Of a stretch of DNA of 24,161 nucleotides, positions 1 through 24,161 are shown piece by piece. Position numbers and translations under genes: made by a program. How positions within the stretch are numbered: the first letter of the stretch is position 1; every line of letters begins with the position of its first letter. Source of the DNA: a virus. Where the stretch lies: positions 1 to 24,161 of IMG/VR virus record IMGVR_UViG_3300020281_000127. The stretch is one strand, 5' to 3'. The notes beneath the pieces are model-generated. The model was not told the origin of the DNA, did no database searches, and was given only the letters and a program-made list of their open reading frames with translations.

Positions 1-1
1 C

Positions 2-181
2 GACGAAGATACGGCCCAGGAAGTTTGTATGAAACAAGGGATCCCATATAACCGCCTGGCCGTGATCCGTGCGGCCGTAGTAAAAGCAAATTCTGAGGCC
101 GATATGCAGATCAAAACAATGGTAAGGAGAAACGGTGTCCTGGAGGTTGTAGCAGAAGATCGAGAGATTTCCTGGACGTAA
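2..181 (+). CDS. C-terminal fragment of an unrecognised protein (open at left edge)
   Basis: Frame 2 is open from the window edge to a TAA at 179-181, giving 59 visible residues ending REISWT. The segment is rich in Ala, Val and Arg and probably helical (AVIRAAVVKAN at its middle). I see no motif that gives a function. Codon use matches the phage genes to the right, with GATC and CCTGG inside the frame, so it belongs to the same genome and is probably the last gene of an upstream rightward block. An internal ATG at 29 would give 50 residues, but the frame continues open to the edge, so a fragment is more likely. Confidence 0.6.
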   Translation, partial: DEDTAQEVCMKQGIPYNRLAVIRAAVVKANSEADMQIKTMVRRNGVLEVVAEDREISWT

Positions 182-246
182 TAAAAATAATAATTTTTAT
201 AATAATAAAATCTTAGAACTTTTAGGTAGTGCCGCCTCGCTTTTCG

Positions 247-262
247 ATAGTCGTACTATAAT
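247..262 (+). promoter_or_regulatory. Probable promoter -10 box overlapping dyad operator (copy A)
   Basis: Positions 247-259 read ATAGTCGTACTAT, a perfect inverted repeat with 5-bp arms and a 3-base centre. The right arm runs into TATAAT at 257-262, a consensus -10 box about 40 bases before the start of the gene at 304. I see no good -35 box at the expected distance, so the promoter may need an activator. The same dyad recurs at 2770, 2793 and 3524, and with a 2-base centre at 2364. Overlap with the -10 box suggests repression; this is inference. The rest of 182-303 is AT-rich noncoding DNA. Confidence 0.55.
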
Positions 263-303
263 AGATTTGTGTTTAACTAAACGGCCAATGGCCAGGAGAC
301 AAT

Positions 304-720
304 ATGACTAAACGCAAAATATATGAAGTACCTAGAGATCAAGGTATTTTTAGGGGCAACGATAAACCTACGCCTTTGGCTTTGTTTATGGAGCGCGTAA
401 ATGATAAGAAGATCTCGGATCCCGAGACAATTCATTTCTTAGAACAACATTTCGTCTTAATGGATCGATACATTGCAGAGCATAAAGGCTTTGAATGGCG
501 CCTTCCATTTCGCGGCGAAGGATCTCCCTCAATCGGCAATATGTCATTTTCGACAAACGCTATCATTTATGATTGGGAGCGAGAGATCTTTGAAGATTGT
601 TTGTTGGAAGGAATGGATCCGGAAGAGATCCTGGAAAAGAAGATCTCTAAACAAGTCCTTACAGACGCCGATAGAGAGGTAGATCTGGCCAGGAAATATT
701 TAGAGCATATATCTAGTTAG
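304..720 (+). CDS. Small conserved-looking phage protein, function unknown
   Basis: This encodes 138 residues from ATG at 304, with AGGAG at 294-298 giving a good ribosome site. The protein is mixed charged and soluble, with no membrane segment. Its C-terminal third (roughly residues 95-138) is strongly acidic and helical, containing EDCLLEGMDPEEILEKK and AREYLEH-like helix patterns. I recognise no family. It stands alone between a probable promoter with an operator at 247-262 and a strong terminator at 741-763, so it forms its own transcription unit. That arrangement suggests a separately regulated gene rather than the end of a long operon. Confidence 0.8.
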   Translation: MTKRKIYEVPRDQGIFRGNDKPTPLALFMERVNDKKISDPETIHFLEQHFVLMDRYIAEHKGFEWRLPFRGEGSPSIGNMSFSTNAIIYDWEREIFEDCLLEGMDPEEILEKKISKQVLTDADREVDLARKYLEHISS

Positions 721-740
721 GCAATACCTCTAGCTACATT

Positions 741-763
741 AAGGCCCCGCAAGGGGCCTTTTT
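741..763 (+). terminator. Rho-independent terminator after the 304-720 gene
   Basis: A perfect 8-bp stem, AAGGCCCC (741-748) with GGGGCCTT (753-760), encloses a GCAA tetraloop of GNRA type and runs into TTTTT at 759-763. It lies 20 bases after the stop codon. There is no T-run on the opposite strand, so it works rightward only. Confidence 0.9.
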
Positions 764-1019
764 GTATTCTGAGGATCTGATACCTCATAGGGCCAGAACG
801 GGCCGCGTCTGCGGTAATATGCGTTCCTACATAGACATATATATAAACATATATAGGCGGCGCCCTTGAGAGGCCGCGCCTAAGACTAGGCGAGATCCAG
901 GAGCGGTAGCGCGTACGAAAGCAAAGTATGGGGAGGAGGGGGAGAATAAAGCCTTCTAGAAGGCCAGGAGAAGGCCAGGGAGGGAGAATAAAATAAAGGT
1001 AGGGGGAAGGAGCGGGAAA
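764..1019. other. Noncoding inter-operon region with purine-rich tract and repeats
   Basis: No gene is supported in these 256 bases, which lie between two convergent transcription units. The left half alternates AT (TATATATAAACATATATA near 838-856) with GC-rich DNA. From 921 to 1018 the plus strand is almost all purine and contains runs such as GGGGAGGAGGGGG (930-942). GGGAGAATAAA occurs twice (940-950 and 982-992). AGAAGGCCAGG occurs twice in direct tandem (958-968 and 969-979). The setting would suit an origin, a packaging site or a termination zone; the sequence does not decide between them. Confidence 0.6.
944..964 (-). terminator. Weak candidate terminator for the leftward cassette
   Basis: GCCTTCTAGAAGGC at 951-964 is a perfect 14-bp palindrome that could fold as a 5-bp stem with a CTAG loop. 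Read on the minus strand it is followed by TTTATTCT, a poor U-tract. It lies about 55 bases beyond the stop codon at 1020. The stem is short, so this is tentative. Confidence 0.3.
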
Positions 1020-1253
1020 CTACAAACGGGCCGCCAGGACGGCGAGAATAGCTATAAGATTGATATTAGTTAGTAGGAGGAGGATCGCCAGGATCGTATG
1101 ATAATAGATCCAACGAGTTTTATAGGCGTTGTCTATTGTTAGATCTTCCGGATCAGGATCCCCGGCCGGATCAAATTTTCTTTTTAGATCTTTCATTGCT
1201 TTTTCTGTTTGGAGATCTTCTCTGGGATATCCATATTTACTGTATCTTACCAT
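1020..1253 (-). CDS. Small membrane protein, last gene of the leftward cassette
   Basis: This encodes 77 residues from ATG at 1253, overlapping the upstream gene by 17 bases, as is usual in this cassette. The N-terminal half is charged and soluble (KDLKRKFDPAGDPDPEDL near residues 22-39). The C-terminal third is strongly hydrophobic, roughly residues 49-76, and contains AILLLLTNINLIAILAVLAARL-like composition with a central Asn that may break it into a hairpin. It is therefore a tail-anchored or hairpin membrane protein with a cytoplasmic N-terminus. No family is recognised. Being phage-encoded, small and membrane-bound, it could act in superinfection exclusion or lysis timing; that is a guess. 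Confidence 0.7.
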   Translation of the reverse strand: MVRYSKYGYPREDLQTEKAMKDLKRKFDPAGDPDPEDLTIDNAYKTRWIYYHTILAILLLLTNINLIAILAVLAARL

Positions 1254-1554
1254 TTACCTTCTGCATTTCTTTCCAGGCTTTGTTGATTTTTACCTGGCTT
1301 GTTTTATCGAATACCTCCAGGGGATAAACATTACGATCTCCAAATCCTATATCGTCTTTTTTTTGATAAGAGGCAAACGTCCTTACATATTTACGGCCGT
1401 CTAATTCCTGGATATCGTACAGATAACAATCAGTATGGATCTCGCAACATTTCATTTTATTAAAATCGTCGGATCCAACGGTTGTTGCGTCTCCGGCTAT
1501 GTCGATCCATAGCAACTGCAACTTAGCGTGACATTTATCTCCAATCTTAATCAT
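1237..1554 (-). CDS. Hypothetical small protein with possible beta-barrel character
   Basis: This encodes 105 residues from ATG at 1554. The start overlaps the end of the upstream 54-residue gene in the sequence ATGATTAA, so the two are probably translationally coupled. The protein begins IKIGDKCHAKL and has several alternating hydrophobic stretches (KLQLLWIDIAG, CYLYDIQEL, KYVRTFASY) suggestive of beta strands. Cysteines fall near residues 9, 36, 37 and 43. It has no membrane segment or signal peptide. I do not recognise the family. It is the longest gene of the leftward cassette. Confidence 0.7.
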   Translation of the reverse strand: MIKIGDKCHAKLQLLWIDIAGDATTVGSDDFNKMKCCEIHTDCYLYDIQELDGRKYVRTFASYQKKDDIGFGDRNVYPLEVFDKTSQVKINKAWKEMQKVNGKIQ

Positions 1555-1711
1555 CTAAGGTTTCTCTTACCTGGTATCGCTCATATAAAAAATCTAGATT
1601 ATTGAGGATATATTCTTCATACGAGATCTCTTTTTCTAAATACGCTCTGCGTTCTTTCATTGCCTCTGCATACATATTCCTAGTAAATGCCGCAAAACTA
1701 ATATCGTTCAT
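1547..1711 (-). CDS. Small helical protein of 54 residues, unrecognised
   Basis: This short frame runs from ATG at 1711 to TAA at 1547-1549. The start has AAGGA a few bases upstream and overlaps the TGA of the preceding gene in ATGA (1708-1711). The stop overlaps the ATG of the next gene. This chain of overlaps is the main evidence that it is real. The protein is highly helical with mixed charge: MNDISFAAFTRNMYAEAMKE at the start, followed by an Arg/Tyr/Glu-rich stretch and a LDFLYERYQ segment. No motif is recognised. Confidence 0.65.
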   Translation of the reverse strand: MNDISFAAFTRNMYAEAMKERRAYLEKEISYEEYILNNLDFLYERYQVRETLDD

Positions 1712-1860
1712 TTTCCTTGGCCTCTATATTTTTTCCAGGATCTTCTACGGTGTTTATTCATATGAGACATAGATACGTTTTTCCTGGATCCTTGAGAAGT
1801 TTTCTTGCCTCGCGCTCCCGTGACGCTTTCGTGTTGGACGTTCTTAAATACCTTTGCCAT
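1708..1860 (-). CDS. Small strongly basic protein of 50 residues
   Basis: The frame runs from ATG at 1860 to TGA at 1708-1710. It overlaps the 84-residue gene upstream by 17 bases and the 54-residue gene downstream by 4 (ATGA). The product is very basic, with clusters GARGKK (residues 15-20) and HRRRSWKKYRGQGK at the C-terminus, and little hydrophobic core. It may bind nucleic acid or be disordered. It is too short to place in a family. Overlap on both sides with a shared reading direction argues that it is a real gene. Confidence 0.6.
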   Translation of the reverse strand: MAKVFKNVQHESVTGARGKKTSQGSRKNVSMSHMNKHRRRSWKKYRGQGK

Positions 1861-2098
1861 TTTCTAGAGGATCCTCAACTTTTTCGATCCTGGTTTTTAA
1901 TTGATATCTAATATGACGATCTAACAATGTTAAAAAATTCTTGCTCTCTATTGGGAGATCTCCTTCCTGGCCGTGTACTAAATAATTCATACACTTAACA
2001 TATAGTAAGGGGATTGCTTGTTCTCCAGAGTTTACTAGATCGTCTTTATGGGCCTCATAAAAATCCTGGGCCAATAAATTTAAGTTTTCAATATTCAC
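1844..2098 (-). CDS. Hypothetical 84-residue protein, GTG start
   Basis: The start is GTG at 2098, supported by GGAGG eight bases upstream and by an 11-base overlap with the upstream gene. The protein is helical and acidic (NLNLLAQDFYEAHKDDLVNSG near the N-terminus, LLYVKCMNYLV in the middle), with a charged C-terminus ending VEDPLENGKGI. There is no membrane segment. The family is not recognised. It shares the high GATC density of its neighbours, so it has been part of this genome for a long time. Confidence 0.7.
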   Translation of the reverse strand: MNIENLNLLAQDFYEAHKDDLVNSGEQAIPLLYVKCMNYLVHGQEGDLPIESKNFLTLLDRHIRYQLKTRIEKVEDPLENGKGI

Positions 2099-2285
2099 GG
2101 TTAGCCTCCATTTCTTGTCCTGGATCCTTTTCCCAACCTAATTGCAGATCTTTATGTTTAGATCTTAGATCCTTGGCGTAGGATCTTAAATCGTGTTTGT
2201 ATTGCTTGGGGATCCAAACGGTCGTTTTGATTAAACCATTTTCTATATTCTTTTGTTTGTATCGCTCCTGGTTTTTGTACTTCAT
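2088..2285 (-). CDS. Possible ribbon-helix-helix DNA-binding protein
   Basis: I place the start at ATG 2285 (65 residues). GGAGAG lies just upstream, whereas a TTG at 2309 in the same frame has no ribosome site. The protein is very basic. Residues about 22-45 read IKTTVWIPKQYKHDLRSYAK, a short strand followed by an amphipathic helix, the pattern that begins Arc/CopG-type ribbon-helix-helix repressors. Only one such unit is visible, and the C-terminus is charged. A dyad at 2320-2336 and an operator at 2364-2375 lie just upstream, which would suit an autoregulator. The assignment is by pattern only. Confidence 0.5.
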   Translation of the reverse strand: MKYKNQERYKQKNIENGLIKTTVWIPKQYKHDLRSYAKDLRSKHKDLQLGWEKDPGQEMEANREY

Positions 2286-2319
2286 AAACTCTCCTCTTTT
2301 TCCAGACAAAGAAGGGCAA

Positions 2320-2336
2320 TGTATTCTGTCAATACA
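2320..2336. promoter_or_regulatory. Dyad TGTATT-N5-AATACA upstream of the possible RHH gene
   Basis: Positions 2320-2325 (TGTATT) and 2331-2336 (AATACA) form a perfect 6-bp inverted repeat around CTGTC. On the minus strand the same bases contain TTGACA, a consensus -35 box, but I find no good -10 box at 16-18 bases. It lies 35 bases upstream of the start at 2285. Confidence 0.4.
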
Positions 2337-2360
2337 AACATAGGGCCTTGGCCTTATTAA

Positions 2361-2558
2361 TTAATAGTCAACTATTAATAGATTATTCAGAGGCTCTTTT
2401 TTAGTACGGATCCTGGATACTTCGTCGTCATAAAGTGTCGCTTTTCCGTCCTTAATATTGAGTACCGTACAAAAAAAAGTAGATCTCTTTATGCGTACTC
2501 GATCTCCTCGACGAATTGCCAATGGCTCGTCTCTCTCTCCATATAATGCCTCAGACAT
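2361..2558 (-). CDS. Small protein with SH3/KOW-like sequence pattern
   Basis: This encodes 65 residues from ATG at 2558, which directly follows the TAA of the upstream gene, with GAGG five bases before the ATG. Residues about 16-45 (RRGDRVRIKRSTFFCTVLNI then KDGKATLYDDE) look like a small beta barrel of SH3 or KOW type, in which a GDxVxV strand is followed by a TVLxIxDGKATL strand pair. Such folds bind nucleic acid or protein. This is a pattern judgement with no catalytic residues. Its stop codon is part of an operator-like dyad at 2361-2378. Confidence 0.65.
   Translation of the reverse strand: MSEALYGERDEPLAIRRGDRVRIKRSTFFCTVLNIKDGKATLYDDEVSRIRTKKEPLNNLLIVDY
2364..2375. promoter_or_regulatory. 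Operator-like dyad, copy B (2-base centre)
   Basis: ATAGT (2364-2368) and ACTAT (2371-2375) are separated by CA. The dyad extends to 8-bp arms, TTAATAGT and ACTATTAA, over 2361-2378. It has the same arms as the copies at 247, 2770, 2793 and 3524 but a spacer one base shorter. It sits at the stop codon of one leftward gene and about 80 bases upstream of the next start. Confidence 0.5.
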
Positions 2559-2753
2559 TTAAGCCTCGGTCACTAGATCTGATAATGGATCCTTATGAAT
2601 AAAAGTCTTTTTCTGAGTGAGAACTTGATATCCGTTTGCTCTAAGTCTCTCGGCTTTATCTTTTGCCAGGCGCTTATCACGAAACTGACACCAAATATAT
2701 CCGTTCAACTCAGGCATAAAATATCCTACTTTGTATAAAACTTGAGAATTCAT
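2559..2753 (-). CDS. First gene of the leftward cassette, unrecognised 64-residue protein
   Basis: I place the start at ATG 2753, because AAGGAGG lies five bases before it; a TTG at 2768 in frame would put this strong ribosome site inside the gene. The product is compact, with hydrophobic strands (VLYKVGYFMP, YIWCQFR) followed by a basic helix (KRLAKDKAERLRANG) and a C-terminal strand (YQVLTQKK). That is a possible alpha/beta fold. No family is recognised. It is the gene next to the divergent control region and its two operator copies, so it should be the first to respond to that regulator. Confidence 0.7.
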   Translation of the reverse strand: MNSQVLYKVGYFMPELNGYIWCQFRDKRLAKDKAERLRANGYQVLTQKKTFIHKDPLSDLVTEA

Positions 2754-2769
2754 ATTTACCTCCTTCAAG

Positions 2770-2805
2770 TTAGTAAGACTATTTTAATTGATGTAGTACA
2801 ACTAT
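2770..2805. promoter_or_regulatory. Pair of dyad operators (copies C and D) in divergent control region
   Basis: TTAGT-AAG-ACTAT (2770-2782) and GTAGT-ACA-ACTAT (2793-2805) are two copies of the ATAGT-N3-ACTAT dyad, with centres 23 bases apart, about two helical turns. They lie between the leftward cassette (start 2753) and the rightward TerS gene (start 2878). Two adjacent copies would allow cooperative binding. Copy C is 17 bases upstream of the leftward ATG. Confidence 0.6.
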
Positions 2806-2837
2806 TGCAAATTGCGTACGATCCTCAAACTGTTTTA

Positions 2838-2867
2838 TATATAGCAAATCGTTTATAATTTTGGCAA
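2838..2867 (-). promoter_or_regulatory. Candidate promoter for the leftward cassette
   Basis: On the minus strand TTGCCA (2867-2862) is followed after 18 bases by TATATA (2843-2838), a fair sigma70-like pair. Transcription would start near 2831 and pass through both operators before the gene at 2753. On the plus strand the same region has TATAAT at 2854-2859, which could serve TerS, but its -35 box is poor. Confidence 0.4.
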
Positions 2868-2877
2868 TGGAGATCCA

Positions 2878-3357
2878 ATGAAAGAGATCAAAAGACAAGA
2901 AGGTAAACCCGGACGTAAGATGAAGATCTTAACCGAACAAGACTGTTTAGCTATAACTGAGGCCGCAAAGTCTGGCCTTGGCATAATGGATATATGTAAA
3001 ACCTTGGATATTTCATATGATGTATGGACAAGGGAAAGTAAAAAACCAGAAATAAAAGACGCATTAAAAAGAGGGCAATCGCTCGGTAAAAAAGAAATTG
3101 TAAACGCCCTTTTCCAAAATGCGGCCAAAGGAAACACCGTAGCGCAGATCTTTTGGCTAAAAAATAAGGGCGGCCAGGGAGAATGGACGGATCGCCAGGA
3201 AACAGAGATCAACATAAATTTACGAGAGATCCTGGATAATGCTAATGCGAGGATCCAACAAAATAACAACACGAATATTATCGAAGGCGAGAGCGTTGAT
3301 ATAACGGGCCTGGAGGATCCTGGCCAACATCCTAAAAAGAAGATCCAGGAAGATTAG
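2878..3357 (+). CDS. Terminase small subunit
   Basis: This 159-residue protein is the likely DNA-recognition subunit of the packaging motor, which binds the phage packaging site and passes DNA to TerL. A helix-turn-helix lies at about residues 35-52 (LGIMDICKTLDISYDVW). It is followed by a helical segment with NAAKGNTVAQIFWLKNKG (residues 81-98), a pattern I know from phage small terminases. The C-terminus is polar and probably disordered. GGAG at 2869-2872 supports the ATG at 2878. TerL follows after one intervening gene, which strengthens the call. It is the first gene of the rightward morphogenesis run. Confidence 0.85.
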   Translation: MKEIKRQEGKPGRKMKILTEQDCLAITEAAKSGLGIMDICKTLDISYDVWTRESKKPEIKDALKRGQSLGKKEIVNALFQNAAKGNTVAQIFWLKNKGGQGEWTDRQETEININLREILDNANARIQQNNNTNIIEGESVDITGLEDPGQHPKKKIQED

Positions 3358-3425
3358 GCCCAAGATTTATGACTAAGATCCAATCAATAAAATCTCTCCA
3401 TTTATACCTAGATCTTAATCAGAAC

Positions 3426-3513
3426 GGGGCCGGTGTTTTTTTAGCGAAAAACACCCCCCCTAAAAAAAATCGCCTAGGTCTTTGCCTTGCGACTATATGA
3501 CTAATTTTTTTTT
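3426..3513 (+). other. Unusual hairpin and A8/T9 tracts between TerS and the nuclease gene
   Basis: GGTGTTTTT (3432-3440) pairs perfectly with AAAAACACC (3447-3455) around a TTAGCG loop. The stem can extend, past a CC bulge, with GGGG (3426-3429) on CCCC (3456-3459). It is followed by A8 (3462-3469) and, after 35 bases, by T9 (3505-3513), which could pair with each other. There is no T-run straight after the stem, so it is not a normal terminator. Lying next to TerS, it could be part of the packaging site or an attenuator. The 177-base gap 3358-3534 has no gene. Confidence 0.5.
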
Positions 3514-3523
3514 ATTTTATGAA

Positions 3524-3536
3524 ATAGTCTTACTAT
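3524..3536. promoter_or_regulatory. Dyad operator (copy E) overlapping a start codon
   Basis: ATAGT-CTT-ACTAT at 3524-3536 is a perfect copy of the dyad. Its last two bases are the first two of the ATG at 3535. Just upstream, 3492-3503 has a direct form of the half-site, ACTAT-ATG-ACTA. There is no purine-rich ribosome site before this ATG. Confidence 0.6.
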
Positions 3537-3888
3537 GAAACCTCAATCCGCAAAACAAAAAGGAAGATTATTACAACAATGGTTTAGAACGTTGCTTATG
3601 GATCTATTGGGCCTGGCAAATACAGATATTGTTTCTAGGCCAATGGGATCTCGCGGAGAGGATCTAATTATTGGAGACGAAAGCAGAAAATTATTTCCAT
3701 ACTCGATTGAATGTAAAAACCAGGAGGCCGTAAATGTATGGAAGTCATATGAACAAGCAAAATATAACTCAAACGAATACGAGCCTTTACTTGTAATAAA
3801 ACGTAATAGAGTTTTACCGCTTGTCGTTGTTGACGCAAAACATTTTGTCGGATTGATAAAGAGGTTAAACGAATATGAAAAACAGTAA
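3535..3888 (+). CDS. PD-(D/E)XK-type nuclease
   Basis: This is a 117-residue protein with the layout of a small PD-(D/E)XK nuclease. A basic N-terminal helix (KQKGRLLQQWFRTLL, residues 8-22) is followed by SRPMGSRGED with D43 as the first acidic ligand. Next comes YSIECKN with E59 and K61 forming the E-x-K core, then a helix and strand (PLLVIKRN). These residues normally bind metal and cut DNA. Phage relatives are annotated as endonucleases or Holliday-junction resolvases; resolution of branched DNA before packaging is a likely role. It sits between TerS and TerL and overlaps TerL by 14 bases. The ATG lies inside an operator and lacks a clear ribosome site. Confidence 0.8.
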   Translation: MKPQSAKQKGRLLQQWFRTLLMDLLGLANTDIVSRPMGSRGEDLIIGDESRKLFPYSIECKNQEAVNVWKSYEQAKYNSNEYEPLLVIKRNRVLPLVVVDAKHFVGLIKRLNEYEKQ

Positions 3889-5407
3889 TCTAGATAAAGA
3901 GTTAATGGCCGCAGTATGGTCGCCTGGCATAAAAGATAGTCCATTAAAATTTGTAAAATTTATTTTTGAATGGGATAAGCCTGGAACACCCCTGGAAGGT
4001 TTTAAAGGCCCAAGGAAGTGGCAAGAAAAAATTTTATTAGATCTTGAGAGACATATAGCAAGAAACCAGGGGAATTTAGATCCAGAAATGTTCCGCCAGG
4101 CCGTAGCGTCGGGAAGGGGAATAGGAAAGTCTGCATTAGTAGCCTGGATAATATTATGGATGTTATCAACCAGATTAGGATCTACAACAATCGTCACGGC
4201 AAACACCGAACAACAATTAAGATCTAGAACTTGGGCCGAGTTAGGAAAATGGCTTACTTTATCAATCAACGGATATTGGTTTAAAAAAGCCGCAACAACA
4301 ATCAGGCCAACGGCCTGGTTTGAAGAGGCCTTGAAAAAGGATCTTAAAATTGACACCGGATATTATTACGCCCAGGCGCAATTATGGAGCGAGGAAAGTC
4401 CGGACGCTTTTGCCGGTGTGCATAGTAATTATGGGATCTGTTTGATAATGGATGAGGCCTCCGGTATTCCTGGCCCAATCTATTCTGTATCAGAGGGATT
4501 TTTTACAGAGCCGACGGCCGATAGATATTGGTTTGCTTTTTCAAATCCAAGACGAAACTCTGGCCCGTTTTATGAGAGTTTTCATTCTGCTAAAAGTTAT
4601 TGGCAAACTTCTCAGATCGATAGCCGTACCGTAGAAGGAACGGACAAAGAATTATTTAACAAAATGCTAGAGCAATACGGAGAAGATAGTAGCGTTGCTC
4701 GAGTAGAGGTTATGGGAGAGTTTCCTAGAGCCGACGACGATACAGTAATAGGAATGGACATAGTGAGATCCGCAGTAGATCGAGACGTTGCGTTGACGGC
4801 CTCCGCTCCGATTGTTTGGGGCCTGGATGTAGCAAGAACGGGATCCGACAAAACTGCTTTATGCGTACGCCAGGGAAACCATATACTTGAAATGCAGACT
4901 TATAATTCAATGGATCTAATGCAATTATGCGGAGCGATCAAAAATAAATATGAGGATGAAATAAATAATCGGCCTCAAGAAATTTTGATTGATGTTATCG
5001 GTATCGGAGCCGGTGTTGTCGATCGTTTAGCGGAGCAAGATCTTCCGGTACGAGGAATAAACGTTTCAGAGGCGCCCTCGACGAAAAAAAATTATTTGAA
5101 CTTGAGAGCCGAACTTTGGTTTCAAGTAAGAGATTGGTTGGCGGGGCGAGATGTCCGTATTCCCAATGACGACGGCTTAGTCGCGGAACTTACCTCGCCA
5201 ATCTACAAATACACCTCAACGGGAAAATTGAAGATTGAGAGTAAGGATGAAATGAGGAGGCGAGGAATAAAATCTCCAGACAAAGCAGACGCATTATGTT
5301 TGACAATGGCAAGTGCGGCCGCGTCTTTTGGAGGAGGAGCAAATAATTCTTTTATGGGCTATAATTTTCGTAGGCCGTTAAAGAGTAAAATTTACAGAGT
5401 AGGATAA
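3875..5407 (+). CDS. Terminase large subunit
   Basis: This is the ATPase and nuclease of the DNA packaging motor, 510 residues. The N-terminal ATPase has Walker A GRGIGKS at residues 80-86, Walker B ICLIMDE at 188-194 (D193 and E194) and AFSNP at 221-225 in the coupling-motif position. The C-terminal RNase H-like nuclease begins GLDVARTGSDKTA at 316-328 with D318. It continues with LIDVIG (D373) and ends SPDKADAL with D469 and D472, the expected acidic triad region. The length is normal for the family. The start at 3875 overlaps the nuclease gene; a second ATG at 3905 is possible. Confidence 0.95.
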   Translation: MKNSNLDKELMAAVWSPGIKDSPLKFVKFIFEWDKPGTPLEGFKGPRKWQEKILLDLERHIARNQGNLDPEMFRQAVASGRGIGKSALVAWIILWMLSTRLGSTTIVTANTEQQLRSRTWAELGKWLTLSINGYWFKKAATTIRPTAWFEEALKKDLKIDTGYYYAQAQLWSEESPDAFAGVHSNYGICLIMDEASGIPGPIYSVSEGFFTEPTADRYWFAFSNPRRNSGPFYESFHSAKSYWQTSQIDSRTVEGTDKELFNKMLEQYGEDSSVARVEVMGEFPRADDDTVIGMDIVRSAVDRDVALTASAPIVWGLDVARTGSDKTALCVRQGNHILEMQTYNSMDLMQLCGAIKNKYEDEINNRPQEILIDVIGIGAGVVDRLAEQDLPVRGINVSEAPSTKKNYLNLRAELWFQVRDWLAGRDVRIPNDDGLVAELTSPIYKYTSTGKLKIESKDEMRRRGIKSPDKADALCLTMASAAASFGGGANNSFMGYNFRRPLKSKIYRVG

Positions 5408-5411
5408 AAAT

Positions 5412-7550
5412 ATGGCGAAGTATGGAAAAGATTATGATCTAGACGATCAAGAAATAGACACCCAAGAATTAAGCGGAATAATTAAGGCGGAAATGGACGA
5501 CGCCAGGGATTTTATAGATCAAGTAGGAAACGAGAGATCTGAAAATACAGATTATTATTTAGGATCTGAGCCTTACGCGACGAGCGAATTACAATCAGAA
5601 TATATATCAACCGACGTAAGAGATAGCGTATTGTTTATGCTCCCGTCCATAATGCGTACTTTTTTTGGATCTAAAAAAATTGTTGAATTTATACCGCACG
5701 GGCCAGAAGATATTGAGGTCGCAGAACAACAAACAGATTATATAAATTACGTTATCTCACAAAAAAATAATGGTTTCCAGGTTATGTATAACGCGTTCAA
5801 AGACGCCCTGGTTAGAAAATCTGGTTTTGTAAAAGCGTATTACGACGAAGGCCTTACGGTCACAAATCACTCATATACGGGCCTTACACCTACGCAAAGA
5901 GACGCATTGTTAGCGGACGAAGAGATCGAGGTCGTATCAGAAAAAGGCGAAACTATGTCCAGGGAGATCTATGATCCCCAGGAACAAAAAGAAATAACCC
6001 AGGAGATCCCTCTTAGATACGATATGAGGATCCGCAGAGTAAGACGCAACAATAAAGTTTGTATTGACGCAATCCCACCGGAAGAGATCTTGATCGCTAG
6101 AGACGCCAGGACAATAGAGACGGCAAGTTATGTCGCTCATAGAAGGATGATGACAATTAGCGAATTAGTACAAATGGGATACGAATATGACGAGGTTGCC
6201 TCGTTTGCGGGAGGCGGAAACTATATGGATCCAGAAACACAAATTGAGATCCAGGCAAGAAATCCGTTTTCTGATATGTCCGGGCCAGATCGTCCAGACA
6301 ACAACGAGGTATATTACGTCGAGCATTATCTAAATTATGATCTTGATAATGACGGTATCGACGAAAAAATTAAGATCTGCACGATTGGCGAAGGATGTAA
6401 TATTTTAGATGTTGAGCCGTGCGATCATTTACCTATCGTTATGTTTTGTCCGGATCCAGAGCCTCATACAGTTATAGGATCTTGTCCGGCGGATTATCTA
6501 AAACCAATCCAGGCCGCAAAATCTCAAATTATGAGAGATAGCCTGGACAGTTTAGGCCACGCGATATTCCCAAGATACGCAGTAGTCGAGGGCCAGGTTA
6601 ATTTAGAGGATCTAATGAATACAGATATCGGGCAACCGGTAAGGCAAAGAGCGCCTGGCCAGATCCAACCATTGACGACACCTTTTGTCGGCAAGGAGGC
6701 CTTTGGAGTTTTAAATTACCTGGATACTGTAAAGGAAGAGAGAACGGGAATATCAAAAGCAAGTATGGGCCTCAATGCAGACGCTTTACAATCTTCTACA
6801 AAAGCGGCCGTCGTTGGAACTATGAGCGCGGCGCAAGGAAGAATAGAATTAATTTGTCGTCATTTTGCAGAAACGGGCCTCAAGCCTTTATTTAAAATTG
6901 TAAATAACCTGGTTATTAGAAATCAAAATGAGGAAGATGTTTTCAGATTAAATAATAAATTTATTCCGGTAGATCCAAGAGTTTGGGATACCGATAAAGA
7001 TCTCCAGGTAAACGTCGCAATATCAAAAAATAGTGACGACGAAAAAGCGGCCGTCCTGGCGAATGTTTTAGGAAAACAAGAAATGATTTTGAAAGAATTA
7101 GGCCCAGGCAATCCTTTAGTTTCCGGTCAACAATATGCAAACGCTATGAGTAAGTTTATAGAGTTAGCCGGTTTCAAAGACGCACAACAATTTATAAATA
7201 CCGAAGTGCCAGAGCCTAGTCCACCGGCGCCAGAGGATATGAAACCAGATCCTCAAGAATTATTAGCAATGGCGGAAGGCGAGAAGGCAAAAGCAACGGC
7301 CCAAAAAGCAATCGTTGACGCAGAAAACGATCGTTTAAAAATTCTTATGGATGATGATTTCAAACGAGATCAAGCGTCCGCAGACGCTCTCATAAAAATT
7401 ATGGAGTTAAATGCAAAATATGGAACTCAAATAACAATGGCGGAAATAAATGCGTACTTGGAAAGAGATAAAGAAGAAATCAGACAAAGATCTAAACTTG
7501 GAGGAGGAATTGGACAAAATACTCCTGGCGATCAACAAATCCCGCAGTAA
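5412..7550 (+). CDS. Portal protein, P22-like size class
   Basis: This is the dodecameric head-vertex channel through which DNA enters and leaves, 712 residues, close to the length of the P22 portal. The N-terminal half has SVLFMLPSIMRTFFGSKKIVEF and KSGFVKAYYDE, typical of the clip/wing core of podovirus portals. The middle has KPIQAAKSQIMRDSLDSLG followed by GQPVRQRAPGQI and RTGISKASMGLNADAL. The C-terminal 130 residues are a long charged helix (EGEKAKATAQKAIVDAENDR) resembling the barrel or coiled-coil region. It lies four bases after TerL, the usual order. The family call rests on context, length and these motifs. Confidence 0.9.
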   Translation: MAKYGKDYDLDDQEIDTQELSGIIKAEMDDARDFIDQVGNERSENTDYYLGSEPYATSELQSEYISTDVRDSVLFMLPSIMRTFFGSKKIVEFIPHGPEDIEVAEQQTDYINYVISQKNNGFQVMYNAFKDALVRKSGFVKAYYDEGLTVTNHSYTGLTPTQRDALLADEEIEVVSEKGETMSREIYDPQEQKEITQEIPLRYDMRIRRVRRNNKVCIDAIPPEEILIARDARTIETASYVAHRRMMTISELVQMGYEYDEVASFAGGGNYMDPETQIEIQARNPFSDMSGPDRPDNNEVYYVEHYLNYDLDNDGIDEKIKICTIGEGCNILDVEPCDHLPIVMFCPDPEPHTVIGSCPADYLKPIQAAKSQIMRDSLDSLGHAIFPRYAVVEGQVNLEDLMNTDIGQPVRQRAPGQIQPLTTPFVGKEAFGVLNYLDTVKEERTGISKASMGLNADALQSSTKAAVVGTMSAAQGRIELICRHFAETGLKPLFKIVNNLVIRNQNEEDVFRLNNKFIPVDPRVWDTDKDLQVNVAISKNSDDEKAAVLANVLGKQEMILKELGPGNPLVSGQQYANAMSKFIELAGFKDAQQFINTEVPEPSPPAPEDMKPDPQELLAMAEGEKAKATAQKAIVDAENDRLKILMDDDFKRDQASADALIKIMELNAKYGTQITMAEINAYLERDKEEIRQRSKLGGGIGQNTPGDQQIPQ

Positions 7551-7719
7551 AGTTTTTCACTTAGAGGCGGTAGCAAATGATCGATTGTATGTTGGATCTG
7601 AAATTCAAGCCGATAGTTTAGAGGAGGCCGAAAGTTTGATGAAATTGGTTTTTTTTAATTATTTTGTAAATGCAGATGATGTAAAAATTCATTGCATTTC
7701 GGAGAATTGGCTACACTAA
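7510..7719 (+). CDS. Small protein overlapping the portal end, unrecognised
   Basis: I favour a TTG start at 7510 (69 residues), since GGAGG ends six bases upstream; an ATG at 7450 in the same frame would overlap the portal by 101 bases. The protein has the pattern LYVGSEIQADSLEEAESLMKL, a strand followed by a helix with a VxAxSxEEA-like core, then a second strand and helix. A similar stretch (GPIVKANSYEEAQAQARIM) occurs in the gene at 8975-9169, so both may carry the same small domain. The function is unknown. The stop overlaps the next ATG in TAATG. Confidence 0.6.
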   Translation: MDKILLAINKSRSKVFHLEAVANDRLYVGSEIQADSLEEAESLMKLVFFNYFVNADDVKIHCISENWLH

Positions 7720-7982
7720 TGGCGAAAAGAGATCCAAGATTAAAAAGATTGGGCCTAAAAGGTTTTAATAAACCTAAAAGGACGCCAGGACACCCAACGA
7801 AAAGCCACGTTGTATTGGCTAAAGAAGGATCCAAAACCAAAACTATCCGGTTTGGCCAACAAGGAGTATCCGGAGATCGTAAAATGACAAAACGCGCTAA
7901 ATCTTTTAAGGCCAGGCACGGAAAAAATATTGCAAAAGGCAAAATGAGCGCGGCTTATTGGGCCAACAAAGTGAAATGGTAA
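7719..7982 (+). CDS. Basic DUF5872-like protein
   Basis: This encodes 87 residues from ATG at 7719, overlapping the TAA of the gene before it. An upstream start at 7692 in frame is possible but lacks support. The protein is strongly basic. It carries LGLKGFNKPKRTPGHPTKSH (residues about 12-31), FGQQGVSGDRKMT and KSFKARHGKNIAKGKMSAAY near the C-terminus. I recall this pattern as the DUF5872 family seen in marine phages and in algal giant viruses; this is from memory and not a search. The biochemical role is unknown. It heads a run of four basic proteins between portal and holin. Confidence 0.75.
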   Translation: MAKRDPRLKRLGLKGFNKPKRTPGHPTKSHVVLAKEGSKTKTIRFGQQGVSGDRKMTKRAKSFKARHGKNIAKGKMSAAYWANKVKW

Positions 7983-8013
7983 TATGCAATCGAAATTTAA
8001 AAGAGGATTAGAA

Positions 8014-8238
8014 ATGAAAAAGACCAGGGCAAAAAGAAAATTTGCAAAAGTGCCTAAGACTTCCGGAGGTGTTCCAAAAAAATATGTATCTGGAGCAAAA
8101 AATAAAAAATCCAGGGAGGCCGAAATCAAAAAGACGGCTAAGTTATACAAAAAAGGAAAGCTAACGCCGTCAATGATGAATAAAATTACTAAAATGAGGA
8201 GCAAAAGTGCCAAAAAAAGCAGTAAGAAAAAAAAGTAG
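8014..8238 (+). CDS. Lysine-rich small protein
   Basis: I choose ATG 8014 (74 residues) because AGAGGA lies seven bases before it; the ATG at 7984 has no ribosome site. About 41 percent of residues are Lys or Arg (30 of 74 by my count). It includes VPKKYVSGAKNKKSREAEIK in the middle and a lysine tail KSSKKKK at the C-terminus. It is likely to bind DNA or RNA or to be packaged with the genome, but no catalytic motif is present. It resembles basic proteins that accompany the DUF5872-like gene in other marine phages, as far as I recall. Confidence 0.7.
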   Translation: MKKTRAKRKFAKVPKTSGGVPKKYVSGAKNKKSREAEIKKTAKLYKKGKLTPSMMNKITKMRSKSAKKSSKKKK

Positions 8239-8479
8239 CGGTAGCAGTAGCGAAACTACTCTTAAAAAATATTCGAAACAATACAACGTACCCGTTGGCA
8301 TACTTCGCCAGGTTGTGAAGAGAGGCAAAGGGGCGTATTTTTCGAGTGGATCTCGTCCAGGACAAACTCCAACATCTTGGGGCCTGGCCAGGGCGCGATC
8401 GTTTGCGAGTGGATCCGGGGGCGCAAGAAAAGCGGACGCGGATCTTTGGAAAAAAGTAAAAGCCAGAAGGAGGAAATAA
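8207..8479 (+). CDS. Basic DUF5824-like protein
   Basis: This encodes 90 residues from a GTG start at 8207, with GAGGAG six bases upstream and a 32-base overlap with the gene before. The core is YNVPVGILRQVVKRGKGAYF, then SRPGQTPTSWGLARARSFASG and ADADLWKKVK. That pattern (a helix, RGxGA, RPGxTxxxWGxARxxSF) matches the family I remember as DUF5824, found in marine phages and algal viruses. The N-terminus is a Lys/Ser-rich tail. The function is unknown. Its TAA overlaps the ATG of the 27-residue gene that follows. Confidence 0.7.
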   Translation: MPKKAVRKKSSGSSSETTLKKYSKQYNVPVGILRQVVKRGKGAYFSSGSRPGQTPTSWGLARARSFASGSGGARKADADLWKKVKARRRK

Positions 8480-8562
8480 TGCCAAAAGGTATCGGAACTT
8501 ATGGATCTAAACGTGGAAGGCCACCAAAGAAAAATAAGAAAAAGAAAAAAGGAAAGAAGTAA
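8479..8562 (+). CDS. 27-residue AT-hook miniprotein
   Basis: A strong AAGGAGG lies five bases before ATG 8479. The frame is 27 codons long and ends in a TAA that overlaps the holin ATG. The sequence begins MPKGIGTYGS and continues KRGRPPKK followed by a lysine-rich tail. RGRP flanked by basic residues is the core of the AT-hook, which binds the minor groove of AT-rich DNA. Half the residues are Lys or Arg. The excellent ribosome site and the tight overlaps show that it is translated. It may condense phage DNA or act on host chromatin; that is inference. Confidence 0.75.
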   Translation: MPKGIGTYGSKRGRPPKKNKKKKKGKK

Positions 8563-8978
8563 TGTTGGAACAATTAATAAAACCGGCGTCGGATATTATC
8601 GGTAAGTTTGTAAAGGATAAAGATCTACAAGCAAAACTAGATCACGAATTACAAACTTTATTTCATCAAGCCAATATGGCCCAGATTGAGATCTTAAAAG
8701 AGGACGCTAAATCTAAAAATTGGTTTCAAAATTCGTGGAGGCCCTCGGTAGGTTGGATCTGTTCAATCGCCCTGGGCGTTCATTTTATAATTTTGCCCCT
8801 GGCGGAATGGGCCGCAAGATTGTCAGGTATAAATGTAGATCTTCCAGAATTTGATTTTACTCAATTATCAACAATCTTAATGGCTATGTTAGGAATGTCT
8901 GGCCTTAGATCCTATGACAAATCAAACTTACTAAAAGAAAAAACAAAAGTAGCTAAAGAGATAATAGATCCTAGATGA
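8562..8978 (+). CDS. Holin, GTA-type 3TM family
   Basis: This 138-residue protein should form the membrane lesions that trigger lysis and release the endolysin. It matches the pattern of the three-TM holin family first named from gene transfer agents: an amphipathic N-terminal helix ending HQANMAQIEILKEDAK (35-50), then the conserved WRPSVGWICSIALGVHFII (59-77) starting a membrane segment. A further membrane segment runs over about 100-115, followed by GMSGLRSYDK at 111-120. The WRPxVGW and GLRxYxK signatures are the strongest evidence. The endolysin lies two genes downstream. Confidence 0.9.
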   Translation: MLEQLIKPASDIIGKFVKDKDLQAKLDHELQTLFHQANMAQIEILKEDAKSKNWFQNSWRPSVGWICSIALGVHFIILPLAEWAARLSGINVDLPEFDFTQLSTILMAMLGMSGLRSYDKSNLLKEKTKVAKEIIDPR

Positions 8979-9169
8979 AAATGTACTTATCAGAAATAGT
9001 ATGCGTTTGCTCTCAAGGAGACGAGCATTTATTTTCTGGGCCAATAGTCAAAGCGAATAGTTATGAAGAGGCCCAGGCACAAGCAAGGATAATGAATAAG
9101 GATCTATATATCGTCGGAGAATACTTTGGAAATCTAGGAGCGGAATATGAACACCTGGGAGTTTCCTAA
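8975..9169 (+). CDS. Small protein between holin and endolysin, unrecognised
   Basis: This encodes 64 residues. It overlaps the holin by four bases (ATGA) and the endolysin by 23, so it is co-translated with the lysis genes. An N-terminal strand (MYLSEIVCVCSQGD) is followed by SGPIVKANSYEEAQAQARIM and DLYIVGEYFG. The central part resembles the gene at 7510-7719 (ADSLEEAES), suggesting a shared small alpha/beta domain. Two cysteines lie near residues 10 and 12. The function is unknown; its place suggests a link to lysis, perhaps as an antiholin or endolysin partner. Confidence 0.65.
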   Translation: MKMYLSEIVCVCSQGDEHLFSGPIVKANSYEEAQAQARIMNKDLYIVGEYFGNLGAEYEHLGVS

Positions 9170-9524
9170 TTTTTCTGAAAAAGAATTCGCTTGTCGTCAT
9201 TGCGGCAAATGCGAAATGGATCTTGATTTTGTAGCCAAACTGCAAGAACTTAGATCCAAGGTAGATCTACCAATGAAGATCTCTTCTGGATATAGATGTA
9301 AAGATCATCCGGTAGAGGCAAAAAAAAGCGCTCCAGGAACGCATAACGAGGGCGTAGCGGCCGATATATTGTGTTTTGGATCTAATGCCCATAAAATTTT
9401 GAGTATGGCTTTAGAACTTAAATTTCAAGGAATAGGAGTTAATATGAAGGGAGATCGTAATTCCAGGTTTATTCATTTAGATATGAGTAAGAAAAAATCT
9501 AGGCCTACGATTTGGAGTTATTGA
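9147..9524 (+). CDS. Endolysin, M15-type zinc peptidase
   Basis: This 125-residue enzyme should cleave peptide bonds in the peptidoglycan cross-links. The pattern is that of the small M15 peptidases (Peptidase_M15_3 type): KEFACRHCGKCEM near the N-terminus, ISSGYRCKDHP at 45-55, then GTHNEGVAADI at 64-74 and FIHLDM at 108-113. The zinc ligands are expected to be H66, D73 and H110. The protein ends RPTIWSY, as is common in the family. There is no signal peptide, so it depends on the holin at 8562. The start overlaps the previous gene. Confidence 0.9.
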   Translation: MNTWEFPNFSEKEFACRHCGKCEMDLDFVAKLQELRSKVDLPMKISSGYRCKDHPVEAKKSAPGTHNEGVAADILCFGSNAHKILSMALELKFQGIGVNMKGDRNSRFIHLDMSKKKSRPTIWSY

Positions 9525-9525
9525 T

Positions 9526-9765
9526 ATGGAATTGTCGCCCTGGCTAATTTGGAACGTTATACTTACTTTGGTTTATGCGCCATTGATATATGGCATTAGA
9601 CAGAACGTAAATGAAATAAAACGGATTGATATTTTGCTTAATAAAACCAGGGAAGAAGTGTCAAAAGAGTATGTCTCTAAAGTAGATCTAGAAAGAGATA
9701 TGGATAGATTACTCTCTCGTTTTGACAAGTTAGAAGAGAAATTGGATCAAATATTAAATGGATAA
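9526..9765 (+). CDS. Membrane-anchored coiled-coil protein, possible inner-membrane spanin
   Basis: This encodes 79 residues. A hydrophobic segment at about residues 5-23 (PWLIWNVILTLVYAPLIYG) is followed by a charged coiled-coil-like stretch to the C-terminus (NEIKRIDILLNKTREEV, then DMDRLLSRFDKLEEKLDQIL). This is the topology of i-spanins such as Rz, and it directly follows the endolysin. I see no lipoprotein partner (o-spanin) nested in or after it, so the role is uncertain. The gene at 20599 has the same layout. Confidence 0.65.
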   Translation: MELSPWLIWNVILTLVYAPLIYGIRQNVNEIKRIDILLNKTREEVSKEYVSKVDLERDMDRLLSRFDKLEEKLDQILNG

Positions 9766-9778
9766 GCAAAAGGACATA

Positions 9779-10024
9779 ATGGACGGCCACGAGGCCGAAA
9801 TGATTTTAAATAGCCAGGTTTTTAAAAAGGCTTTTACTGATTACAAAAATCAGTTAATACAGAATTGGGAAACAACACCGGCAAAGGATCTCGAAACTCG
9901 AGAAAACATTTACCGGGCAATTAAGATCTTACCAGAGATCGAAAAACATTTAAGGATAGCCGTCGAAAAAGGGAAAATATTGTCGAAAGATTTTAAATCT
10001 TTCAATGATGTTTTTAAAAAATAA
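9779..10024 (+). CDS. Small conserved phage protein near the scaffold gene
   Basis: I place the start at ATG 9779 (81 residues), where AAAGGA lies six bases upstream; an ATG at 9758 in frame has no ribosome site and would overlap the previous gene. The protein is helical: EMILNSQVFKKAFTDYKNQL, then TPAKDLETRENIYRAI and EIEKHLRIAVEKGKI. I know this layout (a short helix, ENWExT, RExxxRxxK, ExHLxxxxxxGK) from small proteins placed beside portal and scaffold genes in many podoviruses. It may be a head-assembly accessory; no activity is known to me. Confidence 0.7.
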   Translation: MDGHEAEMILNSQVFKKAFTDYKNQLIQNWETTPAKDLETRENIYRAIKILPEIEKHLRIAVEKGKILSKDFKSFNDVFKK

Positions 10025-10033
10025 TTTGTAGCA

Positions 10034-10064
10034 TTGAACAATCTAGATTGTTCGGTGTTATAAT
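10034..10064 (+). promoter_or_regulatory. Promoter with 18-bp palindromic operator before the scaffold/capsid genes
   Basis: GAACAATCTAGATTGTTC at 10036-10053 is a perfect 18-bp palindrome. It overlaps a possible -35 box, TTGAAC (10034-10039), and is followed by a consensus -10 box TATAAT at 10059-10064. The spacer is 19 bases (18 if TGAACA is used), slightly long, which is common in regulated promoters. It lies in the only sizeable gap between the lysis and capsid genes. A regulator binding here would control the most highly expressed structural genes. The sequence differs from the ATAGT/ACTAT dyads. Confidence 0.6.
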
Positions 10065-10084
10065 CAGAAAACGGAGTGTGGAAT

Positions 10085-11089
10085 ATGTCCAACAACGAAA
10101 ATGAGAATGGATCTCTAACCCCAATACAAAGTGTTGAAAACGCTTTCCTAGACGCTCTTACCCCCGAAGAGGAAAAGCAAGAAGTCCAGGAGACGGAGGC
10201 AACCGAGATAGCCGAGGAAGAAACCGAGTCAGAAATTCCGGAAGAGGAAACTCTCGAGGAAGGCGAGGAAGAAACCGAGGAGCAATCTGATGAAGTAGAA
10301 ACGGAAGATGATGAAGAAGAGGAGCCGGAACTCTATGCCGTCAAAATTGACGGCCAGGATTACCAGGTATCCCTCGAAGAATTAAAGTCTGGATACTCAC
10401 GTCAAAAAGATTATACGAGAAAAACTCAAGAGTTAGCGGAGTTAAGGAAGGTCACGGAAAGTCAGGGCCAGGATCTTAACGCAAAGCTAAATGAGATCTC
10501 GGAGGAAAAGGCGCTATATAGCGAACTATTACCGAAAATGAAGGCTATGATTAACAATAACCTTCGAGAAGAGCCAGATTGGCAATATTTGATCGATAAC
10601 CAACCTCAAGAATATATGAGGGAAAAAAGAAAATGGGATCAAATGCAAGAAACTTTGAAGTTTGCCGACGCGGAAATGGAACGTCTTAAACAAGAAGATC
10701 TCCAGGCCCAACAAGTCGAAAGACAAAGGCAAATTTTAGAGGGCCAGAAACTAATTTCTGAGAAATTACCTTCTTGGAATGATGTAAAGGTGGCCCAGGA
10801 CGAGGCGCAAAGTATGGCGCTTTATGCAAAAGAGGATCTTGGATTTACCGCAGAAGAGTTATCGCAAATCTCAGACGGTAGGCTTGTTCTACTTCTTAGA
10901 GACGCCTGGCAATTTAGTAAAACTAAAAAAGCCAGATCTAGGAAACCAAAAGAGGCCCCGGCTAGAGTAGCTAAACCAGGCAATTCTACAAAGATTAAAA
11001 GTAATAAACCGCTAAATGACGCCAAGGCGAGACTGAGGAAGAGCGGCAAAACAAGTGACGCGGCCGCAGTCTTTGAAAAATTAATCTAA
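10085..11089 (+). CDS. Scaffolding protein
   Basis: This is the internal scaffold that directs capsid shell assembly, 334 residues from ATG 10085; GGAG eight bases upstream supports this start over a GTG at 10076. Residues about 25-85 are an extremely acidic, disordered Glu-rich stretch. There follow YAVKIDGQDYQVSLEELKSG and YSRQKDYTRKTQELAELRK, the typical scaffold motif of podoviruses. Long charged coiled coils run through the middle. The C-terminus is basic (KARLRKSGKTSDAAAVFEKL), as expected for the part that binds the capsid protein. It directly precedes the major capsid gene. No prohead protease is visible in the window. Confidence 0.9.
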   Translation: MSNNENENGSLTPIQSVENAFLDALTPEEEKQEVQETEATEIAEEETESEIPEEETLEEGEEETEEQSDEVETEDDEEEEPELYAVKIDGQDYQVSLEELKSGYSRQKDYTRKTQELAELRKVTESQGQDLNAKLNEISEEKALYSELLPKMKAMINNNLREEPDWQYLIDNQPQEYMREKRKWDQMQETLKFADAEMERLKQEDLQAQQVERQRQILEGQKLISEKLPSWNDVKVAQDEAQSMALYAKEDLGFTAEELSQISDGRLVLLLRDAWQFSKTKKARSRKPKEAPARVAKPGNSTKIKSNKPLNDAKARLRKSGKTSDAAAVFEKLI

Positions 11090-11117
11090 CTAAACTTTTC
11101 GTAAGGAGGAAAGTAAA

Positions 11118-12059
11118 ATGGCTAAAATTAGCAACGCGTTTACGACGTACGACGCCCAGGCAAATAGGGAAGAAATTTCGGATCTAATTGCAAATATAGA
11201 TCCAAGTGCAACGCCTTTTATGTCTGCGCTAGGCACGAAAAACGTAAACAACACAACTTTTGATTGGCAAACTGAGAGCCTTCCAACTGTAAGTGCAACC
11301 GGAGAACTTGAAGGTTTTGAAATAACTAGAGAGGCCTCTACACCTACTGTTAGAGAGAGCAACGTGTGTCAAATCAATTCAATTAACGCAACTGTATCTG
11401 GATCTCAGAACGCGGTTGACGCAGTAGGCAAAAGGTCAGAAATGGCTCATCAACTAGCGATTATGTCTAAAGCATTAAAAAGAAATATGGAAACTGCTTT
11501 ATGTCAAAACCAGGCTAAAAATGCCGGGAACGCTACTACTGCAAGAGCAACCAGATCTTTTGAGGCCTGGGTATCAACTAACGTAAGCAGAGGAACGGGA
11601 GGATCCAACGGATCCGCAAGTGCCGCCGCTACGGACGCCACTAACGCTAACAGACGTGCGCTAACTGAGGCATTGTTAAAAGGTGTTCTGCAAAGTATGT
11701 TTACAAACGGAGCAGAGCCAAACTTGGCAATCGCCGGGCCGGTTAATAAGCAAGTAATTTCTGGCTTTACCGGTAGAGCAAACACTAGAGCAACTGTTGA
11801 CGCCGGTACTATTTCAAGTAGTGTCAGTATCTACGCTTCGGATTTTGGAGAACTCCAAATCATACCTTCAAACAGATCTAGAGACAGATCTCTTTTATTG
11901 GTAGATCCGGAATATGCGAAAGTGTGTTTCTTGAGAAACTTCTCGACGGTTGATATCTCAACAATCGGAGACGCGGAAACTAAAATGCTTGTAGCCGAAT
12001 ACGGCTTAGAAGTATCGAACGAGGCCGCTCACGGTATTGTTGCAGACTTAACTACTTAA
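11118..12059 (+). CDS. Major capsid protein, SU10 type
   Basis: This is the HK97-fold shell protein, 313 residues, with a strong AAGGAGG before the ATG. The N-terminal part (REEISDLIANIDPSATPFMS near residues 17-36) and TFDWQTESLPTVSATGELEG match what I know of the SU10/DUF5309 capsid group. That group has a short N-arm and no cleaved delta domain. AIMSKALKRNMETALCQNQ (about 114-132) is the spine-helix region. The C-terminal part ends with KMLVAEYGLEVSNEAAHGIV. It lies between the scaffold and a hairpin at 12068, which may reduce read-through and give this gene the highest dose. Confidence 0.9.
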   Translation: MAKISNAFTTYDAQANREEISDLIANIDPSATPFMSALGTKNVNNTTFDWQTESLPTVSATGELEGFEITREASTPTVRESNVCQINSINATVSGSQNAVDAVGKRSEMAHQLAIMSKALKRNMETALCQNQAKNAGNATTARATRSFEAWVSTNVSRGTGGSNGSASAAATDATNANRRALTEALLKGVLQSMFTNGAEPNLAIAGPVNKQVISGFTGRANTRATVDAGTISSSVSIYASDFGELQIIPSNRSRDRSLLLVDPEYAKVCFLRNFSTVDISTIGDAETKMLVAEYGLEVSNEAAHGIVADLTT

Positions 12060-12067
12060 TGATTTAC

Positions 12068-12096
12068 GGAGGGCCGTTTAGGCCCTCCAATCTTTA
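12068..12096 (+). terminator. Hairpin directly after the major capsid gene
   Basis: GGAGGGCC (12068-12075) and GGCCCTCC (12081-12088) form a perfect 8-bp GC-rich stem with a GTTTA loop, nine bases after the stop codon. The tail AATCTTTAAG is only partly T-rich. It is best read as a partial terminator or an mRNA-stabilising hairpin that sets capsid expression above the genes that follow. Confidence 0.6.
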
Positions 12097-12098
12097 AG

Positions 12099-12386
12099 AT
12101 GAAGAGTACTCTTATAGCAAATAAATCTGGCCTAGTTTCTCAGTTTATAACTGAGGACGACGCCGGATATTTAAAAACAACGCAAGATGTTTCTAAAACT
12201 ATTGAATATACGAAACACCTGGCGGAGCAAAATCCTAGTAAAGATTTTCGACACGTTGCAGAAGTACCGTTGGTTATATGGGAAAAGGCCGTGCAAGAAG
12301 GTTGGCACAAAGATCGCGCTCAATGGAAAAAATGGCTTAATGATCCAAATAATAAAATGTTTAGATCTTGGCCAGGTAAGGTTTAA
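12099..12386 (+). CDS. Conserved small head-region protein
   Basis: This encodes 95 residues from ATG 12099. The ribosome site is weak, so the exact start is uncertain. The C-terminal half contains DFRHVAEVPLVIWEKAVQEG, then WKKWLNDPNNKMFRSWPGKV at the end. This tail is one I recognise as conserved between capsid and adaptor genes of podoviruses, but I know no tested function. The position suggests a head-completion or head-to-tail role. It is separated from the capsid gene by the hairpin at 12068 and is two bases from the adaptor gene. Confidence 0.75.
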   Translation: MKSTLIANKSGLVSQFITEDDAGYLKTTQDVSKTIEYTKHLAEQNPSKDFRHVAEVPLVIWEKAVQEGWHKDRAQWKKWLNDPNNKMFRSWPGKV

Positions 12387-12388
12387 AT

Positions 12389-13039
12389 ATGACGTATGCA
12401 GAACTAAAAACTCAGATAGCCGAGTATCTAAATAGATCGGATCTAACAAATCAACTAGATACATTTATTAAAAATACTGAGGCCGAAGTTAATAGAAAAC
12501 TTCGCCATAAAGATATGGTCAAAAGAGTTATAGCTAATGCAGACAATCAATATTTACAACTTCCAGGAGATTGGCTTGGAGCAATCAATGTAGATCTCCA
12601 GGGAACTAATCCCTCTGTATCACTAAAGCAATTATCTTTAGAGAGTATGGATGATTATCGTACTGCTAATGATGATCCAACCGGACAACCGGTTTACTTT
12701 GCTATCGACGGAGATACTATGGAATTGGCCCCGACACCTTCTGGATCCTATAATTTGCAATTAGTTTACTATGCAGAGATCCCTCCCCTGGGAACAACCA
12801 ATACAGAGAATTTTTTATCTCGTACCGCGCCAGACGTTTATTTATATGGCGCTTTAAAACACGCCTCTATTTATTTAATGGAGGATGAACGTTTGCCCGT
12901 TTTTTCCGGATACTTTGAAAAGGCAATGGAAGAATTGAGGCAACAACAAGCGAAAGCGGATTACCATAAAGGATCCTTATTATTAAAAAGACGAACTTAT
13001 GGAAAACCAAAATCGCAAGTTTATTACTACAAATCTTAA
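12389..13039 (+). CDS. Head-to-tail adaptor protein, SU10-like
   Basis: This 216-residue protein probably forms the ring under the portal. It opens MTYAELKTQIAEYLNRSDLT and continues DTFIKNTEAEVNRKLRHKDM, a helical start typical of podovirus adaptors. It then has a beta-rich part with LQLPGDWLGAINV and YNLQLVYYAEIPPLG, and a helix PDVYLYGALKHASIYLMED. These features match SU10-type adaptors and tail-tubular-A-like proteins. The long charged helix near the C-terminus (YFEKAMEELRQQQAKAD) should contact the portal. The gene order capsid, small protein, adaptor supports the call. Confidence 0.8.
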   Translation: MTYAELKTQIAEYLNRSDLTNQLDTFIKNTEAEVNRKLRHKDMVKRVIANADNQYLQLPGDWLGAINVDLQGTNPSVSLKQLSLESMDDYRTANDDPTGQPVYFAIDGDTMELAPTPSGSYNLQLVYYAEIPPLGTTNTENFLSRTAPDVYLYGALKHASIYLMEDERLPVFSGYFEKAMEELRQQQAKADYHKGSLLLKRRTYGKPKSQVYYYKS

Positions 13040-13057
13040 TCTTATAAGGAGGAACAA

Positions 13058-13441
13058 ATGGCCGGATTTAGTAATTATTTAGAAACAAAAGTCTTAGAAC
13101 ACGTTTTCGGAGGATCTGCATATACCGCTCCTACGACACTATACGTCGCGTTATTTACTGCGGCGCCAAGTGACACGGGCGGCGGAACGGAAGTCTCTGG
13201 AGGCGCATATGCACGTCAAACGGCGGCTTTCACGGTGTCTGGAGATACCGCGTCAAATACTGCGGCAATCGAGTACGCTACTGCAACTGCGGATTATGGT
13301 ACTGTCGTTGCAATGGGAGTATATGACGCATTAACCTCTGGCAACTTATTAGCCTATGGTACTTTGACAACTTCTAAAACAGTCTCTAATGGAGACGTGT
13401 TTCGTTTCAACGCAAGTGCAATAGATATAACGCTCACATAA
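13058..13441 (+). CDS. Small conserved structural protein, tail-associated
   Basis: This encodes 127 residues with AAGGAGG before the ATG. The N-terminus FSNYLETKVLEHVFGGSAYT is followed by TLYVALFTAAPSDTGGGTEV, SGGAYARQTAAFTVSG and WGTV-like repeats ending FRFNASAIDITLT. This all-beta pattern (LYVALFTxxP..GG.EVSGG.YARQ) is common in phage tail or decoration proteins. I cannot assign an exact structural place. It is followed within 16 bases by the large fibre-like gene at 13458, and the two probably act together at the virion surface. Confidence 0.75.
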   Translation: MAGFSNYLETKVLEHVFGGSAYTAPTTLYVALFTAAPSDTGGGTEVSGGAYARQTAAFTVSGDTASNTAAIEYATATADYGTVVAMGVYDALTSGNLLAYGTLTTSKTVSNGDVFRFNASAIDITLT

Positions 13442-13457
13442 TACAGAGGATTAAGAT

Positions 13458-15398
13458 ATGGCCTCTGTTCCTTATGGATCGTATTTTTACGGGCGTTCCA
13501 GATATGGAACGCCTGGATATCATTTTGCGGCTTGTCAGATCTCTGCGTCTGCAACCGTTAGCAATACACCTACGGTTAATTTTAATTTACAAGGCCCAGA
13601 GACAATAGCGGCCGTCGCGTCAGTAGCGGCGATCGGCAATCATAAATTTCACGGAGCGGCAACTTCGCAACAAAATTCAGATCTCTTAGTAATCTCTGAA
13701 AGATTGAAGTTAGGGATCCCTTTACCAATTACAGAAACATCTAGCACGTTCGCCCAGGGCATACAGATAGATCAAGCCGGAGTATTTATACTTCCTCAAT
13801 CTGGCCTGGCGGCAACCGGTAATCAAATAGATCTGGGAGCAACGAGTATTTCTGCGGCCTCAAATAATATTACGTCCGGCCTTAGAATTAAATTAGGCGC
13901 ATTACCAATATCCGCAGTCTCAGGATCTACTCAAGCCGGTTTAAAAATTAAATTAGGCCAGGTAAATCCTTTAGGTACTTCATCAACAATTAGTGTCGGT
14001 ACTCAAATAGATCTAGGAGCCGTCTCAAGTGCTAGAGAGATCTCAAACGTATCAACGTTAAATCCGCAATATACAACTCAGGATATTCCTATGGTCGTTC
14101 ATTTACAAAACGGCCGATATGTCTATGAACATACAACCTCGGATTTTACAAACGTTCAAACGCCAATGTCTCTAAAACCGAACTACACGGTCAGACTGCT
14201 ACAAGATCAATCGTCAAATACAAACTACAAAGTTAATTTATCAATGGTACCAGACGGGCCAAGAAATACGTCTCGAGCGCATATTTCATTAAGAAAAGAC
14301 GCGTCTAATAATGAATATTTACAAATTATGGCCGCAAGTACCTCGAACACACCTGGAGGCACGGGATCAAATGAAAGAAGGACTTTATATTTTTATGATC
14401 TAGATACAAACGGCGGACAACCGCAATTTACCGGATCAGATCATCCTTACGTTTTTCCGACAACAACTGTCACTAAAGATCCTGGAATAACGGCAACTAT
14501 TGGATCTGTACTTGTTTCTGGTTTTCAAATGCTAACTATCAATGGAAAACCGGTTTATCAATATAACGGAGACACTAGCGCAGATATGGCCTCTGGAGTA
14601 GGCCTTACAAATTGGAAGGGCATACAAGCAGACGGATCCGCTCAAACTGCAACCGGGCCAGGATCCGGAAGTAGTCAAACATATGCGGTCACGGTTGCGT
14701 CAGGTACTAACTCATATGGATCTGGTAATAAATATTATTTAGACGGCGTAGTATCGCCAACAATTAACTTTGTTCCTGGCAATACTTATACGTTCGATCA
14801 ATCAGATCCTAGTAATGCAAATCATCCATTAAGACTTTCAACAACTCCTAATGGTACGCACGGCGGAGGATCTGAATATACAACTCAAGTCACAACATAC
14901 GGAACTCCTGGATCTTCTGGAGCCTATACAAGCATTGTTGTCACTTCATCAACGCCAAACTTAAATTATTATTGTCAAATTCATTCTGGTATGGGCGGCA
15001 CGATCAACGTATCGTCTGGATCTGCTTTTGTTTATGACAGTATTATTTATCCTGGACAAACTTATTACGGAACTCCAGGGCAACCAGGCGCTTACTTGGG
15101 AATAGCAATAACCGCAAGTACGCCAACTTTATATTATTTTAATTACGATAATGCCAATATGGGCGGGATCGGAAATATATCTACCGACGTTGGCGGCGTC
15201 GAAAGTGTATTCACGGTTGTTGGACAAAGCGCATTATCTCCGAACTCCGGACTATCTTCTATCGGTGTAAGAAGATATTTTGGTGTAGGCAATGTCGCGG
15301 GATCATCTAGTATTTCCGCCGACGGTGAATTAAAATGGATAATTCAGAATGTTCCTCAAACAGAATGGACGGAGCAAAAACTAGCAAATACACCATAA
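13458..15398 (+). CDS. Large beta-rich tail protein with 20-residue repeats, a Lipoprotein_15-like and a cupredoxin-like domain
   Basis: This 646-residue modular virion protein has no signal peptide. Residues about 82-189 hold tandem repeats with an exact 20-residue period (Ile at 104, 124, 144, 164 and 184; Leu-Gly at 126, 146, 166 and 186), suggesting a stalk of stacked strands. Residues about 308-393 (LYFYDLD and MLTINGKPVYQYNGD) resemble the Lipoprotein_15 repeat. Residues about 408-519 look like a cupredoxin: NTYTFDQSD, then H456 in NHPLRL, then YYCQIHSGMGG with C506, H509 and M512, which is a plausible type 1 copper site. Residues 521-575 are a degenerate second copy without Cys and His. 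It probably serves in adsorption; the copper role is inference. Confidence 0.75.
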   Translation: MASVPYGSYFYGRSRYGTPGYHFAACQISASATVSNTPTVNFNLQGPETIAAVASVAAIGNHKFHGAATSQQNSDLLVISERLKLGIPLPITETSSTFAQGIQIDQAGVFILPQSGLAATGNQIDLGATSISAASNNITSGLRIKLGALPISAVSGSTQAGLKIKLGQVNPLGTSSTISVGTQIDLGAVSSAREISNVSTLNPQYTTQDIPMVVHLQNGRYVYEHTTSDFTNVQTPMSLKPNYTVRLLQDQSSNTNYKVNLSMVPDGPRNTSRAHISLRKDASNNEYLQIMAASTSNTPGGTGSNERRTLYFYDLDTNGGQPQFTGSDHPYVFPTTTVTKDPGITATIGSVLVSGFQMLTINGKPVYQYNGDTSADMASGVGLTNWKGIQADGSAQTATGPGSGSSQTYAVTVASGTNSYGSGNKYYLDGVVSPTINFVPGNTYTFDQSDPSNANHPLRLSTTPNGTHGGGSEYTTQVTTYGTPGSSGAYTSIVVTSSTPNLNYYCQIHSGMGGTINVSSGSAFVYDSIIYPGQTYYGTPGQPGAYLGIAITASTPTLYYFNYDNANMGGIGNISTDVGGVESVFTVVGQSALSPNSGLSSIGVRRYFGVGNVAGSSSISADGELKWIIQNVPQTEWTEQKLANTP

Positions 15399-15416
15399 CA
15401 TTTATGAGGAATTAAA

Positions 15417-16580
15417 ATGGCAGATACATTTACTAATAACTTAAATTTGACAAAACCAGAAGTCGGCGCAAGTACCGACACCTGGGGCGGAAAAATAAAT
15501 ACGGATCTAGACAGTCTGGACGCTATTTTTGCGGCCAACGGTACTGAGGTTAATATTAGATTTGCAAGTGCAAATTTTGACGATAATAAAAAAGCAATTT
15601 TTGGATCTACTGATAATTTAGAGATCTATTACTCTGGCGCAACAAATATAATCAGGGGCCTTAGTAAAGTAGCTATTCAATCAGACGACACAACGGACGG
15701 TGTAGAAATAGGATCTCATTCAGGATCCGAGGTTATGGCTAAGTTTGTTAAGGACGGAGCCGTAAGTCTTTATCACGATAACTCAGTAAAATTAGCAACG
15801 GCCTCTGGCGGTGTAGATATAACCGGAAACATAACAGTATCAGGAACGGTTGACGGAAGAGACGTAGCAACCGACGGATCTAAATTAGACGGTATAGCAA
15901 CCGGGGCAACAAATACGGCCGCGCCTTTTTATACGGCCGCAATAACATCCTCAGACGTGACGGGCGCTTTAGGATTTACTCCTTATAGTGACGCCAATCC
16001 GTCTGGTTATACAACTTACACGGCTAATCAGGCCCTAGATACAACATCCAATCCAACCTTTAATCAGATCTATGCGAATGATTGGTTTAGAGTGAATGGA
16101 GCGGACGGTATTTATTGGCAAACTTACGGCGGCGGTTGGACAATGAATGATAGTACCTGGATCCGAAACTATGGATCTAAGGCGTTATATATGAACGCTC
16201 AAATCGCTTGTACGTCAAATATCACGGCTTATTATTCGGACGAAAGATTAAAAGAAATTGTTGGCAATATAGATAATCCTTTAGACAAGATCTTAAAATT
16301 AAAAGGTTTCCAATATGTCAATAATGATCTTGCTAAATCTTTTGGTTATACAGACGAAAAAGAACAAATAGGTATTTCCGCTCAAGCAGTACAAGAAATT
16401 ATGCCAGAGGTTGTTAGCCTGGCGCCTTTTGATATGGAAACAAAAGACGACGGATCTATTGTTTCAATGTCAGGAGAAAATTATCTAACAGTAGATTATG
16501 CAAAACTCGTACCGCTACTCATAGAAGGGATCAAAGAACTCAAAAAAGAAATAGACGAACTAAAGTCTAAGGAGGCTTAG
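15417..16580 (+). CDS. Tail fibre with C-terminal S74 intramolecular chaperone
   Basis: This 387-residue fibre protein begins MADTFTNNLNLTKPEVGAST followed by DTWGGKINTDLD, an N-terminus common among marine phage fibres that attaches to the virion. The centre is Gly/Ser/Thr-rich and beta-helical in pattern. SDERLK at 274-279 starts the Peptidase_S74 domain. This auto-cleaves after fibre trimerisation, using the Ser of SDERLK in a Ser-Lys dyad, and releases the 114-residue chaperone. GISAQAVQEIMPEVV and YAKLVPLLIEGIKELKKEID are the other family landmarks. It should determine receptor binding together with the next gene. Confidence 0.9.
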   Translation: MADTFTNNLNLTKPEVGASTDTWGGKINTDLDSLDAIFAANGTEVNIRFASANFDDNKKAIFGSTDNLEIYYSGATNIIRGLSKVAIQSDDTTDGVEIGSHSGSEVMAKFVKDGAVSLYHDNSVKLATASGGVDITGNITVSGTVDGRDVATDGSKLDGIATGATNTAAPFYTAAITSSDVTGALGFTPYSDANPSGYTTYTANQALDTTSNPTFNQIYANDWFRVNGADGIYWQTYGGGWTMNDSTWIRNYGSKALYMNAQIACTSNITAYYSDERLKEIVGNIDNPLDKILKLKGFQYVNNDLAKSFGYTDEKEQIGISAQAVQEIMPEVVSLAPFDMETKDDGSIVSMSGENYLTVDYAKLVPLLIEGIKELKKEIDELKSKEA

Positions 16581-16581
16581 T

Positions 16582-17193
16582 ATGGCATTACCTACTAGCG
16601 GCGCGTTGAGTTTGAACGCGATACATATTGAGGCGGGAGGATCTTCTGGAACTCAGGCGTCTTTGAATGACGCAGATATAAGGAATTTGATTGGCAAAGG
16701 ATCTGGCGTACAAATGTCATTTTCTGAATGGTACGGGGCCTCTGCCTCTACTCCTAACGGCTCGTCAATTACTTGCGGATCTTATAGTACAACCGGAAAA
16801 TATGCCGCCACTTATAAAGGTTATGCCGATAGTATTGCCGGTCTTGGAAGTGCAATCGGATCTTATACTGATAGAACATTTACAGTTAATGGAAAAACTT
16901 TTGATTTGATAGCAATTTACAGCAACACGGGAGGAATTTTTCAATCACACACAATCCTCATTACCGGAAATTACGCCGGTCAATCTTTACAGTCGGTCAC
17001 AGGATTTCGATATTTAAGAAATGGATCTGCTTATGTTTTTGATAGCCAATTTAATGATTACTTAGGAAATGCAATGACTTCCATTTATAACTCGTCTCAA
17101 AACTTTACTACTTGGTCGGGTATCTCATCAACAAACACGAGTATTTCTCAACTTCCTACAAGCGGAACTGTAAATTTTTATTGGAGTAATTAA
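16582..17193 (+). CDS. Second fibre or fibre-tip protein
   Basis: This encodes 203 residues. The N-terminus MALPTSGALSLNAIHIEAGG with SLNDADIRNLIG and MSFSEWYGAS is a pattern I know from small fibre-tip or receptor-binding proteins in marine phages. The rest is polar, Ser/Thr/Gly/Asn-rich and beta-type, with little similarity to anything I can name, as expected for a variable host-contact part. It starts two bases after the S74 fibre and has no S74 domain of its own. Its TAA overlaps the next ATG. Confidence 0.75.
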   Translation: MALPTSGALSLNAIHIEAGGSSGTQASLNDADIRNLIGKGSGVQMSFSEWYGASASTPNGSSITCGSYSTTGKYAATYKGYADSIAGLGSAIGSYTDRTFTVNGKTFDLIAIYSNTGGIFQSHTILITGNYAGQSLQSVTGFRYLRNGSAYVFDSQFNDYLGNAMTSIYNSSQNFTTWSGISSTNTSISQLPTSGTVNFYWSN

Positions 17194-17303
17194 TGATAGA
17201 CGAACAAGAAAAAGAGCAACAACAAGACGAACAACCAAATCCTTCTCCAGAGGATATTTTTGTTCCGTCAAAAATGCCAATAACACAAACGGAGGAAATA
17301 TAA
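17193..17303 (+). CDS. 36-residue acidic, Gln/Glu-rich peptide
   Basis: ATG at 17193 overlaps the TAA of the fibre gene, and the stop TAA (17301-17303) overlaps the ATG of the next gene. The peptide begins MIDEQEKEQQQDEQPNPSPE and ends in PSKMPITQTEEI. It is hydrophilic and probably disordered. Its 3' end contains the GGAGG that serves the following gene, so it may exist partly to couple translation. The exact overlaps on both sides favour a real short gene over chance. Confidence 0.5.
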   Translation: MIDEQEKEQQQDEQPNPSPEDIFVPSKMPITQTEEI

Positions 17304-18016
17304 TGTCGGTTGTTTACGAATTTGTCTGCAAATATCCTTCCTGGGTACATAATTTTGATAACGAAATGCAAATCACAATCGTTGAAGGAAGTACCGGAAA
17401 TAAAATACAAAGAGAAAAACTTGAGGACAACGTGGACGGCAATAATTTAGTTTACGATAGTCAAAGCGATAAAATTTTTAAAAGGCAAAATAGATTGATC
17501 TGCATACAAGGATCTCTAGATAACGAAATGTATTGGGATCAAGAAGATATTAAATCATCCGACGTTGATCGTTTAAAAGAATTATGGGCCAACGATAAAA
17601 TTAGAAACGGTGTATATACTGAAAGCGAAACAGAAGAGGCCATAAGTAATAAAAAGTTTTGTAGTAGCTATCAATTTAACTGCGATTACGACGTACTTTC
17701 TCCAATGTCTCAACAATGGAATTTAGCGGTACCAGGAATAATGAAAGCTACTTCAATGCGAACTAGAATGTTTTGTATGCTTACAGATCATAATGATTAC
17801 GAAATTAAGATCCTGGATATTAGGCCAGGAGATCTTAAAGTTTTAGAAAAAGATAAAACTAAAGATCATAACTACGTTTTCTTTTCTCAAAGATGTACTT
17901 TGAGAAACGGCGCGGGAACGGTTGAACAATATGCAGTTAAAAGATTAGAGAGCGATAGCGTCGATATAAGAAATAAAGGCGATCTAACTGCAAGAATAAT
18001 TTTAATGACGAGGTAA
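17303..18016 (+). CDS. Unrecognised 237-residue protein upstream of the Coq4-like gene
   Basis: The start is ATG 17303 with GGAGG seven bases upstream. The protein is soluble and mixed alpha/beta. Its N-terminus SVVYEFVCKYPSWVHNFDN is followed by beta strands, and the centre has KELWANDKIRNGVYTESETE and FCSSYQFNCDYDVLSP. The C-terminal half contains DHNDYEIKILDIRPGDLKVL and YVFFSQRCTLRNGAG. Six or so cysteines are spread along it without a metal-binding spacing. I know no family. It lies between fibre genes and a Coq4-like gene and may be part of the same accessory cassette or a tail protein. Confidence 0.75.
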   Translation: MSVVYEFVCKYPSWVHNFDNEMQITIVEGSTGNKIQREKLEDNVDGNNLVYDSQSDKIFKRQNRLICIQGSLDNEMYWDQEDIKSSDVDRLKELWANDKIRNGVYTESETEEAISNKKFCSSYQFNCDYDVLSPMSQQWNLAVPGIMKATSMRTRMFCMLTDHNDYEIKILDIRPGDLKVLEKDKTKDHNYVFFSQRCTLRNGAGTVEQYAVKRLESDSVDIRNKGDLTARIILMTR

Positions 18017-18021
18017 ATAAA

Positions 18022-18882
18022 ATGGCGTGGAATTTAGTAAAAATGTATCAAAGCACAAAACACCTTCTTACAACATATGGAGAAGGCAATGATTTAGAGC
18101 CAATGGTTGATGATCTAACCGGCGAAAGTCGTATAGATCACGTCGTAAGTTTATATCGAGAAATGAATATACCTTTTGGCCCTATGATGATGTTAAAAAA
18201 TAGAGTTTCTGAAAATGGTAGAAATATAATTTGGGGCCGCAAATGGAATGATCGAGAATATGTAGAAAAAAAAGTGATCCCAACCTTAATGAATTATGAG
18301 TATTTGAAATCGCTACCGGCTAACACGGTTGGCGCACACTATTATCATTTAATAAAAGATTACGGAATTGAAAAACTTTATAACCAAAGATTTAAAAAAG
18401 AAGAGAGAAGAGAAAATTCTAAATTTGATAATGTTTATAATTCATTTAGTGACGACATAAGAGAGAACGCCTCCAGGCATTTACTTTTATCGCACGATAT
18501 CTGGCACGTTTTATTTAGATACGATACTACGCCAATGGGCGAGGCTATGATCCAAACTATTACGGCCAGGATCTTTAATTTTTTTCCGCCTCACTTAACC
18601 GGGTTTTTTGGTACTTGGAAAATGGCAAGAAAAACTAAAAGCAAATTACCTTGGAAAGTTTGGCGAGAGTGTTTGAAATTATCTAAAGGTGTAAACAAAG
18701 AACTAGCATTATTTTCTCCAATAGAATTTTTAGAACAAGATATTCAAGAAGTGAGAGATCGTTTCAATATTTTTACGCCAAAAGTTTATGCAGAGTATGT
18801 AAAAACTTTGCCTAAATTTGCTCGTATGGACACGATACATCCAAATTATGATGATAAGTTATGGAACGCAGAAGTTATATAA
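18022..18882 (+). CDS. Coq4-like ubiquinone-biosynthesis family protein
   Basis: This 286-residue protein keeps the hallmark of the Coq4 family. HDIWH at residues 158-162 is followed after 11 residues by E174, which is the HDxxH-x11-E metal-binding motif, in the context SHDIWHVLFRYDTTPMGEAM. Upstream, YLKSLPANTVGAHYYHLIKD (94-113) matches the family's LxxLPxGTLGxxYxxF segment. In eukaryotes Coq4 is needed for ubiquinone synthesis and has been linked to C1 decarboxylation of the ring precursor. In phage the product could support host respiration during infection, but activity is not shown. It extends about 110 residues beyond the motif. Its end overlaps the next gene. Confidence 0.85.
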   Translation: MAWNLVKMYQSTKHLLTTYGEGNDLEPMVDDLTGESRIDHVVSLYREMNIPFGPMMMLKNRVSENGRNIIWGRKWNDREYVEKKVIPTLMNYEYLKSLPANTVGAHYYHLIKDYGIEKLYNQRFKKEERRENSKFDNVYNSFSDDIRENASRHLLLSHDIWHVLFRYDTTPMGEAMIQTITARIFNFFPPHLTGFFGTWKMARKTKSKLPWKVWRECLKLSKGVNKELALFSPIEFLEQDIQEVRDRFNIFTPKVYAEYVKTLPKFARMDTIHPNYDDKLWNAEVI

Positions 18883-19079
18883 AATGGAATTGGCCGATTT
18901 TAACAAAAATAAAAAAGGTCTATAAAGAAAAAGGATTATTCAAAACTATTCTTTGGATCCTAATTATTTTTTTAGGCCTCAAATTAGTAATTCTTAACGG
19001 AATTATATTTTTTATAAATACAACCTTTGGAGCCGGATTAACTTACGCTCCAATTTTAAGATCTATTTTCGGAGGATAA
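18861..19079 (+). CDS. Small membrane protein after the Coq4-like gene
   Basis: This encodes 72 residues from ATG 18861, overlapping the Coq4-like gene by 22 bases, so it depends on its translation. The N-terminal 25 residues are basic (KIKKVYKEKGLFK). Residues about 28-52 are a strong hydrophobic segment (ILWILIIFLGLKLVILNGII), with a further apolar stretch to the C-terminus. A cytoplasmic basic end and one or two membrane passes are expected. Coupling to a ubiquinone-type enzyme could place that enzyme at the membrane, or the gene could be a separate tail or holin-like protein. No family is recognised. Confidence 0.65.
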   Translation: MERRSYIKWNWPILTKIKKVYKEKGLFKTILWILIIFLGLKLVILNGIIFFINTTFGAGLTYAPILRSIFGG

Positions 19080-19080
19080 A

Positions 19081-20598
19081 ATGCCCTATATCTCAATAAC
19101 ACCTCCTCCTGGCATAAAAAAGAATGGTACTGATTACGCCAATAAAAATGCCTGGATAGACGGAAATCTTATTCGTTTTGAAAATGGTTATTTAAAAAAT
19201 ATTGGCGGTTGGCAAAAGTTAAGAGATACGCCGGTTGTTGGTACTCCGATTGGGGCCTACGCTTACTATACGAATACAAATAAAAAAGTTTTAGCAATCG
19301 GTACGCGTCAAAAAGTTTACGTCAACTATGACAACCAATGGTACGACATAACACCAACCGGATTTGTTGGAGACGCACAATCCTCTCCTTTAGGTTTCGG
19401 GGCCTATCACTATGGCCGTGAAGATTACGGAGACGCGAGATCTCAATCTGGATTGGCTTTCAATACAAAACCTTTTTCTTTTGCAAACTTTGGAGAAAAT
19501 TTAATTTTTGTTTGCGGATCTGATAACAAAATTTATAAATGGAGGCCAGACAACGGATCAGGAACAACGCCTCCAACACCAGATAGTCAGGCCGTACAAT
19601 TAACAAATTCCCCAACCGGATCTTTAGGTGTTTTGGTCACAAATGAAAGACACTTATTTGCTTTCGGTAATACCGGAGATCCTAGACAAATACGTTGGAC
19701 AAGCAGAGAAACAGATACAACCTGGACACCGGCGGCCACAAACACGGCCGGAGATCTTAGAGTGACTTCTGGAGGTCTTATACAAGGGGCCGTAAAATTC
19801 AATGCAGATATTATTGTTTTTACAGACGTTGGTTTAAATAAAGTTTATTACACCGGAGCGCCATTTATTTATGGGATCCAGGACGCCGGGCAAAATTGTC
19901 GGGCCGCAAGTATGAGAACGGTAGTAAATGCCGGAAACTTTATTGCCTATATGGGCGATAACTCTTTTTATATTTATACGGGCCAGGTACAAAAATTGCC
20001 CTCAGACGTTCACGATTTTGTTTTTGACAATATAAATTATCAATACAGATCTTCGTCTTGCGGAGGACATAATCAACTCTTTAATGAGATCTGGTGGTTT
20101 TTTCCTGGAGGCGATAGTTTAGTACCAAACAAATATGTTATTTGGAACTATATGGAAAAAACCTGGGCGACCGGATCTATGGATAGATCCTTCTGGTTAG
20201 ATCAGGGAGTATTTCCATATCCGATATCTGGAGATAGTAGCGGTAATCTATACGAACACGAAACAAACTCGATTTTAACTTCTCCAAATAATACTGATAT
20301 TCCATTTTGCAAAACCGGCCCAATACAATTAGGCCAGGGCGATAGGATTATGCAAGTAAATCAGATCCTCCCAGATAGTGAGGCAACAAATCTTCCTGGA
20401 GTGACTTTAGGATTTAAAGGTAAACAAACGCCGTTAGGATCTGAAACAGATTTTGGCAATTTTACTTTTGAGGCCGACGGATATTCCGACGCGAGATTTA
20501 GTGCTAGATCTGTTTCTTTAAATGTCACGGGCGACGCAAATCAAGACTTCCAGGTTGGAGATATTAGGTTAGATGTAAAACCAAGGGGTAGGCGATAA
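19081..20598 (+). CDS. P22 gp10-like packaged-DNA stabilisation / tail hub protein
   Basis: This 505-residue virion protein starts MPYISITPPPGIKKNGTDYA then DGNLIRFENGYLKNIGGWQK. It continues with repeated beta-propeller-like blades such as NDKIYKWRP, LITDVGLNKVYY and FFPGGDSLVPNKYVIWNYME. The length, the start and the propeller layout match P22 gp10-type stabilisation proteins, which plug the portal and join tail spikes or fibres. GGAGGAT before the ATG gives a good ribosome site. The position after the fibre block and before the ejection proteins fits. The call is by pattern, not alignment. Confidence 0.8.
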   Translation: MPYISITPPPGIKKNGTDYANKNAWIDGNLIRFENGYLKNIGGWQKLRDTPVVGTPIGAYAYYTNTNKKVLAIGTRQKVYVNYDNQWYDITPTGFVGDAQSSPLGFGAYHYGREDYGDARSQSGLAFNTKPFSFANFGENLIFVCGSDNKIYKWRPDNGSGTTPPTPDSQAVQLTNSPTGSLGVLVTNERHLFAFGNTGDPRQIRWTSRETDTTWTPAATNTAGDLRVTSGGLIQGAVKFNADIIVFTDVGLNKVYYTGAPFIYGIQDAGQNCRAASMRTVVNAGNFIAYMGDNSFYIYTGQVQKLPSDVHDFVFDNINYQYRSSSCGGHNQLFNEIWWFFPGGDSLVPNKYVIWNYMEKTWATGSMDRSFWLDQGVFPYPISGDSSGNLYEHETNSILTSPNNTDIPFCKTGPIQLGQGDRIMQVNQILPDSEATNLPGVTLGFKGKQTPLGSETDFGNFTFEADGYSDARFSARSVSLNVTGDANQDFQVGDIRLDVKPRGRR

Positions 20599-20892
20599 GT
20601 GAGTAAAACAACAATATCAGATAGATCCTCAATGACTTTTAGTTTGCCGTATTTGATACAAATTATCGGAGCGATTGGGGCCTTAACTTATACCTATGTC
20701 ACTTTAACGGATAAAGTAGATTATTTAGAAAACCAGGTAGCGGCAATGCAAGAAGATATAAAAACAAATGCACAATGGCAAAGAGAATGGGAAAGCGGAG
20801 GTATCTTGCCCCTGGATGTAGAGCAAAACGAAAAGATCAAATATTTAGAATGGGAAGTTATCAAACTTCATAAACAATTATACGGAAACTAA
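20599..20892 (+). CDS. Membrane-anchored coiled-coil protein
   Basis: This encodes 97 residues from a GTG at 20599, directly after the stop of the gp10-like gene. A hydrophobic helix at about residues 14-37 (SLPYLIQIIGAIGALTYTYV) is followed by a charged, coiled-coil-like region (KVDYLENQVAAMQEDIKTN) and a C-terminal helix ending YLEWEVIKLHKQLYGN. The topology is that of an i-spanin or a small holin-like protein, as in the gene at 9526. It could also be a virion-associated membrane protein used in DNA entry. I cannot choose between these. Confidence 0.65.
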   Translation: MSKTTISDRSSMTFSLPYLIQIIGAIGALTYTYVTLTDKVDYLENQVAAMQEDIKTNAQWQREWESGGILPLDVEQNEKIKYLEWEVIKLHKQLYGN

Positions 20893-20893
20893 A

Positions 20894-21508
20894 ATGCCAG
20901 ATTACGGAGACAGAGGAGGATTTCAAGGTAGCGGTAGAGGAGGCAATCCTGGAAACTCTGGGGCCGGTTATGGATCTAACAATAGAGGAACGGCATACTC
21001 AAAACAATTAGGCGAGGCAATAGCCAGGGCCAATATGAGAAATGCTCCCGCAGAAGTAGATCCGTTGACACAATCAATCGTCCAGGAAAGAGGAGGTTTA
21101 ACTTTTAGATCTGTTTCTCCAAATGACTTAGCCGCCGCCGCCGGATTAATGGCCCAGGCTAATAGATTTGGCCCGGATAATAACGACGTACAAAGAGCGT
21201 TAGGCAACGCATATTCTAGAGTAGATCCTGGGGCCGCAACGAGAGGTGTTTTAGGATCTTATAACCTGGGTATGGGCGTAAATCCGACAACTAATATGGG
21301 CCTTATAGATAGCCTGGCATATAACACAATAGATCAACCAGAATTTAGAGATCTATTTTCGCCAATGAATATATTTGGCGGTTTATTAGGGGCCGCAACC
21401 GGCCTTCCTTTTGCCGGTATGGCTTTAAAAGGTTTACTTGATAGAAAAGACAAACAAGAAAAAAACGTAAAAATGGCAAAATTAGAAGGTAAAGAAATTG
21501 GCTCGTAG
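20894..21508 (+). CDS. Gly-rich probable internal virion or ejection protein
   Basis: This encodes 204 residues. The first 30 are Gly/Asn/Arg-rich and disordered (GGFQGSGRGGNPGNSGAGYG). The middle is Ala-rich and helical, and residues about 150-185 contain a hydrophobic Gly/Leu segment (NIFGGLLGAATGLPFAGMAL) that could insert in a membrane. The C-terminus is charged. That combination is typical of the small ejection proteins of podoviruses, which leave the head and cross the cell envelope. The neighbours to the right are of the same kind. The call is by composition and context. Confidence 0.6.
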   Translation: MPDYGDRGGFQGSGRGGNPGNSGAGYGSNNRGTAYSKQLGEAIARANMRNAPAEVDPLTQSIVQERGGLTFRSVSPNDLAAAAGLMAQANRFGPDNNDVQRALGNAYSRVDPGAATRGVLGSYNLGMGVNPTTNMGLIDSLAYNTIDQPEFRDLFSPMNIFGGLLGAATGLPFAGMALKGLLDRKDKQEKNVKMAKLEGKEIGS

Positions 21509-21728
21509 AACGTTATCGCGTCCGGCGGAAGGCCAGGATCCCAAGGATTACTTAAATTATTTGATTGATGAAATCGAATATATAACGGGAATAACCGTTG
21601 CTAAAGGCGAAAGATTTGAAATAGGAGATCTAGACGGTACGGAAATCGTACTTGTTTCCCCTAACGGATCTAAATATAAAATAGGAGTAGATAATGCCGG
21701 AAACATTACAACAACTCTCGTATCCTAA
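21498..21728 (+). CDS. Conserved small beta protein, TTG start
   Basis: This encodes 76 residues from a TTG at 21498, with AGAAGG upstream, overlapping the previous gene by 11 bases. It runs RRTLSRPAEGQDPKDYLNYL, then IDEIEYITGI, then ERFEIGDLDGTEIVLVSPNG and KYKIGVDNAGNITTTLVS. The C-terminal SPNGxxYxIxVDNAGNI pattern is one I have seen in small phage proteins of unknown role near the tail and ejection genes. No catalytic motif is seen. The next gene starts inside it with a good ribosome site. Confidence 0.7.
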   Translation: MARRTLSRPAEGQDPKDYLNYLIDEIEYITGITVAKGERFEIGDLDGTEIVLVSPNGSKYKIGVDNAGNITTTLVS

Positions 21729-22083
21729 AGAGGAATGGGAGATCGCAAAAAAGTATATTGCTCCGGCAATAAAACATCAGGATCTCTATCTTTTAGAAGA
21801 TGTAGAGGCTAAAATATACGACGGAACTTTCCAACTCTGGCCAGGAAAACAATCTGCTTTTATAACCGAGGTCAATTACTTTCCGCAAAAAACAACAATC
21901 AACTTATTATTTTGCGGAGGCAAATATGAAGAGTTAGAGGCAATGTTGCCTTTAATTGAAGAATTCGCCAGGAGGATAGGCGCAACACGTTTTTACGGAG
22001 GAGGCCGCCCTGGTTGGATAAAAAAAATTAAACACCTTGGGTTTAAGTCAGAAAATTTAATAAGTAAGGATTTAGAATTATGA
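21694..22083 (+). CDS. GNAT-like / T7 gp13-like internal virion protein
   Basis: This encodes 129 residues from ATG 21694, overlapping the gene before by 35 bases, with AGGAG eight bases upstream. The layout (FITEVNYFPQKTTINLLFCG strands, then KYEELEAMLPLIEEFARRIG helix, then TRFYGGGRPGWIKKIKHLGF) resembles acetyltransferase-fold proteins that in T7 are represented by the internal virion protein gp13. The GGRPGW loop replaces the acetyl-CoA loop, so enzyme activity is doubtful. It sits with other ejection-type genes, which supports a virion role. The family assignment is from pattern memory. Confidence 0.65.
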   Translation: MPETLQQLSYPKEEWEIAKKYIAPAIKHQDLYLLEDVEAKIYDGTFQLWPGKQSAFITEVNYFPQKTTINLLFCGGKYEELEAMLPLIEEFARRIGATRFYGGGRPGWIKKIKHLGFKSENLISKDLEL

Positions 22084-23393
22084 GTAAAGGAAAATCAACA
22101 ACTACCACCACCGTTCCAGGATATCAAAAACAAGCCTTCCAGGATCTATATGCAAAAGGCCGACAAGTAGCAAATATTCCTTTTGAAAGCTACAAAGGCC
22201 AAATGGTAGCGGATCAATCTGCTAACACTAAGGCCGCAAGTGCGGGTAATAGGCAACTGTTTAATCAAGCAAATAGATTTGATCCAACCGCCGGTCTTAT
22301 GGGTATGGTTGGGGCCGGAGCCAACGTGAGAGATGTTGGTTTTAATCCTATGTTGGGCCGCGCTCAAGACGCGTCCGCTAATCAAGTAAACAGAGGATCT
22401 ATTAGAGATCTTGATAGAGGAGAAATTTTAGGAAAAATTGGAAACTATCTAAATCCTTATCAAAACATTGTGACGGATCAAGGCGTCAGAGATCTAAACA
22501 GAGCGAGATTAATGCAATTACAATCAGATCAAGACGCGCAGATTGGATCTGGCGCTTTTGGAGGATCTAGAGGAGCATTATTAGAGGCCGAAACAAATAA
22601 AAATTTCCAAGAACAAGTATCAGACTTTGTAGCAGAACAAAATCAAAGAGGTTTTGACACGGCCGCACAATTAGCAACGTCGGACGCTCAAAGAGCGCTC
22701 CAAGCAGATACAGCAATGCTAGACGCAGATAGAGCGGTTAGTATGGCCAATCAAGCGGCCTTAAATCAGTTTGCTTTAGCAAATCAAAATCTAGGTCAAA
22801 ACTACTTTAATAAATTAGCAGATCTACAATTTGGCACGGCCCAAATGGATCAACAAACCGCTTTAGATCAAGCCAGGTTAGACGACGCGGCTTTAGACAG
22901 ATCCAGGGCATTATATGGAGATATCCTGGGCGCTCAACAAACGGGATTACAAGGATTGCAACAATCAGGTTTACTAGATCAAAACTATGCACAATCTATA
23001 TTAGACGCGCAGAGATCTGAATTCGATAGAAGATTGAAAACACCTTACGATCAATTAGGCGCTTTAGCCTCTGCGGTTAGCGGTGTTCCAATGTTAGGCG
23101 GACAGACTTCGCAGAAAAAAACCGGATTGGGAGACGTTCTAGGAGCCGGTTTACAAGTAGCGAGTTTATTTTCAGACGAACGCTTAAAAACAAACATAAC
23201 TTATTTATATACACAAAAAGACGGACACGAAATATATCAATGGGATTGGAACGACAAGGCCAAGGATATTGGTATAACTGAAGATTATCCGACAATAGGT
23301 GTAATCGCACAAAGAGCGGAAGTTATTAATCCAGACGCAGTATTCCAGGATAAAGATACCGGATACTTATGCGTCAATTATGAGAGGTTATAA
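22080..23393 (+). CDS. Probable ejection protein with C-terminal S74 domain
   Basis: This 437-residue protein starts MSKGKSTTTTTVPGYQKQAF and continues as a very long Ala/Gln/Asp-rich helical region (residues about 110-330), as in podovirus internal or ejection proteins. Residues 365-370 are SDERLK, and the remaining 68 residues (IYQWDWNDKAKDIGI, then TIGVIAQRAEVINPDAV) form a short Peptidase_S74 domain ending YERL. S74 normally matures fibres, and finding it on a helical, non-fibre protein is uncommon outside marine phages. It overlaps the previous gene by four bases (ATGA). Confidence 0.75.
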   Translation: MSKGKSTTTTTVPGYQKQAFQDLYAKGRQVANIPFESYKGQMVADQSANTKAASAGNRQLFNQANRFDPTAGLMGMVGAGANVRDVGFNPMLGRAQDASANQVNRGSIRDLDRGEILGKIGNYLNPYQNIVTDQGVRDLNRARLMQLQSDQDAQIGSGAFGGSRGALLEAETNKNFQEQVSDFVAEQNQRGFDTAAQLATSDAQRALQADTAMLDADRAVSMANQAALNQFALANQNLGQNYFNKLADLQFGTAQMDQQTALDQARLDDAALDRSRALYGDILGAQQTGLQGLQQSGLLDQNYAQSILDAQRSEFDRRLKTPYDQLGALASAVSGVPMLGGQTSQKKTGLGDVLGAGLQVASLFSDERLKTNITYLYTQKDGHEIYQWDWNDKAKDIGITEDYPTIGVIAQRAEVINPDAVFQDKDTGYLCVNYERL

Positions 23394-23395
23394 AT

Positions 23396-24161
23396 ATGAG
23401 TATTGGGAAAAAACCTGGAGGATCTACTCCACCTATAACTCCACAATTTGCTCCTGGCGGATTTACAAATAGACTAGCCAGAATGGGAGGCTTTAACGAT
23501 ATTTTAAATCAAACAGATATCAATGCTCTAACTCCAGATGAATTAGCAAAATATAAACAAAACGTACAAACGGCAAAAGGCCAGGGTATGTCAGATTTAC
23601 TATACGCCCTGGGCGGAGTTATACGAGGAGATAACACGGCGATTGATACTGTTAATCAAAGAAGAGCAACAAGAGAGCAAAATAAAATCGCGGAACTAGA
23701 TAGGATCCGTAAAGAAGAAGATCGTCAAAGAAAAATAGATAAAGAAAATAAAACAATAGAACTACAAGAACGAATGGCCCAGGCGTACAAAGACGGTAAT
23801 TTTGAAGAGGCAATGTCTATTGGCCTGGAATTAGGCGACGGATCTACAATTCAAAATATGTATCAAATGGAAAGAGACAGATTGGCTAGATTGGAGCCGA
23901 CAGTCACAGAGGACGGATTAATAAGAACGGTTGACGAGGACGGCAACTATACATACAGCGTCGATCAAGGCTACTTAGACGCTCAAAAAGAAATTGCCGA
24001 AAGCGCTCCTTTATCTACTACTGTTCCAACTACTTTAATTGATGATGAACTTAAAGATTTTGACGTTATGGATAAATTGGATCTGCAATTAGCCGATACC
24101 AATAAATTTATTACTGCGATAGATAATGATATGTTGCAGTTTGGCCCAGGAGAGGGCGTCC
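23396..24161 (+). CDS. N-terminal part of a probable ejection or internal virion protein (runs off right edge)
   Basis: The frame is open from ATG 23396 to the window end, 255 complete codons, with GAGAGG eight bases before the ATG. The N-terminus is Gly/Pro-rich (KKPGGSTPPITPQFAPGGFT). A short hydrophobic segment (MSDLLYALGGVIRGD, about 67-81) follows, then a long charged coiled coil (ATREQNKIAELDRIRKEEDR onwards, about 93-130) and a helical repeat-like part (AQAYKDGNFEEAMSIGLELG). It probably continues as one of the large ejection proteins that follow the tail genes in podoviruses. Confidence 0.75.
   Translation, partial: MSIGKKPGGSTPPITPQFAPGGFTNRLARMGGFNDILNQTDINALTPDELAKYKQNVQTAKGQGMSDLLYALGGVIRGDNTAIDTVNQRRATREQNKIAELDRIRKEEDRQRKIDKENKTIELQERMAQAYKDGNFEEAMSIGLELGDGSTIQNMYQMERDRLARLEPTVTEDGLIRTVDEDGNYTYSVDQGYLDAQKEIAESAPLSTTVPTTLIDDELKDFDVMDKLDLQLADTNKFITAIDNDMLQFGPGEGV

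Follow-up and report, generated by a model that had tools for sequence, protein, structure and literature searches.

The window analysed here is the whole of a 24,161-nucleotide stretch of viral DNA (IMG/VR record IMGVR_UViG_3300020281_000127, positions 1 to 24,161). Its left part carries the gene starting at position 304, a leftward cassette and a rightward packaging operon, and short dyads of the form TAGT-N3-ACTA lie among these genes. The features of this region are as follows.

247–259, no strand: predicted operator dyad ATAGTCGTACTAT, exact, upstream of gene 304; matrix rank 2
257–262, plus strand: TATAAT -10-like box, from the sequence, overlapping the right arm of the 247–259 dyad
304–720, plus strand: gene 304, an open reading frame of 138 aa downstream of the 247–259 dyad
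2091–2285, minus strand: gene for a 65-aa phrog_11804 protein in the leftward cassette (PHROG E 7.8e-7)
2364–2375, no strand: N2 form of the dyad, part of a more extended palindrome and upstream of the phrog_11804 gene
2770–2782, no strand: one of the divergent pair of predicted operator dyads, overlapping the leftward -10; matrix rank 4
2781–2810, minus strand: leftward promoter-like site TTGCAA-18-TAAAAT, a consensus match only, overlapped by both divergent dyads
2793–2805, no strand: the other of the divergent pair of predicted operator dyads, within the leftward spacer beside the -35; matrix rank 3
2878–3357, plus strand: terminase small subunit (terS) gene (phrog_309, E 6.7e-20)
3524–3536, no strand: predicted operator dyad that runs two bases into the start codon of the next gene (TAGTCTTACTATG); matrix rank 1
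3535–3888, plus strand: RusA-like family gene, by PHROG label (phrog_244, E 1.4e-15)
3875–5407, plus strand: terminase large subunit (terL) gene (phrog_5902, E 1.5e-50; phrog_2, E 9.4e-44)

The product of gene 304 had no match in Pfam or PHROG. The TATAAT box at 257–262 has no convincing -35 element and was not among the sites found in the promoter scan, which detected fewer sigma-70-like sites in the window than in shuffled sequences (5 vs 11.7).

Exact TAGT-N3-ACTA cores were found in the window at 248–258, 2771–2781, 2794–2804, 3525–3535 and 10915–10925. When compared with the 13-bp form ATAGT-N3-ACTAT, the dyads at 247–259 and 3524–3536 have no mismatches and those at 2770–2782 and 2793–2805 have one each, and the four main dyads reported in an earlier note, made from the sequence alone, are all present. 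The estimate of about 0.5 chance copies given there was also correct, as the expectation for exact cores is 0.72 in 36 kb of sequence from relatives, equivalent to ~0.5 in 24 kb. Near-matches showed no excess in the window (9 seen vs 8.2 expected with ≤1 mismatch, 10 vs 14.6 with ≤2), and therefore only the exact cores stand out.

A scoring matrix trained only on sites in relatives, with the window sites left out, gave its four highest scores in the window, 16.7 to 14.3 bits, to 3525, 248, 2794 and 2771, in that order. The matrix core is partly circular, because the training sites were picked by likeness to the motif, and it is position that supplies independent evidence. Next after these four was the copy at 10915–10925, which had been noted earlier as a weaker member; its core is exact, but its score of 9.4 bits is background, as shuffled sequence yields 3.8 places of ≥8 bits per shuffle, and this copy was therefore dropped. 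The consensus of the dyads is approximately TAGT-M-N-K-ACTA, with a weak centre bias across 22 sites (A or C left of centre in 18, G or T right of centre in 13). The window has four strong sites, and two weaker ones precede the integrase gene of L178, which is the same phage, giving ~6.

A census of 2,304 dyad forms (256 x 9) was conducted on 36 kb from seven related contigs, and TAGT-N3-ACTA was the most over-represented form, with 18 seen vs 0.72 expected; the regions were picked because those contigs bear the motif, which affects the count but has little effect on the ranking against other dyad forms. The sites are 17 distinct ones rather than 18, because those at 1075 in L093 and 15152 in L185 belong to one species. 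Representatives of clade A contained 22 exact copies in 121 kb (reversed control, 0), whereas clades B and C contained none in 178 kb; sister clades without the leftward cassette are without the motif. A tyrosine integrase gene is carried by the phage of the window itself as well as by the L006 and L185 lineages, which points to temperate phages. No isolate relatives were detected by near DNA match, and terL relatives among isolate phages all shared <60% identity. The winged-helix gene had no match among phage records and was not found in a scan of bacterial genomes, and a tRNA-like piece near the L178 integrase, used to search for the host, had no exact match in genome contigs. In clade B the winged-helix gene is preceded by a different dyad pair, GGYACTANTAGTACC. 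The distant relative L302 encodes a relative of phrog_11804 and has a degenerate site following its winged-helix gene, with no dyad before terL.

The dyads were found to hold their places in relatives down to ~50% TerS identity. The earlier note had asked whether copies stay at gene starts, and in all five lineages covered the gene that follows terS has a copy at its start codon, ending there in the same register in L006, L007, L093 and L174 and two bases short in L087. The gene concerned differs, being rusA-like in the window and in L006/L007 and terL in L174, L093 and L087. Two copies, some of them degenerate, also lie to the left of the rightward operon, in the divergent region, in 5 of 5 lineages covered, and where a methylase gene lies just before terS, 3 of 3 lineages carry a copy within its end, 18 to 34 bases upstream of terS. 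A site of the 304 type, in the same place after the replication module and with an adjoining TATAAT, was found in L185 (10485) and L288 (12934) and is missing from L006. Integrase promoter copies occur in two lineages, with no integrase site seen in L006/L007 or L288. One-mismatch sites in relatives include both divergent sites of L006 and of L174, one of those of L093 and the terS copy of L174, and the second divergent copy of L087 is an N2 variant with one further change. The motif set is wider than that described in the earlier note, as it includes the integrase promoter and the copy before terS within the methylase gene.

Loci with the same genes and no dyads, which had been expected to count against an operator family, were found only outside the clade: of 80 loci with a related rusA-like gene, 78 are dyad-free at the gene start, and the two with a dyad are the already known relatives. 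The rusA-like gene was itself ruled out as the reason for the dyad, as those 78 loci have the gene and no dyad.

A TATAAT sequence merges into a dyad arm at the leftward promoter in four other lineages (L006/L007/L173, L087, L093 and L174) and, in L185, at the integrase; fusion with this box accounts for the TAGT-to-TAAT departures. The sequence TAGTNNNNCTATAAT occurs at the 304 promoter of the window, before the L178 integrase (3532) and after the winged-helix gene of L288.

As the dyads form one family and keep their places, a single sequence-specific DNA-binding regulator is a good reading, and sequence comparison makes it likely that they are DNA operators of one transcription regulator, probably a repressor, that uncultured temperate marine phages of one clade have in common. 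The same evidence makes the 304 gene, leftward cassette and packaging genes, as had been proposed in the earlier note, the probable targets of such a regulator. A dimeric protein, most likely encoded by the phage, would bind the dyads, and the binder could also be supplied by the host. Once bound, it would repress the leftward cassette, the rightward packaging operon and the 304 gene, and the integrase gene in some members. The two sites of the divergent region bracket the leftward promoter. No clear promoter was found at the start codon after terS, and a protein bound there could cover a start site or stop elongating polymerase, as at the stoperators of mycobacteriophage L5.

In L5 and other cluster A mycobacteriophages, operators and stoperators are dispersed over the temperate genome, and the sites are asymmetric, oriented, 13 to 14 bp long and 20 to 30 in number (PMC6550527, PMC9283540). 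The L5 sites lie in promoters and short intergenic gaps, which compares with the -10 fusions and the start-codon and gene-end copies found here. However, the site of this clade is palindromic with only a slight centre bias, whereas that of L5 is asymmetric and oriented with transcription, and the window's phage has about six sites rather than the larger L5 number. Should the start-codon copies prove to halt polymerase, stoperator action would extend to a palindromic site and beyond the mycobacteriophages where it was described.

Candidate binders were ranked by co-occurrence, which places the phrog_11804 protein first and the O-like winged-helix protein next, and disfavours a MarR-like protein. 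The phrog_11804 profile matched in every motif-bearing lineage with the cassette covered, and in none of the clade B/C loci scanned. An AlphaFold2 model of this protein (pLDDT 69.5) has two helices, the second long, at low confidence; with no PDB fold match for this model and no Pfam RHH match, a ribbon-helix-helix label was not borne out. It is rather unlikely, though conceivable, that this protein of ~65 aa, which lacks a recognised DNA-binding fold, represents a novel type of repressor acting on TAGT-N3-ACTA, which would block both promoters and elongation and keep the packaging genes and integrase silent. A very small cassette-encoded phage protein near its own sites would fit the pattern of the Arc and Mnt repressors of phage P22, but the candidate is modelled, at low confidence, as two helices without the ribbon-helix-helix fold. 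The C1 operators of phage P1 are similarly dispersed over a temperate phage genome but are asymmetric and longer, and the protein is unrelated as far as known. The MarR-like gene (4813–5220 in L006, 4738–5091 in L178) encodes a product with a MarR fold by Foldseek (E 2e-4, probability 1.00, TM 0.4–0.5; model pLDDT 74) and no Pfam MarR match in the four members scanned. It had no profile match in L185/L177, both motif-bearing, and no match by plain search in L184, where only ~140 bases separate the primase and winged-helix genes, and its absence from L185 and L184 is the reason it is disfavoured.

To our knowledge, operators of uncultured marine temperate phages have rarely been identified, and a limited literature search found no paper on this phage group. 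With a motif, its places and a short list of candidate binders obtained from comparison alone, the lysis-lysogeny or late-gene switch of the clade would become testable without an isolate.

It is improbable, but the best of the alternatives, that the binder is a host regulator, for example of the GntR/FadR type, which would link the phage to the state of its host. Most FadR-subfamily sites share the GT-N3-AC spacing (PMC4494728), and the M-N-K centre seen here resembles the consensus NyGTM-N0-1-KACNy given in that paper, though the 31 of 44 half-centres that fit M/K are a weak majority. However, the boxes given there are TKGT/ACMA, whereas the second base here is A (TAGT/ACTA). None of 11 phage records had a GntR match above the cut-off, and this explanation therefore needs a host protein; weak GntR matches in four of the 11 fall at the O-like winged-helix gene.

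The earlier note had suggested RNA hairpins in 5' leaders as an alternative, in which case the dyads would control translation. The gene following terS does always have a copy touching its start codon, and GGAGAG, GGAAGG or AAAGG, resembling ribosome sites, precedes the start-codon copy in L006, L007 and L087. However, seven of the eight folds, all those covering N3 sites, were no better than shuffles (z -0.92 to +0.96), the arms retain their letters with no covariation, and other copies lie at -10-like boxes or within the methylase gene end, making hairpins very unlikely. A role as pac or cos elements, recognised by the small terminase subunit, is equally unlikely for the dyads. Copies do flank terS on both sides in every lineage covered, and between terS and the following gene there is a conserved C-rich element, but further copies are found at the 304 and integrase promoters, kilobases from terS, and the C-rich element is also present in clade B and other terL relatives that are dyad-free there. 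The excess in the census and the conserved places beside different genes make it highly implausible that the copies reflect chance or shared ancestry with no function, although the DNA is AT-rich, the 10915 copy is of this kind and the copy within terL (L006, L007 and L174), not counted as evidence, may be another, as it falls in codons for the conserved GSTTI.

With operators of one regulator as the preferred reading, the N2 form at 2364–2375, which is present in the sequence as the earlier note had recorded, is an uncertain member of the family. The matrix gives it no score, and its minus-strand RNA was the only fold better than shuffles (z -2.9), the one result among the folds that favours a hairpin. 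Upstream of the phrog_11804 gene in relatives there is a one-mismatch N3 dyad in L174 (6036) and a weaker dyad in L006 (7235). A second N2 core, absent from the earlier note, is located within a gene at 12762 in the window.

Dyads of the form TAGT-N3-ACTA were sought beyond the window by scanning viral contigs, several loci from one contig being counted once. The motif-bearing lineages (clade A) comprise the window's own phage, L006/L007/L173, L174, L093 with L177/L185/L289, and L087, together with L184 and L288, which are less covered. Identity of terL to that of the window was 86-87% in L006 and L007, 81% in L174, and 75% in both L093 with L177/L185/L289 and L087, and TerS identity was 66% (L006), 65% (L007), 56% (L174), 53% (L087) and 50% (L093). 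The phage of the 24,161-base record continues in other contigs, L005 and L092 on the left and L178, which starts with the protein ending the window, and these encode an integrase and a primase along with O-like winged-helix and excisionase-like proteins.

In a census of 2,304 dyad forms (256 half-sites with gaps of 0 to 8) across 36,362 bases from seven clade A contigs, TAGT-N3-ACTA showed the greatest excess (18 vs 0.72 expected), and the runner-up was the same word moved one base. The core positions reported in the earlier note were confirmed, and its four dyads (247-259, 2770-2782, 2793-2805 and 3524-3536) took the top places in the window under a matrix built from 18 sites in relatives; the 10915 copy, which it had called weaker, scored at noise level. 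Once mismatches were allowed, there was no excess of dyads in the window.

Copies were found at the following places:
window 2771/2794; L006 and L007 7627/7647 (one mismatch each); L093 1046 (one mismatch) and 1075; L174 5961/6036 (one mismatch each); L087 3255, with an N2 variant immediately to its left: divergent region between the leftward cassette and the rightward terS operon
L006/L007 8971; L093 2382; L174 4656 (one mismatch): ahead of terS, within the methylase gene end
window 248; L185 10485; L288 12934: after the replication module (none there in L006)
L178 3532 (13.5 bits) and 3505 (11.0 bits); L185 3356: before the integrase (none there in L006/L007 and L288)

After terS, TAGTNNNACTATG, start codon included, is found in the window, L006, L007, L174 and L093, and L087 has ACTATATG at this place. 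The gene marked by this dyad is rusA-like in the window, L006 and L007, and terL in L174, L093 and L087. An exact dyad also lies within terL over GSTTI codons (L006 10300, L007 10300, L174 3646), and is missing from the window's terL.

The exact core was absent from 178 kb of the sister clades B (winged-helix identity 37-41%, TerS about 41%) and C (primase identity 45%). In the 77 loci of TerL relatives whose identity is about 75% (656 kb), there were 11 cores vs 8 in the reversed control, 76 distant TerS loci had 3 vs 7, and 77 rusA-like loci had 23 vs 6, scattered and with none at the start of the rusA-like gene. Together, these counts indicate that the motif as a set is confined to one clade. 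Clade B (L186-L198) carries GGYACTANTAGTACC twice, 22 bases apart, ahead of the winged-helix gene (e.g. L194 2877 and 2899), possibly its own operator.

A dyad arm is fused with TATAAT at the leftward promoter in L006/L007/L173, L087, L093 and L174, and also at the L185 integrase. Among 306 sequences, TAGTNNNNCTATAAT was restricted to the window's phage (304 promoter and integrase) and L288. The looser TATAAT-N2-4-ACTA form occurs in unrelated loci too, thus it is place that counts, not presence. The window's two divergent dyads overlap a promoter-like leftward site, TTGCAA-18-TAAAAT. Against a promoter reading, the 304 site has no -35, and the promoter scan overall gave fewer sites than its shuffles. 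The overlap of these conserved dyads with -10-like boxes would favour repression over activation, and promoter repression by a putative dyad binder, perhaps one protein common to all sites and serving temperate regulation, is the most likely mechanism. At gene junctions the dyads may have a role like that of stoperators (PMC6550527, PMC9283540).

The phrog_11804 protein, encoded in the leftward cassette (window 2091..2285, minus strand), is a candidate binder, as it occurs in every motif-bearing lineage with the cassette covered (window, L006/L007/L173, L174, L087, L093/L177) and in none of the clade B and C loci scanned. These loci also lack g1708 and g1844, two more small cassette genes, and g1844 co-occurs with the motif equally well. 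The phrog_11804 model was poor (pLDDT 69.5), with no PDB match. The winged-helix protein (HTH_36, O-like) occurs in all clades. In several members its gene adjoins one for a MarR-like protein (L006 4813-5220; L178 4738-5091), which has a MarR fold and no Pfam MarR match, and is missing from L185 and L184. The M-N-K centre and GT-N3-AC spacing of the dyad resemble GntR/FadR sites (PMC4494728); no GntR protein scored above cut-off in 11 phage records.

Other elements were also observed. The gap separating terS from the following gene contains a conserved element, in which C6-C8, frequently paired with a run of G, precedes ...AACTAA(A)ATTTTTT... immediately ahead of the gene start (window 3357-3535; L006 9480-9660; L187, L194, L196; many terL loci, e.g. 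L062, L069, L083). It is common to loci far outside clade A, and one guess is a packaging (cos or pac) site. GCTG/CAGC are nearly missing from the window (0 and 3 vs 30 and 37 expected) and L178 (0 and 0 vs 12 and 16); in both, GATG is low and CCWGG high. GATC is also high (282 vs 152 expected), and these biases are weaker in L006. Left of the integrase, a tRNA-like 5' half ending at the anticodon (L178 3124-3170; L200 about 2700-2745; Arg TCT and Ser GCT, judged by eye), where ARAGORN found no whole tRNA, is a possible attachment site of unusual kind. Non-coding DNA is conserved at window 797-880, L006 4460-4545, and in L007 and L173; it reads CATAGACATATATA..AACATATATA and then has a GC-rich run resembling a hairpin, and its neighbours vary among lineages.

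Follow-up and report, generated by a model that had tools for sequence, protein, structure and literature searches.

A predicted type 1 copper site in a cupredoxin domain of a marine podovirus tail-fibre-type protein

Among the cupredoxins with which the locus described here invites comparison, amicyanin is a soluble periplasmic electron carrier. In phages, the copper proteins described in the literature that we found are, in the text accessible to us, metabolic proteins and not parts of the particle: cyanophages carry the plastocyanin gene petE (available portions of PMC2984593 and PMC5083919). For the particle itself a metal site has been proposed in the case of iron, with HxH motifs in T4 gp37 and in marine phage fibres suggested to bind it under the Ferrojan horse hypothesis (accessible part of PMC11705849). 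A search of mostly open-access literature returned no paper on a cupredoxin or type 1 copper in a phage tail fibre or baseplate, or on a cupredoxin in a marine phage. Here, for a tail-fibre-type protein of a marine virus, we computed the fold of one domain, the conservation and register of its putative copper ligands, their joint loss, the exchanges at the axial position and the modular history of the protein. The explanation that we favor, and hold to be probable, is that residues 405-519 of this protein fold as a cupredoxin whose type 1 copper site is complete and which a marine podovirus displays on its tail fibre, where the domain would act as a stabilised or adhesive fibre module.

The window, by which we mean the whole stretch of 24,161 bases analysed (IMG/VR record IMGVR_UViG_3300020281_000127), is a virus record with podovirus-type phage terminase, portal, head and tail genes. 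The reading frame of interest has a gene of the GP4 fibre I type on one side and, on the other, a fibre gene that encodes an S74 chaperone:

13058..13441, plus strand: upstream gene, podophage GP4 fibre I (gp80)-type protein (PF23140, E 1.6e-43)
13458..15398, plus strand: tail-fibre-type protein of 646 amino acids that carries the cupredoxin domain (PHROG tail fibre families phrog_30742, 2e-19, and phrog_693, 3e-9)
13458..14072, plus strand: N-terminal repeat part of that protein, residues 1-205, with GTQIDLGA-like repeats conserved in whole-protein relatives (alignment A5)
14670..15014, plus strand: intact cupredoxin-like domain, residues 405-519 (AlphaFold2 model; Foldseek and VIA-align matches)
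14823..14825, plus strand: codon of H456, putative N-terminal His ligand
14973..14993, plus strand: putative ligand loop C506-x2-H509-x2-M512
15186..15398, plus strand: C-terminal fibre tail, residues 577-646, common to the relatives L249 and L245-L248
15417..16580, plus strand: downstream gene, fibre with an S74 intramolecular chaperone (PF13884, E 3.3e-12)

Several other genes on the plus strand of the window deserve mention in their own right. A protein of 286 amino acids (18022-18882) matches PF05019 Coq4, a family of ubiquinone biosynthesis, in its C-terminal part (residues 157-252, E 1.4e-10) and had no tblastn match in 50,697 phage records; it is possibly a new metabolic gene in a phage. 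The genes at 8562-8978 (GTA_holin_3TM, E 4.3e-15) and 9147-9524 (M15 peptidase, E 9.9e-12) are likely lysis genes, and a further protein with a C-terminal S74 chaperone domain (E 1.6e-8) is encoded at 22080-23393.

Fold of the intact domain and its register with known copper proteins

An AlphaFold2 model of residues 405-523, built from 63 aligned sequences, has a mean pLDDT of 97.0 and a pTM of 0.89; it contains no metal, and the cupredoxin assignment rests at the level of the fold. The best PDB match by VIA-align is 2dv6, the N-terminal domain of the Hyphomicrobium Cu nitrite reductase (Z 9.4, rmsd 2.7, 100 residues aligned, 22% identity). Of the best 50 rows listed, 49 are cupredoxin-fold copper proteins, and the list consists mostly of two-domain laccases and rusticyanin at Z 7.4-8.5, a range in which values below 8 are by themselves unspecific, although the rows are nevertheless almost all copper proteins. 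The remaining row is factor VIII, whose A domains have the cupredoxin fold. Foldseek likewise ranks a three-domain Cu nitrite reductase first in the PDB, at E 9.8e-4 the sole match at or below 0.001, followed by CueO, 2ux6 (a pseudoazurin with an engineered amicyanin loop, at rank 5), rusticyanin and laccases, in a list that also includes some antibody and arginine deiminase chains. By the model and both searches, residues 405-519 form a Greek-key beta-sandwich of the cupredoxin type. The ligands also follow the cupredoxin order of an N-terminal His and then a Cys-xn-His-xn-Met/Gln loop between the last two strands: in the numbering of the model, H52 lies ahead of strand 54-57, and strands 98-102 and 110-114 flank the C/H/M loop. 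A first-pass annotation made from the sequence had assigned a cupredoxin-like domain to 14679-15014 (residues 408-519). The fold and the PDB matches bear this out, and the structure prediction that it had suggested gives a cupredoxin fold with no fold-level sign that the four residues lie far apart.

By sequence, known cupredoxins match weakly, and antibody chains are scattered among them. The profile of alignment A2, which holds 63 phage and cellular domains, finds in the PDB the plastocyanins 3bqv, 1baw, 3cvb, 2w88 and 4r0o at E 0.16-0.39, pseudoazurin at E 0.36 and a copper oxidase at E 0.75 amid antibody chains; two of the plastocyanin alignments pair the four ligand positions exactly (H with H, C with C, H with H and M with M), at E-values too weak to stand alone. 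Comparison by hhalign of A2 with 13 proteins of the Pfam Copper-bind family gave E 4.4e-5 and a probability of 69%, the 13 being drawn from 14 matches over the cut-off, with domain ends set by eye and L242 excluded. One Copper-bind (PF00127) protein, L238, has the spacing of the window domain, C-x2-H-x2-M (CGPHPDM). Sequence-only searches of the PDB yielded one chance match (E 0.22) for the single window domain, nothing of use for the P-SSM7 gp9 domain, and mostly antibody chains with one plastocyanin (E 0.56) for the bacterial protein L168. We regard the antibody-chain matches as chance, with the YYC strand of another sandwich in common. Pfam and NCBIfam have no model for the intact domain. 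PF00127 matches weakly in 4 of the 32 members of the phage-only alignment A1 (best E 0.037), and two other families, CBM_4_9 (4 of 32 members, best E 1.5e-4) and At5g54830 (3 of 32), were set aside since they disagree with the structural matches.

The plastocyanins among these profile matches, together with the petE genes that cyanophages carry (PMC2984593 and PMC5083919, in their available portions), could suggest that a metabolic plastocyanin gene of the cyanophage type was fused to a fibre. We judge this origin highly improbable. Neither the window domain nor the whole protein has a Pfam match to Copper-bind, the loop is C-x2-H-x2-M as against C-x2-H-x4-M in the aligned plastocyanins, and the family is also found in fibre and baseplate genes of Pelagibacter and Methylophilales phages.

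Conservation, joint loss and exchange of the ligands

The first-pass annotation had read H456 and C506-x2-H509-x2-M512 as a full type 1 ligand set. These positions are exact (codons of the loop: C506 14973-14975, H509 14982-14984, M512 14991-14993), and all four residues are invariant in both alignments. A1, in which 32 phage domains range down to 35% identity to the window domain, has six invariant columns of 160 (F446, H456, Y504, C506, H509 and M512); A2 also has six, of 177, with the four ligands among them. The invariance of these columns rules out a chance motif. The only recurrent Cys of the domain alignment is in the C506 column.

Across the wider set of profile matches the ligands go together. 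All four ligands are present in 501 of 590 profile matches (439 loci), three in 7, one in 7 and none in 75. In a non-redundant set of 92 domains (below 65% identity, with at least 60 filled columns and rows with fewer excluded), 81 have all four, three have three, none has two and eight have one or none, and the individual residues are kept in 87 of 92 (H456), 84 of 85 (C506), 84 of 85 (H509) and 82 of 85 (M512), from rows whose HMM-based selection is biased towards domains that kept the motif. The eight with one or no ligand include truncated or split rows (L249 is split and L259 cut), their C-terminal part is unaligned in seven, and the only clean full-length loss among them is the first domain of L188. 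In the three domains with three ligands the Met column is occupied by Gln (L184 and L191) or His (L402). These proteins are natural variants of the axial position, and Gln is the axial ligand in stellacyanin-type cupredoxins.

The searches differ in how far they depend on the motif. In GTDB the C/H/M motif was itself the search pattern, so this set is no independent test of those residues; H456, which lies outside the pattern and is therefore independent, is kept in 84 of 84 domain matches. In a profile search of the order to which genome G002 belongs, a set less dependent on the motif, 80 of 86 matches keep all four ligands. A second set less dependent on the motif comes from six patterns derived from HTVC028P, one of which (YCTSHSNM) contains it; these gave 80 matches, with all four ligands in 78 and His at the Met column in the other two. 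With patterns derived from gp9, all four are present in 154 of 219 matches, and the C-terminal ligand part is absent in 64. Judged from these sequences, the four ligands are kept or lost as a unit.

One alternative is that the domain is a virion beta-sandwich that holds no metal, or holds zinc or iron, with ligands that derive from exported cupredoxins and have persisted for the sake of packing or through fast spread of the module between phages. Ig-like sandwiches often serve as spacers in phage fibres, and the 64 gp9-pattern matches that lack the C-terminal ligand part speak for such a domain. However, few columns of the family are conserved as well as the ligands, down to about 30% identity, the ligands are kept or lost together, and the Met is exchanged only for Gln or His (three non-redundant cases), both of them possible axial ligands, when packing alone would predict Leu or Ile at the Met and Ala, Val or Ser at the Cys. 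We therefore consider a metal-free, zinc or iron sandwich unlikely. The fold, the ligand register, the joint loss and the axial exchange of Met for Gln or His lead us instead to predict that the H456/C506/H509/M512 site very likely binds type 1 copper. In the model that we favor, H456, C506, H509 and the axial M512 would form this site on a C-x2-H-x2-M loop, whose spacing is that of amicyanin. The first-pass annotation had gone on to suggest that a copper site on the virion could help to bind a surface metalloprotein or stabilise the fibre; of that interpretation it is the copper-site part that is strongly supported, by the same four lines of evidence, with Met giving way to Gln or His only.

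A second, split cupredoxin and the spread of the module

The window protein contains a second cupredoxin, split, without ligands and wrapped around the first, together with an insert resembling PF03640; the first-pass annotation had missed both. The additional parts are:

14073..14273, plus strand: N-terminal half of the outer split cupredoxin, about residues 206-272 (MAFFT alignment on L249 and L245-L248; AlphaFold2 and VIA-align of L249)
14280..14651, plus strand: PF03640/SCO0930-like two-repeat domain within the split cupredoxin, about residues 275-398 (PF03640, NF040526 and motifs)
15021..15185, plus strand: C-terminal half of the outer split cupredoxin, about residues 522-576 (tblastn; identity to L249)

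The intact domain thus lies between the insert and the outer C-terminal half. In the outer N-terminal half the ligand His is replaced by Tyr (NTNYKV). A tblastn match of the domain to 15060-15185 (50% identity, E 9.5e-9) is a half domain without Cys and His, and aligns without gaps to the intact loop with Asn for Cys, Asn for His and the Met kept (LYYFNYDNANMGG). The architecture of whole-protein relatives explains this half. L249, a protein of 525 amino acids that is 53% identical to the window protein over residues 1-403 of the latter and 51% identical over residues 519-646, has no inner domain, and its residues 200-460 or so align to the cupredoxin family as a single domain, interrupted by about 120 residues after the loop behind the His strand. 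Its ligands, GHP in the first half and YYFCANHPGMGG in the second, show that all four are present across the interruption. MAFFT aligned the corresponding N-terminal cupredoxin half of L249 and of L245-L248 with the family and treated the next segment as an insertion; it placed their C-terminal half on the intact inner domain of the window protein and not on its outer half, and for this reason L249 was folded in place of the whole C-terminus of the window protein. The AlphaFold2 model of L249 has the same strand order on either side of a low-confidence insert (overall pLDDT 58.5; ten-residue blocks mostly 62-89 in the cupredoxin halves, and below 50 in much of the insert). Its best VIA-align match is again 2dv6 (Z 10.0, rmsd 2.9, 106 residues aligned), with the aligned residues spread over 6-261 of the model and 24-137 of 2dv6.

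Other relatives have taken different courses. In L244 the outer His is gone as well, and two intact copies stand in tandem before its contig ends, and L245-L248 have lost all outer ligands and have no intact inner copy. Because ligands are missing from the outer copy and from L245-L248, a copper site is not indispensable in this type of fibre, and these ligand-less domains of cupredoxin fold, one of them in the same protein, count in favor of a sandwich without metal.

The insert matches PF03640 (Lipoprotein_15) at residues 357-386 with 25.9 bits, above the gathering cut-off of 24.4, and NF040526 (SCO0930 lipoprotein) at residues 294-397 with E 1.5e-6 and 27.7 bits, below a cut-off of 275; it carries two Yx[FWY]xxD motifs, YFYDLD and YQYNGD. 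A tblastn search of window residues 205-403 found no match in the phage records. Insert-like domains do occur in SAR86-order lipoproteins (27% identity, E about 2e-6), and in the exported L203 and L205-L208 of that order the insert-like domain directly precedes the cupredoxin domain, as in the window. Together with L220, these make up a set of exported lipoproteins of 305-322 amino acids from SAR86-order genomes that combine the two domains.

The first-pass annotation had mentioned similar sequences in marine phage structural genes, and this is borne out: a tblastn search locates the domain in 181 of 50,697 phage records, and in 107 of these the match spans at least 80% of the query. Most are Synechococcus and Prochlorococcus phages, with Pelagibacter and Methylophilales phages as well. 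The matches fall on genes for tail fibre, baseplate gp7 and gp9, structural or hypothetical proteins, and annotations as fibre, baseplate or structural protein are present in isolates. A structure search of predicted viral proteins with the domain model gave 69 matches at E <= 0.001; among the best 50 of the 69, the entries that bear names are for the most part tail or structural proteins of marine phages, and a pithovirus protein is one of the few exceptions. In IMG/VR at least 596 stretches encode relatives (596 of the 599 pattern matches listed), and in GTDB genomes relatives are encoded in 125 of 150 pattern matches, of which 80 were kept. The plasmid collection searched for the domain contained no match.

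Many of the cellular relatives are exported proteins of marine bacteria. L168 consists of a signal-peptide-like start and one domain in 134 amino acids, L158, L178 and others are proteins of about 180 amino acids with a lipobox-type start (CGGG in SAR86 lipoproteins), and L150 and L167 contain two and three copies, respectively. In the order of G002, the genome that holds the SAR86 contig L158, 71 of 151 genomes have a domain match. Of the 168 cellular domain rows in which every ligand is present, 60 lie in reading frames that a simple lipobox pattern marks as lipoprotein-like. Many SAR86-order genomes also encode an exported protein of mostly 630-670 amino acids (L209-L214, L224-L228 and others) with a distant member of the domain, whose loop is CDFHSGM or CGVHSGM (E about 1e-9 to 1e-14).

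In a tree of 113 rows and 108 columns, viral and cellular rows are intermixed, with at least eight virus/cell label changes among the labelled rows; the tree is poorly resolved (57 of 110 inner branches have low support), has no starred set around the window, and includes among its rows the 40-column outer half of the window protein. A module held in common by viruses and cells is also what inheritance of ligands without a metal would lead one to expect. On sequence relationship, the domain is a member of a marine cupredoxin family that has no name yet and is found in phage fibre and baseplate proteins and in exported lipoproteins of marine bacteria.

Probable copper on the virion and comparison with known systems

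The presence of relatives in many marine phages and in exported bacterial proteins suggests that copper is probably present on the tails of some virus particles in the ocean. Since the phage protein would be made in the copper-poor cytosol, we envision that copper is most likely loaded after lysis. Once loaded, the domain would serve as a stabilised beta-sandwich within the part of the fibre that adheres, and its surface or its copper may help the fibre to hold the host surface. Three considerations make us favor this stabilising or adhesive role: the domain is a module of the fibre, copper sites are gained and lost between close relatives, and there is no known redox partner.

Alternatively, the site could be a working redox centre through which, at adsorption, the fibre would swap electrons or copper with proteins of the host surface, such as relatives of the exported lipoproteins. 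His/Cys/His with Met or Gln as the axial residue is the electron-transfer set. The fibre domain has a complete set of this kind, with Met or Gln axial in the family, and the same domain occurs in exported proteins of marine bacteria; marine phage tails have, moreover, been proposed to bind iron at HxH motifs (accessible part of PMC11705849). The virion, however, has no evident electron supply and no known partner, and the copper site is dispensable in the close relatives L245-L248, so that we think a redox function quite unlikely. In its most far-reaching form the idea would hold that working type 1 copper centres sit on the fibres and baseplates of many ocean phages, take up their copper from sea water or the lysed host, and at adsorption exchange copper or electrons with related copper proteins of the host surface, or bind them, the domain having been traded between exported proteins of marine bacteria and fibres; it would be the copper equivalent of the Ferrojan idea for iron. 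This wider picture is, in our estimation, rather unlikely.

If a conserved type 1 site on fibres is real, the presence of metals on marine virions becomes a directly testable question, and virion copper sites would add virions to the marine copper inventory. An exported domain of marine bacterial genomes that has no Pfam or NCBIfam model gains a name. The split cupredoxin, into which domains have been inserted and whose ligands have been lost or renewed, also illustrates clearly how fibres evolve through the insertion of modules.

How the locus stands to described systems can be followed part by part. Its insert, at about residues 275-398, resembles the PF03640/SCO0930-type lipoproteins with Yx[FWY]xxD repeats, but the window copy lies inside a split fibre cupredoxin and has no lipoprotein signal. 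With the HxH iron fibres the protein shares a metal site proposed for the tail fibre of a marine phage; the window site lies in a single domain and includes a Cys, whereas theirs is of His only. An HxH iron site in the window protein itself was rejected, as its His residues, at 22, 62, 65, 215, 225, 275, 329, 456, 468 and 509, form no HxH. Plastocyanin, cyanobacterial or from phage petE, has the same His/Cys/His/Met in the same order and register, but on a C-x2-H-x4-M loop and in a soluble metabolic protein that is no part of a virion. The three-domain Cu nitrite reductase (2dv6) provides the best structural match for both the intact domain and the split domain of L249, and there the domain is part of an enzyme, unlike the phage protein, which has no catalytic domains. 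The amicyanin-type cupredoxins share with the window domain both the fold and the C-x2-H-x2-M loop. The window domain differs from amicyanin in lying inside a fibre and lacking a PF00127 match, and its gene belongs to a phage fibre module in place of encoding a secreted carrier beside methylamine dehydrogenase.

Follow-up and report, generated by a model that had tools for sequence, protein, structure and literature searches.

Why would a phage carry, in its late structural block, a protein of the Coq4 family, which is best known for the synthesis of the respiratory molecule ubiquinone? We addressed this question in the IMG/VR contig IMGVR_UViG_3300020281_000127 (hereafter the window, i.e. the whole stretch of 24,161 bases that was analysed), which is probably a genome fragment. 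The carrier is an SU10-like podovirus, a virus of water-dwelling bacteria. Pfam detected on the window an SU10-type portal (5412..7550, + strand; SU10_portal, E 2.5e-185) and an SU10-type major capsid protein (11118..12059, + strand; SU10_MCP, E 1.1e-82), which mark the phage type, together with an SU10-type adaptor; terminase, holin, endolysin and scaffold genes are present as well. The initial annotation had located the coq4-like gene among the late structural genes, and the Pfam and PHROG annotations confirmed this location. Since the gene lies between SU10-type structural genes in the window and is found on many separate contigs, it belongs to a true phage genome and is not a host contaminant. 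Three to four neighbouring small ORFs between the portal and the holin (7692-8562) encode very lysine/arginine-rich products.

Family, metal motif and predicted fold of the viral protein

The gene (18022..18882, + strand) extends from ATG to TAA, is preceded by a GAGG-type ribosome-binding sequence and encodes a protein of 286 aa. Its sole Pfam family match is Coq4 (PF05019, E = 1.4e-10, 41.3 bits, gathering cut-off 22.9), and the same profile was matched by 26 of 26 diverse viral relatives (E ≤ 0.01). In PHROGs, structural families included, no family was found for this protein, and in NCBIfam we obtained only one sub-cut-off chance match. The segment HDIWHVLFRYDTTPMGE begins at residue 158 and contains HDIWH-x11-E (18493..18543, + strand), in which H158, D159, H162 and E174 form HD-xx-H-(x)11-E, the Zn motif known from COQ4 (PMC7615680). 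The motif had been pointed out from the translation with precisely this spacing, and it was indeed found at residues 158-174 of the ORF. It is retained in all 62 sequences scored in the viral clade to which the window belongs (clade I) and is also kept in a second viral clade (clade II). In an alignment of phage and bacterial Coq4 proteins, the columns G104, H158, D159, H162, G173, E174 and R245 are invariant. The LPxNTxGAxY segment, also assigned to the family by the initial annotation, aligns with it, G104 being invariant and L95 and Y107 nearly so. Outside the Coq4 domain, a C-terminal motif D-[TCSV]-x-H-P-x-Y (18820-18860) occurs in 40/62 clade-I proteins.

We then examined the predicted structure. 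An AlphaFold2 model built with 18 diverse viral relatives reached a pLDDT of 83.4 and a pTM of 0.83; an earlier model, made from five near-identical sequences, was discarded (pLDDT 38). When the model was compared with the PDB by Foldseek, the only significant matches were 3msq and 6e12, the cyanobacterial Coq4-family proteins Npun02000094 and Alr8543 respectively (probability 1.0, E 7e-5 to 7e-4; next match, E 1.5). VIA-align gave a Z-score of 18.5 with 6e12 (rmsd 2.6 over 203 residues) and 16.6 with 3msq, the next being 3.9. At the sequence level, a profile of 26 relatives retrieved 3msq (E 1.6e-5) with the HD..H and GE motifs aligned, whereas a PDB search with the single window sequence yielded chance matches only. 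The protein is thus predicted to adopt the Coq4 fold, with the metal-motif residues present. In BFVD, no similar viral fold was detected by Foldseek, although other relatives could still exist. Because the Pfam match, the fold, the 26-relative profile and the invariant columns all agree, the assignment to the Coq4 family is strong.

Like eukaryotic COQ4 (PMC7615680, PMC11495197), the phage protein matches the Pfam Coq4 profile and carries HD-xx-H-(x)11-E at the equivalent place, but it has no mitochondrial targeting sequence and is extended at both its N- and C-termini. It also differs in that its gene appears to be coupled to a membrane-protein gene (see below) and that no accompanying ubiquinone genes were found.

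Substitution rates point to purifying selection on coq4 and to constraint on the gene that overlaps it. Between the window and 86%-identical relatives, dN is ~0.10 for a saturated dS (>1.7), i.e. a ratio of ~0.05, and dN/dS is ~0.11 for the overlapping gene; in comparison with locus L008, coq4 has a ratio of 0.105 and the overlapping gene one of 0.34. Overall, the dN/dS of coq4 is about 0.04-0.11, with dS near saturation. The gene had also been said to share the motif bias of the genome. We examined this as codon use only: its codon distance (0.16) does not stand out from those of other larger genes (0.09-0.18), but its GC content is slightly low (0.34 versus 0.38-0.44), as is that of the gene just upstream.

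A viral branch distant from cellular Coq4

By iterative scanning of IMG/VR, we collected 54 and later 62 clade-I sequences, counting the window and its close copies, which are ~34-100% identical to the window protein. They are carried by SU10-like podoviruses and by T4-like myoviruses of marine type, related to known phages through portal, capsid, adaptor and terminase; for the T4-like locus L017, the nearest terminase is that of Phage C48C1 (69%), those of cyanophages and of a Pelagibacter phage being at ~46%. Clade II comprises 22 loci (L120-L149, e.g. L122:5836-6609 and L120:5794-6525), is related to clade I by profile comparison (E 1.8e-13), is ~21-26% identical to its members and scored above the Pfam Coq4 cut-off in all five proteins tested. 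It mostly occupies the same genomic slot as clade I.

Among 50,697 GenBank phage records, neither clade was matched beyond chance level (E ~9), and no sequenced GenBank relative of these podoviruses and myoviruses was found to contain this Coq4 or P230, the protein encoded upstream of it. Scans of GTDB genomes with peptide patterns revealed no relative; these patterns are phage-specific and cellular relatives at 15-25% identity could escape them. Cellular homologs do exist, but the alignment and a tree of 41 viral and six bacterial sequences place them very far from the phage proteins: a long branch of 2.87 changes per column separates all viral sequences from the bacterial ones. Within the viral part, podovirus and myovirus contexts interleave, which suggests that the gene has been exchanged between phage types, the exact placements being unsure on such long branches. 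The long residence in viruses that the initial annotation had deduced from sequence bias is better shown by the phylogeny than by codon use. In the open-access literature we found no description of a phage Coq4 nor any link between Coq4 and phage auxiliary genes, although an earlier report elsewhere is possible. What is new here is the existence, within a known enzyme family, of a virus-specific branch that comes with a previously unreported membrane partner.

The closest structural relatives, Alr8543 and Npun02000094, share with the window protein the predicted fold over ~200 residues and the motif, but they are only 16-17% identical to it and come from cyanobacteria, which make plastoquinone and not ubiquinone. 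No membrane partner is known for either. The plasmid-borne Coq4 proteins of Cupriavidus, Sphingobium, Sphingopyxis and Nostoc have the seven invariant residues listed above, but they show 15-21% identity, lie in catabolic or uncharacterised neighbourhoods and are separated from the phage clade by the long branch. More generally, bacterial relatives occur in catabolic clusters of sphingomonads, next to cytochrome P450, acyl-CoA dehydrogenase and nitronate monooxygenase genes, and others occur in cyanobacteria; family membership consequently does not fix the substrate. It is for this reason that the proposal of an auxiliary metabolic gene supporting host respiration stands in part only: a phage-encoded protein with the Coq4 family signature, the predicted fold, an intact motif and signs of purifying selection is in agreement with it, but the respiratory, ubiquinone-related role is less well supported.

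We therefore considered that the protein could be a membrane-linked metalloenzyme acting on a lipid, on another quinone (e.g. of plastoquinone type) or on an aromatic acid, which would alter host metabolism without acting on ubiquinone. The bacterial gene contexts, the distance of the phage clade from the sampled cellular proteins and the crystal of 6e12, which contained oleic acid and Mg, are in line with such a substrate. However, the metal motif and the core positions are identical to those of COQ4 and nothing positively indicates another substrate, and we regard this explanation as rather unlikely.

A membrane protein encoded with clade-I Coq4

A second gene (18861..19079, + strand) starts within the coq4 gene of the window, with an overlap of 22 nt, and encodes a 72-aa protein with one membrane helix according to hydropathy. 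We observed such a gene in 58 of the 62 clade-I loci (52/54 in the first set and 6/8 among those added later), the exceptions being L016, L017, L095 and L096; clade II lacks it. The proteins have 62-85 aa, a single strongly hydrophobic segment and the signature W-x-[WF]-P-[IL] ... K ... N ... P, and W9, P12, K41, N46 and P64 are invariant in their alignment. Their start codon usually falls within coq4 or coincides with its stop codon, and in most of the 45 loci compared for hydropathy and overlap the two genes share 1 to 47 nt. In the window, the gene has no Shine-Dalgarno-like sequence of its own, which, together with the overlap, suggests that its translation is coupled to that of coq4. Searches with two single sequences of this protein returned only contigs carrying coq4 or contigs ending at that point, and no family was found for it in cells or catalogued phages. 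From its sequence and position, the small protein thus appears to be a dedicated partner of clade-I Coq4, the two genes forming a putative two-gene unit. A role as holin was set aside, as the window has a separate holin/endolysin pair (8562-9524).

Taken together, the fold, the retained metal residues and the membrane protein whose gene appears coupled to coq4 point to a membrane-held Zn-dependent decarboxylase, with ubiquinone precursors as the leading substrate; we estimate the probability of this reading at about 0.45. When an ancestral animal COQ4 carrying this motif was reconstructed, it proved to depend on Zn and to decarboxylate CoQ precursors at C1, and double mutants of the COQ4 motif are inactive (PMC7615680); COQ4 has also been described as an oxidative decarboxylase (PMC11495197). 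On this reading, the phage protein would be produced at a late stage of infection and would sit at the inner membrane of the host, paired with the one-helix protein. With Zn bound at the HDxxH-x11-E site, it would decarboxylate a polyprenylated hydroxybenzoate at C1 and perhaps hydroxylate it as well. This reaction would be a step of ubiquinone synthesis and might thereby maintain quinone supply and respiration during phage assembly. It counts against this reading that bacteria commonly carry out the decarboxylation with UbiD/UbiX (PMC7615680). Moreover, none of the families COQ7, FAD_binding_3 and UbiE was found in 18 related viral records, which are fragments. We also lowered our confidence in ubiquinone because of the Coq4 contexts with no obvious link to its synthesis and of the tail-fibre slot of the podoviruses described below. 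The wider proposal is that two viral lineages use a virus-specific Coq4 branch, which in one lineage forms a membrane enzyme with the one-helix protein, and that they thereby replace or boost ubiquinone ring decarboxylation of the host late in infection; we put it forward only tentatively.

For ubiG, named as a viral auxiliary gene of the ubiquinone pathway in Baltic Sea viruses, an influence on the electron transport chain has been proposed before, but this is another enzyme and another step, and the text of that paper names no COQ protein (PMC9301287). If ubiquinone precursors are the substrate of the phage enzyme, viral control would reach the very electron carrier of respiration, and such a lever would be of another kind than the photosynthesis genes that cyanophages carry. 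The pair of Coq4 and membrane protein is common to two kinds of uncultured phages and absent from the catalogued phages searched, and it may represent an unreported viral route to host respiration. The viral enzymes may also help to settle the debated chemistry of Coq4, i.e. simple versus oxidative decarboxylation.

A membrane partner could also be expected if Coq4 served as a takeover factor without catalysis, which would bind quinone or lipid intermediates or disturb the ubiquinone-synthesis complex of the host, for example in membrane poising or superinfection exclusion. COQ4 has been proposed as an organiser of the CoQ complex as well (PMC11495197). Nevertheless, residues of catalytic type are present in every sequence, where a mere binder would not need them, and we consider such a function improbable.

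The genomic slot of coq4 in podoviruses and myoviruses

In podoviruses and some myoviruses, coq4 is located behind genes for a tail fibre, a phrog_26746-like protein and P230, and ahead of a structural gene. In the window, these are a tail-fibre-like protein with a Peptidase_S74 chaperone domain (15417..16580, + strand; Pfam S74, E 3.3e-12, and PHROG tail fibre matches), the phrog_26746-like protein (16582..17193, + strand; E 1.8e-20), whose family also recurs upstream of coq4 in L017, and P230 (17303..18016, + strand), while the virion structural protein phrog_3287 (19081..20598, + strand; E 9.9e-66) forms the right border of the slot. A phrog_3287-like gene follows clade-II coq4 in L120, L122, L130, L134 and L136. 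In another tail-fibre-like protein of the window (13458-15398), the stretch NHP...YYCQIHSGMGG resembles by eye a copper-binding cupredoxin pattern (C-x-x-H-x-x-M); Pfam gave no support for such a domain and this candidate was dropped.

A protein of ~230 aa, P230, is encoded directly ahead of coq4 in both viral clades according to profile matches and synteny: it stands at position -1 in 30 clade-I loci and in 17/21 complete clade-II loci. A profile of the window-type set matched the genes upstream of clade-II coq4 with E 1.3e-39 and those of the myoviruses L017, L033, L094 and L095 with E 1.1e-20. For P230 itself, nothing above chance was found in Pfam or PHROG, and a search of the GenBank phages gave no match. 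That two Coq4 clades fill the same tail-fibre slot fits a late function tied to P230, and the constant membrane partner and the upstream P230 yield testable predictions.

Such a slot counts against the reading as a quinone-precursor decarboxylase. It raises the possibility that the Coq4 fold serves in or on the tail or host-recognition apparatus, either as a lipid-binding virion part, as already mentioned by the initial annotation, or as an enzyme modifying tail proteins. The retention of a second clade at the same place and the 2OG-Fe(II) oxygenase genes often found nearby would be compatible with this explanation. By contrast, no PHROG structural family was matched, the metal motif is fully conserved and the constant companion is a hydrophobic membrane protein and not a structural one.

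The other myoviruses weaken it further, since their coq4 lies away from tail genes and with Fe-S/redox genes. For many of them, P230 was not found on the available record; upstream are genes for a peroxiredoxin, a phosphoribosyltransferase and a short membrane protein, then coq4 and its partner, followed by a NifU-like scaffold, an A-type Fe-S carrier, a glutaredoxin and a glycosyltransferase. The NifU-like/A-type carrier/glutaredoxin/peroxiredoxin cassette surrounds coq4 in the T4-like contigs L010, L014, L018, L024, L058 and L066, and we counted it in favour of the membrane-held decarboxylase. Taken with the non-structural context, we judge a virion or tail role unlikely.

Several further genes were noticed around coq4. 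The short membrane protein encoded directly 5' of it in 18 myovirus loci has 53-74 aa and an RTSxDG motif (e.g. L010:7830-7994, L014:7773-7991 and L058:5751-5915); the one that was checked has no Pfam or PHROG match. The 2OG-Fe(II) oxygenase genes recur near coq4 and P230 at L039:7013-7711, L120:4100-4810 and L095:5132-6381. Finally, at L094:2103-3065, a gene for the small chain of ribonucleotide reductase, on the opposite strand, adjoins coq4 and its partner.
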